From Arcobacter arenosus (GTDB lineage: Bacteria > Campylobacterota > Campylobacteria > Campylobacterales > Arcobacteraceae), in assembly GCF_005771535.1 (NCBI RefSeq), contig NZ_VANU01000001.1:620001-684000 (forward strand): 64,000 nucleotides of DNA, written 5' to 3'. Of this stretch, positions 1 to 64,000 are shown one piece after another (position 1 is the stretch's first letter; each line of letters begins with the position of its first letter). The notes beneath the pieces are model-generated. The model was not told where the DNA came from, did no database searches, and saw only the letters and a program-made list of their open reading frames with translations. The position numbers and the translations under genes are program-made.

Positions 1-512
1 GTATGGTTTCCTGCTGTATTTGTACTTCCTGTATGAGAGTGTTTTACAACTACTGCATCTGCACTACCACCAGTTGTTCCAATATCTGCTTCTGTTGTTG
101 TACCCATTATAAATGTATCTGACAAATCAGGAGTACCATTTGTACCATCACATAAATACCAACCGCTAGGAATAGAAGTTATTGCTCCACTCCACATAAG
201 AATACAACCACTTGGAACACCCTCAATAGTTAAATCTCCACTTCCCCATATTGATTGTTCATTTATAGTTTTTAAAGAATGGGTGTGATCACTATTCGAT
301 TTTAAATCTAGTGCTTCTTGTGTTAATGTTGAAATAGGTTTCCCTAAGTCACTTGTGTTCTCAACACTATCTAAGCCTAAAGCCATTTTAACACCTTCTG
401 GAGTTCCAGTTGTTCCAATGCTTCCACTTAAAAAATCTCGTAATGTATTTATTAGGGTGTAAAATCCACCTTTGGTTAAATTACTATCTGAAAAATCAGG
501 TAAATTAGCCAT
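1..512 (-). CDS. Phage tail collar/fibre protein (C-terminus cut by window edge)
   Basis: An open frame starts at ATG 512 and runs off position 1 (about 170 residues visible). Residues near 125-150 contain GWYLCDGTNGTPDLSDTFI, the signature of the phage tail-collar domain found in short tail fibres and microcyst fibre proteins, where the trimeric receptor-binding tip is anchored. The start overlaps the stop of the J-like tip gene by 8 bases, so it is translated in the same late operon and is probably the receptor-binding fibre. Further fibre, chaperone and lysis genes are expected to the left. Confidence 0.85.
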   Translation of the reverse strand, partial: MANLPDFSDSNLTKGGFYTLINTLRDFLSGSIGTTGTPEGVKMALGLDSVENTSDLGKPISTLTQEALDLKSNSDHTHSLKTINEQSIWGSGDLTIEGVPSGCILMWSGAITSIPSGWYLCDGTNGTPDLSDTFIMGTTTEADIGTTGGSADAVVVKHSHTGSTNTAGNH

Positions 513-3500
513 TGTTATATCCTTTCATTAATATATCAACCAATCCAGTAGTTGCATCGCCATTGATATCATATACTTTGATTAATGCTCCGTTTGTATT
601 TTTTATGTACTTAACTGAATAAGCATCACCGCCATCATCTTGTAAAACTCCACCTACCCATTTAACTGAATCAATATTTTCTGCTGTAACTGTTTTCCCT
701 TCTATTGGAATTTCAACATCATCTAAAGTCTCTAATATATCTATTGCATCAATTTCAACTTTAAACTCTCTGATAATTGGTTGTGTAGGTGAATCATCAA
801 ACTCTATTTTTATTTGATAGGGTGTGTTTGCTTTTGCTTTAAATCCACTTGTATAAACTTCCCAATCGTTTTGTGTTGCTTCTCTATAAAGATAATCGCC
901 ACTTGGTAAATAAGCATCGTCACTATCAAAGAATAATTCATCACCAAAAGTTCTATAATAAATTGTTGGACTTCCATCCCCTTCATATATAACCTTTGCT
1001 GTTTCCCCTACATCAGGATAAAAGATACCAATAAATGACATATCCCAAGTGCTATCACCATTGTCAGTTGTTGCTACTAATTCGCCATCTATTACAGTAC
1101 CATTTGAGATAGTTCCATTAAATCCATTGTCTGCATAATCCATTGTGAATACCAAATTGTTGTATAAAGAAATTGATTGAGTGAAGATGATATTTGATGT
1201 GTTTGCACTTTCATTTCCAAAAATATCAACCGCTTTTATCATCAAAGTGTAAGTACCTTTTGTGCTTAATAATTCAGTTTGATATGGTGAAGCGGTAATT
1301 AAACTATCACTTAATGGTATTGCTGTGTTCCAATCAGGATAATCACCTAATTGATATCTAATTTCATACCCTTTAAAATCAATAGGTTTATTTGCAAGAG
1401 TGAAATTTAAAGTTTTCATTTCTTTTGTAGCACCACTAATTGTGAAAGTGCTAACATCAGGCGGTATTGTGTTATCTTGAAATACTACTTGAACAGTTTG
1501 TGTATCAACTTTAATATCGTATGTTTCACCATAGATTAAATCAGTTATTGTTGTGCTATTTTGACTTACATTTTTTAAAAATGTATATTCTGTATCTGTT
1601 GAAAGTTTGTAGTATATTGGGTAGCTTAGTTTTCTGCCAACCCAAGATACATTTAATCCAACCTCATAAGACTCTTGATTTTTGATTAAGAATGTTTGTG
1701 CTTTTAGGTTTGATACTTCGGCACTAGTTGTTGATTCTTCTACTTCTATCGTCACATCATCATCATAAACAGTTGGGTTATATTCTAATGCTGTAATTTT
1801 TTTTATAAAATCATTTGATGTTGAAAGGTTTGTAACTCTATATAAATTTGTTGCTTCTGTATCTAGTTTACCAAAAGCAAATACTACATTTTTTGCTTCA
1901 TCTGTAAGTGTTGTATCTATTGTAATAGTATTGGTTGATTCTGTCGTATCCGCTGTAAAGTTATAAGAATATATAGAATCATCTTCTAACCTTAATTGAA
2001 TTTCATAATCTTCATTTTCTTCTAAATCTATTTCTTGGTCTAAAGTTATAGTCGTTCCGTTAATTCCACTTAATCTACCATCAGCTAAAGTATTACTCAT
2101 ATACTTAACACCAACTTTAATTACATCACCAACAGTACAAGCAATTGAATCAATATCTGCTTCAAAAGAAACTGTTTCACTTAAATACCTATTTTGGTTT
2201 AAAAGAAATTTTGCATATCTTAAAGCAATAGTTCTATCGGTACATCCATATAAATTAATTTCTGTTTTTCTCTCCGTTGATGTGCTATCAAAGTCATCAC
2301 TTTGTACTTGAACAGTTTTAGCATTGTATGAATCAGTTGAATCGTAATAAGTAACATCAATAATGTTTGCTCTATCGTTATATGGTGCATAATCAACTTG
2401 AAATGTTCCATCTAAAATGTTTCCACTTGTAAATAAAAATGATTGAGTAGGAACATCAACAACTTTTGAGACAATAGGAGTAAATATACTTCCAAATTGA
2501 ACGACTGTTGCCCTTCCTAGAACAGAACACATATTTAATGCAGATTGTAGTTCTTGTTGTGAATCTAAGTATAAGTTACAAGTAAAGCCTTCTGTGTCAC
2601 AATAATCCGCCCACTCTTGAAATTTAGTTAAGTTGATATCTGAATCAGGTATTCCTTCTCTTTTTAATAAATCATAACAAGCCCAAGCGGGATTGTTTTT
2701 AGGATATAAAACATTTCTAGTATTTGTGTTATCTACTATTGTAGTTATTGTTGGGAAATTTCCATTTAGTTGGTCTGTTGCCATAGCTTTTACGCTTAAC
2801 AATGCTACATTTGGATAAATAAAATCATCATATATAATCTCATTTACATATTCTAAAGTTAAAGAGTTTGCTGTTCTTGTATCTTCACTAAAAGATGACA
2901 CCCTTGTAACTCTAATATCATATTGACCTTGCTCTAAGTCTTTTATATTTATTGCAAGTCTTTGAGTAGTTTTATAAACCTTACTTATTGTTTTAGTTTC
3001 GTATGTTGTATATTCTGTATCTGTACTTAATTTATACTCTATTTTGTATTGAATTGGGGTGTCTGGAAGAACATACTTACTACTATCATTTATATAATAG
3101 TGTCCGCTTCCTAAAGTCAATACAATTTCCAACTCATTGATTGAATTTCCTATTGTTGTATAAACTGTGTCTCCACCCGTTGTATCTAATCCAATACCAA
3201 CATTTGATGTTAAAATAGAATCTCTAAACCCGTTAATTAAAGTTTGATTGTTAGTTCCAAGTCTAGTATCATAAGTAACATTATCAAAGTTATCTATTGC
3301 CTGATTGTTTATCTCAATATCACTTATTGAATCAACTTCACCATCATTTAAAGCCATCAAGACATTTAAATATTGCTTATCTTCTTCTAGTGATAAATAA
3401 CTTCCAATAATAGGTGGTGTAATTCTTGCTTTCCCTAACATAATAGGTAGAGTTGTTCCAACTTCTCTTGCGTTTGAACTACCACTAAATGAATATGTTG

Positions 3501-3933
3501 GCGAAACTTCTTCTAGTGATGTGTTTGTATTTACAGAAGGAGTAGCAACTGGGAGTAGAGCATTAATAATCATACCCCCCGCTAAAAATACCGCTCCAGT
3601 AAATATTGAGGTGGCTATACTTGAAGCAAAAGTAATCTTTGATAAATATGCTCCCATTTGTGGTGCAAAAACTGAAAGTGCTAACATAGCAACAGTTCTA
3701 AGAACTTTATTACCACCGCCACCACCTTTAGGTATTGGCACTACTGCTAAACAATCATGTTGTCTTAGAATATAAGTAAAATCTTCTGTAATCTTTCCAT
3801 TTAAGGATGCAACATATTCAATAGATTCATCTTGTGTGTTTAAATAATGAAATATTGCTAAACCACCATCTATTTGTGTTATCGTTTTATTATGTCTATC
3901 AAAAGGATTATTTATTACGATTAATTGTGCCAT
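505..3933 (-). CDS. Tail tip attachment protein (lambda J / TipJ-like)
   Basis: A 1142-residue protein whose length, position after the tape measure and L/K-like tip genes, and content fit the central tail fibre/tip protein J of long-tailed phages. A Gly-run (about residues 70-74) is followed by two hydrophobic segments (about 80-130), as is usual near the N-terminus of TipJ proteins. The middle is beta-rich. Fibronectin-III-like repeats occur around residues 735-810 and 815-905, and the C-terminal part (about 930-1125) is likely the receptor-facing region. It overlaps the NlpC/P60-like gene by 13 bases. Role at the tail tip is inferred from synteny and architecture. Confidence 0.88.
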   Translation of the reverse strand: MAQLIVINNPFDRHNKTITQIDGGLAIFHYLNTQDESIEYVASLNGKITEDFTYILRQHDCLAVVPIPKGGGGGNKVLRTVAMLALSVFAPQMGAYLSKITFASSIATSIFTGAVFLAGGMIINALLPVATPSVNTNTSLEEVSPTYSFSGSSNAREVGTTLPIMLGKARITPPIIGSYLSLEEDKQYLNVLMALNDGEVDSISDIEINNQAIDNFDNVTYDTRLGTNNQTLINGFRDSILTSNVGIGLDTTGGDTVYTTIGNSINELEIVLTLGSGHYYINDSSKYVLPDTPIQYKIEYKLSTDTEYTTYETKTISKVYKTTQRLAINIKDLEQGQYDIRVTRVSSFSEDTRTANSLTLEYVNEIIYDDFIYPNVALLSVKAMATDQLNGNFPTITTIVDNTNTRNVLYPKNNPAWACYDLLKREGIPDSDINLTKFQEWADYCDTEGFTCNLYLDSQQELQSALNMCSVLGRATVVQFGSIFTPIVSKVVDVPTQSFLFTSGNILDGTFQVDYAPYNDRANIIDVTYYDSTDSYNAKTVQVQSDDFDSTSTERKTEINLYGCTDRTIALRYAKFLLNQNRYLSETVSFEADIDSIACTVGDVIKVGVKYMSNTLADGRLSGINGTTITLDQEIDLEENEDYEIQLRLEDDSIYSYNFTADTTESTNTITIDTTLTDEAKNVVFAFGKLDTEATNLYRVTNLSTSNDFIKKITALEYNPTVYDDDVTIEVEESTTSAEVSNLKAQTFLIKNQESYEVGLNVSWVGRKLSYPIYYKLSTDTEYTFLKNVSQNSTTITDLIYGETYDIKVDTQTVQVVFQDNTIPPDVSTFTISGATKEMKTLNFTLANKPIDFKGYEIRYQLGDYPDWNTAIPLSDSLITASPYQTELLSTKGTYTLMIKAVDIFGNESANTSNIIFTQSISLYNNLVFTMDYADNGFNGTISNGTVIDGELVATTDNGDSTWDMSFIGIFYPDVGETAKVIYEGDGSPTIYYRTFGDELFFDSDDAYLPSGDYLYREATQNDWEVYTSGFKAKANTPYQIKIEFDDSPTQPIIREFKVEIDAIDILETLDDVEIPIEGKTVTAENIDSVKWVGGVLQDDGGDAYSVKYIKNTNGALIKVYDINGDATTGLVDILMKGYNNG

Positions 3934-4319
3934 TCGTAAAATCCTTTTATAAATGGTTTAAACATTGGTGAATCCATATCTATGATATGTGTATTTTTAC
4001 CTTTTACTGTATGTATTGCTCTTTTTTCATCAATAGCAACTGCGAAATGAGTCACTAGTTTTGGGTGATTTTGATTTAGGGATAATGCTACTCCACAATG
4101 TTTTTTAGGAGTTTTAATTTCATTCCAATTTCTACTAACATAATCTAAATACATAGCCATTGTTCTATTTGGTTGATATGCTGTTATTTTTGTATCAGGA
4201 ACATCAATTCCAAGTATTTCTTTATAGTAAAGCATTAATAGTCCGTAGCAATCTACTCCATTAAAATCTCTGCCATTATCTACAAATGGAATGTCTAATA
4301 GTTTTTCTAAGTTATACAT
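3921..4319 (-). CDS. NlpC/P60-type tail tip peptidase (lambda K-like)
   Basis: A 132-residue protein with the order expected of NlpC/P60 cysteine peptidases: catalytic Cys24 in VDCYGL, His91 in VTHFAVAI and a third polar residue, His103. In lambda-like tails the K protein carries this domain and is thought to process or open peptidoglycan at tail-tip assembly or entry. Only the NlpC part is present; the JAMM-type domain of lambda K is absent. The gene overlaps the L-like gene upstream by 8 bases and the J-like gene downstream by 13. Confidence 0.87.
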   Translation of the reverse strand: MYNLEKLLDIPFVDNGRDFNGVDCYGLLMLYYKEILGIDVPDTKITAYQPNRTMAMYLDYVSRNWNEIKTPKKHCGVALSLNQNHPKLVTHFAVAIDEKRAIHTVKGKNTHIIDMDSPMFKPFIKGFYEWHN

Positions 4320-4938
4320 TTACACTCCCATTCCCAATAGTAGGGAAACCGCCATATCTTGATGAATTACTAAGAGTTCTACAATTTGATAAACTCTTAT
4401 CACACGATGAGGCAACTCCCGAATATCCACATTGAGTTGATTTAAATTTAAATCTACAATTATTTGGATACATTCTGTAAAGTGGAGTTCTTGCTCTAAA
4501 TAAATCTCTTGCACTAACTTTAAAAGAAACCTCTGCAAAATTAATACTAGTTGATGATAAAATCAAGTTTGTACTAAATACGGGTGTAGTATTGTCTAAA
4601 TCTTTTGTATTAACAACATACAAAGTACAAGTAATAGGTGTAAAACCATTTGTTTTTACATATGTTTCATATTTCCTTACATACTCTCCTATTACATTAT
4701 TTATATTTGCTACTTTAATTTGAAATTGTGAAATTTCAGCATTTGATGTTTCGCTTCTTTCATCAATAGAAAAAGGAAACATTTGCCATGTATAAGAGTT
4801 CCAAGCAATATCTTCATTGTTATTTACTATTCTAATTGTGTCAGTATCAGGAATGTTTATTTCTAATAAAACTAAGAATAAGCTATCTGTATTTAGTTTG
4901 TTTTTTTCTACCGCTACAACTGAACTAAGATTTAACAT
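4312..4938 (-). CDS. Minor tail tip protein L-like, with four-Cys C-terminal domain
   Basis: A 208-residue protein positioned as lambda gpL, which links tail tube to tip. The N-terminal two thirds is beta-rich. The C-terminus has Cys161, Cys170, Cys179 and Cys186 followed by a conserved-looking RYGGFPTIG segment. In lambda gpL four cysteines in the C-terminal domain bind a [4Fe-4S] cluster; the first (9) and last (7) spacings here match that arrangement, while the middle one is shorter. The cluster is therefore likely but inferred. It abuts the M-like gene (shared base at 4938). Confidence 0.82.
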   Translation of the reverse strand: MLNLSSVVAVEKNKLNTDSLFLVLLEINIPDTDTIRIVNNNEDIAWNSYTWQMFPFSIDERSETSNAEISQFQIKVANINNVIGEYVRKYETYVKTNGFTPITCTLYVVNTKDLDNTTPVFSTNLILSSTSINFAEVSFKVSARDLFRARTPLYRMYPNNCRFKFKSTQCGYSGVASSCDKSLSNCRTLSNSSRYGGFPTIGNGSVNV

Positions 4939-5267
4939 TACACTTCCTTAAGCACAACTGTTGTGCTTCTATAAAGAGGTGATACATAATTAATATCTAT
5001 GTCATCTTGTGTATAGTAAACCTCATGTATTTCATCTGTTATTGGATGTTGGAATGTAAATGAAAGACCTTGATTATCCATGATAAAGTTTTCTAGTGTT
5101 TCGGCTTCTGCTACTGTTAAAACTGAATACCCAATAGTAAAAGTTTTTAATTTTCTAGTGAATTGTGGTCTTGTTTGAGTGTATCCACCTTGATAATCTG
5201 ATTTTAAAACCTTTTTAGAACTTGTTTCTTTAATTGAAGTTGCGATTAGTGTTGGATAAATAGCCAT
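4938..5267 (-). CDS. Minor tail protein M-like
   Basis: A 109-residue beta-rich protein between the tape measure and the L-like gene, the place of lambda gpM. The segment LTVAEAETLENFIMDNQG and the hydrophobic C-terminal strand are typical of this small tip family. It ends on the same base at which the L-like gene begins and starts on the base at which the tape-measure stop ends, so translation is tightly coupled. Identification rests on synteny and general resemblance. Confidence 0.72.
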   Translation of the reverse strand: MAIYPTLIATSIKETSSKKVLKSDYQGGYTQTRPQFTRKLKTFTIGYSVLTVAEAETLENFIMDNQGLSFTFQHPITDEIHEVYYTQDDIDINYVSPLYRSTTVVLKEV

Positions 5268-7228
5268 TATACTAAACTCCTAAGTGCATCTCTGCTTCCA
5301 TTTTTATTTCTTGATATTGCATCAAGTACAAGTGTAATGACTCTTTCTTGCTCTCCATTTTGATTTGTTTTTGTTAATTCTGATACTTGTTCTGCTGTAA
5401 TTTCACTTGATGTGTTGTTCGTGATGTTTAATGTTACTTTAGAAGGCTTACTTTGCACACCCATTTCACCATTACCCATTCTCATAGGTGCAATAAGTTC
5501 ACTTCCCGCTTCTCCCGCAACCCCAAGTCCTCCACTATGACTAAAAAGTGTTGGTGAATTAACTACTCCACCCGTTGCGAAGGCTTGAACTTGTCCATTG
5601 ATGAAAGCGTTTCCGTTTGCGTTGAATAATGTACTAATAAAACTACCTACACCACCAAATAGACTACTTCCTACTCCATCAAACATTTTATTAACTTGAG
5701 AACTAATAAATTTACTTGCAAGTGATTTTAAGAAGCCATCAAAAGCATTTTCCCCATTTAGTAGAGTGTTAGCAAAGGCATTTCCAAAGCCACTATCAAA
5801 ATCCTCTCCCATTTGTTCCCAAATTGGTTTAGACTCATCTTGTAAGTTTTCAAACTCTTTTACTTGTCTATCGTTTATTTTTTGAAGTTCACTATCATAA
5901 TATTCTCTGATTTGTAATTTATCTGCTTCTGTTGTTTCAAGTTCTTGAACTTCTTTTAAAAGCATTTCTCTTTCATAGTCATATTTATCCATAGTTGAAC
6001 GTTTATATTTATCTGCAAAACTTTTTACAAGTTGGTCTTTTTTCTCATATAATTCATCTAATGCTTCAAATTGTGCTTCTGCTTGATAAAATTCGTAGCC
6101 TAAATCTTTATCGATAACAGGATTATTACTTTTATTTAATAATGCCAATCTATCTTTAAGTGCTTTTATTTCTCTTTCAAGTTGTATTTCTCTAAGAGTT
6201 TTTTGACCTTGAATTCCTGATTCTTCTTTTGTCTTTGTCTCTTTGTATAATTTTGATTGTAATTCTGTTAATTTTGATGAAAGTTTTTCAATCTTTTGAA
6301 TATGGGAATCCATACCATTTTCAAGCATTGTTTCAGATTTAAAAAGACTAAAAATGTTTTTATAACCTTCATTTAAATCATCATTCATAGAGTTCCATTC
6401 AGATCCTAATTTCTGAATTTCTTCTGTTGTTTTTTTAATTTCTTGATTTATCTCATATTCTGATAATTCTCTTTGAATTCCTAGTAAACCCTCAAAGGCT
6501 CTTGTCGCAGTCAAGATAGATGGTGCCAACTCAACCGCTAATTTATTTCCAATCCCTGTAAATGCTTTAGATAAAGTATCAAGACTATCATTTAATGCAC
6601 CTGCATTTTCAGCAAATTCAGTTGATATTACATTCCCTGTTATTTCTGCTTGTCGCCCTAATTCTGCTATACCCTCTGCACCCTGATTAGCAAGTCTTAC
6701 AACATCACTTGCACTTTTTGAAAATATGTCTTGTGCTATTGCTGTTTTTTCTAACCCATCAGGAAGTTTTGAAAGTCTGTCAGCAATAATATTAAATGTA
6801 GTTTCTACATCAGTAAAGTTTTTCCTTGCAAAATCTGCACTAATCCCAAGTTCATTTAAAGCATTAGCAGCAGCACCGCCACCATCTCTTTTGAAATTGT
6901 TTGTTCTTCGAATCATTGCAGATATTGCAGCATCTAATTGACCTACACTCACCCCAGAAAATTCTGCTGCATATCTCATTTTAGAAAGATATTCTGTAGT
7001 TACTCCAATTTTTTCAGCAGCTTCACCTGTGGCATCAGCTAAATCAACAGAAGATTTAACCATATTTGCAAATACACCAACAGAAGCAGCAGAAGCAAGT
7101 CCAACGATGGCATTTTTCATTAATTTTGTAGCGGATTCAACTTTCTTCTCAGCCTTTTCAAAACCTTGAATAAGTTTTTGGGTATCTGCTTTTACATCAA
7201 TAAGAACTGATCCAATTGTTTGTGCCAT
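5267..7228 (-). CDS. Tail tape measure protein
   Basis: A 653-residue protein. The N-terminal region (about 1-240) is helical and Ala-rich with the pattern of lambda-type tape measure proteins. A long charged coiled coil (about 245-455) follows, then a Gly/Phe-rich region (about 475-570) with hydrophobic segments, as usual near the end that interacts with the membrane. It sets tail length and is ejected with the DNA. It lies 3 bases after the GT chaperone frame ends, the standard order G-GT-tape measure. At about 650 residues it predicts a tail of roughly 100 nm by the usual 1.5 Å per residue rule. Confidence 0.92.
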   Translation of the reverse strand: MAQTIGSVLIDVKADTQKLIQGFEKAEKKVESATKLMKNAIVGLASAASVGVFANMVKSSVDLADATGEAAEKIGVTTEYLSKMRYAAEFSGVSVGQLDAAISAMIRRTNNFKRDGGGAAANALNELGISADFARKNFTDVETTFNIIADRLSKLPDGLEKTAIAQDIFSKSASDVVRLANQGAEGIAELGRQAEITGNVISTEFAENAGALNDSLDTLSKAFTGIGNKLAVELAPSILTATRAFEGLLGIQRELSEYEINQEIKKTTEEIQKLGSEWNSMNDDLNEGYKNIFSLFKSETMLENGMDSHIQKIEKLSSKLTELQSKLYKETKTKEESGIQGQKTLREIQLEREIKALKDRLALLNKSNNPVIDKDLGYEFYQAEAQFEALDELYEKKDQLVKSFADKYKRSTMDKYDYEREMLLKEVQELETTEADKLQIREYYDSELQKINDRQVKEFENLQDESKPIWEQMGEDFDSGFGNAFANTLLNGENAFDGFLKSLASKFISSQVNKMFDGVGSSLFGGVGSFISTLFNANGNAFINGQVQAFATGGVVNSPTLFSHSGGLGVAGEAGSELIAPMRMGNGEMGVQSKPSKVTLNITNNTSSEITAEQVSELTKTNQNGEQERVITLVLDAISRNKNGSRDALRSLV

Positions 7229-7231
7229 CTG

Positions 7232-7821
7232 TTATTTCACTCCAAATATTTTTTTAATATTTTCTTCAAGCCTTTTATTGTCTTTAGGCTTAACTTTCTT
7301 CTTATGACTTATAAGAAAATCTTCAGTCTTTTTATCTGCTCCAACAGAGGCTGCTAATATCTGACTTATTACTGCAAGTTGATATTCTTGTCTGTCTGCA
7401 GGAAATGGCTCTAAATCATAATATTCTTGCCACTCCAACAATTCTGCATGAGTCAAAGTTGCTCTTAACTCCGCTACTGTTTTACCAAGTAAAACCGCAA
7501 GTTTAAATATAAACCTATGGTTTTTAACTACTTTTTTTCGTTAGAAAACTCCATCAAAAAACCGAAGATTTCTTCAACACCTTTAAAAGATGATTCATTT
7601 AAAGACTTTAATTCTTCAACACTAATTTTTGGCTCTACCAAACAATCACTAACTGCTTGAATCATTCCAGAAATTGATCCTTCATTTTTCTGAATTTGAT
7701 AATATCGGCTAGTTTCCTCAAGCGTTAATCTCTTGATTTTTACTTCGCCTTTCCATGAATCAACATTAACCTTCTTCTCTTCAATTGGAAAGTTACTTTT
7801 TAAATCTTTTAAATCAACCAT
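7232..7821 (-). CDS. Tail assembly chaperone GT, made by -1 frameshift
   Basis: The frame from the slippery site at 7531-7537 to the stop at 7232 is open in the -1 frame relative to the G-like gene, with no ATG near its beginning. Joining the two gives about 196 residues: 97 of G plus 99 of T. The T part contains KLAVLLGKTVAELRATLTH then AELLEWQEYYDLEPF, the pattern of the lambda T / DUF4035 tail assembly family. In lambda the ratio of G to GT controls tape-measure folding and tail-tube assembly. The T part is followed 3 bases later by the tape measure gene. Confidence 0.86.
7528..7821 (-). CDS. Tail assembly chaperone G-like
   Basis: A 97-residue protein lying between the tail tube gene and the tape measure gene. 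It has the small acidic, helical make-up of lambda gpG-type chaperones (for example LTLEETSRYYQIQKNE, EEIFGFLMEFSNEKK). It ends GAA AAA AAG TAG, so the last codons are themselves the frameshift site used to make GT. It should coat the tape measure protein during tail assembly. Confidence 0.8.
   Translation of the reverse strand: MVDLKDLKSNFPIEEKKVNVDSWKGEVKIKRLTLEETSRYYQIQKNEGSISGMIQAVSDCLVEPKISVEELKSLNESSFKGVEEIFGFLMEFSNEKK
7531..7537 (-). promoter_or_regulatory. -1 ribosomal frameshift site A AAA AAG
   Basis: On the minus strand the G gene ends GAA AAA AAG TAG. The heptamer A AAA AAG is in the correct X XXY YYZ register for simultaneous -1 slippage and is the strongest slippery heptamer known in Escherichia coli. 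The -1 frame entered here is open for 99 codons and encodes the recognisable T domain. Confidence 0.85.
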
Positions 7822-7887
7822 ATTTTTCCCTTATTTTATATTCTTCCTTTTTTGAGTGAGGGGAAAGGAAAACGAAAACCCCTAATT

Positions 7888-8349
7888 TTATGCAGCAGCA
7901 GTAATTGTTGGTAATCCAACCCTTTCAGCTGTAATATTCGCTTTATAAAATCCGTCTTGTTCACCATCTACAGTAAACCCCGAAATCTTGCAGATTTGAG
8001 CGATTGTTGTTCCATTTGTTCCTAATGAATCATTTAACTCTATAATAATTTGAACTTCTTCGTTGTTATCAATTGCTGATTCAATTTTATTAACCCCTTC
8101 TGTCCCCGATGGATTGTATAAAACAGTTGCGTTAAATGTTCCAAGTTGTAAACTCCCAAGTGCTACAATTTCACTATATTCTGTATCATTTACAGGTGTG
8201 TATTTGTTTACGTTTCTTGATTTGTCAATAATATTTCCTATGCTATCGATATGCCCTATTACTGATGCACTTCCTGCAGGTGTTCCACTTGGTGCTGCAT
8301 CAACACTAATTTTTATTCCTGATACTTCAGGAGATTCTGAAATTGCCAT
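7888..8349 (-). CDS. Major tail tube protein
   Basis: A 153-residue protein in the position of the tail tube subunit, between the tail terminator-like gene and the G-like chaperone. Composition fits tail-tube folds: beta-rich, Gly/Thr/Ser/Asn-rich, few charged runs, with paired strands around residues 85-110 and 120-145. No motif is decisive, so the call depends mainly on synteny. A 66-base gap with no gene separates it from G, and its start overlaps the upstream stop by one base. Confidence 0.78.
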   Translation of the reverse strand: MAISESPEVSGIKISVDAAPSGTPAGSASVIGHIDSIGNIIDKSRNVNKYTPVNDTEYSEIVALGSLQLGTFNATVLYNPSGTEGVNKIESAIDNNEEVQIIIELNDSLGTNGTTIAQICKISGFTVDGEQDGFYKANITAERVGLPTITAAA

Positions 8350-8714
8350 TAATCACCTCTTTTATTAATTTTGAATTCTATTAACTGTCTATGAAGTTGT
8401 GTATCTTTTTCATAAATATCTCTTGAATTAAATTCATAGACAATATGACTAAACTGATATACACTACTTTTAACAGCACTTGTTATCTCTTTCATTTGTT
8501 CGTAAAAACTCGAAAAAACATCAATTTGAAAAGTGTACTTACTTGAATAATTAACACCTTCTAATGAAGTTTCATCATTTATATTTATTGTTTGAACAGT
8601 AATATATGGTGAAGGTGAATTTTCTGGTGCAAGCAGTGGATAAACACTATTTGAAATAAGTGTTTGTAATGTTGCATCATTTAATAAGTGTTTTATTAAA
8701 TCAACTTCTACCAT
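8349..8714 (-). CDS. DUF3168-type tail completion/terminator protein
   Basis: A 121-residue protein that begins VDLIKHLLNDATLQTLI and later has PYITVQTI. This is the N-terminal pattern of the DUF3168 family, small phage proteins that cap the tail tube (gpU-like). It sits between the HK97 gp10-like protein and the tail tube gene, as expected, and overlaps the upstream gene by 14 bases. Confidence 0.82.
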   Translation of the reverse strand: MVEVDLIKHLLNDATLQTLISNSVYPLLAPENSPSPYITVQTININDETSLEGVNYSSKYTFQIDVFSSFYEQMKEITSAVKSSVYQFSHIVYEFNSRDIYEKDTQLHRQLIEFKINKRGD

Positions 8715-9126
8715 TTTTTGCTTTCTCCACTTCTTTATCTATTCTTTTTGCCATATACTTTTTAGCTGCTTCAATAGATTGATTGTCTTGATTCTCAAAT
8801 GCAGGACGCATAAAAGGTTGTGCTGACATTTTTGAAGTTCCAAACTCAATCATATGTGCATAGAAACCATCATATTTACCACCCCTTCTAGGAGTTACAG
8901 AAAATCTAACTTTACTTTTATCTCTTGATCTTCTTTTTATGATTCCAAGAGATTTTTTTAAATTACCTGTATCTTTAGGTACATTTTCTTTAGCAGCATC
9001 AAGAATTGGTTTACACCCTGCTCTTAATGCACCATTCAAAACATTTTTTTGAATATTCTGTGGAAATTGTTTTAGTGCTTCAAGTAAATCATCTGTTTTT
9101 AAAGTAGATTTAATTTCAATACTCAT
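8701..9126 (-). CDS. HK97 gp10-family head-tail joining/tail protein
   Basis: A 141-residue protein matching the HK97-gp10 family: an N-terminal helix (LLEALKQFPQNIQKNVLNGA), the segment VPKDTGNLKKSL near residue 50, and the C-terminal HMIEFGTSKMSAQPFMRPAF. In HK97-like phages it is a head-tail neck or tail completion component. It overlaps its neighbours by 14 and 4 bases. Confidence 0.9.
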   Translation of the reverse strand: MSIEIKSTLKTDDLLEALKQFPQNIQKNVLNGALRAGCKPILDAAKENVPKDTGNLKKSLGIIKRRSRDKSKVRFSVTPRRGGKYDGFYAHMIEFGTSKMSAQPFMRPAFENQDNQSIEAAKKYMAKRIDKEVEKAKNGRS

Positions 9127-9440
9127 AAAACTTCCTCACATAATATTTCTAACTCTTGATTTTTTTCAAAGATATTTAAAACACTTAAAATCTTGAAAAC
9201 TCTATTGTTAAATAAAATTCTTTGTTTTGAATCAATCAAAACTGAATATCTAACTCTAATCTTATGAGATAGTGTTGAATAGTTTTGATTACTCAAATAC
9301 TGCTCTTTCCCTGATATAGTTTGAATCGAAGCCCAAGTTTCAAAAACATCATTCCATGAGTCTATTTTTTCATTGAAAGCATTTGTAGTGCTGCTTTGCT
9401 CTTGAAATGCAATTCTGTGTCTTAGGTTTCTTGCATACAT
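9123..9440 (-). CDS. Head closure/head-tail adaptor protein
   Basis: A 105-residue protein of the phage head-tail adaptor (SPP1 gp16-like) family. It begins with RNLRHRIAFQEQ and has WNDVFETWASIQTISGKE near residues 28-45, the usual W-x-x-V-x-x-x-WA-x-I core of this family. It should plug the connector and receive the tail. Its ATGA start overlaps the next gene downstream, and one base is shared upstream. Confidence 0.87.
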   Translation of the reverse strand: MYARNLRHRIAFQEQSSTTNAFNEKIDSWNDVFETWASIQTISGKEQYLSNQNYSTLSHKIRVRYSVLIDSKQRILFNNRVFKILSVLNIFEKNQELEILCEEVL

Positions 9441-9961
9441 TAAAATTCACTTATTTTAAATTGGTCTAATACATTATTTGCAAACTTTGACACTTGCGTT
9501 TCAACACCATCAAACTGCTCTAAAACTTTATAAGCTAACCATGACATTAATAATTCAGGAATATCTGAATATCCTGCTTGAAATGTGATTTTAAAAGCAT
9601 ATTTATGCTCTTTGTATGTTGGAATATCATCTATAATTTCAACTTTCCCGATTCCATCTTCTTCGTAAGAGTAGTAGATTGATGTGTCTAATATTTGATA
9701 ATCTCCGTTGTCGTCCATGTATTCGATTTTATCAACCGACACAAGCGGAGTCTTAGCTAAACAAGTACCACTTACCAAAGAATCAATATAAAACTCAAAA
9801 GTTGCAACACCAAATTGTCTATTTGTATAGTTTTCTGCAAAAGCTACACTTGAATTTATCAACATTTGGATAGTTGCATCTTCATTTGTATCTGTTATCC
9901 TCATATATGCTTTTACTTCTTCTAATACATTAATAGTTGGTGTTACTGTTTTTTTAAGCAT
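9440..9961 (-). CDS. Head-tail connector protein (HK97 gp6-like)
   Basis: A 173-residue protein whose N-terminus VLEEVKAYMRITDTNEDATI and following INSSVAFAENYTNRQF are characteristic of the gp6-like head-tail connector family (helical adaptor under the portal). The middle is beta-rich. The C-terminus (about 135-173) is helical. It sits between a small coiled-coil protein and the head closure gene, the standard order for HK97-like heads. Confidence 0.88.
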   Translation of the reverse strand: MLKKTVTPTINVLEEVKAYMRITDTNEDATIQMLINSSVAFAENYTNRQFGVATFEFYIDSLVSGTCLAKTPLVSVDKIEYMDDNGDYQILDTSIYYSYEEDGIGKVEIIDDIPTYKEHKYAFKITFQAGYSDIPELLMSWLAYKVLEQFDGVETQVSKFANNVLDQFKISEF

Positions 9962-10269
9962 TATTTTTCCTTGATTCCTAAAATATCATCAATTTCAGCA
10001 ATTCTTTTTTCAAGTTCTGCTTTTTCTGCTTTCAAGTCATCTTCAAAAAGTGCTTTTTCAAGTGCTTTTTCTTTTTCTTTTTCTGCTTCTAACTCTTTTT
10101 TTTCTGCTGCAAGCATTGACTTATATTTTTTCTCTGCTGCATCCCCTAAAGGTACTGCAATTTCATTTTTTATAAGTCTAAAAGCTTCGTTGTCATTTAT
10201 TGTTTCTTCTTTGCCAGTCTGATAGTTAATATCTTTTCCGACAAGCGAAGTTAAAAATTTAACTTTCAT
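9961..10269 (-). CDS. Small coiled-coil protein of the head module
   Basis: A 102-residue protein. The first 50 residues form a small globular part with FLTSLVGKDINYQTGKEE. The rest is a highly charged Glu/Lys/Ala coiled coil (about 50-100). It lies between the capsid and connector genes, where many HK97-like phages have a small protein of unknown or head-decoration role. Function is not recognised. Confidence 0.7.
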   Translation of the reverse strand: MKVKFLTSLVGKDINYQTGKEETINDNEAFRLIKNEIAVPLGDAAEKKYKSMLAAEKKELEAEKEKEKALEKALFEDDLKAEKAELEKRIAEIDDILGIKEK

Positions 10270-10281
10270 GGCAAACTCCTA

Positions 10282-11442
10282 TTAAGAAGCTGCCATTTGA
10301 AGCGTTTTAACTGCATCTGCTAAAACAAGTTTCGCATCAACTCTTTTGTCAATTCTAAAACCAACATGACCTGTTCCTGCATATAGTTCATCTAATCTTT
10401 TTAAAGTCATAACTTTTCTGTCTTTAATGTGGTAGTATGAAAAATCACCATATGCAATAGGTTTTGCTCCTGCTGCGATATCAGGCATATATTTATTAAT
10501 TCTAATTGGTTTCCCATCGAATGTGTCAGGATTTCCACCAAACCCTTGTACCCATAAATATTGTCCGTTAGAATCTTTCATCTTTCTAATAGCATTTCTA
10601 GTGTTTTTATTCATCATTAAATAAGCATTACCTTCATAATCTTCATCTAAAGAAGTCATTAAGTCTAGGATTTCATCAGGTGCAATCGCTGTTGCACTAG
10701 CCGCTGTTTTACCAACTGTTGCAGTAACTAATACGCCTGTTGGCTTAGAATTTCCATCACCACTAATAAATGCTGCTTCCTCTGCTTTTGTAGTAGATTT
10801 TGCAAATTTCATTGCAACATATCCCTCAATTGATGGGACTGAATCTTGTAATGACTCATCTGTAACTTTTAAGATTCTACCTGTCTTATATGCTTTCAAT
10901 TGAATTGTTCCGATTGTTGGATCACTTTCTGGGTAAGTACCTTCTTCATCAATCCATCCATTTGCTCCATCGTCACCTTCTACAGGCATATTTTCAGTAT
11001 GTGTTGATGTTGAAACTGTTGCTAAATCTCTAATATAAGATTTTTCTGCAGTTTTCATAATGATAGTATCTGCAAAAGATTCAGGCACTAAATAACCACC
11101 TTCTGAATTAGTTGCTGTGTTTAATGATCTTTTCTCAAAATTTAAACCTCTTGCCATATTCCAAAAGTTTTCTCTTGCTTCATCAATATCATTATCTTGT
11201 CTTTCATCTGCTGCAACTACAACAACTGGCTTAGATACAGGCTCATTCATAAATGAGGCTCTTTTTTCTGCTTTTTCTAATCTCTCAATATTTCTTTGTG
11301 CATCTTCAAATTGCTTTTCTAAAGAATCATATCTTGTCGCTTCTTCTTCTGTTAAACCTTTTTCTTTGTCTGCACCTTCGATAATCCCTCTCATTTGAAC
11401 GTCAAGAGAAGCTAATAAGGCTCTTAATTGCTCTAAATTCAT
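10282..11442 (-). CDS. Major capsid protein, HK97 fold
   Basis: A 386-residue protein. Residues 1-70 are a coiled coil corresponding to the delta (scaffold) domain removed by the prohead protease. The mature part starts around residue 100-110, with SEGGYLVPESFADTIIMK, then the E-loop and A-domain including YLMMNKNTRNAIRKMKDSNG and PIRINKYMPDIAAGAKPI. The HK97 crosslinking Lys/Asn pair cannot be confirmed by eye. The protease gene lies directly upstream, 2 bases away. Confidence 0.94.
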   Translation of the reverse strand: MNLEQLRALLASLDVQMRGIIEGADKEKGLTEEEATRYDSLEKQFEDAQRNIERLEKAEKRASFMNEPVSKPVVVVAADERQDNDIDEARENFWNMARGLNFEKRSLNTATNSEGGYLVPESFADTIIMKTAEKSYIRDLATVSTSTHTENMPVEGDDGANGWIDEEGTYPESDPTIGTIQLKAYKTGRILKVTDESLQDSVPSIEGYVAMKFAKSTTKAEEAAFISGDGNSKPTGVLVTATVGKTAASATAIAPDEILDLMTSLDEDYEGNAYLMMNKNTRNAIRKMKDSNGQYLWVQGFGGNPDTFDGKPIRINKYMPDIAAGAKPIAYGDFSYYHIKDRKVMTLKRLDELYAGTGHVGFRIDKRVDAKLVLADAVKTLQMAAS

Positions 11443-11444
11443 GT

Positions 11445-12074
11445 TTATTTTCTCCTATTATTTGAATTTAATTTTTTTTCATATATTTCATATGAATATC
11501 TTTTCTCATTAACTTCAACAGGCTCATTAGATTTGATTTTTATTGCTCCTGCATCTGCACCTTTCCAAACTGCACTTAACTCAATTATTCTAAATTTAGT
11601 TACTAGCAGTAGGTCATTGTCATCTTTCTTTTCTGTATATTCATAATCATCTATTCGATAACCAATCGACACATCAGTTAAGATTCCGTCATCATATTTT
11701 TGTTTGAGTATTTGTGATTGTTCGTCTTTTCCAAATCTCACATCCCCAATTAACTGATTCTTTTCAACCCTTAAATTCTCAACCACACCAGATGCAGTAT
11801 CTACACTTGGGTTATGGTCTTTGAAAAAAGTCTTTAGGCCTGAATAATCAGCACCTTTTATGTCTAATTCCTCAATAAAAATTGTGTCATCCCACCAATC
11901 GTATCTTTCACACGCATTATCTGTTGAGATTAAAATAAATGTTGCATCAGCGTTTGTATTTGCTTGTGCATCTGCTCTTTGTTCTGTTTCTTTTTGTTTA
12001 GAAACCAGGGATGCACTTCTATACATAACCCTTGAACAAATTGCACTTCTTAACTGTTCTTTATTCGGCTTCAT
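11445..12074 (-). CDS. HK97-type prohead protease
   Basis: A 209-residue serine protease of the caudoviral prohead family (U35 type). The proposed triad is visible: His87 in FFKDHNPS, Ser136 in TDVSIGYR and Glu165 in IIELSAVW. It cleaves the scaffold domain of the capsid protein during maturation. It sits between portal and capsid genes and overlaps the portal gene by 14 bases. Confidence 0.93.
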   Translation of the reverse strand: MKPNKEQLRSAICSRVMYRSASLVSKQKETEQRADAQANTNADATFILISTDNACERYDWWDDTIFIEELDIKGADYSGLKTFFKDHNPSVDTASGVVENLRVEKNQLIGDVRFGKDEQSQILKQKYDDGILTDVSIGYRIDDYEYTEKKDDNDLLLVTKFRIIELSAVWKGADAGAIKIKSNEPVEVNEKRYSYEIYEKKLNSNNRRK

Positions 12075-13260
12075 TATTGTCCTTTTGCTCCGTCATGTTT
12101 AGTGGAACTAAATAAGTGTCTCCATCTTTGATAGGATTCATATCTTCTTTTTCTCGGATTTCATTTGCACTATAAACACCCATATTTCTACCAATGTTAT
12201 AAGCATTAAATCTTGATTGGATATCCCCTCTCAGTAACCCATCAACATTAAATTTTGCATAGTATTTTTTTCTTTCTTCTTTCGATAAAAGTTGCTTCTT
12301 AATAGATTTTTCAATTCTGTTGATATATGGCTGCAATGTATATTTAACTAATTCTTGCGATTGTTCAGAAATGTTGTTAAATGAAGATTTTGAAAGGTCG
12401 GCTACTAAGTGCGGTGGAACTCTATACATTCCACATATTTCTGATTTTTGAAATTGTCTTGTTTCTAAAAACTGACTATCGCTATTTGATAATCCGATTG
12501 ATGTTATATCTGCTCCACCTTCTAATAATGCTACTTTGTGTGCATTTTCGCCACTATGTGCTTTTTGCCAAGATTTCTTTAATCTTTTGTATTGTTCATC
12601 ATTTAGTGTTTGTGGGATTTTTACTGCAATTGGTGGTGTTGCATTGTTTTTGAAAAATCTACTTCCATAGTTTTCGGCAGATTTTGAAAGCCCTAAAGAA
12701 TCCCTTTGGTATTCAATAGGAGACATTCCACTCCACCCATCTTTTGAAAAACCAATTACTTCAAAAATCTCATCTTGTTTGAATTCGTAGGTATGCTTTC
12801 CATTGTTATATGTAAATATAATAGAATCATCTTCTAATCTATATTTTGTTACATTTGTAGCAAGTAAAGGTACTAATTCAAGTATTTTCCCTGCTCTACT
12901 TTTAATAATTTGTGCGTAAAAATTCCCATTTAAACATAAATGAGCGATACAAACTTCCCAAAAAGTTACAGAAGTCATATCTTTATTTGGCTCTAAATTT
13001 AAAATATCGTATAGGTTGTGTGTATATGCTTTTGATTTTTTATTGTTTTTTGAGTTGTATTCGTATAAATGAATAGGTAAAGAGCCAGTAGTTTCACTTA
13101 AAACTCTAATACATGAGAAAACTGTTGATATTTTCATTGCATTAGATAATGTGATATTTTCGCCACTTGTTGATTCTCTAGGTGCGAATAGTTCACTAAA
13201 TTCTTGTGATGATGTTGCTACTTCTTGGCTTCTAAACCAATTAAATGGATTTAAATTCAT
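12061..13260 (-). CDS. Portal protein, HK97 family
   Basis: A 399-residue protein with portal-family features: ITLSNAMKISTVFSCIRVLS near residues 35-55, LLNLEPNKDMT-like and HLCLNGNFYAQII segments near 90-120, and the C-terminal YRVPPHLVADLSKSSFNNI region near 280-300. It forms the dodecameric DNA channel at one capsid vertex. A 64-base gap without a gene separates it from the large terminase gene upstream. Confidence 0.94.
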   Translation of the reverse strand: MNLNPFNWFRSQEVATSSQEFSELFAPRESTSGENITLSNAMKISTVFSCIRVLSETTGSLPIHLYEYNSKNNKKSKAYTHNLYDILNLEPNKDMTSVTFWEVCIAHLCLNGNFYAQIIKSRAGKILELVPLLATNVTKYRLEDDSIIFTYNNGKHTYEFKQDEIFEVIGFSKDGWSGMSPIEYQRDSLGLSKSAENYGSRFFKNNATPPIAVKIPQTLNDEQYKRLKKSWQKAHSGENAHKVALLEGGADITSIGLSNSDSQFLETRQFQKSEICGMYRVPPHLVADLSKSSFNNISEQSQELVKYTLQPYINRIEKSIKKQLLSKEERKKYYAKFNVDGLLRGDIQSRFNAYNIGRNMGVYSANEIREKEDMNPIKDGDTYLVPLNMTEQKDNNEAE

Positions 13261-13324
13261 GCCTTATTTTAAGCATTAAGGCTATTTAGCTTTAAGTTTT
13301 TAGACTACTTGGAATCAATATAGA

Positions 13325-15013
13325 CTAAATAAATCTAAAGCCTCTATCTTCATAAGGGTTTATTTCTTCTTCCTCTTTTTTATCTGTCAGATAGACTCCA
13401 ACTGCTTCTGCAAGTGCTACCATGCCATCTACTTTTTCAATTGATTTATCTTTGTCTATTTTTATATTATCAGATGGATCACGTTTTAATACTACATTGC
13501 TGCACATCCAATTTAACACTTCATTATTACCATGATTTAAATTGTCTTGTAGTGCTAGAACTTCAATTTGCTTTGTTGGTGCTGACATTGAAGCAAACCC
13601 TTGTCCGAATGGAACTAAAGTTGTAATTTCTTCATTATTTAGGTCTGTTATTAATTGACTACTATTCCATCTATCATACGCTAGTAGTTTTATATTAAAA
13701 AACTCACAATATCTTTGAATGTCTTTCTTAATTACATTGTAATCAATAATATTTCCATCTGTGGCAGTTATTAATCCTTGCTTTTCCCAATCTAAATAAG
13801 GCACTTTGTCTCTATTTGCTCTTTCTCTTAGGTTGTCTTTTGGTATCCAAAATCTAGTGAGTATATCCATATAGCCACTTTCAGTAGGAAAAATTAAAAC
13901 TAATGCTGCAATATCTGTTGTTGAAGCTAAATCGAGTCCACCATAAGCTATTTTTGTTTTTAACTCTTTTAATTTAGTGAAGCCAATTTTTTCTTGACCT
14001 CTCGTCCACACATTGCTTTTAATCCAAGTCATAGGCTTATCGCACCAAACATTTAAGTGTTTTGTTTTAAATGCGATTAATGCTTCTTCTGATTCATTAG
14101 CAAGTGAGATTTTACCTTCCATATATGAATAAGTTGGACTCACACCTAAATTTGGGTTAGCTTTTTTCCATATCTCTCTGTCTTTCCAAAAGTCATCATT
14201 TTTTAAATCTTCTTCACTTGGCTCAAACAGTACAGGGTAAAATCTATCATCTTTTATTATTCCTTTTTTAACTTTTTTAGCATAAGTATATATAAGTCTA
14301 AAAAAGAAACCTTGCATATTGTAGCCTGCAGTTGAAAGGTGTATCTCTAAAGGCTCGTTTCTTCCTGCCAAACCATCTGACATAATCTGATAAAGGTCTA
14401 TTGTTTTATGTGCGTGTCCTTCATCTACTGTTAAGAATGAAGGTCTTAACCCATCCTTTGTGTCTGCCGAACTTGTAAGAGATTGGAATTCGTCCTCAAA
14501 TGCTCCATCTTCTTTAGTTATTCTTGGTGGTTTAACTGTGCTTTTAACTAAGCCTAATAAATCAGGCTCTTGTTTAATCATTGTCAAAAATACTTTATGA
14601 ATAATCTTTGCTTGTTCTGCTTCTGTTGCTATTGAATATTGTTCTTTTGCTTTTTCATGATCAATAAAAAACATTATTGCATGAAGGACTCCCGCAAACT
14701 CTGATTTACCATTTTTCTTAGGCATAAAGAAAAGTGCCTTTTGGTATCTTCTTAAATCCTTAAACATTCCACTTTTATATTTTGTTCCGAATATGTCTAT
14801 GATAGATTCTATTTGCCACACTTGAAATTGAAAATTAACTCCTGCAAACTCTCCTGAAGTGTGTTTGAGCATGGAAGAAAATCTAACACACTTATAAGCT
14901 AATTTTTCATCAATATAATATTCACTATTTGTTAATTCTTTGGTTTTTTTATTAATATATTCTTTTGCTAGTTCCCAATAAAATTTAGGCTCATTAAATT
15001 CTCTATTCTTCAT
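13325..15013 (-). CDS. Terminase large subunit
   Basis: A 562-residue packaging ATPase-nuclease of the HK97/phage terminase_1 type. The ATPase domain has Walker A MPKKNGKS (97-104) and Walker B FLTVDEGH (193-200, Asp197/Glu198). The C-terminal RNase-H-fold nuclease has Asp361 (GGLDLAS), Asp447 (LAYDRWN) and Asp529 (KVDGMVALA). All key residues are present. The gene overlaps the small subunit gene by 11 bases. Confidence 0.96.
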   Translation of the reverse strand: MKNREFNEPKFYWELAKEYINKKTKELTNSEYYIDEKLAYKCVRFSSMLKHTSGEFAGVNFQFQVWQIESIIDIFGTKYKSGMFKDLRRYQKALFFMPKKNGKSEFAGVLHAIMFFIDHEKAKEQYSIATEAEQAKIIHKVFLTMIKQEPDLLGLVKSTVKPPRITKEDGAFEDEFQSLTSSADTKDGLRPSFLTVDEGHAHKTIDLYQIMSDGLAGRNEPLEIHLSTAGYNMQGFFFRLIYTYAKKVKKGIIKDDRFYPVLFEPSEEDLKNDDFWKDREIWKKANPNLGVSPTYSYMEGKISLANESEEALIAFKTKHLNVWCDKPMTWIKSNVWTRGQEKIGFTKLKELKTKIAYGGLDLASTTDIAALVLIFPTESGYMDILTRFWIPKDNLRERANRDKVPYLDWEKQGLITATDGNIIDYNVIKKDIQRYCEFFNIKLLAYDRWNSSQLITDLNNEEITTLVPFGQGFASMSAPTKQIEVLALQDNLNHGNNEVLNWMCSNVVLKRDPSDNIKIDKDKSIEKVDGMVALAEAVGVYLTDKKEEEEINPYEDRGFRFI

Positions 15014-15629
15014 TTAAAATATCTAAAATACCTTTTTCTTTTTTTTCTTTAGTTTCTAGTTTTGTTCTTGCAAGTGGATTTAAACCAAGCCTATCACTAT
15101 AATTCAACATCATCTTTTGATGGTCTAACATCATTTTGTGATATGGATGTACTGTTGCTCTGTTTAATTCAACTGTTAAAGTTCCATCTTCTGACTCATG
15201 AGTATCTCCACTTAGCAGTACACCACATTCTAATGATTTAACATAGTAGTGATTGTATGCTTGTGCTGATAGTGCATAGCATAAAAGTATTTGTTTATCG
15301 CATTGTTCATATAATCCCATATCAATTAAATCTTTTGTTGCTGTTGATAGTATTTCAATACCAAGTGCGGTAAGTTTTGAATTAGCAGCTAATACTTGTG
15401 TCTCTTGTTCTATCTTTGGGGGAAGTTTAATTTTTTCTTTTGGCTTTATCTCTATTCCAACTCTTTTTTTATTGGCTTCAATTTTTTTTACAAGTGCAGC
15501 AACTTCATGTTCATCATAAAATGTATTCCTACCTTTTTTAAATCTTTGAAGTTCACCATTTTTGACATACCTTGATAGTGTAGATTTATCACAATTTAAA
15601 ATTTTTAATGTATCTTTTTGATTCTGCAT
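15003..15629 (-). CDS. Terminase small subunit, P27 family
   Basis: A 208-residue protein whose C-terminal region, with HPYHKMMLDHQKMMLNYSDR and LGLNPLARTKL, is the signature of P27-type small terminases. The N-terminus (about 1-45) looks like a MerR/excisionase-type helix-turn-helix (KDTLKILNCDKSTLSRYVK) that could bind the packaging site. The adjacent non-coding stretch at 15630-15734 would be a natural target. Confidence 0.87.
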   Translation of the reverse strand: MQNQKDTLKILNCDKSTLSRYVKNGELQRFKKGRNTFYDEHEVAALVKKIEANKKRVGIEIKPKEKIKLPPKIEQETQVLAANSKLTALGIEILSTATKDLIDMGLYEQCDKQILLCYALSAQAYNHYYVKSLECGVLLSGDTHESEDGTLTVELNRATVHPYHKMMLDHQKMMLNYSDRLGLNPLARTKLETKEKKEKGILDILNEE

Positions 15630-15734
15630 TTTAACTACAACCTTTACTGCAACCTATTTAAAATTTTTGAAATCCAAAGCGAGGGAAAAGAGTTTTGGGT
15701 GTCGATAAATCGCTCTTTATGTCTGATAAGATTT
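15630..15734. other. Candidate packaging (cos) region
   Basis: About 105 bases without a gene lie between the HNH endonuclease and the small terminase, in an otherwise overlapping operon. In cos-packaging HK97-like phages that encode an HNH protein next to terminase, the cleavage site is in or near this interval. I see no long repeat; the GC content is somewhat higher than around it. Function is inferred from position. Confidence 0.4.
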
Positions 15735-16088
15735 TCATACCCCTACCCCTTTACCTTTCGTCTTTTTATTGTGGCAACTCATACAAAGAGTTTGCAAGTT
15801 CTCTAAATCATATGCTGCTCCACCATCTTGTATTTCTACAATGTGGTCTACAACGTGGTCTCTATGCTTTAATCCAATAGCAGCATGGCAGCTAGTACAT
15901 TTAAAACCATCCCTAATGATTGCTTCTTGTCTTAAGTCTTTCCACTTCTTAGATTGATAAACAGATTGATTCTCTTTATTCCTTGAGGTCTTGTTATATT
16001 CTTTTTCTATCTGCTGCTTACACTTCGGGCATCTTTTCCCTTGATACACTCCATGTTTAGAACAATGTTTATTATTAATGCTCGGCAT
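15735..16088 (-). CDS. HNH endonuclease, terminase-associated
   Basis: A 117-residue HNH nuclease. Two zinc-binding pairs are visible, Cys64/Cys67 and Cys102/Cys105, with the ββα-metal residues in VVDHIVEI (Asp81-His82), Asn97 and His106. A further CxxC (Cys20/Cys23) lies at the N-terminus. HNH proteins encoded beside terminase act with it in cos cleavage in HK97-like phages. The gene overlaps its upstream neighbour by 14 bases. Confidence 0.92.
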   Translation of the reverse strand: MPSINNKHCSKHGVYQGKRCPKCKQQIEKEYNKTSRNKENQSVYQSKKWKDLRQEAIIRDGFKCTSCHAAIGLKHRDHVVDHIVEIQDGGAAYDLENLQTLCMSCHNKKTKGKGVGV

Positions 16089-16416
16089 TATCTAATCCTT
16101 TATAGAATCCAATCTTTGTATTGTTAGTAAGTTCATATATATAATCAAAGTCTGACTCAATATCTTCTGGTGCTAGTTTTAGACTTACATATCCTTTATC
16201 AATCATTAATTGTATTTCTTTTGGCAATTCAACAAATACTATTCCACCTGTTTTAAATATCTTTGCATTGATTGAATAATCTTGTCTATGAATTGCATTA
16301 AAGAATTGTGTATGTAATCCGAATCTGAAACATAATTTTGAAGCTATCCAAATGTTTCCTGATACTAAACCATCTAGTATGTAATGCTTTGAATTGTTAA
16401 TGCAAATTTTGCTCAT
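16075..16416 (-). CDS. Phage protein of unknown function (113 aa)
   Basis: The frame overlaps both neighbours (14 and 20 bases), which supports it being translated. It has no recognised motif; the N-terminal part has three Cys (residues 5, 29 and nearby) and the C-terminus is acidic. It lies between RusA and the HNH nuclease in the late-early boundary of the leftward operon. Confidence 0.72.
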   Translation of the reverse strand: MSKICINNSKHYILDGLVSGNIWIASKLCFRFGLHTQFFNAIHRQDYSINAKIFKTGGIVFVELPKEIQLMIDKGYVSLKLAPEDIESDFDYIYELTNNTKIGFYKGLDNAEH

Positions 16417-16777
16417 TATCTACCTCCTCAATTAAAATGTTTAACCCATCAAATTCGGCATTTGTATGCTTTCTTACTATCAACTCAACAATAAACTTAT
16501 CATCCTTATAAGCTATTCCATTTAAGCTATCAAATAAAAGTTTTATTACTGAATCAATGTCATAGTTTTTTCTATCTTTGATTAGTACATCACATTTAAA
16601 ACTAACTTCTCCATCTATCTTTTTTATTTTTTGTCTTATGGCTTCCATCTGTACTAATTGAATAAACTCTTTTGCTTTTTTATTTTTAATAATAGATGGT
16701 CTGCCATTTCTAATTATTGGCTGATATAACTTGTTTAGTAAGATTGGAATAGTTTTAAGAATTAATAAATTCTTCAT
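16397..16777 (-). CDS. RusA-family Holliday junction resolvase
   Basis: About 126 residues from ATG 16777, which has GGGAG six bases upstream; a TTG five codons earlier is a weaker start. The RusA active-site pattern is present: NYDIDSVIKLLFDSLNG (Asp73, Asp75) followed by AYKDDKFI (Asp92/93), then a Lys in IVRKHT. RusA enzymes resolve four-way junctions and phage versions process replication or recombination intermediates before packaging. Confidence 0.92.
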   Translation of the reverse strand: MKNLLILKTIPILLNKLYQPIIRNGRPSIIKNKKAKEFIQLVQMEAIRQKIKKIDGEVSFKCDVLIKDRKNYDIDSVIKLLFDSLNGIAYKDDKFIVELIVRKHTNAEFDGLNILIEEVDNEQNLH

Positions 16778-17075
16778 TGTTCTCCCACCCAATTTTTATA
16801 GTATCAATTCTGCTTAGTCCATGAATAGGAAAACCAATTTGATGTATGTGTCTATGGCAAGGAACACAAATGTTTATTAGTGTTCTATCATCTTTTTTTG
16901 CAAGTCCAAATTCTGCATGATGTGGATAATCTAAATCATCACTTCCACATATTTGACAAAACTCTTTACTAAGAATAAATTTTACTCTTGCTTCAAGTTC
17001 TGCCTTTTTTACTTTTCTATCTTGCTTCTTTTTAACCTTGTGAAGCTGTTGTGCTTTAGAATATGGAGCAGTCAC
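16755..17075 (-). CDS. HNH-like zinc protein (DUF968/Ref-like)
   Basis: A 106-residue protein from a GTG start at 17075 that shares a base with the upstream stop. A basic N-terminal helix (about 5-30) is followed by Cys40/Cys43, His52-His53, Cys70 and Cys73-His74 with His76/His78. The order CxxC...HH...CxxCH...H resembles small phage HNH proteins such as the DUF968/Ref recombination-associated nucleases. Nuclease activity is inferred. Confidence 0.72.
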   Translation of the reverse strand: MTAPYSKAQQLHKVKKKQDRKVKKAELEARVKFILSKEFCQICGSDDLDYPHHAEFGLAKKDDRTLINICVPCHRHIHQIGFPIHGLSRIDTIKIGWENNEEFINS

Positions 17076-17212
17076 TATTTCTCCACTCTCTTGTCATTCT
17101 TATTCTTATCCCATTGCGTTTTACTTGTAGTTGCATAAAGGATATGACCTTTTTTACTTCTCTTAAAATAGATACCATTCTTGTAAAATTCGTTTTCTGC
17201 AAGTTTAGTCAT
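17075..17212 (-). CDS. Small phage protein (45 aa)
   Basis: ATG at 17212 overlaps the upstream stop in an ATGA arrangement and the stop (17077-17075) shares a base with the downstream GTG. The predicted protein is basic, with FYKNGIYFKRSKKGHILYA, probably a small beta-hairpin. Coupling on both sides is the main evidence that it is translated. Function unknown. Confidence 0.66.
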   Translation of the reverse strand: MTKLAENEFYKNGIYFKRSKKGHILYATTSKTQWDKNKNDKRVEK

Positions 17213-17352
17213 TCTTCGCCCCATTCATCACAATATGCTTTATATAGTGGTTTTTCATAATCTTTGTACTCTACTTTTAAATATGCTATTCTCTCTTTTG
17301 ATAGACTTGCTATCCAATCGCTAACTGGTGGCTTTGCGTAATACATCATCAT
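17209..17352 (-). CDS. Small phage protein (47 aa)
   Basis: The preferred start is ATG 17352, which overlaps the upstream TGA in an ATGA junction; the same frame is open further upstream but would overlap the previous gene by 46 bases. The protein contains KPPVSDWIASLSKERIAYLK and has an acidic C-terminus. No family recognised. Confidence 0.62.
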   Translation of the reverse strand: MMMYYAKPPVSDWIASLSKERIAYLKVEYKDYEKPLYKAYCDEWGEE

Positions 17353-17627
17353 TTCTGAACTCTCTTTAATCTTTTTTCTGCATAATGCAAACACTTTTTA
17401 GCTTCTCTTATTGGATTAGTTGCACCATGTCTATTGCCTAATCTACTCCAAAGTGATTTTAAGATATTAAATTCATATCCATCTAATTGTAGATACTCAT
17501 GTAAATCATCTACATCCTCAACCCAATCAGGAATTTTATAGAAGTCGTTTTTACTTCCATCATTTTTGGTTTCAGAAGGTACAACTCCACCATCGCTAAA
17601 AAATGTTTCTTCATATTTTCTATTCAT
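17349..17627 (-). CDS. Phage protein, possibly DUF3310-like (92 aa)
   Basis: Residues 45-90 (YEFNILKSLWSRLGNRHGAT, then REAKKCLHYAEKRLK) resemble the C-terminal part of DUF3310, a small helical domain common in phage nucleotide metabolism and replication regions. The match is by pattern only. ATGA overlaps join it to both neighbours. Confidence 0.65.
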   Translation of the reverse strand: MNRKYEETFFSDGGVVPSETKNDGSKNDFYKIPDWVEDVDDLHEYLQLDGYEFNILKSLWSRLGNRHGATNPIREAKKCLHYAEKRLKRVQK

Positions 17628-17782
17628 TTTGTAAGTCCTAATCTTATTGCTTTAACTCTAATCGCTTTTAGTTCCCTATAATCTTCTAACTCACTTTGGA
17701 TATCTTTAAAAGTGCATCCTGCTTTTCTCATATTGATTAATGTTTGAGTATCGTAATTGCTCCATGTGATATAACTTTTCAT
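17624..17782 (-). CDS. Small HTH-like phage protein (52 aa)
   Basis: ATG at 17782 overlaps the upstream TGA and its own TGA overlaps the downstream ATG at 17627. The sequence TWSNYDTQTLINMRKAGCTF and RVKAIRLGLTK has the Trp and spacing of a Myb/GcrA-like helix-turn-helix (TxxDxxxLxxMxxxGxSxxxI). It is probably a small DNA-binding regulator of the operon. Confidence 0.66.
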   Translation of the reverse strand: MKSYITWSNYDTQTLINMRKAGCTFKDIQSELEDYRELKAIRVKAIRLGLTK

Positions 17783-18375
17783 GCTACGCTCTCCCAGTAT
17801 TTATTTAATTTGTTATTGTGTTTTTGAATCAAGTCTTTTTTAGATATTAAGTTTCTATCACATTTGATAAATTCTTGCTCTGTAATTCTCAAACTAATTT
17901 GACTGTTAGCTTCCCTAAAAATATGTGAATATTCTTCTTTATTTTTTTGCATTTCATTAAACTTGTAAGAGATTGACTTAATATGTCTTTTTAATTTTTT
18001 AGCAATATCTTTATTTTTACTATTGAAGTGTTTTTCAACTAAGATATAAACCATTTCTTCATCTGAATAAACTTTCTTATGTGTATCTTTGTTTGAATAG
18101 TTATGCTTTTTTGAGTAAGCCATCATTTGTTTAACATATCTCTTGTTTGCGTTCAATGCGTGTTGCTTAGTACATTCTTTACTTGCACAAGTGATTTGGT
18201 CGTCTTTTGCAGTCCAAGTTAATGTTCCACAAATGATACAGTTGAACTCTCTTTCCTCTTTTCTTCTTTTCTCTCGTCTATGTATTTTCTTGCAAGTTTC
18301 ACTTTTGCAAATAATATTGTTTTGTCTGTATGGTGTAAAAAGTTCATTGCACACTTTGCATCTTCTACGTCTCAT
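17779..18375 (-). CDS. Zinc-ribbon phage protein (198 aa)
   Basis: The N-terminus carries two Cys4-type units: CKVCNELF...CKSETC (residues 7-30) and FNCIICGTL...CASKEC (about 44-67), each typical of a zinc ribbon. The basic linker RREKRRKEER separates them. The remaining 130 residues are helical and basic with VYSDEEMVYILVEKHFNSKN, possibly a second nucleic-acid-binding helix-turn-helix. A DNA- or RNA-binding role is likely; family not recognised. Confidence 0.75.
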   Translation of the reverse strand: MRRRRCKVCNELFTPYRQNNIICKSETCKKIHRREKRRKEEREFNCIICGTLTWTAKDDQITCASKECTKQHALNANKRYVKQMMAYSKKHNYSNKDTHKKVYSDEEMVYILVEKHFNSKNKDIAKKLKRHIKSISYKFNEMQKNKEEYSHIFREANSQISLRITEQEFIKCDRNLISKKDLIQKHNNKLNKYWESVA

Positions 18376-18542
18376 GCTTCACTCTTTGCATCTAATAATT
18401 TTGAAACTGCTTTGTTAAATGTTTCTTCTGTTGTGTATTGCTTGTAAAGTAAAAGTCCTTTTTCATTGAATACACTCATTTGATTTGTTTGTTTGTCATA
18501 AGAGATTGACTTGATATGTTTTGCATCTATTTTTTTAGTCAT
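18372..18542 (-). CDS. Small phage protein (56 aa)
   Basis: The frame begins at ATG 18542 (TAATG junction with the upstream gene) and ends in an ATGA overlap at 18375. The sequence starts TKKIDAKHIKSISYDKQTNQ, then a beta-hairpin and a C-terminal helix. It resembles small single-domain phage proteins of unknown role. Confidence 0.65.
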   Translation of the reverse strand: MTKKIDAKHIKSISYDKQTNQMSVFNEKGLLLYKQYTTEETFNKAVSKLLDAKSEA

Positions 18543-19129
18543 TACGCACCTAATCTTTCAAGAACTAACTGCTCTTTACTTTTATGTGTTAATTGTGGAT
18601 ATTCTTTTTCAAGTGTTAATTTGAAAACAATCTTTTGTATCTTTTCTCTTAAAACTTCTTTGTGGTATCTCACAAGCCTTACAAGTTCAGGTCTTTTACC
18701 AATCATTTCTAAAACTTTTAAATCTTTAGGCTCATTACCAAATTCATCAAAAAGTCTTTTGCTTATCTCTTTGCAATATAAGTCTTTACCTATTTGAATT
18801 TCCCAATTTACCCAATCGAAAACATCAACTGTCTTTTTAAATAATCTTTCTGAATAGTCCTCAACCTTCGATTTTTGTTGTGAATTTAATCTTGGTGCAT
18901 TTTGTTTTTTAAAATCTTTTACAAGTGCTAAAAACTTTTGATATCCAGTTAGATACTGATATTTGGATTCATTGAAATTCTCTTTGATGAAGAATCTAAA
19001 TAGGCCTAAATCATGAATACTTGTTAAATCTTCTATCATGTCTTGCATAACTAAAGAATTTGTAATATCTACGTTTAAAACTCTTGAAACGTATTTGATT
19101 ATGTCGTTTGATGTAATATTAGCACTCAT
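18542..19129 (-). CDS. Phage protein following the replication initiator (195 aa)
   Basis: A mostly helical, charged protein with no motif I recognise. Its position directly after, and overlapping by 11 bases, the HTH replication initiator is where lambda-like phages encode the helicase loader (P-like protein), so that is a reasonable guess, but no Walker motif is present and lambda P also lacks one. Treat function as unknown. Confidence 0.72.
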   Translation of the reverse strand: MSANITSNDIIKYVSRVLNVDITNSLVMQDMIEDLTSIHDLGLFRFFIKENFNESKYQYLTGYQKFLALVKDFKKQNAPRLNSQQKSKVEDYSERLFKKTVDVFDWVNWEIQIGKDLYCKEISKRLFDEFGNEPKDLKVLEMIGKRPELVRLVRYHKEVLREKIQKIVFKLTLEKEYPQLTHKSKEQLVLERLGA

Positions 19130-19850
19130 AAATCACCTCACAATCTTGAACATCTTGGTTTTGCATATTTGCAAAGTAATCATCAATGAATTTATCAGAT
19201 TGCTCTCGTTTTGATAGTTGGTTGTTTTGTTGTTTAACCTGATAAAAGTCTTTCCAATTACTAGCAATAGCTCTTTTTATGATTTCTTCATTTCTTCCAA
19301 AGTCAAAATATTTCTGCAATAATCTATCATGGATTTTTAAAGTAGTCTGTAATTTCATCTTCTTTCTAAGGGCAGAATATTCTAAATACAAATCCTTCTC
19401 CGACTTGCTTAATTTACTAAATAAGTGATGGTTAAATAAAGAAGGTGATGGTTCAAGGGGTAAAGCCTCTTTACTTTGCCCCCCTCTAGGTGGTAAAGCC
19501 TCTTTACTTTGGTGGTGGGGTAAAGCCTCTTTACTTTGCTCAAATTTTTCTTTAATTTCTTCATCAAGATTTTGTAGATTTTCAAGAGGATAAACTATAT
19601 AAATTTTAGTAGTTGAACTTCCGTTTTTTCTACTTCTTTTTTTAGACAATAAAAGGCTTTTCCCTTCAAGTTCTTTCATGTGTTTTATTACAGTAGGTTT
19701 TGATAGAGAAGTTTTTAAAACAATAGTATTGATTGATGGATAACAATATCCTTCATCATTCGCATTGTCTGCTAAAGCTAACATAATAAGTTTTTTATTA
19801 GGATCTAAAGTTTCATCTCTAAATACTTTTTCCATTACTTTAATGCTCAT
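19119..19850 (-). CDS. Helix-turn-helix replication initiator (lambda O-like)
   Basis: A 243-residue protein. The N-terminal winged helix (about 10-70), with PNKKLIMLALADNANDEGYC then YPSINTIVLKTSLSKPTV, is the HTH_36 type seen in phage O proteins and plasmid initiators. The middle contains three copies of QSKEALP (about residues 105-130), produced by the DNA iterons described separately. The C-terminal domain (about 140-225) probably contacts the loader or helicase. Gene plus internal iterons is the layout of the lambda origin. Confidence 0.85.
   Translation of the reverse strand: MSIKVMEKVFRDETLDPNKKLIMLALADNANDEGYCYPSINTIVLKTSLSKPTVIKHMKELEGKSLLLSKKRSRKNGSSTTKIYIVYPLENLQNLDEEIKEKFEQSKEALPHHQSKEALPPRGGQSKEALPLEPSPSLFNHHLFSKLSKSEKDLYLEYSALRKKMKLQTTLKIHDRLLQKYFDFGRNEEIIKRAIASNWKDFYQVKQQNNQLSKREQSDKFIDDYFANMQNQDVQDCEVIYEC
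19460..19538. repeat. Three iterons: probable prophage replication origin
   Basis: The 19-base unit GTAAAGCCTCTTTACTTTG occurs exactly three times, at 19460-19478, 19493-19511 and 19520-19538. Each begins with the dyad GTAAAG-CCT-CTTTAC. The units sit inside the initiator gene and encode its QSKEALP repeats. AT-rich sequence follows to about 19600. Repeated dyads within an O-type gene are the arrangement of lambdoid origins. Confidence 0.8.
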
Positions 19851-20599
19851 TACTCACCTTCTCTTTCAAGAAGTTTATTTATATAATTAACTCCTTTTTG
19901 ATATACAAGTGTTTTAAGGCTTATATTGGTACTTCCATCAGGCTTTGTATATTTAGATTCAATTACTCTAAAATATCCTCTATCTATGAAAGTTTGAAAA
20001 GGTATATTGTCTTTTTGTAAAACCTTTTTTTCTCTCAAAAATTCAAATAGTTTATTTCTTCCAATATTTTTATCTAATACCTTCGCAACTTTTGCCATAT
20101 CAAAAGCAGTTTTACTATTTGTTACTGCTTCAAAAAATTCTACTTTAGGTTTTTGTTCTAATAAAAGTTTTTCTTGAAGTTCAATTTGTTCAGCTTGTTT
20201 TGAAGCTAACAATAAAGCTTCGCTGAAAGTTTGTGGAATATTGAAGTTTGATTGAGATAGTTTTTGTTTCATAAGTGAGAATGCTTTTACAAGATTAACT
20301 TTAAATCTTTTTACTATCTCGTTGTTTCTCATAAAAGACATAATTAACATTGATTGATTTTCATTAAGGTGTGTAATTTTAATAGGTCGTCCACCGTTTG
20401 AGTTTTCCGATTTCAAATCCGTAAACTCAACTGTTCCAAATTCTCTAAGTTCAGTAATATTTTCTTTAATTAATCTCATTACTGTCTCATGTGAATTTTG
20501 TACATTCTCTGCAATAACTAAAGAACTAACAAGTAGTTCACCATTTTTTTCTGTAACGATTTCTTGACTAAATAAGTCAGATTGTAAGTTTAAGCTCAT
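19850..20599 (-). CDS. Rha-family / KilAC-type antirepressor-like regulator
   Basis: A 249-residue protein from ATG 20599, with AAGGA eight bases upstream. The N-terminal Rha domain (about 15-110) has LLVSSLVIAENVQNSHETVM and THLNENQSMLIMSFMRNN. The C-terminal domain (about 140-245) resembles the phage antirepressor KilAC domain (TAFDMAKVAKVLDKNIGRNK, LFEFLREKKVL, PFQTFIDRGYF). Such proteins counter repressors or interfere with host regulators during lytic growth. It follows a long structured leader. Confidence 0.88.
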   Translation of the reverse strand: MSLNLQSDLFSQEIVTEKNGELLVSSLVIAENVQNSHETVMRLIKENITELREFGTVEFTDLKSENSNGGRPIKITHLNENQSMLIMSFMRNNEIVKRFKVNLVKAFSLMKQKLSQSNFNIPQTFSEALLLASKQAEQIELQEKLLLEQKPKVEFFEAVTNSKTAFDMAKVAKVLDKNIGRNKLFEFLREKKVLQKDNIPFQTFIDRGYFRVIESKYTKPDGSTNISLKTLVYQKGVNYINKLLEREGE

Positions 20600-20604
20600 G
20601 ATTA

Positions 20605-20716
20605 AATCCTTCAAAGACGTTAAGCTAAATCAGTTTTTACAAATACAACTGTAAAACCAACTCCCTCTTTAGTCTTTGAAGGAATTGAAGTTCAAGGAGT
20701 TGGCTTTGTAAAAAGA
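20605..20716 (-). promoter_or_regulatory. Structured leader sequestering the antirepressor ribosome binding site
   Basis: Read on the minus strand, five segments can pair in competing ways. The 12-mer at 672-683 is an exact complement of the 12-mer at 607-618, which contains the AAGGA ribosome binding site. Segments at 696-703 and 657-664 pair (8 bp), and 705-714 pairs with 634-643 (10 bp), all given as the last three digits after 20000. The first pairing lies across the other two, so either a pseudoknot or a switch is expected. Confidence 0.65.
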
Positions 20717-20763
20717 ACTTAAGTGCCTATTGGATAAACTAATCAGACACTATTTCGGTGTGT

Positions 20764-20805
20764 GGTTATTGGCTTTACTCTTTGGTCGGAAGCAAGCCAG
20801 TAACC
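20764..20805. repeat. Inverted repeat with 12-bp arms
   Basis: GGTTATTGGCTT (20764-20775) and AAGCCAGTAACC (20794-20805) form a stem with one G-T wobble when read on the plus strand and one mismatch on the minus strand; the loop is 18 bases. It lies between the small gene ending at 20877 and the antirepressor leader. Role unknown. Confidence 0.6.
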
Positions 20806-20842
20806 TTAAAAATTCCCACATAATGAAAACTTTTAAAGCTAC

Positions 20843-20866
20843 AAAAGGGGTATATTTCAACCCCTC
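20843..20866 (-). terminator. Probable intrinsic terminator or attenuator
   Basis: On the minus strand GGGGT and ACCCC form a short stem with an 8-base loop followed directly by TTTTG. It lies 11 bases after the stop of the small gene at 20877 and ahead of the antirepressor leader, so it could end early transcripts or be relieved by antitermination. Confidence 0.5.
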
Positions 20867-20876
20867 TTGGGAGTTA

Positions 20877-21005
20877 TTATGAAAAAATTTTGTGACTGTC
20901 TATTGACTCGGGTATAGCCACGATAATTTGTTTAGCTTTTGATAAATCTAATTTTTTAACTTCAATCTTTTGATTTGTATGTATTAAATGTAATGTTTCG
21001 TTCAT
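20877..21005 (-). CDS. Small early phage protein (42 aa)
   Basis: ATG at 21005 is preceded by GGGAG and lies 3 bases after the stop of the upstream gene. The protein begins NETLHLIHTNQKIEVKKLDL and ends with SHKIFS. It is in the first operon leaving the operator region. Function unknown. Confidence 0.62.
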   Translation of the reverse strand: MNETLHLIHTNQKIEVKKLDLSKAKQIIVAIPESIDSHKIFS

Positions 21006-21008
21006 GAT

Positions 21009-21473
21009 TTACTCCCAATGTTTTGATTTTTCAGTTCTTAAATGTGTATTTAAAGCAATTGATAAAATTCTTTGTGTGAAGCTTGATAACCTTTTTGCTT
21101 CTTCTGGATCAAAAGTTTTATTTTCATCATCTAATATCACTTTTGCTTTTCTACAAGTTTCACCTAATTCATCCATTAAATTAATCATTTCATCTTTGAA
21201 TTCTTCTTCTGTTTCATATTTTTCAATTTTTTTATTATGTAGTACAGGATAAGCATAATTTCCAATTTCCTCTAATAATAAAGCTATATGCCAAGAAGTT
21301 AATTTTGTTTGATTAAATAACCCCTTAAATTGTTCTTCCCCATTTGGGTTACTAGGAAATAGTAAATCTCCAAAATAACAAGACCAAGTTACACCTTTAT
21401 CTTGTGCGTATGCTTGCGTTGCACTTTTGAGCTTTGCGTGAAACTCTATGTTTTCTCTTCTTTTATTACACAT
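21009..21473 (-). CDS. Early phage protein, possibly CII-like (154 aa)
   Basis: The start at ATG 21473 is preferred because GGAGG lies 8 bases upstream; the frame is open slightly further upstream. The protein is helical with SWHIALLLEEIGNYAYPVL in the middle and an acidic second half. Position (second gene of the leftward early operon, beside the repressor) and general form recall regulatory proteins of the CII/CP76 type, but no confident match can be claimed. Confidence 0.65.
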   Translation of the reverse strand: MCNKRRENIEFHAKLKSATQAYAQDKGVTWSCYFGDLLFPSNPNGEEQFKGLFNQTKLTSWHIALLLEEIGNYAYPVLHNKKIEKYETEEEFKDEMINLMDELGETCRKAKVILDDENKTFDPEEAKRLSSFTQRILSIALNTHLRTEKSKHWE

Positions 21474-21499
21474 GGTTTTTTCCTCCATAATCAAACCTA

Positions 21500-21697
21500 T
21501 TAATTATTTTCTACAGTTGATATACTTTTCTTAACAATTGAATCAAGGATTTTTTTAGATTTGCTAATGTATGGCCTTATGTCTTCATTGTTGGCTTTTA
21601 ATATTTTTAAATTATTTAAAGTGGGCAAGTCACCATTTTTTAGTTTTTTTTCAACCCTATGTTTAGCAACTCTAACACTAGACTCAGATGCTGACAT
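21500..21697 (-). CDS. First gene of the leftward early operon (65 aa, unknown)
   Basis: A small basic protein starting SASESSVRVAKHRVEKKLKN at ATG 21697, divergent from the repressor. Its promoter region holds the three operator-like sites, the position of cro in lambda, and a short basic DNA-binding protein would fit a Cro-like role. No recognised fold; the Cro role is inference from position. Confidence 0.62.
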   Translation of the reverse strand: MSASESSVRVAKHRVEKKLKNGDLPTLNNLKILKANNEDIRPYISKSKKILDSIVKKSISTVENN

Positions 21698-21712
21698 TTA
21701 AAATCCTTAATA

Positions 21713-21802
21713 TGTTTCGTTAATCGTAACAAAATAATTTTTAAACCTTACTTAAAATGTTACGTATTACGATATAAATTAAATGTTACAATTAATGTAA
21801 CA
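21713..21802. promoter_or_regulatory. Repressor operator cluster 1 (three 19-bp sites)
   Basis: Three related 19-mers lie in the divergent intergenic region: TGTTTCGTTAATCGTAACA (21713), TGTTACGTATTACGATATA (21758) and the near-perfect palindrome TGTTACAATTAATGTAACA (21784). The last ends 16 bases before the repressor ATG. Related sites recur at 23920-23983, so these are probably binding sites of the repressor encoded at 21819. Confidence 0.75.
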
Positions 21803-21818
21803 AAAATAAAGGAACATT

Positions 21819-22475
21819 ATGGGAAACAAGGTTTTTACAGTTGGACCTAAAATATTAAAACTTTTAGATGAAAAGGGATTAACTCAAATTTCATTAATTA
21901 GGTTTCTTCTGAAAAAAGATAAAATAGAAGGCAAGGAAAGAACGAGATTTAATAGATATTTTAATGGAGTTCATGAATTTCCAACAGATTATATTGCTTC
22001 GACTGCAATATTTTTAAAATGTGACCCAAAAATACTTTTAGAAGAGAAAGGGGAATATGTTCCATCTGCAAGGAAAATACCTGTATTGGGACTTAGCTCA
22101 TGTGGAGTCCCTTCGCCTTGCTTTGATTTTTCATCTATTGATGAAACTATAGATTATGTAGGAGAAGAAGAAAATGTATATGCGGTTAAAGCCTTTGGAG
22201 ACTCTATGGAAACATATATTTTTAATGAGGATATTGTAATTTTTGAATCTTTAAAAAATAATGGGATAGAAGACGGTGAAGTTGTGCATTATAGTTACGA
22301 ATATGGTTCACCTGACCCTGATGATAATGGAATAAAAGTATTTAAAATAAGGGAAGATGGGAGCATATATTTAAAACCTCTTAATGGAGAATATGACAAT
22401 ATTGAAGTTAAGTATCCAGAATTTCTTAAAATGTCAAGGCTCGTGTCGGTTCAGAAAAAACCAAAACGATTTTAG
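21819..22475 (+). CDS. Phage repressor, LexA/S24 type (CI-like)
   Basis: A 218-residue protein. The N-terminal region (about 8-75) is a helix-turn-helix DNA-binding domain. The C-terminal S24 peptidase has Ser129 in AFGDSMETYI and a candidate general-base Lys176 in VFKIRED. Cleavage would occur at Cys95-Gly96 in LSSCGVPS, so RecA-stimulated self-cleavage and induction by DNA damage are expected. It is flanked on both sides by operator clusters. GGAAC precedes the ATG. Confidence 0.92.
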   Translation: MGNKVFTVGPKILKLLDEKGLTQISLIRFLLKKDKIEGKERTRFNRYFNGVHEFPTDYIASTAIFLKCDPKILLEEKGEYVPSARKIPVLGLSSCGVPSPCFDFSSIDETIDYVGEEENVYAVKAFGDSMETYIFNEDIVIFESLKNNGIEDGEVVHYSYEYGSPDPDDNGIKVFKIREDGSIYLKPLNGEYDNIEVKYPEFLKMSRLVSVQKKPKRF

Positions 22476-22535
22476 ATGAGACATTTAAGAGACATTATTT
22501 TGATATAATAGATTAGATTATTATAAAGGTTTAAT

Positions 22536-23042
22536 ATGAAGAAAATAATGATAATTACATTAATGTCAATTGTCTCTTTATTTGGGGATTGGAAAGTTCA
22601 AATAGATAAAGATGAAATGACTGGAAAAATTGAAGCTTTCGCACACTCAGAGTTTACATATCCTACAAAAAAAATGGACTTTCCATATGCTTCTACAAAA
22701 GCTTGGTTGGCAGTTGGTTGTGACAAAATAAATCAATGGGCGTATATAGGTTTTACTGTTTCTCCAAATATAGTAAATACTACTGCTGAAAGTGGGTATA
22801 GCACTTTTAAAACAAGAGTTAAATTTGATGATAAAGTTGAAACAGCTTCAATGAGCAAAGATTGGGGATCTAAATTTATACACTTTTCTTATGATAAATG
22901 GGCTATTCAAAATCTAAAAAAATCTAAAAAAATGCTCCTTGAATTAAATTGGCATGGCAACGGAAGAACATATTTTAATTTTTCTCTTGATAATGCAGAA
23001 AATGCAATTAACGCTGCTATTGAAAAATGCAAAGGTAATTAA
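22536..23042 (+). CDS. Secreted protein, VasI-like; possible lysogenic conversion gene
   Basis: A 168-residue protein with an N-terminal signal peptide (KKIMIITLMSIVSLFG, cleavage near 17). The mature part begins DWKVQIDKDEMTGKIEAFAH and has LAVGCDKINQWAYIGF. This W-x-V-x-x-D-x-D-x-M-T...L-x-x-x-C pattern is seen in VasI-type T6SS-associated and related phage-borne periplasmic proteins. Cys62 and Cys165 could form a disulphide. It lies 60 bases after the repressor on the same strand, so it should be expressed in lysogens. Confidence 0.72.
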   Translation: MKKIMIITLMSIVSLFGDWKVQIDKDEMTGKIEAFAHSEFTYPTKKMDFPYASTKAWLAVGCDKINQWAYIGFTVSPNIVNTTAESGYSTFKTRVKFDDKVETASMSKDWGSKFIHFSYDKWAIQNLKKSKKMLLELNWHGNGRTYFNFSLDNAENAINAAIEKCKGN

Positions 23043-23282
23043 AAGAATTGAACTTCCACTACCTAATCTACAGACTAAAGGTATCAGCAGTATTTACTTT
23101 GGTAGTTTTGGTTTTGTGGTGGGGGTTTAAATAATTGCATCATGTAATTTAATTAAATTTTAGTGTTACAGTATGTAATTATTCTTTAGAATATAGCTTT
23201 TTATACTATAGTTATATTGACATTATAATCAAATTATATTATATTATATTTATAGATATATGTAGTCATGTATTCTATTAGT
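23043..23282. other. AT-rich intergenic stretch
   Basis: No gene is seen. The interval becomes extremely AT-rich from about 23130 to 23260, with several TATAAT-like elements (for example near 23222-23250). It probably holds the promoter for the RNA that ends at the terminator at 23385-23417. Confidence 0.5.
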
Positions 23283-23417
23283 CGATTAGCTATCGAGTCT
23301 ACACGTGGTACTGTGGACTATAAACAAAAAGTGATGAAAGCTTCGGATGACCCATAGGGACACCCTTAATAAACAAGAGATAGAGCCTAGACCTTTCGGG
23401 GTTTAGGCTTTTTTTTT
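23283..23417 (+). ncRNA. Candidate small RNA complementary to the toxin start region
   Basis: A TATTCT element near 23271 and the strong terminator at 23385-23417 would bound an RNA of about 135 nt. Bases 23353-23380 pair imperfectly with 23470-23494, which holds the ribosome binding site and start codon of the peptide gene at 23492. The duplex has about 21 base pairs in four blocks, the best being 23357-23364 with 23483-23490. The 5' end is inferred. Confidence 0.5.
23385..23417 (+). terminator. Strong intrinsic terminator
   Basis: GCCTAGACCT and GGGGTTTAGGC form a 10-bp stem (two G-U pairs) closed by a TTCG tetraloop, followed by nine T. It separates the upstream RNA from the small peptide gene. 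Confidence 0.85.
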
Positions 23418-23491
23418 GCGGTTTGCATTTAGGGTTGCTTGTTTGCCTAAGAGGGTTGCGGGGTGGTATTCTCTGTTTAGGAGGTGTCCTC

Positions 23492-23584
23492 ATGATTGGA
23501 TTTGAGGAAGCACTAGTTATCGCTTGCGTTGGCCCTATACTTACGGTGTTGCTTTCTGCCGTAAAGGACAAGCTAACAAAATAG
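23492..23584 (+). CDS. Small hydrophobic peptide, candidate type I toxin (30 aa)
   Basis: The 30-residue peptide begins MIGFEEALVIACVGPILTVL and ends with a charged tail SAVKDKLTK, one predicted membrane helix around residues 7-24. A consensus AGGAGGT sits 6-12 bases before the ATG but can pair with the adjacent TCCT and with the upstream RNA. A terminator follows at 23622. Size, Pro in the helix and charged C-terminus resemble Fst/Ldr-type membrane toxins. Homology is not claimed. Confidence 0.6.
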   Translation: MIGFEEALVIACVGPILTVLLSAVKDKLTK

Positions 23585-23621
23585 CACATCACTTATAAAG
23601 GCGTACCACATTTAGCCTTTC

Positions 23622-23650
23622 CCCTCTGCCAGTCTTGGGCGGAGGGTTTT
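23622..23650 (+). terminator. Intrinsic terminator after the small peptide gene
   Basis: CCCTCTGCC pairs with GGCGGAGGG (one G-U pair) around a 7-base loop, followed by TTTTCTT. This GC-rich stem stands out in an AT-rich region and would end the peptide mRNA 38 bases after its stop. Confidence 0.8.
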
Positions 23651-23695
23651 CTTATTATAAATATACTCTAACCCACAAAATCTACACTTAAATAT

Positions 23696-23863
23696 TTAAA
23701 CTAACCCCATTCTATTAATATACATCCTAATTTCGTGTTCTACATCTTGTAATATTTCTTTATTCATAATAATCATCAAATCAAAACTTTCATCATCAAC
23801 ATATTTTAATTTTTCATTTTCATAGTCTTTAATCAACTCTTTAATTTCATCATATCCAAACAT
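23696..23863 (-). CDS. Small acidic phage protein (55 aa)
   Basis: ATG at 23863 has AAGGAG six bases upstream. The peptide starts FGYDEIKELIKDYENEKLKY and is helical and acidic. It is divergent from the T5orf172 gene, with two operator-like sites between them, so it is likely repressed in the lysogen. Function unknown. Confidence 0.65.
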   Translation of the reverse strand: MFGYDEIKELIKDYENEKLKYVDDESFDLMIIMNKEILQDVEHEIRMYINRMGLV

Positions 23864-23919
23864 TCTCACTCCTTATTAATATACTACATATTTTGTATTG
23901 TAGCATAAATTTTAATTTT

Positions 23920-23983
23920 TGTTACGTAATACGTAATATTTTAAGCTATAATTTATTTTACAAATGTTACATTTATCGTAACA
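23920..23983. promoter_or_regulatory. Repressor operator cluster 2 (two 19-bp sites)
   Basis: TGTTACGTAATACGTAATA (23920) resembles the second site of cluster 1, and TGTTACATTTATCGTAACA (23965) matches the first and third. They lie in the divergent promoter region of the rightward early operon, 24 bases before the ATG at 24007. Two operator clusters flanking the repressor parallel OL and OR of lambda. Confidence 0.73.
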
Positions 23984-24006
23984 AAAATATTTTTTGAGGA
24001 GACTTT

Positions 24007-24570
24007 ATGTGTATAGATGATTTACCATCAACTTATTATCCTTGGTATTCAACTAAAGATGAAAGTATTAAAAAAAGAAAAGGATGGGTATATGTTGTAA
24101 AAACTCCAAAAGGATACAAGATAGGCAAAACTCATTCTTTAAAAGCAAGAATTAAACAACTTGCAAAAGAATTCTTTGATGATATTGAAATTATACATTT
24201 CATACATTTTGATGAATTTGTATCAGAAAAAGAAAAAGCTTGTCATGAATTATTTAAAGACAAAAATAATGGATTTAGGCTTGAATATTTTGACCTTTCT
24301 AATAAGGATATTGAACTGATAAAAAGCGAAATTTTTATAGATAAAGTTTTAAATATTGAATCTAAAATTGCAGAAAAAAATAAAGAAGAACATACAAAAA
24401 ATAGCTTAAGAAAAATTAGAAAGTTAGAAAAGAAGAAAGATGCCATTAATCAAGAACTGAAAAAAATAAATGAGCAAATCAGGAAAGAGCTTAATTGGTA
24501 TAAAGAATATCCTTCTTCACTCCAAAGGCTTACAACGGATGGACAAATTGAAGTAATGAAATATTTATAA
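24007..24570 (+). CDS. T5orf172 (GIY-YIG-like) domain protein
   Basis: A 187-residue protein. Residues 25-110 carry GWVYVVKTPKGYKIGKTHSL and later EKACHELFKDK, the pattern of T5orf172/MUG113 domains, which share the GIY-YIG nuclease fold. The C-terminal 70 residues form a basic coiled coil. It is the first gene of the rightward early operon, directly controlled by operator cluster 2. A nuclease or host-takeover role is possible. Confidence 0.87.
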   Translation: MCIDDLPSTYYPWYSTKDESIKKRKGWVYVVKTPKGYKIGKTHSLKARIKQLAKEFFDDIEIIHFIHFDEFVSEKEKACHELFKDKNNGFRLEYFDLSNKDIELIKSEIFIDKVLNIESKIAEKNKEEHTKNSLRKIRKLEKKKDAINQELKKINEQIRKELNWYKEYPSSLQRLTTDGQIEVMKYL

Positions 24571-24773
24571 CCATTCATAGTGTCCTATTCGTAGGACATT
24601 ATTGAGTGAGTTACTCAAACACTCCAACCGACCTAGCATCAGGAGTATAAATAAAGTATGAGTTGTCGAGATACTATTGTTAATTAGTCTTATTATTGTT
24701 AAGTAGGTTTACAGTTATCCTACTACCTATTGGTGAAAATCGGAATCATTAAACTGTTTAAGAAATTTTACAC

Positions 24774-24856
24774 AAGTGCAACAGAACACGAATACGAGTA
24801 ATAGTTTAAGTTAAAAATTTATGGAAATCCGTTCATAAATAGTCTGTGTTGCACTT
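24774..24856 (+). ncRNA. Tandem RNA element, copy 1
   Basis: AAGTGCAACA (24774-24783) and TGTTGCACTT (24847-24856) form a perfect 10-bp closing stem around a 63-base interior. The 5' arm is followed by GAA and the 3' arm is preceded by CATAAATAGTC, features shared with copy 2. Read on either strand the stem is the same; the plus strand is assumed because it is the operon leader. Confidence 0.6.
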
Positions 24857-24869
24857 ATTTAAGATTTTT

Positions 24870-24983
24870 CACATGAGGACAACAGAATTCCTTATTATTA
24901 AATTTTTAGATTTAGCGTTTATTCCTAAAAGATGATTTCCATTTGATGTAATCAGGCATTAAATAGTGTGTTGTCCTTATGTG
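24870..24983 (+). ncRNA. Tandem RNA element, copy 2
   Basis: CACATGAGGACAACA (24870-24884) pairs with TGTTGTCCTTATGTG (24969-24983) over 15 bp with one G-U. The arms are followed by GAA and preceded by CATTAAATAGTG, as in copy 1. Between the copies, two base pairs of the stem differ (T-A to G-C and G-C to A-T), both changes preserving pairing. Confidence 0.62.
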
Positions 24984-25011
24984 AGAGATTAAAAAATATT
25001 AGGAGGAAGTT

Positions 25012-25401
25012 ATGGAACAAGTTTTAACAGAAAATGACAAAGTTAGAAATATTTTAAGACTACAAAATATTACGTCTGAAAATATAAACATAGAAATGAT
25101 TAAAGAGTTAGTTGAAATATTAAATAAACACTTAAAAGAATCAGGCATTTATCATGGTACGGCAACTATTGATAGACTTAGAAATGCAAAATTTATAACC
25201 ATGAGTACAGAAGATTGGGAAGGACGTGAAGCGGTTAGCTTTAATAGTGATGGCTTCATAGGTTTTTGTGGATGGGCTGATTCAAAAAATAGTAAACCAA
25301 TATTAAATGCTGTGACCGAATGGGCTTTAAATCATAGAGAAAAACAATTTAATCTTCATGTAGCTAAAAATTATAGTGAATTAGATTTATTAGAGGACTA
25401 A
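25012..25401 (+). CDS. Phage protein of unknown function (129 aa)
   Basis: Starts at ATG 25012 behind a good AGGAGG site at the end of the structured leader. The protein contains ITMSTEDWEGREAVSFNSDG and FCGWADSKNSKPILNAVTEW. No family recognised. As the first gene after the tandem RNA elements its expression may be the one most affected by them. Confidence 0.75.
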   Translation: MEQVLTENDKVRNILRLQNITSENINIEMIKELVEILNKHLKESGIYHGTATIDRLRNAKFITMSTEDWEGREAVSFNSDGFIGFCGWADSKNSKPILNAVTEWALNHREKQFNLHVAKNYSELDLLED

Positions 25402-25404
25402 ATA

Positions 25405-25494
25405 ATGGAACTATCAAACATATTAATAGCACTAATAATTACAGTTGGTGCATGGGATTTAGGTTTTAGTGAATTTGTGAGAAGGGGGTTGTGA
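25405..25494 (+). CDS. Small membrane peptide (29 aa)
   Basis: ATG 25405 lies 3 bases after the upstream stop and its TGA overlaps the downstream ATG (TGATG). The peptide MELSNILIALIITVGAWDLG is a single hydrophobic helix with a basic C-terminus (FVRRGL). Function unknown. Confidence 0.5.
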   Translation: MELSNILIALIITVGAWDLGFSEFVRRGL

Positions 25495-25844
25495 TGATAA
25501 GTAAAGAGTTGTTGAGTGAGGTTTTAGATAAAGATGTTATATCTATGTCTTCATATGAAGAAAATACTCTTGGATATTTAGTAAACGAAGATGATTATTA
25601 TCAAATTAATATCTACGAATTAGCACATAAGTGTAAAGAGTGGATATTGAAACACAAAACACTAAATGTTAGTGTAATTTCTATTTCTTGCCAAACTGAG
25701 CCACCAAATATATGTCATTCTTTTGTTTCTTATTATTGTTTTGAAATTAAAGATTTTGCTAAGGCTTGCTTTTCTGGGGAAACAGAAATTGAAACAGTAA
25801 TTCATGCTTGCCAATGGATACTAGATGATGAGTACAAATCATGA
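25494..25844 (+). CDS. Phage protein of unknown function (116 aa)
   Basis: The ATG at 25494 in a TGATG junction is preferred to a GTG one codon upstream. The protein has ISKELLSEVLDKDVISMSSY at the N-terminus and four Cys, and ends VIHACQWILDDEYKS. The form resembles small phage proteins of unknown function that read a host protein, but nothing firm can be said. Confidence 0.7.
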   Translation: MISKELLSEVLDKDVISMSSYEENTLGYLVNEDDYYQINIYELAHKCKEWILKHKTLNVSVISISCQTEPPNICHSFVSYYCFEIKDFAKACFSGETEIETVIHACQWILDDEYKS

Positions 25845-25954
25845 AAATAAGAATCTGCAACAAAAACGGAAAAACATTAAAAATTGAAACTGTATCAACT
25901 CCAAGAGAAGTTGAGAAAATAGCTATAAAAAATGAATATTGGGAGTATATGTAA
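25841..25954 (+). CDS. Small phage protein (37 aa)
   Basis: An ATGA overlap upstream (25841) and TAATG junction downstream (25954) support translation. Sequence begins KIRICNKNGKTLKIETVST and looks like a beta-hairpin plus helix. Function unknown. Confidence 0.55.
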   Translation: MKIRICNKNGKTLKIETVSTPREVEKIAIKNEYWEYM

Positions 25955-26226
25955 TGAGTGCTTTAGAATCACATGATTATGACTTAATGAAACATGAAGA
26001 ACGTGACGGAATGTGGTTGGCGATTGAAGAAGAAAATATCGCTGAGTTTAGAGAAATGTTAGAAGAAGCTTTTACCTTTGCAAATAATGAGAAGATAGAA
26101 CAAGACACTATTTTTACAGAGTTAAAAACCATCTTTAGAGCATATTTTGATAAATGTGACATGGTTATTTCAGAAGGTTATACTTTTGAACAATTGACTA
26201 ATACATTGATAAGGGGTGAGAGATGA
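25954..26226 (+). CDS. Phage protein of unknown function (90 aa)
   Basis: The preferred start is ATG 25954, which shares a base with the upstream TAA. The protein is acidic and helical (REMLEEAFTFANNEKIEQDT). It immediately precedes the Rad52-like gene and overlaps it by 4 bases, so it may belong to the recombination module. Confidence 0.68.
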   Translation: MSALESHDYDLMKHEERDGMWLAIEEENIAEFREMLEEAFTFANNEKIEQDTIFTELKTIFRAYFDKCDMVISEGYTFEQLTNTLIRGER

Positions 26227-26867
26227 ATATTAAAATATTAAAAGAGCCACTCAACCAGAGGCATATTAAATCAAGAAAAGAAGGTTATGGACAAGTTGGA
26301 TATATAACTGGAAGCCATGCAATAAGTGAAGCAAACAGAGCATTTGAGTATAAATGGAGTGCTGAAACTTTAGATATGAATTTAGTTCAAACAGAAATGA
26401 AGCCAAAGAAAGACAAGCAGGGGAATGACACAAATATTATGCTTAATTATGTGGGTTACACTTGTAAAGTTAAGGTAACTGTTGATGGACTTATTCGTGA
26501 AGGCTACGGATTCGGACAAGGTATTGATAAGGATTTAGGAAAGGCACATGAAAGTGCAACTAAAGAAGCTGAAACAGATGCACTTAAAAGAGCCTTGAGA
26601 ACATTTGGCGATATTTTTGGATTAGCATTGTACGAAAAAGATAACCAAAATATTACAAATGAATCAAAAGAATCTTATCAAATTATTACAGATGAACAAG
26701 TTAAATATATCAGAAAATTAAATCAAACAATAAAAATAGATGAAAAAGAACTTTGCACCTTCTTTATGATTGACAAGTTAGAAGATTTAAAAGGTCGTGA
26801 CTATAACAAGATGATTGAGATAATAAACAAACAGATTGAAAACAAAAAAGCAAAGGATAAAAAATGA
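26223..26867 (+). CDS. Rad52/Rad22-family single-strand annealing protein
   Basis: A 214-residue protein with the Rad52 core: LNQRHIKSRKEG, EANRAFEYKWSAET, VGYTCKVKVTVDGLIREGYG and the highly diagnostic AHESATKEAETDALKRALRT followed by FGDIFGLALYEKD (about 117-145). It would anneal complementary single strands produced by the exonuclease encoded next. The C-terminal 60 residues are a separate helical extension. ATGA overlaps join it to both neighbours. Confidence 0.93.
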   Translation: MNIKILKEPLNQRHIKSRKEGYGQVGYITGSHAISEANRAFEYKWSAETLDMNLVQTEMKPKKDKQGNDTNIMLNYVGYTCKVKVTVDGLIREGYGFGQGIDKDLGKAHESATKEAETDALKRALRTFGDIFGLALYEKDNQNITNESKESYQIITDEQVKYIRKLNQTIKIDEKELCTFFMIDKLEDLKGRDYNKMIEIINKQIENKKAKDKK

Positions 26868-27727
26868 GTTGCAATATCTTAAATTTAAAACAAGGTAGTG
26901 AACTTTGGCACAAGACAAGACTTGAACATTACAAGACTGCTTCAAGAACTCCTATTGTATGTGGAGTAAGTCCTTTTCAATCTAAAGAACAATTAGCTAT
27001 GCAGTTAAGAGGTGAATATGAGCCTTTTTATTCTAAGGCAATGCAAATGGGTAATGAGTTTGAAGATGATGTGAGAACACTAGCAGAAATGAAATTCAAT
27101 GATACTTTTAAGCCTTTAGTTGGGATAAAAGATGATTACTTAGCTTCACTTGATGGAATCAATTTTTCAAGAGATACTATTATTGAAATCAAGGTTAGTG
27201 AAAAAACTTTCAATGATTTAAAAGATGGAATTATTCCTGATGTTTACTATTTTCAAATTCAACATCAAATGATGGTTTTTGATGAAGTAGACCAAGCCTA
27301 CTTAGTAGCTTATAATCCAAAAACTTGTGAAACTGCATATAGTAAGCCGATACTTCCTGATATGGAAGCTATTTTGTTTATTAAAGAATCATGGAAAAGG
27401 TTTGATGAAGAAAAAGACACTTTAAAAGTTGAAGAATTTGATATGTCAGAAAATGATGAATTTCTTATGGCAGTTGATAATTATAAGCTTCACATGAAAG
27501 AGTTAGAAGAAGCAAAAGAAAAAGCAGAAGATGCAAAAAAAGCACTTCTTGAATTTTATCAAGGTGGTAAAACTTTTGGCGGTGGAGTTACTATTTCTTA
27601 TACTAAACCTTCTAAATCGGTTAATTATTCGCAACTGTATAAAGATAACAAAGCACTTTTAAAAGATGTGGATTTATCTAAATATGAAGGAGAAAGAAAA
27701 GGTAGTTTTAGAGTGAGTGTAAAATGA
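26864..27727 (+). CDS. YqaJ-type viral recombination exonuclease
   Basis: A 287-residue lambda-exonuclease-like (PD-(D/E)xK) nuclease. The active-site residues are visible: Glu65 (MGNEFED), Asp97 (LASLDGIN), Glu108 and Lys110 (IIEIKVS), and Gln131/Gln133 in YFQIQHQM. The N-terminus GSELWHKTRLEHYKTAS is the usual Exo/YqaJ start. It should degrade one strand from ends and load the Rad52-like annealing protein. Confidence 0.94.
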   Translation: MSCNILNLKQGSELWHKTRLEHYKTASRTPIVCGVSPFQSKEQLAMQLRGEYEPFYSKAMQMGNEFEDDVRTLAEMKFNDTFKPLVGIKDDYLASLDGINFSRDTIIEIKVSEKTFNDLKDGIIPDVYYFQIQHQMMVFDEVDQAYLVAYNPKTCETAYSKPILPDMEAILFIKESWKRFDEEKDTLKVEEFDMSENDEFLMAVDNYKLHMKELEEAKEKAEDAKKALLEFYQGGKTFGGGVTISYTKPSKSVNYSQLYKDNKALLKDVDLSKYEGERKGSFRVSVK

Positions 27728-28062
27728 AAATAAGTTCAAACTTCAATCGTTTGTTTTGGGGAACAATAATCAATGATATAAAACAAAATCTTGATTACCC
27801 CATAGAATTAAATCATAAAGTTTTTGGATACATCAAAGTTGATATGAGAAGGTTATCAAAAGATAGTATCCATCAACTCTTGAAGCAATTAACTAATTTT
27901 CCAAAAGATGAAAATTTTAAAGCAAAGAGTTTAACAGAAGTTAGCAATAAGGACTTGGTTAATCATATTGAGCTTATAAAAGTGATGATGAATCAAAATG
28001 GTTTTGTGTTCCGAGCAGATGAAGAAGAATGGAATAGGTTAATAAATGAATGTAAAGGATAA
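27724..28062 (+). CDS. Phage protein of unknown function in recombination module (112 aa)
   Basis: Overlaps the exonuclease gene by 4 bases. Sequence has NFNRLFWGTIINDIKQNLDY and VDMRRLSKDSIHQLLKQLTN, a helical protein with a Trp-rich start. Location suggests an accessory recombination protein, but no family is recognised. Confidence 0.72.
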   Translation: MKISSNFNRLFWGTIINDIKQNLDYPIELNHKVFGYIKVDMRRLSKDSIHQLLKQLTNFPKDENFKAKSLTEVSNKDLVNHIELIKVMMNQNGFVFRADEEEWNRLINECKG

Positions 28063-28066
28063 ATAA

Positions 28067-28387
28067 ATGGCAGTAAGTCAAGTAAAAAACATAGTAGCAA
28101 CAACGGGTACATACATGAAAGATGGTGTAGAGAAAAAAAGATATCTAACAGTAGGAAGTCTTTTTATTTATGATGATGGAGGAATGAGTATCAAACTTGA
28201 TGCAGTTCCAACTGGATTTGATGGAAATCTAAGTGTGTATGACAGAGACAACCAAAATAATCAACAACAAGCACCACAAGGTTATCAACAACCTCCAACG
28301 CAACAAGGTTACAATCCACAAGGTTATCCACAAAATCCACAAGGGCAGTATGGGCAGAACACCATGCAACATCCCCAACACAGATAA
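28067..28387 (+). CDS. SSB-like phage protein, zero-frame product (106 aa)
   Basis: Residues 1-62 form a small beta-rich domain (YMKDGVEKKRYLTVGSLFIY, SIKLDAVPTGFDGNLSVYD) that resembles small DNA-associated proteins of plasmids and phages and is shorter than a full SSB OB-fold. Residues 65-106 are a Gln/Gly/Pro-rich linker like that of SSB. The frame stops at 28387 without an acidic tip, but a +1 shift at 28373-28376 would add one (see next entry). It follows the Rad52 and exonuclease genes, as phage SSBs often do. Confidence 0.75.
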   Translation: MAVSQVKNIVATTGTYMKDGVEKKRYLTVGSLFIYDDGGMSIKLDAVPTGFDGNLSVYDRDNQNNQQQAPQGYQQPPTQQGYNPQGYPQNPQGQYGQNTMQHPQHR

Positions 28388-28451
28388 TAGAGTGATTCCT
28401 GAAATAGATATTGATGATGATCAAATCCCTTTTAATCAAGGTCAAGGCTAA
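28373..28451 (+). other. +1-frame extension encoding an SSB-type acidic tail
   Basis: After codon CCC (28373-28375) in the run CCCC, the +1 frame continues for 24 codons to TAA 28449-28451. It encodes NTDNRVIPEIDIDDDQIPF followed by NQGQG. IPxIDIxxDxIPF is the acidic tip of campylobacterotal SSB proteins, the part that recruits replication and repair partners. A 127-residue product would result. Either programmed +1 slippage on CCCC, or a one-base insertion (biological or sequencing), explains it. Confidence 0.6.
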
Positions 28452-28520
28452 ACCTATATCCAATTAGCTTTTTGAGAGTCATAGTCGTATGGCTCTATTG
28501 AAAATTAATAAAGGATTAAT

Positions 28521-29336
28521 ATGAGCAGGAATGAAGTCAAAAAAAGAGAAGAAAATACAACTTATATAGCAACAATTAGCGGTGGGAAAGATAGTGTTAC
28601 TATGTGTGATTTGTTATTAAAAAATGGTTATCCAGTTGATTATATTTTGTTTACTGATACATTACATGAACATAAAAAAATGTATGATTATATTGAAAAA
28701 TTAAAAATTTATTTTAGATCAAAATATAATAAAAAAATTACAATATTAAAACCTAAATCTACTTTTGAACATTGGGCATTTGGAGTATTAGAGCGAGGAG
28801 AAAGAAAAGGATCTATTAGAGGATTACCAAATTTATCAAATGGGATGTGTTATTGGAGAAGAGAATCTAAAGTTAAACCAATGGAAAAATTTACAAAGCA
28901 TTTTGAAAAAGTAGTTTATTATATAGGATATACGTTGGATGAAAATAGATCAATTGAAAATTATGATAAATACACTTTTAAGTTTCCTCTTAGAGATATT
29001 TTTAAAATGAAAGAAGATGACTGTAAAAAATATTTAATAGATCAAGAAATGGAAAACCATCTTTATAGACATTATTCTAGAACTGGTTGCGATTTTTGCC
29101 CTTTTCAGTCAGAGCAATCTTTCTATATGACTTGGAAGCATTATCCAGAAACATGGGATAAAATGAAAAAAATCGAATCTAAATTATTAAAATTAAATAA
29201 TGTTGTTTCTAGCACTTGGTTTATGAATCATAGAACTTGTGATGATATGGAAAAGCTATTTAAAGAAAAAGATAAACAAGGAAGTTTATTTGATTTTTCA
29301 GATGAGCCATTAAAAGATTGTTTTTGCAAGATATAA
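28521..29336 (+). CDS. PAPS-reductase-family (PP-loop) protein
   Basis: A 271-residue protein with the PP-loop SGGKDS at residues 20-25 and DYILFTDTLHEHKKMYDYIE near 45-65, the fold of PAPS reductases and adenine-nucleotide alpha-hydrolases. A Cys set occurs at CYWRRESK and CDFCPFQSEQS, as in phage members of the family and DndC-like proteins. Substrate unknown; nucleotide or sulphur chemistry is possible. A hairpin around 28472-28494 lies just upstream. Codon use looks somewhat more AT-rich than its neighbours. Confidence 0.86.
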   Translation: MSRNEVKKREENTTYIATISGGKDSVTMCDLLLKNGYPVDYILFTDTLHEHKKMYDYIEKLKIYFRSKYNKKITILKPKSTFEHWAFGVLERGERKGSIRGLPNLSNGMCYWRRESKVKPMEKFTKHFEKVVYYIGYTLDENRSIENYDKYTFKFPLRDIFKMKEDDCKKYLIDQEMENHLYRHYSRTGCDFCPFQSEQSFYMTWKHYPETWDKMKKIESKLLKLNNVVSSTWFMNHRTCDDMEKLFKEKDKQGSLFDFSDEPLKDCFCKI

Positions 29337-29345
29337 AGGATAAAT

Positions 29346-29885
29346 ATGAGCCACCCACCAATATTTAAACTGCCAAAGATAACCCACATCAATACAAAAG
29401 CCAGAAAAGAGTTTATTCTTGATTGTCTCTTTATTGGTGTAGGAGTTCAAATGTTATACGCAACTTTAGTTGAAGATTTCAAAGATGGTGTTGTTAGTTT
29501 GCATAAAAATAAACATAGAAAAAACATCAAGAAAATTAGACTGCTTTATCATGAGTTGAAAGACAAGCAAGACTTACTATTCTCAATGATGAGTCAAGAG
29601 GATAGAGATACTTATATTCATAAAAACAACACGATTATTAGAGATAGATTTATTTCTGATATTGGAATGTGTAAAGATGAATTGTGTTTAGAATATGTTG
29701 CTGTTGCAGTATTGCGTTATGGCTTGAATAGAAAAAGGAAATATCCAATTTATGACTATTTAAAACCATTTGGAAGTTTTGCTGTAAGTATAAAGGTTAT
29801 GAGAGAAGTAAAAGGTGCGATTAATCATGAGTATGAGAAAGAAAGAAAAGTCGCTGAAAATTTTGTGAGTAAAATAAGGTATTGA
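29346..29885 (+). CDS. Phage protein of unknown function (179 aa)
   Basis: A helical, basic protein with AGG-type binding site upstream. It contains KARKEFILDCLFIGVGVQML and LEYVAVAVLRYGLNRKRKYP. No family recognised. Placed in the middle of the rightward operon. Confidence 0.72.
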   Translation: MSHPPIFKLPKITHINTKARKEFILDCLFIGVGVQMLYATLVEDFKDGVVSLHKNKHRKNIKKIRLLYHELKDKQDLLFSMMSQEDRDTYIHKNNTIIRDRFISDIGMCKDELCLEYVAVAVLRYGLNRKRKYPIYDYLKPFGSFAVSIKVMREVKGAINHEYEKERKVAENFVSKIRY

Positions 29886-29886
29886 T

Positions 29887-30039
29887 ATGAAAATTTGTAA
29901 ATGGTGCAAAAAAGAAAACGAGAGCGATGGCTATTATTATTGTTGTGAAAGTTGTGCTGAAAATGCTAGGAGGTGGTATTTGAATGAATACTATAAAGAG
30001 TATAACAAGAAGAAAAGAGAAAAATTAAAAGGTTGTTGA
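29887..30039 (+). CDS. Small zinc-ribbon protein (50 aa)
   Basis: Starts at ATG 29887, one base after the previous stop. Contains CKWCKKENESDGYYYCCESC, a CxxC...CCxxC arrangement typical of a treble-clef or zinc-ribbon, followed by a basic helix. Probably binds nucleic acid or protein; function unknown. Confidence 0.65.
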   Translation: MKICKWCKKENESDGYYYCCESCAENARRWYLNEYYKEYNKKKREKLKGC

Positions 30040-30040
30040 A

Positions 30041-30130
30041 ATGGATGCAGAAACAATATTTTTAGGTGCAATTTTATTTGGTGCTACTGTTGGAGTAGTT
30101 AGATTTTTTACACCGATAAAGGAGAAGTGA
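30041..30130 (+). CDS. Small membrane peptide (29 aa)
   Basis: ATG 30041 lies just after the previous stop and its TGA overlaps the next ATG. MDAETIFLGAILFGATVGVV followed by a short basic tail gives one membrane helix. Function unknown. Confidence 0.5.
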   Translation: MDAETIFLGAILFGATVGVVRFFTPIKEK

Positions 30131-30291
30131 TGACACCATGTCTAGTAGCTTTCAATGAAACAGAATATAAGATGTTTAAGAAGTATTTTCCTGGGGTAAT
30201 GGTAGTAAAGAATGAATTAATGCCTGAAAAACCATTAAGAGATAAAAAGCCTTTTAGACTTTTAGAACATGGAAAGAGGAGAAGAAGATGA
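30130..30291 (+). CDS. Small basic phage protein (53 aa)
   Basis: A TGATG start at 30130 and an ATGA end at 30288 tie it to its neighbours. Sequence has TPCLVAFNETEYKMFKKYFP and ends HGKRRRR. Function unknown. Confidence 0.55.
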   Translation: MTPCLVAFNETEYKMFKKYFPGVMVVKNELMPEKPLRDKKPFRLLEHGKRRRR

Positions 30292-30512
30292 TAAAAAGAA
30301 AAATCAATAGATATGATATAGAAGTTTCTGATAAACTTAGACACACATATAAACCATTTGCAACAAAAATCGCAGAAATTATATTAATGGAAGAAGTTGG
30401 AGATATTCAAATATTACGAACCATGTCAGATTGTATAATTGAGTTAGAAAAATTAAAAGAACAATATCAAAATGAGTTGATTGAATACAAAAAAAGATAT
30501 GGGGAAATTTAA
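30288..30512 (+). CDS. Small helical phage protein (74 aa)
   Basis: Begins IKRKINRYDIEVSDKLRHTY and ends with a coiled coil (ELEKLKEQYQNELIEYKKRY). Overlaps the previous gene by 4 bases. Function unknown. Confidence 0.62.
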   Translation: MIKRKINRYDIEVSDKLRHTYKPFATKIAEIILMEEVGDIQILRTMSDCIIELEKLKEQYQNELIEYKKRYGEI

Positions 30513-30530
30513 AACTAAAAGGAGTAACAG

Positions 30531-30623
30531 ATGAACGAAAACGAAAACTTAATTTTAATGTTTGTTGGAGTAGGAATTGTTTACTCCGTTGTGTTGTATT
30601 TTGTTGGAAAGGCTAGAGAATGA
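30531..30623 (+). CDS. Small membrane peptide (30 aa)
   Basis: An AGGAG site precedes ATG 30531. The peptide MNENENLILMFVGVGIVYSV and VLYFVGKARE has a single hydrophobic helix. Third such peptide in this operon. Function unknown. Confidence 0.52.
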   Translation: MNENENLILMFVGVGIVYSVVLYFVGKARE

Positions 30624-30638
30624 TGGATAGAAAAGAAG

Positions 30639-30797
30639 ATGAATAAAAGATACGGAGTATTTTTAGTACAGCCATCTGTTGAAAATGAAATAATCAAAAT
30701 TTTTAATACATACAAGAAGACTAAGAAAATGTGTGATGAAATGAATCAAGACAATGACTGTATTTATGAAAGTTATATAGTTAGAGAAATAGCATAG
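30639..30797 (+). CDS. Small phage protein (52 aa)
   Basis: Starts at ATG 30639 behind AAAAGAAG. Sequence MNKRYGVFLVQPSVENEIIK, then a basic helix and acidic end. No family recognised. Confidence 0.52.
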   Translation: MNKRYGVFLVQPSVENEIIKIFNTYKKTKKMCDEMNQDNDCIYESYIVREIA

Positions 30798-30818
30798 ATA
30801 TATTGAAAGGATTTAATT

Positions 30819-31118
30819 ATGAATAGAGAGCAACATTATTTGTTAAAACTTAGTGAAGAGTGTAGTGAGGTTGCTAAAGAATGTAGTAAAGCTATTCTAT
30901 TTGGTCTTGATGATTTTGAGCCGAATCAGACTTTATCGAATCAAGAAAAAATAGAAAATGAACTAGCTGATTTGCTTTCAGTTATGAACGAACTTGTAAA
31001 TATGGGCAAACTAGATAAGAGTAAAATATTTCAAGCCAGTAAGAGGATAAAAAAAGCTATAAAAGTTGATAAATATTTTCAAATATCTTGTGAGCTAGGA
31101 AGAACAGAAAATAAATAG
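30819..31118 (+). CDS. MazG-like nucleotide pyrophosphohydrolase
   Basis: A 99-residue single-domain protein with LLKLSEECSEVAKECSKAI (EExxE) and KIENELADLLSVMNELV (ExxD), the metal-binding signature of MazG-like all-alpha NTP pyrophosphatases. Phages commonly carry such enzymes, which may hydrolyse dNTPs or alarmone-type nucleotides. Followed at 31115 by a hairpin. Confidence 0.82.
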   Translation: MNREQHYLLKLSEECSEVAKECSKAILFGLDDFEPNQTLSNQEKIENELADLLSVMNELVNMGKLDKSKIFQASKRIKKAIKVDKYFQISCELGRTENK

Positions 31119-31137
31119 CATAGTATATCTATGCTAT
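31115..31137 (+). repeat. Intercistronic hairpin with 9-bp stem
   Basis: ATAGCATAG-TATAT-CTATGCTAT is a perfect inverted repeat overlapping the stop of the MazG-like gene. No T-run follows, so it is more likely an RNA processing or stability element than a terminator. Confidence 0.55.
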
Positions 31138-31156
31138 TGCATTAAAAGGATATTAG

Positions 31157-31297
31157 ATGAAAAAAAGAGAAGAAATACCAAAGCCAAAAGCACCCGAACC
31201 AAGATATATACATGAAAATGGGAGAGATACAATTTTGTCCGTTACGTTTTGGTTTATTATTTTGATTTTAGTCATAATCATTTTCGCAATGACTTAG
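31157..31297 (+). CDS. Small C-tail-anchored membrane protein (46 aa)
   Basis: Starts at ATG 31157 behind AAAGGA. The N-terminal 27 residues are polar (KKREEIPKPKAPEPRYIHEN) and the C-terminal part is a hydrophobic helix (WFIILILVIIIFAMT). Function unknown. Confidence 0.55.
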   Translation: MKKREEIPKPKAPEPRYIHENGRDTILSVTFWFIILILVIIIFAMT

Positions 31298-31308
31298 AAG
31301 GTGAAGTA

Positions 31309-31521
31309 ATGGCATCATTTCCAACTAACTTTGAAATATTTGAAGATAATGAAACAGATCTAATTGCTACTTTTAGTGCTGTAGATTCAGAATCGCTTGA
31401 AGTAACTATTGACAAGAAAATTCTAGATGGTGATGAGTTAAGAGAATTAGCAGTTTGTTTAGATAAGGCTAAACATCTTTTAAAAACAGGAGTAAATAAT
31501 GAAAATAAAAACAGCAATTGA
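31309..31521 (+). CDS. Small acidic phage protein (70 aa)
   Basis: ATG 31309 preceded by AAGGTG is the likely start. Sequence ASFPTNFEIFEDNETDLIAT, then an acidic helix. No family recognised. It overlaps the next small gene by 23 bases. Confidence 0.6.
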   Translation: MASFPTNFEIFEDNETDLIATFSAVDSESLEVTIDKKILDGDELRELAVCLDKAKHLLKTGVNNENKNSN

Positions 31522-31678
31522 TAAAAAAGAAAAACTTGAAAAAGAGATACAAAAACTTTTGAATAAGTATCAGCAAGAGACAAAGTTGGAAATCAAGGAT
31601 ATTAGTTTTGATGGTTTTGATTGCATAGATGAAGATACACAATATATTAGTGAAGTTAATGTGAAGGTAGAACTATGA
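31499..31678 (+). CDS. Small phage protein (59 aa)
   Basis: Begins KIKTAIDKKEKLEKEIQKLL, a coiled coil, followed by a short beta-hairpin and acidic C-terminus. AGGAG lies upstream within the previous gene; the TGA overlaps the next ATG (ATGA). Function unknown. Confidence 0.6.
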   Translation: MKIKTAIDKKEKLEKEIQKLLNKYQQETKLEIKDISFDGFDCIDEDTQYISEVNVKVEL

Positions 31679-31992
31679 GTAAGAATGAAAGTGCAAAAGA
31701 AAATCAATTAGGGATATTTGAACATTTAAGTCTTATTCCTAAACTATTTGAAAAAATAGAATCTTTAGAGTTAGAGATAAAAGAGATTAAAAAAGAAGTT
31801 AAACATGAATATGATTTAACTAAAAGAAGTGATGTTTTAGAATATTTAGGTATCAGTAATAGCACACTTGAAAATATGATGAAAGATGGAAGGTTTAGGC
31901 AAGGCAAACACTTTATCAAAAACATTAAGGGAAATAAGTCTAAAATCAGTTTTATAGAAAGTGCGATTAAAGAGTATAAGGAAAAGAAATGA
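31675..31992 (+). CDS. Excisionase-like HTH protein
   Basis: A 105-residue protein. After a coiled coil (about 20-48), residues 50-100 look like a MerR/excisionase-type winged helix: LTKRSDVLEYLGISNSTLEN, MMKDGRFRQGKHFIKNI. It overlaps the integrase gene by 4 bases, the usual position for an Xis or recombination directionality factor. The direct role is inferred from this context. Confidence 0.75.
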   Translation: MSKNESAKENQLGIFEHLSLIPKLFEKIESLELEIKEIKKEVKHEYDLTKRSDVLEYLGISNSTLENMMKDGRFRQGKHFIKNIKGNKSKISFIESAIKEYKEKK

Positions 31993-33017
31993 AATTCTTT
32001 AATCGTAAAGGGATGCTTTATGTTCGCATAAATGGGGAGAGATTTTCCACAAAGCTAAAAGATACAAAAGCAAACCGAAAATTATTTGAGTCATATTGTA
32101 AAAATGATGAGTTCTTTATAAAATTTAATGTTGGTAAAAGTGTGCCTAAACTAATTGAATTGTGCGAAGAAGTCCTAAGAGAAAAAGAAAGCACTCTTAA
32201 AACTTCATCTTATCGTAGTTACGATAGTTTATATAATAGTAAAATTGTACCATATTTTAGCAAAATGTTAGTATCAGAAATCAAGCCTAGACATATTGAA
32301 GAATGGTATAAAACTTTTGATGATAGACAAAGTATAAATACTTGTGAAGCAATACTAAGACCATCTTTTGAGAAAGCACTTATTAGAGAGTTTATTACTT
32401 CAAGCCCATTGGTAATTAAGAAGCCATCAAGCACAACTGACTATTCAATTAATCCATTTAACTTATTAGAAATTCAAAAGCTAATAAAAAATGCTCCACC
32501 TATTTTAAAAAACTTAATTCCTATTTTGTTTTATACTGGTGCAAGACCAAACGAGATACTTAATCTTAAATGGGAAAATGTTAATTTAAATATTGGAGAT
32601 ATTTATATAACAGATTCTAAGACTAAATCAGGGATTAGGACTATTGATATGCTTAGTCAATGTGAAATCTATTTGAGAGAACAATTCAAGATAACTGGAA
32701 ATAGGGAGTATGTTTTTCTTAATACAAAAAACTTACCTTACTTATCAAGTGCAAATTTCAACTACTCTTGGGATAAACTCTTAAAAACTTGCAATCTTGA
32801 AAAAAGAGGAATATATCAATTAAGACATAGTTTCGCTTCAAATATGCTTTCTAATGGAGAGGATTTACTTTGGGTATCTCAAATGCTAGGACATAAAAAT
32901 CCAAGCATTACACTTAGTAGATATTCTAAATATATCAAGTCAAAAAGAGAAAGAAAAACTACTTTTTTAGATGATTTTAGCACAAAATCGACACACCAAG
33001 ACCTACAAGCACGATAA
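31989..33017 (+). CDS. Tyrosine-family phage integrase
   Basis: A 342-residue site-specific recombinase. Visible catalytic residues are Arg186 (TGARPNEIL), Lys213 (SKTKSGIR), Arg279 in YQLRHSFAS, His302 (LGHKNPS) and Tyr312 (LSRYSKY). The first His of the usual HxxR box is Tyr276. The N-terminal SAM-like core-binding domain covers about 50-145. It is last in the rightward operon, beside the right prophage end. Confidence 0.94.
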   Translation: MKFFNRKGMLYVRINGERFSTKLKDTKANRKLFESYCKNDEFFIKFNVGKSVPKLIELCEEVLREKESTLKTSSYRSYDSLYNSKIVPYFSKMLVSEIKPRHIEEWYKTFDDRQSINTCEAILRPSFEKALIREFITSSPLVIKKPSSTTDYSINPFNLLEIQKLIKNAPPILKNLIPILFYTGARPNEILNLKWENVNLNIGDIYITDSKTKSGIRTIDMLSQCEIYLREQFKITGNREYVFLNTKNLPYLSSANFNYSWDKLLKTCNLEKRGIYQLRHSFASNMLSNGEDLLWVSQMLGHKNPSITLSRYSKYIKSKRERKTTFLDDFSTKSTHQDLQAR

Positions 33018-33043
33018 TATGGGAATTGTTAATTAACGACAGT

Positions 33044-34048
33044 TTAATAAGATTGATTTATTTTTTGTTTTGGAGTTGTATTATACCATCTTCTGTATGC
33101 CCTAAAAAAAGAACTTGGTTCACTATATCCCAAAAAAATAGAGATTGTACCTAAGTCCATTTTTGTATTTTTAATATAATGATTTGCCAATTTTTGTCTT
33201 ATACTATCTAAAGCTTTTCTAAAAGTTTTTGATTCAGCTTTTAAATAGTTTTGGAGTGTTCTTGGAGAAAGATTAAGATTTTTTCCAATCAACTCAATGG
33301 TGATTTCATTTACTCCTATATTTTTTAATATCTCTTTTTCTACTTTGAAATACCATGACTCTTGTTTTTGTTCATCTAAAATTTTATTTGCTTGATTTTC
33401 AAAATATTCTAACATAGAAGAGTTTGAGTTTTTTACAGGGATATTAAGTCTATCTTTTTTAAAAAAAATTGCATTTTCTTGTTTTTCAAAACTTATATTA
33501 TTTCCAAAAATCTTTATATATTCTTCTAGATTTTCTTCTGCTTTTTGAGAAAAACAAGTATAGTCAGGGAACACCTTTTCTCCTAATATTTGTGAAAGAA
33601 TTGAAACAATAGATGATAGATGTACCTGAGCATGAAAATTTGGAACTGGAATCATTGGGTTTTCATTTATATAAATAGCCAATTTGTAATATGTTCCATC
33701 ATCATTGAAATAAAACTTGAAATGTCCACTTATTAGTTTTTGATAAGTGTTGAATTTTTCAATTATCTGTTTTAGATTTTTTGTATTTAAAAGTAAGTAA
33801 CCTAAAATCCCTAAAGATTGATATGAAGTTGCTTGACCTATATGCAAAGCTAAATATGGATTATTTGATTTTTTAGCACAATATCTAAAAATTGATGATA
33901 ATTTTTTACTATCAATTTTATTTTCATGACAAGAGATAACTTCAGAGGGAATATCAGCTAATTGTAACATCTCATCAACTTTTATAGATGTTATTTTTTC
34001 TAAAGATTTTAATACATAATGAAAAGTTAAACTTGATATTTCTGCCAT
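33044..34048 (-). CDS. AraC-family regulator with N-terminal ligand domain
   Basis: A 334-residue regulator. The N-terminal part (about 15-195) is of the arabinose-binding-like type seen in OruR/ArgR-type regulators (NPYLALHIGQATSYQSLGIL, GYLLLNTKNL). The C-terminal double HTH (about 235-330) has GKNLNLSPRTLQNYLKAESK and ISIFLGYSEPSSFFRAYRRW. It is divergent from cowN with about 104 bases between, so it may regulate that gene. Its 3' end abuts the prophage. Confidence 0.9.
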   Translation of the reverse strand: MAEISSLTFHYVLKSLEKITSIKVDEMLQLADIPSEVISCHENKIDSKKLSSIFRYCAKKSNNPYLALHIGQATSYQSLGILGYLLLNTKNLKQIIEKFNTYQKLISGHFKFYFNDDGTYYKLAIYINENPMIPVPNFHAQVHLSSIVSILSQILGEKVFPDYTCFSQKAEENLEEYIKIFGNNISFEKQENAIFFKKDRLNIPVKNSNSSMLEYFENQANKILDEQKQESWYFKVEKEILKNIGVNEITIELIGKNLNLSPRTLQNYLKAESKTFRKALDSIRQKLANHYIKNTKMDLGTISIFLGYSEPSSFFRAYRRWYNTTPKQKINQSY

Positions 34049-34152
34049 ATTTCCTACAATTTTCGTAAAATGTCACTAATTATTCATATTGTAACATAGT
34101 AAATAGACAAGCTTAAATATATAATTGTATATAAATACAACAAGGAGAGTCT

Positions 34153-34467
34153 ATGACAAATAATGAAATAAGAGTTGATGAAAGCTATATAAGTTTTAAA
34201 AATATAGATTGTTTTGAAAATGCTTGTGTAGTTATAGATAATATGTTAAGGGTTTTAGAAAATCCAAAAAACATGAATATTTATTGGAAAAAAGTTGTTC
34301 CGATGATTCCAAAAGCCTATTATACTAGAAATCCAAAAGATGATGAAAAAGAGGCCTTACTTTATTTGGTTTGTTCTAATAGTTTTTATTTAGATGAATT
34401 GTTTGAAAAAGCTGAAGATGAGAAAGGATTAAATGCACTTAACAAATGTGAACAGGAGTGTTGTTAA
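34153..34467 (+). CDS. cowN: CowN-like nitrogenase CO-protection protein
   Basis: A 104-residue protein with the family pattern throughout: YISFKNIDCFENACVVIDNM, a WKK segment near residue 45, SFYLDELFEKAEDEKG and the C-terminal CEQECC. CowN sustains nitrogenase activity in the presence of carbon monoxide in Rhodospirillum and other diazotrophs. No nif gene lies in this window, so the host is inferred to carry nitrogenase elsewhere. AAGGAG precedes the start. Confidence 0.85.
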   Translation: MTNNEIRVDESYISFKNIDCFENACVVIDNMLRVLENPKNMNIYWKKVVPMIPKAYYTRNPKDDEKEALLYLVCSNSFYLDELFEKAEDEKGLNALNKCEQECC

Positions 34468-34489
34468 TATCAAATTAATAACACTTTTT
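34458..34489. terminator. Bidirectional terminator between cowN and the GGDEF gene
   Basis: GTGTTGTTAAT (34458) pairs with ATTAATAACAC (34474-34484) over 11 bp with one G-U, followed by TTTTT. The two genes converge here, and both stop codons lie in or beside the stem. Confidence 0.75.
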
Positions 34490-37472
34490 AAATATCTATA
34501 ATAACTTTATTTCGTCCTTGGGCTTTTGCATCATAAACTGCTTTATCAGCTCTTTTTACTGTTGTATAGATATTTTCATTTTCTTTATGAATAGTTGCTC
34601 CCATAGAACAAGTTATATTACCAACTTGAGGGAAAGAAACTGTTTCTATAAGACTTCTTAATTTCTCTAAGGTTGGGAATAGGTCTTTTTTTCTTTTTAA
34701 TTTTAATATTAAAATAAACTCTTCTCCACCCCATCTAATTAAAATATCAGATTCTCTAGAATATTTATCTATTGTTTCAACAAATTTAATTAAAACCTCA
34801 TCTCCAATATCATGTCCATATCTATCATTTACTTTTTTAAAGTAATCAATATCTAAAAAAGCTAAGGCAAGTAAACCATCCTTTTCATATCTTTGTAAAA
34901 GTAGTTTATAATTTTTTTCAAAATATTCTCTATTATAAGCACCTGTTAACTTATCATGGACAACTTTTTCTTCAAGGGCAATTTGTTCAATCATTGTTTG
35001 AGTAATATCAGTAAAACTCACAATTAAAAGATTTTCATCAAATTTATTTACATTTACAAAAAAGGCATGAACTTCAAAGTGTTTACTTAACATAGATACA
35101 ACTTTTTTATTGTCAGGCAATTTTTCAATTTGATCAATCCACTTTTTAGAACCTCCAATTTTTCCTATATGGAAAAACTTCTCATTTTCTAAAAATCTTT
35201 CACAGATACAATTATAATTTTCATGGAAACTTTTTAAATCATTAAAGCCAAAGAAATCAAAAAACTTTTTATTTGCATATGATATTTTTTCACCATTACT
35301 TAATATTATTATATTCTCTTGAGCATCAACAAATTTTTCAAGATTTGCAATAAGGTTCTCATGTTCAGAGATATCAATTAAATAACCAATAAAGTACTCT
35401 ATTTCACCATAACTATTTTTTTCTGTAACTGTATAATCCAATATCCATTTTGTTTTCCCCTCTTTTGTAATAACCTTATATGGAGAATGCTTAAAAAACT
35501 CTTTTTTATTATTAACTGAAGATTCAACTTCAGATTTAACCTTTTTGAAATCATCTTCATGAATACAAGTAGCGTATTTAATTTTATTAGATAAAAACTC
35601 TTCTTTTGAGTACCCTAAAAGATTTTTAACATTAGAAGACACATACTCAGTTGACCAATTTTCATCATTTTTCCATTTAAATAAAACAGAATCACCTTTT
35701 TCAAATAAAGATAATAAAGACTTTTGTTTTTTATTTATATTATTAATCTCTTTTTCTTTATTTTTTAATACACTTATATCCCTTTGTGAAGCATAAAGAT
35801 AGGTTTCTCCCTCAATTTCAATACCCTTAGCAGTGATTTGAACATCAAAAATAGAACCATCTTTCCTTCTATGTTTTGTTTCAAAGGTATCAGGTTTTTT
35901 TATTAAGTTTTCTGTTTTACTTAGTATATCATCATATGAAAGTCCCACATCCCAATCAAAAACACTAAGTTCTTCTAACTCTTCACTTGTATAACCAAGA
36001 TTTTGGGCAAAAGTTTCAGAGAATTCTATTAATCTTCCTTTTGCATCAATAATATGGATACCATCTGAAGAGAGTTCTAATATATTTCTATATTTATTTC
36101 GTTCATAATCTAAAATCTCTAATATTCTATTGTGTTCAGAAATATCTCTAACGGAAGAATAAATTACTTTTTTCCCATCAATATCAAATAGATTTATACT
36201 TATTTCTGCATCGTAGGTAAAACCATTTCTTTTTGTAAATATTCTATTAAAAGTTTTAGGTTCTTCATCTAAAGTTTCAGCCATTTTTTTAAAGTCTTCT
36301 AAAGACATATTTTTATCCCAATGGCTTATATTTAAAGTTTTCATAGTATCCATTGAATAACCTAATTTCTTTGATGCTTTTAAAGAACAATCAATTAAAT
36401 TACCATCTAAATCTAATATAAAAACCTCTTCACTTGAATATCTAAGCATAGATCTAAATAATCTTCCCTTTGAACTTATAATAAAAAAGATATAAACGAT
36501 TAATGCAAGAGTGAAAATCGATCCAAACATTATTACATATGCAAAAAACACAGAGTCTTTTATAACTAAGCCATTACTTCTAATTGTTAAAAAACCTATA
36601 TTTTCTTTTGTTAATTTATTAAATATTGGTATTACAGTAATAATTGAATTAAAAGAATCAACATATATAGAAGCAGGGGTTACGCCTATACCAATTTCCC
36701 TAATTTGATTTATTGTCTTTTTAGGAGGAAGAAGATTTACATAATCCTTTTTTGAAACCTCTTTTAATTTATCAACAATCTCTTTATCTAAATAAAAATC
36801 TTCATGTTGTGAACTTATATATCTAGTATTAGAGAAACTAAAAGTTTTTTTGTTAACTATTGATTTTTTGATAAAAAAATTACTTAAAACACCATATTCA
36901 TTTATTAATTTAGAAATAAGGGCATAGGCTCCAAATGAGATTTCAATACTTCCCACATGAATATCATCCCTAAAAATTGGATAAACAAATCTTAGTCCAT
37001 ATTGAACACGACCCTCTTCAAAAGAATCAATCTCTTTTTTGTTTTTATTAACATACTCAACAGTTGGTCTTATCCCTGTTAAATTATCTCCAAATTTTTG
37101 GGGTAAATGCATTCTTAAAAAACTTGTATTATCAGGAAGATGTATATGAACTTGTCTAATTCCTAAGAATTTATAATTATTATATCTTTCTTGTAACTCG
37201 TTATAAGTTACCTCTCTTATATAATCTTGCATATTTTTTGGTAATTTATCAAAATTATAAAGTCTATTTTGTATATTGCCTAAGTCTAAAAAGTTTTTTA
37301 ATATAACATAACTTAAATCTTTTTCATCATTATATACAGTATTATAAGCTTTAACATAGTCTTTTGTAACTTTTTCAAGATGTCGATTTTTATCATACTC
37401 AATATAAAAAAAAGTTAACCCTATAATTAAAATCGAAGATAGTACGAATAGAAACAAAAGCCTTATTTTCAT
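34488..37472 (-). CDS. Membrane PAS/GGDEF diguanylate cyclase
   Basis: About 994 residues from ATG 37472, which has AGGGGG upstream. Order: transmembrane helix (about 3-22), periplasmic sensor domain of Cache type (about 25-300), second transmembrane helix (about 307-330), four PAS-like domains (about 345-830) with linking helices, and a C-terminal GGDEF domain. The active motif is WGGEEF (about 914-919), preceded by RESD, a product-inhibition (I-site) motif. It should synthesise cyclic-di-GMP in response to an external small ligand. No EAL domain. Confidence 0.93.
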   Translation of the reverse strand: MKIRLLFLFVLSSILIIGLTFFYIEYDKNRHLEKVTKDYVKAYNTVYNDEKDLSYVILKNFLDLGNIQNRLYNFDKLPKNMQDYIREVTYNELQERYNNYKFLGIRQVHIHLPDNTSFLRMHLPQKFGDNLTGIRPTVEYVNKNKKEIDSFEEGRVQYGLRFVYPIFRDDIHVGSIEISFGAYALISKLINEYGVLSNFFIKKSIVNKKTFSFSNTRYISSQHEDFYLDKEIVDKLKEVSKKDYVNLLPPKKTINQIREIGIGVTPASIYVDSFNSIITVIPIFNKLTKENIGFLTIRSNGLVIKDSVFFAYVIMFGSIFTLALIVYIFFIISSKGRLFRSMLRYSSEEVFILDLDGNLIDCSLKASKKLGYSMDTMKTLNISHWDKNMSLEDFKKMAETLDEEPKTFNRIFTKRNGFTYDAEISINLFDIDGKKVIYSSVRDISEHNRILEILDYERNKYRNILELSSDGIHIIDAKGRLIEFSETFAQNLGYTSEELEELSVFDWDVGLSYDDILSKTENLIKKPDTFETKHRRKDGSIFDVQITAKGIEIEGETYLYASQRDISVLKNKEKEINNINKKQKSLLSLFEKGDSVLFKWKNDENWSTEYVSSNVKNLLGYSKEEFLSNKIKYATCIHEDDFKKVKSEVESSVNNKKEFFKHSPYKVITKEGKTKWILDYTVTEKNSYGEIEYFIGYLIDISEHENLIANLEKFVDAQENIIILSNGEKISYANKKFFDFFGFNDLKSFHENYNCICERFLENEKFFHIGKIGGSKKWIDQIEKLPDNKKVVSMLSKHFEVHAFFVNVNKFDENLLIVSFTDITQTMIEQIALEEKVVHDKLTGAYNREYFEKNYKLLLQRYEKDGLLALAFLDIDYFKKVNDRYGHDIGDEVLIKFVETIDKYSRESDILIRWGGEEFILILKLKRKKDLFPTLEKLRSLIETVSFPQVGNITCSMGATIHKENENIYTTVKRADKAVYDAKAQGRNKVIIDI

Positions 37473-37590
37473 TGTACTTTGATTTCCCCCTTTTTGAAAA
37501 TAGAACAAAACTATATTGAAATTTGTGTTTTATAAGTGTTGCGATTATACCATATTAACAAGTACGACAACTTAAGAAAGCAATTGTTTA

Positions 37591-40578
37591 TTACTTTCTT
37601 AAATATTGTAAAGTTGCAGAAATAATATCATCATCATCTTTACTTGAAGACTTTATAGTTTCTTTTGTATCATCTGATTTTGTTAAAGTGATATTCATTT
37701 CATAAGAACTAATTGTCTTAATTCCTTTAGAAATTGCAAGAATTTTTATAATAATAAGTTCCAAGAATTGTTTTGTTGGGATGTCAGGTTTACCAAATCT
37801 ATCCTCCATCTCCTCTTCTATAACATAAACTTCATCTTTATCTTTACATTTTGAAAGTCTTCTATAAAGTTCAAGTCTTACTCTATCTTCAACTATATAA
37901 TCACTTGAAATATAAGCTGAGATTGCTAATTTGATATCTACAGATTCAGATTCTTCTTTTTTATCCCCACTTAGAGTTGCCAGTGCATCTTCAAGCATTT
38001 TTAAATATAAACCATATCCAATTTGTTTGATATGTCCACTTTGTGCTTCACCAATAATATTTCCACCACCTCTGATTTCTAAGTCTTGATGGGCTAAAGC
38101 TGTACCACTTCCTAAATATGAGTTTGATTCAAGAGCAACTAATCTTTTGATTGCATCATCTGTAATTTTTTTCTTATCTTCAACCACGTAGTAACAAAAT
38201 CCCTCTTTATTACTTCTACCAACTCTTCCTCTTAACTGATGTAAATCTGCAATACCAAATCTATCAGCACCATCAATAATAATTGAGTTTGCATTTGGTA
38301 AATGAAGTCCAGATTCAACAATAGATGTTGCAAGTAAGATATCGAACTCTTTATTTTCAAATCTTTCTATTAGTTTTTCTGCATCTGCTGGTTTAATTTT
38401 TGAGTGAATAATCTCTATTTTAATATTGGGAACAATTTCTTCAATATCAGCTTTTTTAGCTTCAATTGAAGCAATGTTATTATGAACATAAAAAAGTTGA
38501 CCACCTCTTCTTTTTTCCCTTAAAACTATCTCTTTGATTAATTTTTCACTATACTCTTTTACATAGGTTCTAACCCCTAGTCTTTCACTTGGAGGAGTAA
38601 GTAATGAACTCATCCCTTTTAGTTTTGAAAGTGCTAAATTTAGTGTTCTAGGAATTGGAGTAGCTGACATTGAGAAAATATGCACATCTTCTCTTAATTG
38701 TTTTAATTTCTCTTTTTGTTTTACACCAAATTTATGCTCTTCATCAATAATAACAAGGGCCAAATCTTTTGTTTTTACACTTAAAAGTGAGTGGGTTCCA
38801 ATAACCACTTGAATATCACCGTTTTCAAGTGATTTCTTAACTTCATTCTTTTCTTTTGTAGTTGATTTACCATCAAGTTTAGCAACTTTTATACCAAACT
38901 CATCAAATCTTTTTTTAATACCATGATAGTGTTGAGATGCAAGTAGTGTTGTAGGGCAAACAAAAAGTGTCTGATGTCCATCTAATACAACTGCTAACAT
39001 TGCATTCATTGCAACTTCAGTTTTACCAAATCCAACATCTCCAGAAAGAAGTCTATCCATAACTCTACCTGAATTTAAATCATCAAAAATCTCTTTAACA
39101 CTTCTTTTTTGATCTTTTGTGTAATCAAAACCTGCTTTTTTTGCAAAGTCTGTTAAAAGCTGTTTGTTTGTGTTGATTTTAATACCATTTACAAGTTCTC
39201 TAGCAGCTGCTATTTTTATAATATCATTTGCAATTGCAAAAAGTCTATCTTTTACTTTCTCTTTTAGTTTGGCAAAACTTCCCTTACCTAACTTATCAAC
39301 AACAGCATAAGAACTACCATCAGCTACATATCTGTCAATTAAATCAATGTTTTCAACGGGAAGTAAAAGTTTATCATCACCGGCATACATTACAACTACA
39401 AAATCTCTTTTTGCACCCATAACTACAACTGGCTCAATCCCTTTGTATTGTCCAATACCATGTTTTTCATGAACTACAAAATCTCCATTTTGTAACTCAT
39501 CAAGAACAAGCCTTACTTTTTTCTTTCTTCTTTTTTTAATCTCTTTATTTAATGAAATAATCACTTCATCATTTGAAACTAAATTTATAATTGAGTTATT
39601 AAATACATAGTTTATTTTTTCATTTGAAAGTTCTAAATCAAAGGATTTTACTTTAGCCTCAGAAGATGAAATAATAGTTACTTTTTTGCCCTCATGGAAG
39701 CTTAAAAACTCTTTTATATTTGCAGGGGCTATCTCTTGATAATCTTTTGAATATGTAATTTGAGGGATTGTTAAAAACTTGTCTTTGTTTAATCTTTTAT
39801 CTTCAAAAACATAAACCTCATCAAGTTCATCCAAGGCTTCATGGGTAATAAAAGAGTTTAGTTTTTGTGGTAAATACTCACCTAAATCTCCTAAATACCA
39901 AAAACCTAAAGAGTGAATATCTTTAATAAAAGCATCAGATTCAACTAATTCTATTTGCTCATTTATATCTTCTAAGGTTTCTTCATCTAAAGCTAAAAAT
40001 GCAGGGGTTATTTTAAAAGATTCAATCTCATCTTTTGAAGATTTTTGATCTTCAATATCAAACTCTCTAATTGATTCAACTTCATCATCAAATAAAGATA
40101 CTCTAAACCCTTTTTCACTACCAAGGGGGCAAATATCAAGGATATCACCTCTAATTGAAACTTCTGCTTCAGAGGTTACAATATCAACAAAATAGTATCC
40201 CCAGTTATGAAGTTTATCTTTTAAATCTTCTAGTTTTAATGTATCAGCAAATGAGATTTCAAAGGAATCAAAACAAGTATCTTTTGGCATAGGGAAAGAT
40301 ACAGTTCTAATTGGTGAGATTAAAATTTTATTCTCTTTTTTATAAGAATAATAATCGTTTAAAGTTTTAGTAATACCTTGTAATTCTTCACTAAAAGAGA
40401 GTAAATCATCACCAAAATTTGCCCTAAAATCAGATAATACAAAAGATTCAAAACCTAAAAATGAAACTATATCATTAGCAATTTGTGCTTGTTTATCATC
40501 ATTTACAATTAAAAGCTGGCAAGATTTTAACTCTTTATTATCTTTTAAACCCTTTAGAAATTCATAAATATTTTTCAA
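37591..40578 (-). CDS. mfd: Transcription-repair coupling factor Mfd
   Basis: A 995-residue protein, somewhat short compared with Escherichia coli (1148) as usual in Campylobacterota. N-terminal UvrB-like region (1-300), RNA polymerase interaction domain near 365-430 (NGDFVVHEKHGIGQYKGIEP), translocase domains with Walker A GDVGFGKT (513-520) and DEEH (605-608), and C-terminal UvrA-binding region. It removes stalled RNA polymerase and recruits UvrA. Confidence 0.97.
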   Translation of the reverse strand: MKNIYEFLKGLKDNKELKSCQLLIVNDDKQAQIANDIVSFLGFESFVLSDFRANFGDDLLSFSEELQGITKTLNDYYSYKKENKILISPIRTVSFPMPKDTCFDSFEISFADTLKLEDLKDKLHNWGYYFVDIVTSEAEVSIRGDILDICPLGSEKGFRVSLFDDEVESIREFDIEDQKSSKDEIESFKITPAFLALDEETLEDINEQIELVESDAFIKDIHSLGFWYLGDLGEYLPQKLNSFITHEALDELDEVYVFEDKRLNKDKFLTIPQITYSKDYQEIAPANIKEFLSFHEGKKVTIISSSEAKVKSFDLELSNEKINYVFNNSIINLVSNDEVIISLNKEIKKRRKKKVRLVLDELQNGDFVVHEKHGIGQYKGIEPVVVMGAKRDFVVVMYAGDDKLLLPVENIDLIDRYVADGSSYAVVDKLGKGSFAKLKEKVKDRLFAIANDIIKIAAARELVNGIKINTNKQLLTDFAKKAGFDYTKDQKRSVKEIFDDLNSGRVMDRLLSGDVGFGKTEVAMNAMLAVVLDGHQTLFVCPTTLLASQHYHGIKKRFDEFGIKVAKLDGKSTTKEKNEVKKSLENGDIQVVIGTHSLLSVKTKDLALVIIDEEHKFGVKQKEKLKQLREDVHIFSMSATPIPRTLNLALSKLKGMSSLLTPPSERLGVRTYVKEYSEKLIKEIVLREKRRGGQLFYVHNNIASIEAKKADIEEIVPNIKIEIIHSKIKPADAEKLIERFENKEFDILLATSIVESGLHLPNANSIIIDGADRFGIADLHQLRGRVGRSNKEGFCYYVVEDKKKITDDAIKRLVALESNSYLGSGTALAHQDLEIRGGGNIIGEAQSGHIKQIGYGLYLKMLEDALATLSGDKKEESESVDIKLAISAYISSDYIVEDRVRLELYRRLSKCKDKDEVYVIEEEMEDRFGKPDIPTKQFLELIIIKILAISKGIKTISSYEMNITLTKSDDTKETIKSSSKDDDDIISATLQYLRK

Positions 40579-40580
40579 TA

Positions 40581-40889
40581 CTACTCTTTTACTAGTTCAA
40601 ACTCATTTGTATTTTTATCAAAATAATAAGCTGGATATGGTGTTTCATTAAGTAAAAAAACCATATTTGCACTACCTTTAAACTCTTGTTTTCTAAGACC
40701 TTCTTTAAAAACCTCTAAAATATAAGCCTTTGTTGAAAATGTAGTTGTTGAAGATTTTGCAGTATAAACGAAATCTTCCCCCTCAACTGTTTTAAATCCT
40801 TCTCTTTTTAAATGTTTTTCAAATCTTTGTTTATCTTCTAAACCTGAGATATCCAATAAAACAAGTAATTCTATTCCATTATCTTCCAT
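40581..40889 (-). CDS. Conserved small protein upstream of mfd (102 aa)
   Basis: Starts MEDNGIELLVLLDISGLEDK and ends with YPAYYFDKNTNEFELVKE. Two bases separate it from mfd, so the two are probably cotranscribed. A ferredoxin-like alpha/beta fold seems likely from the pattern. No function recognised. Confidence 0.75.
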   Translation of the reverse strand: MEDNGIELLVLLDISGLEDKQRFEKHLKREGFKTVEGEDFVYTAKSSTTTFSTKAYILEVFKEGLRKQEFKGSANMVFLLNETPYPAYYFDKNTNEFELVKE

Positions 40890-41119
40890 AATATTTTTTC
40901 CTTAAACAATAACTGTATAAATCAATATAATAAAGCCATCAATGACTATTGGTATTTATTAAAAGCGTATTGTATTTAAATAAGGTTTAATTTGGGGTTT
41001 ATCATTTAATTAAGCAAAAAAAGAGATTAAGTAGTTAATACTAATTAAATATAAACTTGTCAGCATTTTGCCAGATTCATCTGTTAAAGTTTCAATATAA
41101 CTTAAAAATAGGAGTGATT
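40890..41119. other. Intergenic region upstream of tctC
   Basis: No gene. It contains divergent promoters for the mfd operon (leftward) and for tctC, the latter with the shared 19-bp box at 41057-41075 and the -10 element TAAAGT at 41085-41090. Confidence 0.6.
41057..41075 (+). promoter_or_regulatory. Shared Tct regulatory box, tctC promoter
   Basis: TTGTCAGCATTTTGCCAGA, gene orientation. The -10 element TAAAGT begins 9 bases after the box. The box occupies the -35 position, as expected for a class II activator. One of seven such sites in the window. Confidence 0.75.
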
Positions 41120-42124
41120 ATGTATACAAATATTGTGAAATCGACATTAAAAGTAGCTGCAACTGCAGTACTAGGATTTGGACTTCTAGGTGGATCAAAC
41201 TTATTAGCTGATGATTATCCAACTAAAAAACCAATTAATATGGTTGTTGGATTTGGTATAGGGGGAAGTGCAGACAGAATGACACGTTCTATGACATCAT
41301 TTCTTTCTGATGAACTAGAAACAAGAGTAAAAGTTGTAAACAAAAAAGGAGCAGGAACTCAAATTGCTGCAAATTATGTATTATCAAAACCTGCTGATGG
41401 ATATACAGTTTTTGCATCAACTTTTGCACCATATCTAGCAAATACAATTCTTTCTGGTAATGCAAAATATAAAATGACAGATTTTGACTTTTTAAATATT
41501 CAATGGTTTGACTTTGAACTTTTTGCATTAAATAAAAATTCAAAATACAACTCAATGATGGAAGTTATTGAAGCAATAAAAAATGAGCCAAAAACAGTTA
41601 AAGCTGCTGTTGTTCAAGGTTCAGGTGGACATTTAATGTTAAAACTTTTATTAGAGAAATTTAATATTCCTCAAGAAAACTTAAATTTAGTTACTTACAG
41701 TAGTGGTGGAAAAGCAAGAACTGCAGTTGCAGGTGGGCAAGTTGATTTAATTGCTATATCAGCACAAGGAAGTGAAAGTATTAGAGAGTTTATAAAACCA
41801 ATTGCAATTGTTAAAGATGAAAGAATGAAACAATGGGATGCTCCAACATTAAATGAATCTATTGCTTCAAGTGGTATAAAATTACCTGTATTTAGTGGTT
41901 CAATGAGAGGGTTTGCTGTTCCTGCTACATTTAAAGAGAAATATCCAGAAAGATATACAAAATTAGTTGATGGAATTAAAAGAACTTTAGCAACAAAAGG
42001 TGTTCAAAAGTTTCTTAAAAAGAGTGATATAGGTTATACTTGGACTGGTCCTGAGCAATCTAATAAATTAATTCAAGAATCATTTGAAATCTTTAAGTCA
42101 TACTCTCACTTATTAAAAAAATAA
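41120..42124 (+). CDS. tctC: Tripartite tricarboxylate transporter, substrate-binding protein
   Basis: A 334-residue periplasmic protein starting at ATG 41120 behind AGGAGTG; the frame extends upstream but overlaps the promoter. Signal peptide about residues 1-29 (ending SNLLA-DD). The mature protein has PINMVVGFGIGGSADRMTRS, PADGYTVF and QVDLIAISAQGSE, typical of TctC/Bug proteins. It delivers a carboxylate to the TctBA membrane complex encoded next, and in related systems also influences the sensor kinase. Confidence 0.93.
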   Translation: MYTNIVKSTLKVAATAVLGFGLLGGSNLLADDYPTKKPINMVVGFGIGGSADRMTRSMTSFLSDELETRVKVVNKKGAGTQIAANYVLSKPADGYTVFASTFAPYLANTILSGNAKYKMTDFDFLNIQWFDFELFALNKNSKYNSMMEVIEAIKNEPKTVKAAVVQGSGGHLMLKLLLEKFNIPQENLNLVTYSSGGKARTAVAGGQVDLIAISAQGSESIREFIKPIAIVKDERMKQWDAPTLNESIASSGIKLPVFSGSMRGFAVPATFKEKYPERYTKLVDGIKRTLATKGVQKFLKKSDIGYTWTGPEQSNKLIQESFEIFKSYSHLLKK

Positions 42125-42133
42125 GGATAAGCC

Positions 42134-42583
42134 ATGGCTTTATCAAAAGAAAAAATAGCTAATAGCATAGTAATACTATGCTTAGCTGCTTTTGTATTGT
42201 GGTATGGCGTTGATACACATAATGCCTCAAGCAGTTTAGAAAATATAGTTCTTATTCTTCCTATAGTAGCTATTACTTTATGTTTATGTATTTATGAATT
42301 CTTTACACAAAACGATATGAAAGTAAAAGAAGAGGAAAAAGAGAGTATATCTTCGGTAATTCCTGTAATAATTCTATTTACATTATATATTTTAAGTCTA
42401 GAGTATTTAGGCTTTGATATTGGTACTGTACTTTTTTTAGGATTATTTTTGTTTTTCCATGGTGAAAGTAGATTTCCGTGGATTTTGGGTTATAGTTTAG
42501 TTTATGGTTTTATAATTGCATACTTTTTTTCACAGATGTTACCATATCCTATGCCTATGATGATACTACCAACAGATTATTAG
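42134..42583 (+). CDS. tctB: Tripartite tricarboxylate transporter, small membrane subunit
   Basis: A 149-residue protein with four predicted membrane helices (about 8-22, 34-50, 74-98, 118-140), the size and layout of TctB. It lies 9 bases after tctC and 9 before tctA. Confidence 0.9.
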   Translation: MALSKEKIANSIVILCLAAFVLWYGVDTHNASSSLENIVLILPIVAITLCLCIYEFFTQNDMKVKEEEKESISSVIPVIILFTLYILSLEYLGFDIGTVLFLGLFLFFHGESRFPWILGYSLVYGFIIAYFFSQMLPYPMPMMILPTDY

Positions 42584-42592
42584 GAGAAAAAA

Positions 42593-44104
42593 ATGGATTT
42601 AATTGATATTGCTTCGGCATCTGAAGCACTAAGTTTATTGTTTTCTCAACCAGAATATTGGCTAGTAGTTATTCCAGGGATTATGATTGGATTATTTTTT
42701 GGAGCAACACCAGGACTTCAAACATCTATGGCAATGGCAATATTTTTGCCAATGACACTTTATATGGATTTTTTACAAGCAATGTTGTTTTTAACTGCAA
42801 TATTCACTGGTGGTGGTTTTGGAGCAGGAGTTCCTGCAATTTTAATGAATATTCCAGGTACATCCTCTGCTATTGCAACAGCATTTGATGGATATCCAAT
42901 GGCTAGAAATGGAAAACATAATGAAGCTTTAGGTTTGGCTTTAGGTTCTTCTACTTTTGGTGTATTATTAGGATATGTTTTATTATTTTTCTTAATTAAA
43001 CCAATGTCAGGTTTTGTATTAAAATTAGGTCCTTCAGAAATGTTCATGGTAATTTTATGGGGATTAACTCTGATTGCAAGTTTGACAGGAAAACATATAA
43101 TCAAAGGTTTAATTGCCGGATTATTTGGTCTTCTAATTGGAACAATAGGATTTAGTGAAGTAGGAGTTATGAGAGGAACTATGAATATAGAACTTCTTGC
43201 AGATGGTGTTCCTGTAATTCCAGCAATGATGGGTATGTTTGCTGCATCTGAACTTTTTAAACTTGTTAATTCTGAATTTTTAGTTGAAGATGAAAGTCAA
43301 AGAAAAGTTCGTATTTCATATATTATGAAAGGTTTTAAACAAGCATTTAAGTATCCGGCAATACTAATAAGAGGAAGTTTTATTGGTGTTATAATTGGAG
43401 CTGTTCCAGGGGTTGGTTCTTCTGTATCGAATTTACTTTCATATATTGAAACAAAAAGAAGAGATAAAGACCCAGATAGTTATGGAAAAGGAAATCCTAA
43501 AGGTGTAGTTGCTTCAGAATCAGCAAATAGTACATCTGAAGCTGGTTCAATGGCTACTCTTTTAGCACTTGGTATTCCAGGTGGTGGTGCAACAGCAGTT
43601 ATGCTTGCTGCCTTTGCTATGCACAATATTACAGGTGGTCCACAATTTATTAGAGAAGAGATGGATATAGTTTATGCTATTATTTTTGCTAACTTTGGAC
43701 AAGTATTTTTACTAATAGCTTTAGGTCTTATTTTAATACCAATATTAGCATCAATTATTAAAGTTAAAATGACATACTTAGTTCCTTCTGTTTTAGTTTT
43801 AGCTACTGCTGGAGCTTTTGGTTTAACTGGAAATATGGCAGGACCAACAGCTGTTTTAGTATTTGCAATTATTGGTTGGCTATTTAGAAGATATAACTTC
43901 TCTGTTCCTGCGACTGTTATTGGTATGCTATTAGGAAAAATGGCAGAGAGTAATTTAGTTCAAACATTACAAATTTCAGGTGGTGATATTTCATACATAT
44001 TTGAAAGACCTATCACTTTAGTGATTTTAGCTTTATTAGTATTATCTTTATTTGGTTCGACAATCATCGAAAAGTTTACGAAGAATAAACTTTCTAGTAA
44101 ATAA
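42593..44104 (+). CDS. tctA: Tripartite tricarboxylate transporter, large membrane subunit
   Basis: A 503-residue protein with about 12 membrane helices. Family motifs are visible: PGIMIGLFFGATPGLQTSMA, PGTSSAIATAFDGYPMARNG (about 88-107), and PGVGSSVSN followed by ASESANSTSEAGSMATLLAL GIPGGGATAV. It drives sodium- or proton-coupled uptake of the carboxylate held by TctC. Confidence 0.95.
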   Translation: MDLIDIASASEALSLLFSQPEYWLVVIPGIMIGLFFGATPGLQTSMAMAIFLPMTLYMDFLQAMLFLTAIFTGGGFGAGVPAILMNIPGTSSAIATAFDGYPMARNGKHNEALGLALGSSTFGVLLGYVLLFFLIKPMSGFVLKLGPSEMFMVILWGLTLIASLTGKHIIKGLIAGLFGLLIGTIGFSEVGVMRGTMNIELLADGVPVIPAMMGMFAASELFKLVNSEFLVEDESQRKVRISYIMKGFKQAFKYPAILIRGSFIGVIIGAVPGVGSSVSNLLSYIETKRRDKDPDSYGKGNPKGVVASESANSTSEAGSMATLLALGIPGGGATAVMLAAFAMHNITGGPQFIREEMDIVYAIIFANFGQVFLLIALGLILIPILASIIKVKMTYLVPSVLVLATAGAFGLTGNMAGPTAVLVFAIIGWLFRRYNFSVPATVIGMLLGKMAESNLVQTLQISGGDISYIFERPITLVILALLVLSLFGSTIIEKFTKNKLSSK

Positions 44105-44149
44105 AAAGAGGAGTCTATTAAGGCTCTTCTTCTTTCTCAAATTTTTTTA

Positions 44150-45514
44150 TTATTTTAATGGGAAAATAATAGAAACAACTAATCCATTATTGTTTATTGC
44201 TTCAACTTTTGCACGGTGTAAAGATGCAATTTGTTTTACAATATTTAAACCTAAACCACTTCCACTTTTTTTAGAATCAACTCTATAAAATCTATCAAAA
44301 ATAGTATTTAAATCTTTTTTATTAATACCTTTACCTTCATCTTTTATACTTAACCAAATAGTATTATTATGTCTTTTTAGAAAAAGAGTTATTGTACCTA
44401 TTGGATTTCCAAAATCATCAAGGGCATAATGTAAAGCATTATTGAGAATATTATCCAACATACTTCTTAACATAATTTCATCAGCTTCTATAAATATATC
44501 TTCATCAATATCTTCAAAAGCAAATTCAAACCCTTTTGAATATACTTTTGATGAAACTTTTAAAGCATATTCCTTACAAAAACTATTAAGATTTATCCTT
44601 TTTAAATATGTTTTATCTATTGTACTAGGATTAGTTTTTGCATAAAGCAATAATTGTTCAGTTATATGAGACATTGTATTAACAACTTTATTTAATTCTA
44701 CATAGTCCCAATTATTGTTTTCATGGTACTCTTCTAACTGAACTTTTAATTCAGCTAAAGGTGTTCTTAACTGATGAGAAACATCAGAATTAAACTGTTC
44801 TATATATTTAATAGTATCCCTACTTCTTGTTAATAAAATATTTATACTATTAACAACATCTTCAATCTCTTTTGGAGCATCAAAATGTATGGGTTTTAAA
44901 TCTTTAGAATCTCTTTTTTGAATGATTTGTTTCAATTTATATAAGGGTAACAATCCATTTTTAACAGCAAAAAATGAAACTAAAAGAGTGAAGATTATAA
45001 CTGAAAGAATTACAATAAAAAGAATAGTTAAAATCTCATTTATTGTAGTTTCTCTTCCCTCAAGGGTTTCACCTATTGTAATTGTTGCAAAATGTACTTT
45101 ACCTGCACTTGCTAAAGATGTTTTAAATGATACTACTCTTAATCTTGCACCTGCATATGTAGTATAATAAAATAGTTTGTCATTATTAGCTAATAAATCA
45201 TCTCTTAATAAATTTTTATATCCCGTAAGAACTTTTTTTTTCTCATTTACAATAGAATAAAATACTAATCCATCACTATTTGAAGCTAATAAATCAATTG
45301 CAAAATATGGAAGATTAACAATTAATCTGCCATTTTTAATATTTATACTATCTTCCATACTTTTTGCAGTAGCATATAATGTATTATCGAAGTGTTTATT
45401 TACTTTATCTTGAACTATAAAATATATAACTAAAACCAATAAAATAGCGCCAATTGTTAGAGGAAGAGTTAAGGATATTAAAAGCCTTGATTTTATCGAT
45501 TGTATATTTTTCAT
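44150..45514 (-). CDS. tctE: Sensor histidine kinase, TctE-like
   Basis: A 454-residue kinase. Membrane helices at 11-35 and 160-183 flank a periplasmic domain (about 36-159). The dimerisation helix has His247 in FNSDVSHQLRTPLAE; ATPase motifs include DNILNNALHYA (N box), KDEGKGINKK (G1) and SGSGLGLNIVKQIA (G2). Its stop region converges with tctA. Its start overlaps the regulator stop by 4 bases. A close paralogue is at 55234-56607. Confidence 0.93.
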   Translation of the reverse strand: MKNIQSIKSRLLISLTLPLTIGAILLVLVIYFIVQDKVNKHFDNTLYATAKSMEDSINIKNGRLIVNLPYFAIDLLASNSDGLVFYSIVNEKKKVLTGYKNLLRDDLLANNDKLFYYTTYAGARLRVVSFKTSLASAGKVHFATITIGETLEGRETTINEILTILFIVILSVIIFTLLVSFFAVKNGLLPLYKLKQIIQKRDSKDLKPIHFDAPKEIEDVVNSINILLTRSRDTIKYIEQFNSDVSHQLRTPLAELKVQLEEYHENNNWDYVELNKVVNTMSHITEQLLLYAKTNPSTIDKTYLKRINLNSFCKEYALKVSSKVYSKGFEFAFEDIDEDIFIEADEIMLRSMLDNILNNALHYALDDFGNPIGTITLFLKRHNNTIWLSIKDEGKGINKKDLNTIFDRFYRVDSKKSGSGLGLNIVKQIASLHRAKVEAINNNGLVVSIIFPLK

Positions 45515-46173
45515 TTACTACTCAAAATATATCCTAATCCCCTTGCTGTTTTAAGATTAATTGAATCTCCAAGTTTTTTACGTATCCTTGATACATAGGT
45601 TTCAACTGATGAGGGATGAATAGATTCTGTATAAGTACTAATATGTTCAACAATATTTTCTTTACTTAAAACAGTATCTAAATTTAGTAATAGGTTTTCA
45701 AAAATAGCTAATTCTCTTTTACTTAGTTCAATATATTTATCTGCCCTTGATAAAGTCCTATTTTGGGTGTCATATACTAAATCATTATAGGTTATTTTAC
45801 TGTGTACATGGTATTTTGTTCTTCTAAGAAGTGCTTGAACTCTTGCTATAACTTCATTTAATTCAAAGGGTTTACATAAATAATCATCAGCTCCACACTC
45901 TAAGCCAAATATTCTTTGATCAAGTTCATCACGTGCAGAGATTATAAGTATAGGTATTGTCTTATGAAGATTTCTTAATTTTTTAATTATATCAATACCA
46001 TCAATTCCAGGAAGACCTAAATCTAGAATTAATAAATCATAAAAAGAAGATTCTAAGGCATAAAGCCCCTCATCTCCATCAAAAAACATATCAACACAAT
46101 ATCCATTGTTTTCAAGTTTTTTTAAAACAGCATTTGCTAATTTTTCATTATCTTCAACTAGTAATATCTTCAT
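45511..46173 (-). CDS. tctD: OmpR-type response regulator, TctD-like
   Basis: A 220-residue regulator with receiver domain (Asp51 in LLILDLGLPG; Asp8/Glu7 in VEDNE; Lys near 101 in CKPFEL) and winged-helix effector (KRELAIFENLLLNLDTVLSK, SSVETYVSRIRKKLGDSINL). It is the likely protein to bind the seven 19-bp boxes, alone or together with its paralogue at 56609. It lies 18 bases after the universal stress protein gene. Confidence 0.94.
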   Translation of the reverse strand: MKILLVEDNEKLANAVLKKLENNGYCVDMFFDGDEGLYALESSFYDLLILDLGLPGIDGIDIIKKLRNLHKTIPILIISARDELDQRIFGLECGADDYLCKPFELNEVIARVQALLRRTKYHVHSKITYNDLVYDTQNRTLSRADKYIELSKRELAIFENLLLNLDTVLSKENIVEHISTYTESIHPSSVETYVSRIRKKLGDSINLKTARGLGYILSSK

Positions 46174-46191
46174 AAGATAATTCTACCATAA

Positions 46192-47016
46192 TTAATGAGA
46201 CATAAAAACTGGTAAGGTTGAATTTTCTAATAAGTACCTAGTTGCTCCACCAAACATTAGTTCCTTTAATCCTTTATGTCCATAAGCTCCTGCAACAATT
46301 AAATCAAAATTTCCATCAAGTGCAGCATTTAAAAGAGCTTGTCCTGGGATTCTTGTTGTTTTTACTATTTCAAAACTTGCATCTACATCATGCTCTTTTA
46401 AATAAGCAATAAGATTTGACATAGTTTCTGAGTCTTCTGTGTACTCAGTAGAAGATACAATATGTACTTTTTGTGCTTGTTTTAAAATCTCAATAGAAGA
46501 AGTAACTGCTCTTGAGGCTTCTGTAGAATTATTCCATCCAATAATTACAGAATCCATTGAAAAATTTCTCATTATTCGTGGAAACATTAATACTGGTTTT
46601 CCACTTTTAAGTACTGAGGTTTCAAAGGTTGCCGTTGTTACACCAGAAGGTGGAGCTGCTGCAATAACTAAATCACAATATTTTGATTCTTGTTCCACAA
46701 GAGAACTTCTTAATCCCTCTTTTATTTTTAAATGAACTAAAGAATCATCTAAATCAACTTTTTCTAAAACTTTATTAAAAAGATTGATAAACTCTTTTTT
46801 TTCATCATCAAACTTTGTATTTATAATCGCATCAATCTCATTTTGTAACTCTTCTGGCATTGCGTATGACTTATAAAGACTTGTATTGGATTTAAGTACA
46901 GATTTTAAAACTTCCAGTTTTATATTAAATTTTTTTGCTATTAGCAGTGCCCCATATATTCTTTCTTCTAATCCATTCCCTCCACCAATTGGGAAAAATA
47001 GTTTTTTATAATTCAT
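46192..47016 (-). CDS. Universal stress protein (USP) family
   Basis: A 274-residue protein. Residues 1-140 resemble a degenerate first USP domain; the second domain ends with the ATP-binding motif GAYGHKGLKELMFGGATRY, matching the G-x2-G-x9-G signature. It is first in an operon with the response regulator and kinase and has a box promoter at 47058-47076, so it is probably part of the response to the transported substrate. A close paralogue is at 57285. Confidence 0.9.
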   Translation of the reverse strand: MNYKKLFFPIGGGNGLEERIYGALLIAKKFNIKLEVLKSVLKSNTSLYKSYAMPEELQNEIDAIINTKFDDEKKEFINLFNKVLEKVDLDDSLVHLKIKEGLRSSLVEQESKYCDLVIAAAPPSGVTTATFETSVLKSGKPVLMFPRIMRNFSMDSVIIGWNNSTEASRAVTSSIEILKQAQKVHIVSSTEYTEDSETMSNLIAYLKEHDVDASFEIVKTTRIPGQALLNAALDGNFDLIVAGAYGHKGLKELMFGGATRYLLENSTLPVFMSH

Positions 47017-47057
47017 ATTTACACCTTTAAATTTTTAAAACTATTATAAAATATATT

Positions 47058-47076
47058 TCTGGCAGAATACTGACAA
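47058..47076 (-). promoter_or_regulatory. Shared Tct regulatory box, USP/tctD/tctE promoter
   Basis: In gene orientation TTGTCAGTATTCTGCCAGA, followed after 9 bases by TATAAT (complement of 47043-47048). Its closest relative is the box before tctC at 41057. Confidence 0.75.
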
Positions 47077-47092
47077 AGGAATAGAGATTCTT

Positions 47093-47578
47093 CTATATAA
47101 GCTTTTCATTTGAAATAATAATTCCATCTTCATCACAATATATATAATCATCTTCTTTAAAAGAAACATTTCCAAAATATAAATCAATACCTAATTGTGA
47201 TGGTGTTTTATCAAAATTTCTTAAAGGACAAGTCCCTAGTGCAAAAAGTCCAATATTAAATTTTTTTGTTTCCATTGTATCTCTAACAAATCCATTTATG
47301 ATTATAGCTTCATATTGATTTCTTTCTGCAAGAGTAGATAATTTATCTCCAACAATACCATAAGGAGCTTCTTCAACATCAATAACTAAAACTTTATTTT
47401 TACCTGATTCATTTTTTAGCACATCAATTACTGCCCAATTACTTTTTTCAATTTTAATAGTTTTTACTCTTCCTTTAAATCTTTTTTTTCCACCATAGTT
47501 TTTGAATTTGTGGGATAATACTTGAATTTTTTTATCTTGATTTTCATCACAAAGATCAGCTGTTCTATATTGTCTCAT
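47093..47578 (-). CDS. RraA-fold protein (RraA / HMG- or CHA-aldolase type)
   Basis: A 161-residue protein of the RraA family, with FKGRVKTIK, APYGIVGDKLSTLAERN, EAIIINGFVRD (the Gly-Asp...Arg-Asp substrate/metal site) and IGLFALGTCPLRNF. The family includes the RNase E regulator RraA and class II aldolases/decarboxylases acting on 4-hydroxy-2-oxo-acids and oxaloacetate. In this carboxylate-uptake context an aldolase or oxaloacetate decarboxylase role is plausible. The box at 47618 precedes it. Confidence 0.86.
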   Translation of the reverse strand: MRQYRTADLCDENQDKKIQVLSHKFKNYGGKKRFKGRVKTIKIEKSNWAVIDVLKNESGKNKVLVIDVEEAPYGIVGDKLSTLAERNQYEAIIINGFVRDTMETKKFNIGLFALGTCPLRNFDKTPSQLGIDLYFGNVSFKEDDYIYCDEDGIIISNEKLI

Positions 47579-47617
47579 GTTAATCCTTTTTAATTTTTTC
47601 GAATAGTACTTTATTTT

Positions 47618-47636
47618 TCTGTCATAAATCTTGCAA
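47618..47636 (-). promoter_or_regulatory. Shared Tct regulatory box, RraA-like gene promoter
   Basis: In gene orientation TTGCAAGATTTATGACAGA, followed after 9 bases by TACTAT. Same orientation and spacing as the other six boxes. Confidence 0.7.
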
Positions 47637-47653
47637 GTATAGATAAAATTAAA

Positions 47654-47677
47654 AAAAGGAGTCTTAGCTCCCTTTTT
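47654..47677 (-). terminator. Intrinsic terminator after the porin gene
   Basis: On the minus strand GGAG and CTCC pair around CTAAGA, preceded by an A-run and followed by seven T. It ends the porin message at about 45 bases beyond its stop and precedes the box for the RraA-like gene. Confidence 0.75.
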
Positions 47678-47719
47678 TCTTGTTCGCGCATTTTGATTTC
47701 TAATTTTAGAAGATAATCA

Positions 47720-48937
47720 TTAGAATTTATAAATTAGTTTTGCTCTTAATTCATTTTTTTCTTTTGCTTCATTACCTAAACCATAGTCATAAATAGTATA
47801 TTCAGTTGATAATGAAAGATTTTTAAGCTCACCAGAGAATTTATATTTTAACCCTAAATATATTTGGTCTAAGTCATTCTTTTTTAATTCAGCATCACTA
47901 CTTGTGTACTTCACTTCCGCTGATAAGTCACCAAACTTTTTAGAAACTCCTACTTGCCAAGTATCTGTTCCTGCTGTATAGTTTCCTGTAGTTGATGTAG
48001 CAGAGGTAAATGATGCTGTTGCAGCTTCACCAATACCTCTATTTACATTTCCATCATCATCTGTTGAAGTATATGAAGCATGTATATTATAACCTGCAAA
48101 TGTTGCACCCACTTTATATCCTGTCATAAAGCTATCTTTTGTTGCACTATTATCATAGTTTGAATTATAGTATTGTGCTGCAATATATGGTTTAAACTCT
48201 CCACCAAAATTATATTTAGCATCAATATATAAATCAGCTACTTCATCAATAAAATCAACATAGTGAGTTTGAATAGTTAAGTTTTCAATTGACTTATTCT
48301 TTAAATATAAAGATATAGCTCCATTAGTTCCAATTTTATTAAATTCCCCAACATCACCAGTATTTGAATCTGAGTTTGTAAATGATGCGGCATTAGTTGT
48401 TGATGTAACTGCATCTGTTCTTGTTTGATATTTAGTGATTTTTCCTAAAGAGATAAGTGTATCAGGTATATCTGTGTTAGATAAAAAATATCCCTCAAAT
48501 GATTCTTTTATAAGTCTTGAACCAGAACCTTTTATTAAAGGTAAAGAGATAAACTGTCTACCACCTTTAAATTGTGTATTTTTATATTTGTAGTTTACAT
48601 AAGCTTCTGATAAAACTGCTCCACCAGCATTCATGGTTTTATTCTGTTTATTGGCATCATCATCTATAGATGTAACATCAGCTCCTTGAAATGTCGCTCC
48701 TAAACTTATCCCTTTATATGAATCAGTTTTATATCCTAATTTTATACCATTTGCCCATACACTATTATCTGATGATGTAGCAGAATCGTAAGCTTCATTA
48801 AAATAATATGATTTTAATTCACCTTTTACTTTTCCATTTGTAAAAGCTTCTACTACTGAATCAGAAGCTAAAACTTGTGAACCTGTTGATACTATTAAAA
48901 ATGCAGCAATAAGGCTTCTTTTATATGATTTCCCCAT
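47720..48937 (-). CDS. OprD-like outer membrane porin
   Basis: A 405-residue protein with a signal peptide (about 1-25, ending QVLA-S) and repeated amphipathic strands (for example VKGELKSYYFNEAYD, KNTQFKGGRQFI, LRAKLIYKF at the C-terminus with terminal Phe) as in campylobacterotal OprD porins. It should admit carboxylates through the outer membrane. It diverges from the second tctC and shares a mirror-symmetric promoter region with it. Confidence 0.88.
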   Translation of the reverse strand: MGKSYKRSLIAAFLIVSTGSQVLASDSVVEAFTNGKVKGELKSYYFNEAYDSATSSDNSVWANGIKLGYKTDSYKGISLGATFQGADVTSIDDDANKQNKTMNAGGAVLSEAYVNYKYKNTQFKGGRQFISLPLIKGSGSRLIKESFEGYFLSNTDIPDTLISLGKITKYQTRTDAVTSTTNAASFTNSDSNTGDVGEFNKIGTNGAISLYLKNKSIENLTIQTHYVDFIDEVADLYIDAKYNFGGEFKPYIAAQYYNSNYDNSATKDSFMTGYKVGATFAGYNIHASYTSTDDDGNVNRGIGEAATASFTSATSTTGNYTAGTDTWQVGVSKKFGDLSAEVKYTSSDAELKKNDLDQIYLGLKYKFSGELKNLSLSTEYTIYDYGLGNEAKEKNELRAKLIYKF

Positions 48938-48998
48938 TTTATTCCTTTTTTATGTAGATTTTTTATCTAGCAGTCACTAAATAAAATCAATGTGTGAT

Positions 48999-49122
48999 AT
49001 TAACATTGGATTCTGTCAATAATCTTGCAAAAAAAGCCCTAAACATAGCAATAAAATAGCATTTCAAATCTAAATATAAAACTTACAATTCTGCAAGGTT
49101 CATGCCAGAATCCAATGTTAAT
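48999..49122. promoter_or_regulatory. Mirror-symmetric divergent promoter pair (porin / tctC-2)
   Basis: ATTAACATTGGATTCTG (48999-49015) and its exact reverse complement CAGAATCCAATGTTAAT (49106-49122) lie at the two ends. Each overlaps a 19-bp box: 49012-49030 for the porin (TTGCAAGATTATTGACAGA in gene orientation, -10 TAATAT) and 49091-49109 for tctC-2 (CTGCAAGGTTCATGCCAGA, -10 TAATCT). Each -10 begins 9 bases after its box. The two transcription units are therefore likely coregulated. Confidence 0.8.
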
Positions 49123-49154
49123 CTTCCAACATAAAATCAAAAAAAGGATTTAAC

Positions 49155-50264
49155 ATGATGACTAGAAAAGGAACCCTGTTTACAGGTAAAATGGCAAAGA
49201 CAATTTTAGCTTCAACTCTAGCACTAGGGATGCTAGTAAATGTTGCAACGGCAAAAGAGGTTAGTTTTAAAGGAAAAACAATTGAATGGATAGTTCCTTA
49301 TAAAGCTGGTGGAGGAACTGATAAATGGAGTAGATTTTATGCTCCTTTAATTTCTAAAAATCTTCCAGGACAACCAACTGTTGTAATTAAAAATATGCCA
49401 GGTGGTGGTTCAACTAAAGGTGCAAACTTCTTTGCAAAAAGAGCTTCAAAAGATGGTTTAACAATTTTTGCTTCATCTGCTTCAACTCAAATCCCATTTC
49501 TTCTTGGAGATAAAAGAGTAAGATATGATTATAAAAACTGGAAAGCAGTAATCTCTTCACCAACTGGTGGAGTTGTTTATGTATCATCTAAACTAGGAGT
49601 TAATAGTATTGATGATTTAGATAAGCTTAGTTCTCAAGAATTAAAGTTTGGATCTCAAGGTGCAACTTCTATGGATTTAATTGCATTACTTGCATTTGAT
49701 TTATTAGATATTAAAACTCAACCAGTATTTGGTATGAAAGGTAAAAAGTCAACAAGACTTGCATTTTTAAGAGGGGAAACAAATATTGATTTCCAAACTA
49801 CATCTTCTTATATTAAAAATGTATTACCTGCACAAAAAGATGGTAGAGCTGTTCCTTTATTTGCGTGGGGAACACTAGATGATAATGGCGATTTCCAAAG
49901 AGACCCAACTTTCCCAAATTTACCACATTTTGGTGAAGTATATGAAAAAGTTCATGGTAAAAAACCATCAGGTGATGCCTTTAATGCATGGAAAACATTC
50001 TTTACAGCTTCATTCCCATCTCAAAAGATGATTATGTTACCAAAAGATGTATCAAATGATGTTGTTGAAACTTATCAAAATGCGATGAAAAAGATTGTTT
50101 CAGACCCAGAATTTAAAGCAATGAGTGAACAACAACTTGGTATTTATCCTCAAACAGTTGGAGAAAAAGCAGACAAGCTTAAATCAACTGCAACAAACGT
50201 AAATGATGAAGATAGAAAGTGGATTCAAAATTGGCTTACTACTAACTATAACGTTAGATTCTAA
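49155..50264 (+). CDS. tctC: Tripartite tricarboxylate transporter substrate-binding protein 2
   Basis: A 369-residue periplasmic protein with a signal peptide (about 1-33, ending VATA-K). It has IEWIVPYKAGGGTDKWSRFY and TIFASSASTQIPFLLG. It belongs to a different TctC branch from the proteins at 41120 and 54269. It is followed by a terminator and then the tctAB fusion gene, so transporter and binding protein are separate transcription units under the same box. Confidence 0.92.
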   Translation: MMTRKGTLFTGKMAKTILASTLALGMLVNVATAKEVSFKGKTIEWIVPYKAGGGTDKWSRFYAPLISKNLPGQPTVVIKNMPGGGSTKGANFFAKRASKDGLTIFASSASTQIPFLLGDKRVRYDYKNWKAVISSPTGGVVYVSSKLGVNSIDDLDKLSSQELKFGSQGATSMDLIALLAFDLLDIKTQPVFGMKGKKSTRLAFLRGETNIDFQTTSSYIKNVLPAQKDGRAVPLFAWGTLDDNGDFQRDPTFPNLPHFGEVYEKVHGKKPSGDAFNAWKTFFTASFPSQKMIMLPKDVSNDVVETYQNAMKKIVSDPEFKAMSEQQLGIYPQTVGEKADKLKSTATNVNDEDRKWIQNWLTTNYNVRF

Positions 50265-50290
50265 ACATAAAATTTAACCCCTCCTTCTAA

Positions 50291-50326
50291 AAGCCACTAT
50301 CTCTTTGACGATGGTGGCTTTTTTTA
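50291..50326 (+). terminator. Intrinsic terminator after tctC-2
   Basis: AAGCCACTAT and ATGGTGGCTT pair around CTCTTTGACG, followed by a T-run. It lies 26 bases after the tctC-2 stop. Confidence 0.85.
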
Positions 50327-50364
50327 TTTTTACTAATTTTTAATATTACTTTCTTTACAAAAAA

Positions 50365-50383
50365 ATGCAAGTTTCATGCCAGA
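50365..50383 (+). promoter_or_regulatory. Shared Tct regulatory box, tctAB promoter
   Basis: ATGCAAGTTTCATGCCAGA, then after 9 bases TAATCT. The following TGTTAATCTTC matches the sequence after the box of tctC-2. Confidence 0.75.
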
Positions 50384-50444
50384 GTAGAATGTTAATCTTC
50401 TTTTATAAAATGAGAAGTAGTAGTACTTCAAGAAAGGATATAAG

Positions 50445-52436
50445 ATGGCTTTTGAAACACTTATGAATGCATTTTCTGAATTAATGCAAATTCATCATAT
50501 GATTTATCTACTTGGTGGAGTGTTTTTAGGAATTTTAGTTGGGATTTTACCAGGATTAGGAGGTATTGTAGGTTTTTCTATAATGTTACCATTTCTTTAT
50601 GGTATGGATCAAACCTCAGCATTAGCAATGCTAATTGGTATGGTTGCAGTTATTCCAACCTCAGATACTTTTACTTCAGTTCTTATGGGAATACCAGGTT
50701 CTTCTGCTTCTCAAGCAACAGTTCTTGATGGATATCCTATGTCTAAAAAAGGTGAAGCAGCAAGAGCACTTGGAGCTGCATTTTCTGCTTCATTAATAGG
50801 AGGTCTTTTAGGTGCTTTAATTTTATCTATATTTATAATCTTTGCAAGGGATTTAATTTTAAAACTTGGATCTGCTGAACTATTTATTTTAGGTATTTTT
50901 GGACTTAGTATGGTTGGGGTTTTAAGTGGTAAATCTCTATATAAAGGATTTATAGCTGCTGCAATTGGGCTTCTTTTAGGATCAGTTGGTTCAGCACCAG
51001 CAACTGGTGAGTTTAGAATGACTATGGATAGCTATTATTTATATGATGGAATTAAACTTGTAATTTTAGGACTTGGTGTATATGCAGTTCCTGAAATCAT
51101 CTCTTTATTAGTTGAAAATAAAAAGATTTCAAAAGCCGAAAAGCTTGGAGGAAGTTTTGTTCAAGGAATTAAAGATGTATGGATTTCAAAATGGATAGTA
51201 GCACGTTGTGCCCCAATTGGCGCTATGATTGGTGCTATTCCTGGCCTTGGAGGGAGTGTTGTTGACTGGATTGCTTATGGACATGTTGTACAAACTTCAA
51301 AGGATAAATCAAAGTTTGGTAAAGGTGATGTAAGAGGAGTTATCGCTCCTGAATCAGCAAATAATGCTAAAGAGGGTGGAGGATTAGTTCCAACACTTCT
51401 ATTTGGTATTCCGGGAAGTGGTTCTATGGCTGTATTCTTAGGTGGACTTGTAATTCTTGGAATTGAACCAGGACCGGGAATGGTTAATGAGAACTTAGAG
51501 GTTTCATATATAATTATCTGGTCTTTAGCAATTGCAAATGTTGTTGGTACTGGAACTTGTATGCTTCTATCAAATAAGATTTCAAAAATAACAACTATTC
51601 CTTATGGATATGTTGCTCCATTTATGTTAATGATTATTTTCTTTGCTGCACTTCAAGCAACAAGATCTTTAGAGGATTTAATGCTTTTAATTGCAATTGG
51701 TGCATTAGGAACATTATTCAAATACTTTGACTGGCCAAGACCTGCCCTACTTATTGGTTTTGTTTTAGCTGGAACTATTGAAACATATTATTATCAAGCA
51801 GTTCAGTTTTATTCATGGGAAATGATGGAAAGACCAGGTGTAATTATTTTAATAGTATTTATGGTCGCTTCAGTTTTAATTAGTGTTTATTTTAAAAATA
51901 GAGACTCAAAAAAAGAGAAAGAATTAAATATACAAAATAAAGAAGAAACTACAAATTATCCGTACTCATTTTTTACAGGAGAATTATTATTTATTTGGCT
52001 TCTTATGGCATTTGGTCTATTTGCATTAATTGACTCTTGGGGACACCAATTTTTAGGTGGTATTTTCCCAATAGTAATTAGTTCATTACTTTTATTTTTT
52101 GGAGTTATATTATCAATTCAAATTACATCTAAAAAAAGACAAAATGATATTTTATCAGTTGCAATTACTGAAAATGGACAGCTTTCATCTACATGGATTG
52201 ATATTTGGAAAAACTTTTTAATCCTTCCTATTTTCTTATTAGGAACTTGGATATTAGGGTTTGTTCCATCATTAGCAATTCTTTTTATGATAATAATTAG
52301 AACAAAGATGAAATCTTCTTGGTTAAAAATATTCATTATTACTGGTGTGGCAATAGGATTTCTACTATTTATAAGCCATATTATGACACTTCACCTTCCA
52401 ACAGGTTTAATTTATGATGCAATAATAGGAGCATAA
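50445..52436 (+). CDS. Fused TctA-TctB tricarboxylate transporter membrane protein
   Basis: A 663-residue protein. Residues 1-490 are a complete TctA (GGVFLGILVGILPGLGGIVG, PGSSASQATVLDGYPMSKKG, APESANNAKEGGGLVPTLLF GIPGSGSM). A charged linker (about 486-505) is followed by a TctB-like domain (510-663) with four membrane helices. Module 1 has these as separate genes. It presumably works with the binding protein at 49155. Confidence 0.92.
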   Translation: MAFETLMNAFSELMQIHHMIYLLGGVFLGILVGILPGLGGIVGFSIMLPFLYGMDQTSALAMLIGMVAVIPTSDTFTSVLMGIPGSSASQATVLDGYPMSKKGEAARALGAAFSASLIGGLLGALILSIFIIFARDLILKLGSAELFILGIFGLSMVGVLSGKSLYKGFIAAAIGLLLGSVGSAPATGEFRMTMDSYYLYDGIKLVILGLGVYAVPEIISLLVENKKISKAEKLGGSFVQGIKDVWISKWIVARCAPIGAMIGAIPGLGGSVVDWIAYGHVVQTSKDKSKFGKGDVRGVIAPESANNAKEGGGLVPTLLFGIPGSGSMAVFLGGLVILGIEPGPGMVNENLEVSYIIIWSLAIANVVGTGTCMLLSNKISKITTIPYGYVAPFMLMIIFFAALQATRSLEDLMLLIAIGALGTLFKYFDWPRPALLIGFVLAGTIETYYYQAVQFYSWEMMERPGVIILIVFMVASVLISVYFKNRDSKKEKELNIQNKEETTNYPYSFFTGELLFIWLLMAFGLFALIDSWGHQFLGGIFPIVISSLLLFFGVILSIQITSKKRQNDILSVAITENGQLSSTWIDIWKNFLILPIFLLGTWILGFVPSLAILFMIIIRTKMKSSWLKIFIITGVAIGFLLFISHIMTLHLPTGLIYDAIIGA

Positions 52437-52437
52437 A

Positions 52438-53508
52438 ATGATGAATGATTTAAAAAGAATTAGCTGTATTTTATATAGATCAGGGACTTCTAAAGGTGCA
52501 TATTTTTTAGATAATGATTTACCTAAAGATAAAGAGGAAAGACATAATTTAATTTTAAAGATTATGGGAAGTCCTGATATTAGACAAATTGATGGTATAG
52601 GTGGGGCAACAACAGTTACTACAAAGGTTGCTATTATATCAGTATCAAAAAGAGAAGGGATAGATTTAGAGTATAAATTTATCCAACCAAGTATAGATGA
52701 AGCAATAGCAGATGATAAACCAACATGTGGTAATATTCTCACAGCTGTTGGGGCATTTGGAATTGAAAGAGGTTTGGTATCAGTAGAAGATGGTGAAACA
52801 ATAGTAAATGTATATGATGTAAATACTGGTGCAACTATTACCCAAGTAATCCAAACTCCAAATAGGACTGTTCAATACCACGGTGACTTTGAGATAGCTG
52901 GAGTTCCAGGTACAGCTTCTCCTATAAAAATGTTTTTTAAAAATATAAGTGGTGGGAAAACAGGAGATTATCTTCCTACTGGAAATACATATGATATTTT
53001 TGATGGGATTAAGGCAACTTGTTTAGATATCTCTATGCCAGTTGTTTTTGTAAAAGCTAAGGATATGGGGTTAACAGGATATGAAACACCAAATGAACTT
53101 GATGCAAAAAAAGAACTTTTCGAAAAAATAGAACTAATTAGAGAACAAGCTTCACAAAAGATGGGATTAGGTAGTGCAAAAGGAAATGTAATTCCAAAAT
53201 TTGCAATTATCTCAGAGGCAAAAAATAATGGGGATATAAATATTCGATATTTTACCCCAACAACTGCTCACCCAGCTCTTGCTGTTAGTGCAGGATTTTG
53301 TGTAGCAGCTGGGTCTTTTATAAAAGGGACTATTCTACATGAAATAAACTCTAAAGAGTTTGAACTTGGAGAACATATTGTAAAAATAGAAACACCTTCA
53401 GGAACAATTGATGTTGGAGTAAATTTTCCTACAACAGATATAAAAGATGTGGAAGGGAAAACAACAAGAACGGCTAGACTTCTAATGGCCGGAGAGGTTT
53501 TTGTATAA
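52438..53508 (+). CDS. prpF: PrpF-family protein (aconitate isomerase / oxalomesaconate tautomerase type)
   Basis: A 356-residue protein of the PrpF/DapF-like two-domain fold: CILYRSGTSKGAYFLDNDLP, IDGIGGATTVTTKVAIIS, DKPTCGNILTAVGAFGIERG and HPALAVSAGFCVAAGSF. Cys near 101 (PTCGN) is the usual catalytic position. Members isomerise aconitates or oxalomesaconate (GalD/LigU). Start is one base after the tctAB stop, so cotranscribed, and it probably isomerises the imported tricarboxylate. Confidence 0.88.
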   Translation: MMNDLKRISCILYRSGTSKGAYFLDNDLPKDKEERHNLILKIMGSPDIRQIDGIGGATTVTTKVAIISVSKREGIDLEYKFIQPSIDEAIADDKPTCGNILTAVGAFGIERGLVSVEDGETIVNVYDVNTGATITQVIQTPNRTVQYHGDFEIAGVPGTASPIKMFFKNISGGKTGDYLPTGNTYDIFDGIKATCLDISMPVVFVKAKDMGLTGYETPNELDAKKELFEKIELIREQASQKMGLGSAKGNVIPKFAIISEAKNNGDINIRYFTPTTAHPALAVSAGFCVAAGSFIKGTILHEINSKEFELGEHIVKIETPSGTIDVGVNFPTTDIKDVEGKTTRTARLLMAGEVFV

Positions 53509-53509
53509 A

Positions 53510-54259
53510 ATGGACTTTTTTTATCTTCCATTAGAAATTTTTGATATATTTATATTAATAATATGCTGTTTTATAGGAGCAGCAATATCAACAACAGTTG
53601 GTTCTGGTGGAGGACTTTTAGTAATAGGAGGGATGAGTATGATTCTTCCTCCTACTGCACTTCTTTCAATTCATGCACTTACACAATCAGGCTCAGGACT
53701 TTTACGTGCTTTTCTTTTTAGAAAATCTTTTTTTGTAAGATTTTTTGTTCTTTTTATGAGTGGAAGCCTTATAGGATATACTTTAAGTATCTACTTTTTA
53801 ATATCTTTACCTGAATATATAATGAAACTTTCTTTGGGAGTTGGAATTATTGTATTAAACCTACTTCCTAATTTAAAATTTGAAAAAGTATCTAATCTTC
53901 TAATTGTAATTTTTGGTATAATAACAGGGTTCTTAACAATGTTTGTTGGTGTTATGGGACCATTGATTGCAATTTTTTTATCTTCAATTTTAACAAAAAG
54001 ACATCTAATAGTTGGAACTCTTGCTTGGTGTGTATCTTTTCAAAATTTTGGAAAAGCAATTATTTTTGGTGGATTAGGGTTTGATTATACTCCTTGGATA
54101 TTTTTAATTTTTTTATTAATCCTATTTTCATATTTAGGAACACTTGCCGGTAAAAAACTTCTTGATAAAAGTAGTAATGAGCTGTTTAAAATGATTTTAA
54201 AAGTTGTTATACTTATATTAGGAAGTAAATTAATTTATGATGGAATTGTTTTGATGTAA
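53510..54259 (+). CDS. TauE/SafE-family (TSUP) membrane transporter
   Basis: About 249 residues from ATG 53510. Eight or so membrane helices with FIGAAISTTVGSGGGLLVIG and TGFLTMFVGVMGPLIAIFLS, the duplicated TauE core. The family exports sulphite and small organosulphonates or carboxylates. It is in the tctAB-prpF operon; its substrate here may be a carboxylate product. Confidence 0.87.
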   Translation: MDFFYLPLEIFDIFILIICCFIGAAISTTVGSGGGLLVIGGMSMILPPTALLSIHALTQSGSGLLRAFLFRKSFFVRFFVLFMSGSLIGYTLSIYFLISLPEYIMKLSLGVGIIVLNLLPNLKFEKVSNLLIVIFGIITGFLTMFVGVMGPLIAIFLSSILTKRHLIVGTLAWCVSFQNFGKAIIFGGLGFDYTPWIFLIFLLILFSYLGTLAGKKLLDKSSNELFKMILKVVILILGSKLIYDGIVLM

Positions 54260-54268
54260 GGTTTTAAT

Positions 54269-55231
54269 ATGAGATATATCTTTTTATTTTTTATTTTGTT
54301 AAGAAGTTTGCTTTTTTCACTTGACTATCCAAATAAACCAATTGAGTTTGTAGTTGGTCTTGGAGAAGGTGGAAGTGCAGATAGGATGACAAGAAATATG
54401 GCATCACTCCTTCAAGAAGAGTTAGGTGTTTATATAAATGTAAAAACAATTAAAACTAATGGTTCTTTAGATGCTGCTAATTATGTTTTAAAAGAACCCC
54501 ATGATGGATATAAAGTATTTTGTTCTACTTTTTCTCCATATTTATTAAATCTAATAATAAGTAAAAAAACAGATTTTTCATTAGATGATTTTGAAATAAT
54601 AAATCTTCAATGGTTTGAACAAGATTTCATTGCAGTTGAAAAAGACTCTGAATTTAACTCTATAATTGAAGTTTTAAATTATATAAAGAAAAATCCAAAA
54701 GAGTTAAAAGTAGCACTAATAAATAAATCAAGTGGACATATTCTTTTTAAACTATTACTAGAGAAATTTGATATTCCTTTTAAAGATGTAAATATAAAAC
54801 TTTATAGTGGAGGGGGAAGTGCAAGGAAAGCATTACTTGAATCAAAGGTTGATCTTCTTATTATTGCTGCTCAAGGAAGTGAAAAATATAGAGAAGATAT
54901 TAAACCACTTGCTATTGTATCAAGCAAACCTTCAAAAAGGTGGGATGCTCCAACATTAAATGATACAATAAAAGACACAGGTATTACAATTCCTATTATA
55001 GATGGACCCATAAGAGGAATTGCTGTTTCAAAAAAATTTAAAGAAGATTTTCCCCATAGATTTAGAATTTTAGAAAATGCAATTAAAAAGACTTTAGCAA
55101 AAAAATCTGTACATAGATATTTAAAAAGAAAGAATATTGGTTATACTTGGATAGGTTCCAAAAATTCTACAAAAATTTTAAGAAATTCATATGAAGATTT
55201 TAAAAAATACAACTATTTAATAGAAGATTAG
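54269..55231 (+). CDS. Orphan TctC-type substrate-binding protein
   Basis: A 320-residue protein with a signal peptide (about 1-17). FVVGLGEGGSADRMTRNMAS, LLIIAAQGSEKYREDIKPLA and RWDAPTLNDTIKDTGI match the module 1 TctC (41120) closely, whereas the neighbouring tctAB belongs to another branch. No tctA or tctB of its own follows. It ends 2 bases from the end of the convergent kinase gene, so it may present ligand to that kinase. Confidence 0.9.
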   Translation: MRYIFLFFILLRSLLFSLDYPNKPIEFVVGLGEGGSADRMTRNMASLLQEELGVYINVKTIKTNGSLDAANYVLKEPHDGYKVFCSTFSPYLLNLIISKKTDFSLDDFEIINLQWFEQDFIAVEKDSEFNSIIEVLNYIKKNPKELKVALINKSSGHILFKLLLEKFDIPFKDVNIKLYSGGGSARKALLESKVDLLIIAAQGSEKYREDIKPLAIVSSKPSKRWDAPTLNDTIKDTGITIPIIDGPIRGIAVSKKFKEDFPHRFRILENAIKKTLAKKSVHRYLKRKNIGYTWIGSKNSTKILRNSYEDFKKYNYLIED

Positions 55232-55233
55232 TT

Positions 55234-56607
55234 TTAAGCTTTTGGTAAGTCAAAGATTAAAGATATTTTTAATCCATTTTCATTTATTGCTTGAACCTTA
55301 GCCTTATGAAGTGTTGCTATTTGTTTTACAATACTAAGTCCTAATCCTGAACCACTTTTTTTAGAGTCAACTCTATAGTATCTCTCAAAAATAGTTTTCA
55401 AGAACTTTTTATCCACACCATTCCCTTCATCTTTTACATTTAACCAAATAGTATTATTGTGTCTTTCTAAAGATAAAGTAATTGTTCCCATAGGATTTCC
55501 ATTTTCATCAACAGCATAGTGTAAAGCATTGTTTATTATATTATCTAACATACTCTCAAGGAGGATTTGATCACAATTAATAAAAATCTCTTCTTCTATA
55601 TTTTCAAATGCGAATTCAAAACCTTTTTCATATACTCTTGGAGCAGTTTTTAAACTATACTCTTTGCAAATAGCATTTAAACTTTGTTTTTTAAATCGTT
55701 TTAAATTTATAGTATTTGGGTTTGTTTTTGCATATAAAAGAAGCTGTTCAGTTATATGTGACATATTATTTAGTAATGAGTTTAAAGCAATATAATCTTT
55801 ATCATCTTTATCATATAAAAATTCTAATTTCACTTTCATTTCGGCAAGGGGAGTTCTTAATTGATGAGATACATCTGAGTTGAATTGTTCTATATAATCA
55901 ATAGTATCTCTACTTCTTTCTAACAAAATATTAATACTTTTTACAATATCTTCAACCTCTTTAGGTGCATTAAAAACAAGGGGTTCTAAATCTCTTTCAT
56001 CTCTTTTTTTTATAATTTTCTTTAGTCTATTTAGTGGCTTTAAGCCCTCAGAAACTGCAACAAGGGTTATTAAGACAGTAGAAACTATTACTATTACCAT
56101 TATAATTAAAAGTAGACTCAATACGTAGTTTATATTCTCATCTCTTTCTTCTATGGTTTCTCCTAAAGTAATATATGCATTATAAGCTTTACCTGCACTA
56201 TAAAGAGACATTTTGTATGATACTATTCTTAAATTAGAATTATTATATTCTGTATTATAAAATATAACCTCTTCATCCACTAGTCTTTTTTTATTTAATA
56301 AAGATTCATATCCCACAAGAAGTCTATTATCTTCATCCACCACAGAGTAGTAAATTAAACCTTTATCGTTTGAAGAGAGTAACTCAATTGAAAAACTAGG
56401 TATATCAACATAAAGTTTTGAATTCTTTATTCCAATACTGTATTCAATACTTTTAGCACTAGCTTTTAATCTATTATCAAAAAAATCTGTAACTTTTTTT
56501 TCTAAAACAAAATATATATATACAAAAAGAATCATGGTGAATATAAATAGTGGGAAAGTTAGCCAAGCAATAAGGCTTGATTTAATAGATGTAGTGTTTT
56601 TATCCAT
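55234..56607 (-). CDS. Sensor histidine kinase, TctE-like paralogue
   Basis: A 457-residue kinase, closely similar to the protein at 44150 throughout: membrane helices at about 13-33 and 161-184, His248 in FNSDVSHQLRTPLAE, N box DNIINNALHYA, KDEGNGVDKK and SGSGLGLSIVKQIA. The periplasmic loop is the most divergent part, which suggests a different ligand. It follows its regulator gene by one base. Confidence 0.93.
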   Translation of the reverse strand: MDKNTTSIKSSLIAWLTFPLFIFTMILFVYIYFVLEKKVTDFFDNRLKASAKSIEYSIGIKNSKLYVDIPSFSIELLSSNDKGLIYYSVVDEDNRLLVGYESLLNKKRLVDEEVIFYNTEYNNSNLRIVSYKMSLYSAGKAYNAYITLGETIEERDENINYVLSLLLIIMVIVIVSTVLITLVAVSEGLKPLNRLKKIIKKRDERDLEPLVFNAPKEVEDIVKSINILLERSRDTIDYIEQFNSDVSHQLRTPLAEMKVKLEFLYDKDDKDYIALNSLLNNMSHITEQLLLYAKTNPNTINLKRFKKQSLNAICKEYSLKTAPRVYEKGFEFAFENIEEEIFINCDQILLESMLDNIINNALHYAVDENGNPMGTITLSLERHNNTIWLNVKDEGNGVDKKFLKTIFERYYRVDSKKSGSGLGLSIVKQIATLHKAKVQAINENGLKISLIFDLPKA

Positions 56608-56608
56608 A

Positions 56609-57265
56609 TTAACTCATCATATAACCTAAACCTCTAACTGTTTTTAAATTTATAGAATCTCCCAGTTTTTTCCTAAGTCTTGAGACATAAGTTTCAACGG
56701 CAGTTGGATTAAATTCATCATCTATGGAGGTTATATGTTCTACTATGTTCTCTTTACTTACTATTGCATTTAGGTTTTGAAGTAGATATTCAAAGATAGT
56801 TAATTCTCTTTTGCTTAATTCAATTTTTTCTTCACCTCTTGTTAAAGATAAAGTTTGAGAGTTAAATTCCAAGTCATTATATTTTATACTATTTGAAGTT
56901 TGATTATTACTTCTTCTAAGAAGAGCTTGTACTCTTGCTACAACTTCATCTAATTCAAAAGGTTTACATATATAATCATCCGCACCAGTATCTAAACCTA
57001 AAATTCTTTGATCTAATCTATCCCTTGCAGATATAACTAAAATAGGAAGATTTTGTTGAGAGTTACGTAGCTTTTTTATAATATCGATTCCATCAATACC
57101 AGGAAGACCTAAATCTAAAATAAGAAGGTCATAAGTAGATGTTTCTAAAGCAAAAAGTCCTTCATCACCCTCATAAAAAACGTCTGCAATAAAACCTATC
57201 TCTTTTAATTTTTTATATATACCATCTGCTAAAGTTTCATTGTCTTCAAGGATTAATAGTTTCAT
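56609..57265 (-). CDS. OmpR-type response regulator, TctD-like paralogue
   Basis: A 218-residue regulator with Asp51 in LLILDLGLPG, CKPFEL near 101 and the winged helix TAVETYVSRLRKKLGDSINL. The recognition-helix region is nearly identical to that of the regulator at 45511, so both could bind the same box. It lies 19 bases after the USP gene. Confidence 0.94.
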   Translation of the reverse strand: MKLLILEDNETLADGIYKKLKEIGFIADVFYEGDEGLFALETSTYDLLILDLGLPGIDGIDIIKKLRNSQQNLPILVISARDRLDQRILGLDTGADDYICKPFELDEVVARVQALLRRSNNQTSNSIKYNDLEFNSQTLSLTRGEEKIELSKRELTIFEYLLQNLNAIVSKENIVEHITSIDDEFNPTAVETYVSRLRKKLGDSINLKTVRGLGYMMS

Positions 57266-57284
57266 AAGTAGATTCTACCATAAA

Positions 57285-58133
57285 TTAATGAGACATAAAA
57301 ACTGGCAAGGTTGAATTTTCTAATAAGTACCTTGTTGCGCCACCAAACATAAGCTCTTTTAAGCCCTTATGTCCGTAAGAACCTGCAACAATTAAATCAA
57401 AATTTCCATCAAGAGCTGAATTTAAAAGCGCTTGTCCTGGTATCCTTGTTGTTTTAACAATCTCATAACTTGCATCAATTCCATGATGTAAAAGGTATTC
57501 CCTTAATCTATTCATTTTTTCTAAATCATCAGTATACTCTTCTGAAGAGACTATGTGTACTCTTTGAGCTTGTTGTAAAATATCAATTGATGAAGTAACT
57601 GCTCGTGATGCTTCAGGGGAATTGTTCCATCCAATAATGATTGAGTCCGTTTTAAAATTTCTCATTACTCTAGGGAACATAAGTACACATTTACCACTTT
57701 TTAACACTGCCGTTTCAAAAGTTGCAGTTGTAACACCAGAAGGAGGAGCTGCTGCTATAACTAAATCACAAAACTTTGACTCTTGTTCAACTAGGGAGCT
57801 TCGCAAACCTTCTTTTATATTTAAAAAAGTATTTGCTTCGTTTTCAAGAGCTTTTTGTGAAACTTTTATATTTACATCGGCTGCTATTTTCTCAAATAAC
57901 TCTTGCATCTGATGATTTTCATCATCTAATTTCGTATCAACTACTTCATCAATCTTTTGCATAATATCTTTAGGTATTGATAGTGCTTTATATATACTCA
58001 TATTTGTTTTTAGTCCACATTTCAAAACTTCAAGACTTACTTTAAAATGTTTTGCAATTAAAAAAGCTCCGTAAAGTCTCTCTTCTAATTCATCTCCACC
58101 ACCAATAGGGAAAAATAGTTTTTTATATTTCAT
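57285..58133 (-). CDS. Universal stress protein, paralogue
   Basis: A 282-residue protein closely similar to that at 46192; its C-terminal 30 residues are almost identical (GSYGHKGLKELMFGGATRY). Coding DNA is also highly similar at the 3' end, which indicates recent duplication. An 8-residue insertion lies near residue 100. Box promoter at 58177. Confidence 0.9.
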   Translation of the reverse strand: MKYKKLFFPIGGGDELEERLYGAFLIAKHFKVSLEVLKCGLKTNMSIYKALSIPKDIMQKIDEVVDTKLDDENHQMQELFEKIAADVNIKVSQKALENEANTFLNIKEGLRSSLVEQESKFCDLVIAAAPPSGVTTATFETAVLKSGKCVLMFPRVMRNFKTDSIIIGWNNSPEASRAVTSSIDILQQAQRVHIVSSEEYTDDLEKMNRLREYLLHHGIDASYEIVKTTRIPGQALLNSALDGNFDLIVAGSYGHKGLKELMFGGATRYLLENSTLPVFMSH

Positions 58134-58176
58134 AAATAATCCTTTCTAAAGATATTATGAGATTATAAAAAATAAG

Positions 58177-58195
58177 TCTGTCATGAAACTTGCAT
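58177..58195 (-). promoter_or_regulatory. Shared Tct regulatory box, second USP operon promoter
   Basis: In gene orientation ATGCAAGTTTCATGACAGA, followed after 9 bases by TATAAT (complement of 58162-58167). Confidence 0.75.
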
Positions 58196-58275
58196 AAATT
58201 CAAAAAGATAAATCAATCAAAAATTTATATAAAAGAAGAAGTGATATAATATAGAAAGCCTATAAATTAGGCTTT

Positions 58276-58980
58276 CTAAAGAAAAGTAGAAACAAATCCA
58301 ATAAGTCCACCAAAAACGGCTCCCCAAATAACTAACCAACCAAGATGTTCTTTTATCATCTCTTGAACTATCTCTTTAACCATTTTTGGAGTTAGTTCAT
58401 CTAATCTTTTTGTAACGATTAAACTTAATTTTTCATGGATATCTTCATTTAAAGCTTCTGTTTTCATTGCTTCTTCTAAAACTTTTTGGAAAGAATCACT
58501 TTGTGATATTTTTATAATTGAAACTTGTAGTTTTTTAGTAAAAGGCTCCTTTAAAGGCTCAAGTGCCGATTCTCCACCAAACATTCCAAGCATACCACCA
58601 AATGGTGATTCTATAACTGCTTCTTTTAAGGAGTCATAGGCAGGGGTAAAATCTGTTTTATTTAAAATAGATTCAAAATCAACAGTATTTTTTACACTAC
58701 TCATCTCATCTTCAAAAAACTTTTTTAAGTTTTGAGGACTAAAAAATTGCTCCATTATTAGATTATGAATTGATGCTTTAAAAGTATCAAACTTTTTTTC
58801 TATAACTCCACTTCCATAAAGATATGGCACCTTTTCAAAAAGCATATGGATAGCCAAAGTATTTGTAATAGCTCCACTAAAGGCAAAAAGCCCAATTGTA
58901 AAAATTGTATCGTTTTGTGTACTATAACCAAAAGCTAAAAGAAGAATAGTAAATATATTTGTGAGATCTGATTTGTTCAT
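58276..58980 (-). CDS. DUF445-family membrane protein
   Basis: A 234-residue protein with membrane helices at the N-terminus (about 25-50) and at the extreme C-terminus (HLGWLVIWGAVFGGLIGFVS). GAITNTLAIHMLFEKVPYLY GSGVI is the DUF445 (YheB-like) signature. The middle is helical and soluble. Function in Campylobacterota unknown. Confidence 0.83.
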   Translation of the reverse strand: MNKSDLTNIFTILLLAFGYSTQNDTIFTIGLFAFSGAITNTLAIHMLFEKVPYLYGSGVIEKKFDTFKASIHNLIMEQFFSPQNLKKFFEDEMSSVKNTVDFESILNKTDFTPAYDSLKEAVIESPFGGMLGMFGGESALEPLKEPFTKKLQVSIIKISQSDSFQKVLEEAMKTEALNEDIHEKLSLIVTKRLDELTPKMVKEIVQEMIKEHLGWLVIWGAVFGGLIGFVSTFL

Positions 58981-59111
58981 TAAATCCTCCTATTTTATAA
59001 AAATTGGATTTTAACATAAAGTATGTAAATAGTTAATTTTGGGAAGCTAAAACCATTTGTAACTTAGATGTAATGGATTTGATTTAGAATTGCATATTCT
59101 AAGGAGATAAA

Positions 59112-60821
59112 ATGATTGATGTGCAAAAAGAGATTGAAAAAAAGTTTCCAAAGCTTGCTAAGAAACCTAATTTTTTAAGTAAATCTTTGATTAAAATTGC
59201 AAAAAAAGTAATCCATGAAGATTCTGTAAATGAATTTTTAAAAAATAATGCTCACCTAAAAGGTTTTGAGTTTGTAGATGCTGTGTTAGACTTTTTTGAT
59301 TTTGATTATACTGTTTCAAGTAATGATATTCAAAATATCCCTCCAACAGGAAAAGTTGTAATTATTGCTAACCATCCATTAGGAGCATTAGATGCCTTAT
59401 CACTATTAAAACTAGTAGGAACTGTAAGAACTGATGTAAAGATTGTTGCAAATGATTTTTTAAATGGAATTGATGCCTTAAAATCACTATTAGTTCCAGT
59501 TGATAACTTTAAAGCTAGACAATCAAAAAAAGATGTTCAAGCTATTTATGATACTTTAAATGATGATTGTGCAGTTATAATTTTTCCAGCAGGAGAAGTG
59601 AGCCGTGCAGGAGCAAAAGGGATTAAAGACCCAATTTGGAATAAAGGCTTTTTAAATTTTGCTATAAACTCTAATGCTCCAATTTTACCAATATTTATTG
59701 GTGGGAAAAACTCTAAAACATTTTATACAATGTCAGTAATAAATAAAACATTTTCTACTTTACTTTTATCAAATGAGATGTTTAATAAAAAATCAATGAC
59801 TATACAAATAAAAATTGGTGAACTAATCCCAAATGATAATATCAAACCTAGAGGTTTAGACAAAAAGGTTATTGTAAATCTTTACAAAAAACATCTTTAC
59901 TCTTTAAAGAAAGGTAAAAAATCTTATTTCTTAACACAAAAAGCCATAGCCCATCCACAAAAAAAAGACCAACTAATTAAAGAATTAAAAAAGTCACAAT
60001 TAATTGGTGAAACAAAAGATGGTAAAAAAATTTATTTATATGATTATGAAGATGATTCTATTGTGTTAAAAGAGTTAGGAAGATTAAGAGAACTTTCATT
60101 TAGAAAAGTTGGAGAGGGTATAAATAAAAAAAGAGATACCGATAAATATGATATTTATTACCAACATATAATTCTTTGGGATGAAAACGACTTAGAGATT
60201 GTAGGTTCATATAGAATAGGAAATGGTGATTTTATAAATAAAAATATTGGTATTAAAGGTTTTTATTCAAATTCACTTTTTAAATATAACAAAAGATTTG
60301 ACAAATATTTAAATGATTCAATTGAACTTGGGAGAAGTTTTGTTCAACCAAAATATTGGGGAACTAGAGCCTTAGATTATTTATGGTATGGAATTGGAGC
60401 TTATTTAAGAGCAAATCCACAAATCAAGTATATGTTTGGACCAGTATCAATCTCTGGGACTTTCCCCAGTAGTGCAAAAGATATGATGATTTTTTACTAC
60501 TCACACTATTTTTCAAATGATAAAGAATTGGTTGAATCAAAACTACCATACCAATACTCTTCACATATTCAAGACTTAAAAGATATGTTTGTTCTTGATG
60601 ATAAAAAAGAAGATTTTAAAAGATTGAAATCAACCCTGTCAAATATGGGGGTTGCTGTTCCTACACTATTTAAGCAATATGCGGATATTTGTGAAGATGG
60701 TGGAGTTAAATTTTTAGGGTTTAATGTTGATACAGATTTTTCTGATTGTGTTGATGGTTTTATTTTAGTAGATGTTGAACAAATAAAACCAAGTGCAAGA
60801 AAAAGATATATTGGAGAATAA
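59112..60821 (+). CDS. Bifunctional acyltransferase, OlsF-like
   Basis: A 569-residue fusion. N-terminal PlsC-type O-acyltransferase (about 60-270) with IANHPLGALDALSLL (His88, Asp94) and FPAGEVSRAG. C-terminal GNAT-like N-acyltransferase of the OlsB/Acetyltransf_5 type (about 330-530) with FRKVGEGINKKRD, ELGRSFVQPKYWG and FGPVSISGTFP. In OlsF the two halves make ornithine lipids from ornithine and acyl-ACP. AAGGAG lies upstream of the start. Ornithine specificity is inferred. Confidence 0.83.
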   Translation: MIDVQKEIEKKFPKLAKKPNFLSKSLIKIAKKVIHEDSVNEFLKNNAHLKGFEFVDAVLDFFDFDYTVSSNDIQNIPPTGKVVIIANHPLGALDALSLLKLVGTVRTDVKIVANDFLNGIDALKSLLVPVDNFKARQSKKDVQAIYDTLNDDCAVIIFPAGEVSRAGAKGIKDPIWNKGFLNFAINSNAPILPIFIGGKNSKTFYTMSVINKTFSTLLLSNEMFNKKSMTIQIKIGELIPNDNIKPRGLDKKVIVNLYKKHLYSLKKGKKSYFLTQKAIAHPQKKDQLIKELKKSQLIGETKDGKKIYLYDYEDDSIVLKELGRLRELSFRKVGEGINKKRDTDKYDIYYQHIILWDENDLEIVGSYRIGNGDFINKNIGIKGFYSNSLFKYNKRFDKYLNDSIELGRSFVQPKYWGTRALDYLWYGIGAYLRANPQIKYMFGPVSISGTFPSSAKDMMIFYYSHYFSNDKELVESKLPYQYSSHIQDLKDMFVLDDKKEDFKRLKSTLSNMGVAVPTLFKQYADICEDGGVKFLGFNVDTDFSDCVDGFILVDVEQIKPSARKRYIGE

Positions 60822-60837
60822 ACTCCAATATATTTTT
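60806..60837. terminator. Bidirectional terminator between convergent genes
   Basis: ATATATTGGAG and CTCCAATATAT pair perfectly over 11 bp around a 6-base loop, with TTTT after. The stem overlaps the end of the acyltransferase gene and abuts the stop of the antiporter gene. Confidence 0.85.
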
Positions 60838-62473
60838 ACTCTTTTTCTTCCTCTTTAATAAAGTTTAATCTACACTCTTTTGTTTCATTAACAAGTGCAC
60901 GTGCGACTACATCATCTTCAACAATAATATGTTCTAAGTGAAGATTTTTTAAGTCCTCTTTTTCACTAAATCTAGTTACTTTAACAATTGTTTTTGTATT
61001 TTTTGTTAAGTCATCTATTACTTCACAAATTAGATGTACTTTTTCTGCATTATCAATTGCCACAATTACTGCGCAAGCATTTTTAATATTTACAGATTCA
61101 AGTATATGTTTATGTGCCGCATTACCAAATAAAATTGGTTCATCATCTTTATAACCCATTTCAAAATATTTTAAATTATGCTCAATAATTATATATTCAT
61201 GACCATCTTCTCTTAAATTGTGTGCAATCTCTTGCCCTAAATGTCCAAATCCAATCACTACAATATGACCTTTTGTATCTTTATCAATATTATATGTATT
61301 TTGAATTTGCATTGGATCTTCAGGGACTAAATTAGCAGCCAATGAAGATAGATTTTTAAGAACAATTGGTGTTAGAATCATTGAGATTACAATTGTTACT
61401 ATTAAAATCTGAGAATATGTTGGATTGATTAAACTATTACTTCTAGCAAGTTCTAAAATAGCTAAAGAGAATTCTCCAATTTGAACTAATGAAACTGCAG
61501 TTTTAAAAGCAACTCTTCTTGTATCATCAATTCTTACAATAGTATAAATAATTACATATTTAAGAATTAAAAGAATAGGAAGTAAAATCAAGATTGTAAA
61601 GATATTTTCAGCAATTACTGAAAAGTTTATTTGCATACCAACTGTTATAAAGAAAACTCCTAATAAAAGGTTCCTAAATGGTGTAAGGTCAGCTTCAACT
61701 TGATGTTTAAATTTTGTTTCACTAATCATCATACCTGCAACAAAAGCACCTAAGGAATGGGTAAATCCAAAATAATGTGCCATATAAGATGAACCAATTG
61801 CTATAAGCAAAACAGAAGCAACAAACAATTCATCAGATTCTGCTTTAGTAACATGTTCAAAAAATGGCTCTAGTAAATATTTACCAACTAAATATAAAAG
61901 TGCTAATAATACAAGTGCAGCAATAGTTGTATCAAAGATAATTTTTAATGCAGATTGATCATCCCCTGCTGTAAAAAAAGATATTAAAAGTAAAATTGGA
62001 ATTACTGCAATATCTTGCATAATCAAAATTCCAAGAACCCTTTGTCCATGTCTTTTTTTAATATCATTTGTCTCATTATAAGTTTTTAATACAATTGCCG
62101 TTGAAGATAAAGATAAAGCTGCACCTATAATAAGTGAAGTTTGAAAATCAAAACCTAAAACATACTGACAAATAATTACCACAAAGGCTGTAGTTACAAA
62201 TATTTGTAATGAACCAGTAAAGAAAACCTCTTTTCTCATCCTTTTTAAATGTTCAATTGAAAACTCTAAACCAATTGTAAACATTAGAAAAACAACACCA
62301 AATTCAGCAATCTCTTTTAAGGTATAATTATTAACTGCTTCATGCAAGTTAAAAACATAAGCTATTATTGTACCTGTAACTATATATCCTATAATTGTAG
62401 GTAAATGAAACTTCTTTAATATGATATTTACTACTATTGCAATTAGTAGTGTTGAAACTATAATCCCTAACAT
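60836..62473 (-). CDS. CPA2-family cation/proton antiporter with TrkA-N domain
   Basis: A 545-residue protein of the KefB/YbaL type. About 12 membrane helices in the first 390 residues (GFTHSLGAFVAGMMISETKF, ALSLSSTAIVLKTYNE). The C-terminal Rossmann domain (about 405-520) has GFGHLGQEIAHNLREDG with the NAD-binding GxGxxG. It probably exports K+ or Na+ in exchange for protons. Confidence 0.92.
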   Translation of the reverse strand: MLGIIVSTLLIAIVVNIILKKFHLPTIIGYIVTGTIIAYVFNLHEAVNNYTLKEIAEFGVVFLMFTIGLEFSIEHLKRMRKEVFFTGSLQIFVTTAFVVIICQYVLGFDFQTSLIIGAALSLSSTAIVLKTYNETNDIKKRHGQRVLGILIMQDIAVIPILLLISFFTAGDDQSALKIIFDTTIAALVLLALLYLVGKYLLEPFFEHVTKAESDELFVASVLLIAIGSSYMAHYFGFTHSLGAFVAGMMISETKFKHQVEADLTPFRNLLLGVFFITVGMQINFSVIAENIFTILILLPILLILKYVIIYTIVRIDDTRRVAFKTAVSLVQIGEFSLAILELARSNSLINPTYSQILIVTIVISMILTPIVLKNLSSLAANLVPEDPMQIQNTYNIDKDTKGHIVVIGFGHLGQEIAHNLREDGHEYIIIEHNLKYFEMGYKDDEPILFGNAAHKHILESVNIKNACAVIVAIDNAEKVHLICEVIDDLTKNTKTIVKVTRFSEKEDLKNLHLEHIIVEDDVVARALVNETKECRLNFIKEEEKE

Positions 62474-62481
62474 CTTTATCC

Positions 62482-64000
62482 CTATAGATAATGCATTTGT
62501 TTGTAACCCTCAACTCTTTTTTTATAAGCTGAGTTCAACATTGCATTTTTATTATCAAGAAAATCTATTGCTAAACACTCTTGATTTCCTCTACCTATTC
62601 TTCCTAAATACTGAACCAATCTTCCATAATAAGAGATTGGCGTAGCAAAAATAATCGTATTTAGATGGGGAAAATCTATCCCCTCCCCAAAATAAGAAGT
62701 TGTAGCTAAAATAAGAGCACTTTTATCAACTAAAGCCATCTTTTCTTCTTGCTCTTTTTTATTTAAACTTCCATGAATAGAAACAAAATCTAAGCCCTCT
62801 TCTAAAAGCTTACTTTCTAAAATATTTATATGCTCAATTCTATCAGTTAAAACTAAAATTTTTCTGTTTTTATTTATTTTTATTTGATCAATTAAAAGAT
62901 TATTTCTTTTTTCATCCCTTGAAAGCTCATTTATTAACTCTGCATATGTATCAGCAGTACTTTCAAAATCTGTTCGTATTATTTCTAATTTATTTTTAAA
63001 AGTTCTTTTTTTCTTATGCTCATAGGCTATTTCACCTAACTGTTCAATTAAAATTGGATCAAGACCATCTTTTCTTTTAGGTGTAGCACTTAAACCTAAA
63101 ATATATTTTCCAAAAAACTGCTTTACAATTTGCTCAAAGGTTATTGCAGGGATATGGTGACATTCATCAACAATTACAAAAGAGTAGTTATTTATCACAT
63201 CTGTGTTGTTTTTTAAACTTTGCATCGTTGCAACATCTAAATTGCCATTTAGTTTGTTTTTCCCTTTACCTAAATAACCTATATCTTTTTTTGTATAGCC
63301 AAAATAATCAACAAATCTATCAATCCATTGGGTAAGCAACATGTTTTTATTTACAATAATAAGTGTTTTACAAGCTCTTAATTCAAACATTTTTGCCCCA
63401 AGAAGTGTTTTCCCAAAACCTGGAGGTGCGACACAAATAGAAAAATCTTTTTTACTTATCTCTTTAATTGCTTTTTTTTGCTCATCTCTTAGTTCAAATT
63501 TTATCTTTTTTGTTTCAATTTTTTCAAATTGTGTTTTATTTTCTATTATAAAATTTGCATTATTTTCTTCTAAAAACTCTTTTACCTTATAAACTAAACC
63601 CCTAGGAAGTTTTAAATAAACATCATCTTCTTCAAAGCTTTTTATTTGTCTAGGAGTGTTATATAAAGGTTTCCTAAGACTTAATAAAACTTTTATTTGT
63701 GGATTATCAAATGTTGCAAAACTTTTTAATTTGTTAATTAAACTTTTTGATAAATTTTTAGTTGGGATATAAACAAAGTCATAAAGTTTGATTTGTAATT
63801 TAAAACTTGGAAACTCTATATCTTCAAACATATAACTTGTACTATTTACAGTTTTAAAATTAACATATTTTAAAACTGTGTCTTTACTAACTTTTTTTAC
63901 TCTTTGTAAAATTTCCCATTGGTCTTTATATACTGTTTTTGTTTGTGGGTTAAAAAAAAGTGTTTTATTCTCTTGTCTAAATTTTAAATGTAAAGGTAAC
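62482..64000 (-). CDS. TOTE-type DEAD/DEAH helicase (N-terminus beyond window)
   Basis: The frame is open from the stop at 62482 to the window end, so the ATG at 63831 is internal. At least 506 residues are visible. Before the helicase, LPLHLKFRQENKTLFFNPQT and YKDQWEILQRVKK match the segment that joins an archaeo-eukaryotic primase-like domain to the helicase in TOTE-type proteins. Helicase motifs: APPGFGKT (I), VDECHH (II), GLSATPKRKDG (III) and YLGRIGRG (VI). It may act in defence or genome conflict. Confidence 0.86.
   Translation of the reverse strand, partial: LPLHLKFRQENKTLFFNPQTKTVYKDQWEILQRVKKVSKDTVLKYVNFKTVNSTSYMFEDIEFPSFKLQIKLYDFVYIPTKNLSKSLINKLKSFATFDNPQIKVLLSLRKPLYNTPRQIKSFEEDDVYLKLPRGLVYKVKEFLEENNANFIIENKTQFEKIETKKIKFELRDEQKKAIKEISKKDFSICVAPPGFGKTLLGAKMFELRACKTLIIVNKNMLLTQWIDRFVDYFGYTKKDIGYLGKGKNKLNGNLDVATMQSLKNNTDVINNYSFVIVDECHHIPAITFEQIVKQFFGKYILGLSATPKRKDGLDPILIEQLGEIAYEHKKKRTFKNKLEIIRTDFESTADTYAELINELSRDEKRNNLLIDQIKINKNRKILVLTDRIEHINILESKLLEEGLDFVSIHGSLNKKEQEEKMALVDKSALILATTSYFGEGIDFPHLNTIIFATPISYYGRLVQYLGRIGRGNQECLAIDFLDNKNAMLNSAYKKRVEGYKQMHYL

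Follow-up and report, generated by a model that had tools for sequence, protein, structure and literature searches.

In the leader of the phage lambda N transcript from pL, which heads an early recombination-type operon, an RNase III site lies in a long double-stranded stem. The effect of RNase III on lambda N mRNA has been reported previously (PMC8708148). In phage HK022, early transcripts carry the put RNA, an element of about 70 nt made of two adjacent stem-loops in a V shape with a triplex in stem I, and copies of put are found downstream of both early promoters (PMC9378689). In Campylobacter jejuni, the precursor of CJnc190 forms a long duplex between its 5' and 3' parts around a core and is cut by RNase III (PMC8687705), and the small RNA DicF of the Qin prophage can be cut by RNase III from an operon mRNA (PMC10448788).

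Here we describe two adjacent elements, E1 and E2, that lie in the putative 5' leader of a prophage operon with recombination genes, read rightward, in a 64-kb stretch of Arcobacter arenosus DNA (the whole stretch analysed, hereafter the window). This location had been proposed in a preliminary description of the sequence and is supported by our analysis. Like putL and putR of HK022, which bring about antitermination in cis through contact with RNA polymerase, E1 and E2 are paralogous copies of a probable structured RNA in an early-operon leader; however, put is present at both early operons, whereas E1 and E2 stand in tandem at one and their hairpins lie inside closing helices. The lambda N leader resembles the locus in having a structured RNA with a long stem between the promoter region and the first gene, but E1 and E2 are tandem, have no sequence relation to it, and are accompanied by no recognised antitermination site or N gene. 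In CJnc190, which comes from a bacterium of probably the same phylum, a core is flanked by a long duplex as in E1 and E2, although the CJnc190 sRNA is encoded on the chromosome, has an antisense partner and acts on a known target, while E1 and E2 are duplicated and located in a putative phage mRNA leader. DicF can be excised from a prophage operon mRNA, as may be the case for E1 and E2, but it lies inside its operon and has known targets, in contrast to elements that lie in a leader and have no Rfam match. To our knowledge, how phages of this AT-rich lineage regulate their early transcription is little understood. Phage leader RNAs with a defined structure are an established kind, and we found no described family with the same sequence or layout as E1 and E2. 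A duplicated leader RNA that keeps its structure despite sequence change would be a concrete control element open to testing, as one molecule already contains two natural versions of it. The coordinates of the elements and of the surrounding genes are listed in Table 1.

Table 1. Elements E1 and E2 and their genomic surroundings (positions in the window)
Feature	Position	Strand	Evidence or remark
S24-type repressor	21819-22475		leftward operon diverges from repressor
Gene with T5orf172/MUG113 (GIY-YIG-like) domain, upstream of leader	24007-24570	+	domain match
Possible E1 outer extension, 8 bp	24763-24770 with 24860-24867	+	inverted repeat
E1 core, 83 nt	24774-24856	+	R1 covariance model match 100.6 bits (by construction), fold
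E1 closing helix 5' arm, AAGTGCAACA	24774-24783	+	pairs with 24847-24856, 10 perfect bp
E1 junction GAA	24784-24786	+	same in E2
E1 apical hairpin, 9 bp, loop AATCCG	24817-24840	+	fold, alignment and ensemble
E1 junction AAATAGT	24837-24843	+	same in E2 and in the G026 half-element
E1 closing helix 3' arm, TGTTGCACTT	24847-24856	+	partner of 24774-24783
E2 including full 22-bp closing helix	24863-24990	+	contains the preliminary 24870-24983
E2 closing helix 5' arm	24863-24884	+	pairs with 24969-24990
E2 junction GAA	24885-24887	+	same in E1
E2 apical hairpin, 9 bp	24941-24964	+	3 pairs differ from E1 on both sides
E2 junction AAATAGT	24961-24967	+	same in E1
E2 closing helix 3' arm	24969-24990	+	pairs with 24863-24884
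Shine-Dalgarno AGGAGG of first operon gene	25001-25006	+	read from sequence
First operon gene, 129 aa, phrog_24658 (unknown function)	25012-25401	+	
Rad52-family annealing protein	26223-26867	+	Pfam PF04098, E 4e-30
YqaJ/RecE-like exonuclease	26864-27727	+	Pfam PF09588, phrog_434
Tyrosine integrase, right end of rightward gene block	31989-33017	+	Pfam PF00589, phrog_1

Judged from their sequence, which agrees with the preliminary description for 24774-24983, E1 and E2 are diverged tandem copies of one element. In the fold prediction each copy consists of a closing helix, a large asymmetric internal loop and an apical hairpin, and the two copies have in common the motifs CAACAGAA and CAT/CATT-AAATAGT; the shared GAA and CAT-AAATAGT pointed out in the preliminary description are real in both. 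The first nucleotides of AAATAGT in E1 are at the same time part of the 3' arm of its apical hairpin. The duplicated unit takes in the left flank TTTAAGA..TTT.ACA (24757-24786 compared with 24858-24887), so that the duplication starts near 24757 for E1 and near 24858 for E2. The closing helix of E2 comprises 22 contiguous base pairs, 3 of them G-U, and exceeds every other contiguous helix of the whole window that has a loop of 30-130 nt, the runners-up reaching 17 bp; the maximum for the same loop range in three shuffled versions of the window was 16 bp. The closing stem of E1 has 10 perfect bp, and that of E2, first put at about 15 bp from 24870, proved longer. Within E2 we also noted a 20-codon frame (MRTTEFLIIKFLDLAFIPKR, 24873-24935) that starts in the 5' arm, lacks a clear Shine-Dalgarno sequence and makes up most of the additional loop length of E2 over E1. 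A leader-peptide reading of this frame was rejected, as it is not kept in E1.

An indication that the structure matters comes from the differences between the copies. Across the apical-hairpin stretch the copies align without gaps over 28 nt (24816-24843 with 24940-24967). Nineteen core pairs form in both: 11 are invariant, 3 are changed on one side via G-U and 5 are changed on both sides, two of the latter in the closing stem (T-A to G-C and G-C to A-T) and three in the apical hairpin, which the preliminary description had overlooked. All 8 variable core pairs thus still pair, and shifting the partner by 1-3 columns lowered pairing from 100% in register to 37-56%. When independent drift was simulated with an equal number of differences (13 of the 38 paired sites changed), the survival of all 19 pairs had a P-value of 5e-6 and at least 5 two-sided changes a P-value of 1.6e-4, in a comparison of two copies within one phage that amounts to effectively one divergence. 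These results confirmed the preliminary report of two adjacent paralogous elements with pair-keeping differences, including its two closing-stem changes, and made the case stronger than it had been stated. Its claim of "direct evidence" that selection acts on an RNA structure went too far, because two copies provide one comparison, with no independent homologues for R-scape-type covariation, and because template-switch correction could mimic compensation. Taken together, we consider a conserved RNA structure in E1 and E2 likely.

Folding of the region agreed with this picture. The stretch 24774-24983 gave a folding z of -4.0, with none of 200 shuffles equally good, and extended E2 gave -5.4 on the plus strand compared to -3.9 on the minus strand. 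Read from the plus strand, the 61 proposed pair positions include 8 G-U, 1 A-C and 1 C-U, and this excess of G-U over A-C favours an RNA that is read rightward. Ensemble probabilities calculated over the whole leader exceeded 0.9 for the core of E1, for the closing helix of E2 and for each of the two apical hairpins, and the pairing probability was 0.91 for the closing helix of E1 and 0.97 for that of E2. The outer 8-bp extension of E1, in contrast, reached only 0.04-0.10; it is rarely formed because its bases are common with the 5' arm of E2. The distance from E2 to the Shine-Dalgarno sequence and ATG of the first gene is 22-28 nt, and this gap suits a role in mRNA processing or in translation equally well; the end of E2 lies 22 nt ahead of the start codon of the 129-aa gene, with AGGAGG in the interval. 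A simple promoter scan of the leader region gave results at chance level.

To our searches for relatives the elements yielded little. Rfam 15 contained no match at the gathering score and no relevant one at permissive thresholds, the best sub-threshold match (E 0.43) being an irrelevant plant miRNA family, which agrees with the initial view that no known family is involved. A covariance model built from E1 and E2 (R1), a step suggested at the outset, recovered both copies, the only matches in the window, and found nothing convincing apart from them in 104 genomes of the family and 399 of the order; nor was there a convincing match in related viral contigs or at 16 Rad52 loci related to that of the window. 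The other R1 scores were at most 32 bits, as chance predicts (top matches inspected). Scanning IMG/VR and the GTDB genomes by pattern returned only this prophage plus chance matches, mostly intragenic. Viral contig UViG_2899713430, represented by two IMG/VR loci, carries an identical copy of the leader region. A match in Dysgonomonas (L018/L241) was discarded as a coincidence, having a 6-bp stem and lying antisense to a coding frame. When the repressor, exonuclease and integrase were used as baits, we obtained one related phage, which is without the element. Relatives of the 129-aa gene occur in Vibrio, Bacillus and Listeria phages, and the three that we opened lie inside gene runs without a comparable leader. 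The predicted structure of the 129-aa protein was too poor for use (mean pLDDT 58).

The sole relative that we found is half an element in genome G026 (G026:C1:1393721-1393774), with 82% identity over 54 nt and a match E of 2.7e-6 for that genome. Its local score of 59 compares with a maximum of 31 in 500 shuffles of the local region and with 34-41 for shuffled queries over 256 kb. The half-element keeps the hairpin at the equivalent place and the block TCATAAATAGTCT-TGTTGC-CTTATT, and it has no complementary 5' arm. It is located in the leader of another prophage, in the same orientation, directly before the Shine-Dalgarno sequence of a 213-aa gene that is followed by a Rha antirepressor. The 213-aa gene is unrelated to the first gene of the window operon, and the leader segment thus occurs, in these two sequences, before unrelated genes. 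Since the downstream gene differs in this way, the action of the segment is likely generic and not autoregulation of one gene.

As the most plausible of several possibilities, we tentatively favour a structured leader in which host RNase III cleaves or binds the duplexes and would thereby adjust the operon mRNA. The long duplexes, above all the 22 bp of E2 (two helical turns), would be cut or bound by the enzyme, as happens in the lambda N leader and the CJnc190 precursor, and a cut would make the operon mRNA begin 20-30 nt ahead of the first Shine-Dalgarno sequence and alter the stability or translation of the message. The cut-out cores could persist as small RNAs, and something further may recognise them, as the fixed junctions and loops suggest. 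E2 has the duplex length of an RNase III site (about two turns, 20-22 continuous bp) and would make a good substrate, whereas the reliable helix of E1, just 10 bp, is short for one and its extension competes with E2. The host carries an RNase III gene (TIGR02191, 249 bits) whose product has 3n3w, the C. jejuni enzyme, as its nearest solved structure, in agreement with a host from the Campylobacterota. Given that conservation does not extend to the downstream gene, a generic leader function is the best fit, and the missing 5' arm in G026 means that the long duplex either was lost there or is not the essential part. If E2 is an RNase III site, leader processing of the lambda/T7 type would be extended to Campylobacterota prophages. 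Cleavage by RNase III leaves GAA, AAATAGT and the apical hairpin unexplained, and therefore a protein-binding operator comes close behind. Under this less probable reading, a phage or host RNA-binding protein would bind the core of internal loop and hairpin, twice for avidity, and repress or activate translation or stability of the operon mRNA. Unpaired junctions and the apical hairpin are among the fixed parts, as for a recognised motif, and the elements are near the Shine-Dalgarno sequence; yet no candidate binder was identified, the different downstream gene in the sole relative makes autoregulation by the first gene unlikely, and the Shine-Dalgarno sequence is mostly free (0.85) in the fold from 24757. 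Its sequestration by the E2 loop (UUCCUAA with UUAGGAG) was at roughly chance level and is not claimed.

The antitermination element proposed in the preliminary description has so far found no support. A put-like nascent RNA acting on RNA polymerase to read through terminators of the roughly 8-kb operon would fit the early-operon leader position and the two stem-loop units, as in put (PMC9378689), and the G026 leader does hold an exact core of the host rrn boxA (GTTCTTTAAC, L169:10348-10357). We nevertheless regard it as unlikely: R1 finds no copy before the leftward operon, whereas HK022 has put at both; the hairpin is nested in a long closing helix, unlike the two adjacent stem-loops of put; intrinsic terminators in the rightward operon are about as frequent as chance predicts (3 against 2.5 expected); the window leader (24571-25011) has no boxA within 2 mismatches of the host rrn CGTTCTTTAACAATA; and the boxA core of G026 is kept neither in its relative G021 (GTTCCTTGAC) nor in G015. 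The 3' block UGYNCUUAU is only loosely like the boxA of lambda and is buried in the helix. That E1 and E2 represent a new class of phage leader RNA in Campylobacterota acting on RNA polymerase or the Nus machinery, an analogue of put with an unrelated fold, is rather doubtful. We give similarly little weight to two trans-acting phage sRNAs that the leader would release and that would pair with targets through their unlike internal loops. The closed cores of about 60-80 nt, the diverged loops and the precedents of CJnc190 and DicF would suit such a pair, but its best duplexes with 54 ribosome-binding regions of the window were no better than those of shuffled loops, and neither E1 nor E2 has its own terminator. 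Should the elements prove to be an antiterminator or a source of sRNAs, they would constitute a new RNA class. A feature of the DNA itself, either inverted repeats corrected as quasi-palindromes or sites for a DNA-binding protein, is improbable. It draws on the near-perfect inverted repeats in the arms of both elements and on the ability of template-switch correction to imitate compensation; however, correction should yield Watson-Crick pairs, yet the G-U pairs outnumber the A-C and C-U mismatches, and the internal loops are uncorrected. The arms are unlike between the copies, contrary to an operator, and the elements share no word of at least 11 nt with the repressor/leftward promoter region. 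Most improbable is a functionless structured relic of a tandem duplication. The narrow occurrence, in a single prophage type and as one half copy elsewhere, would agree with a relic, but unselected divergence would break pairs (P-value of 5e-6, as above, for keeping all 19). We also rejected a ToxIN-like type III toxin-antitoxin RNA. In such loci a ToxN-type toxin gene follows short, nearly identical repeats in tandem; here the units are diverged, and Pfam gave no match for the first two operon genes (129 and 117 aa).

In addition, the G026 island contains other noncoding sequences. A region of about 440 nt (L169:10125-10561) is 80-94% identical between species, with copies L287 (G021:C1:82097-82606, minus strand) and L288 (G015:C1:27716-28050, minus strand), and it precedes Rha-type antirepressor genes in G021 and G015. 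The G026 copy has no Rfam match, and the 3' part folds there into a rod closed by 16 bp (z -4.6); on this sequence evidence the region is possibly an undescribed structured RNA. The same island has a tandem pair of units of about 60 nt at L169:10597-10716 (TGTCGGATTAAAGTTCCTTCC..AGCCCACTCTAGGAGAGA), and ahead of another of its genes, at about L169:9403, part of this motif is found again.

Several further features were noted around the operon. In Bacillus phage SPbetaL4 (L254), the relative of the 129-aa gene lies four genes downstream of Gad1, presumably an anti-Gabija protein, and this is possibly a counter-defence neighbourhood. Within the rightward phage block of the window, a PAPS-reductase-family gene (PF01507, 28521-29336) could have a role in DNA modification or counter-defence. 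An exact 11-nt direct repeat (AATCAGGCATT) is present in the apical loop of E2 (24950-24960) and in the coding region of the first gene (25139-25149). Finally, a 17-bp perfect inverted repeat (ATTAACATTGGATTCTG) with arms 90 nt apart is found at 48999-49122 of the window.
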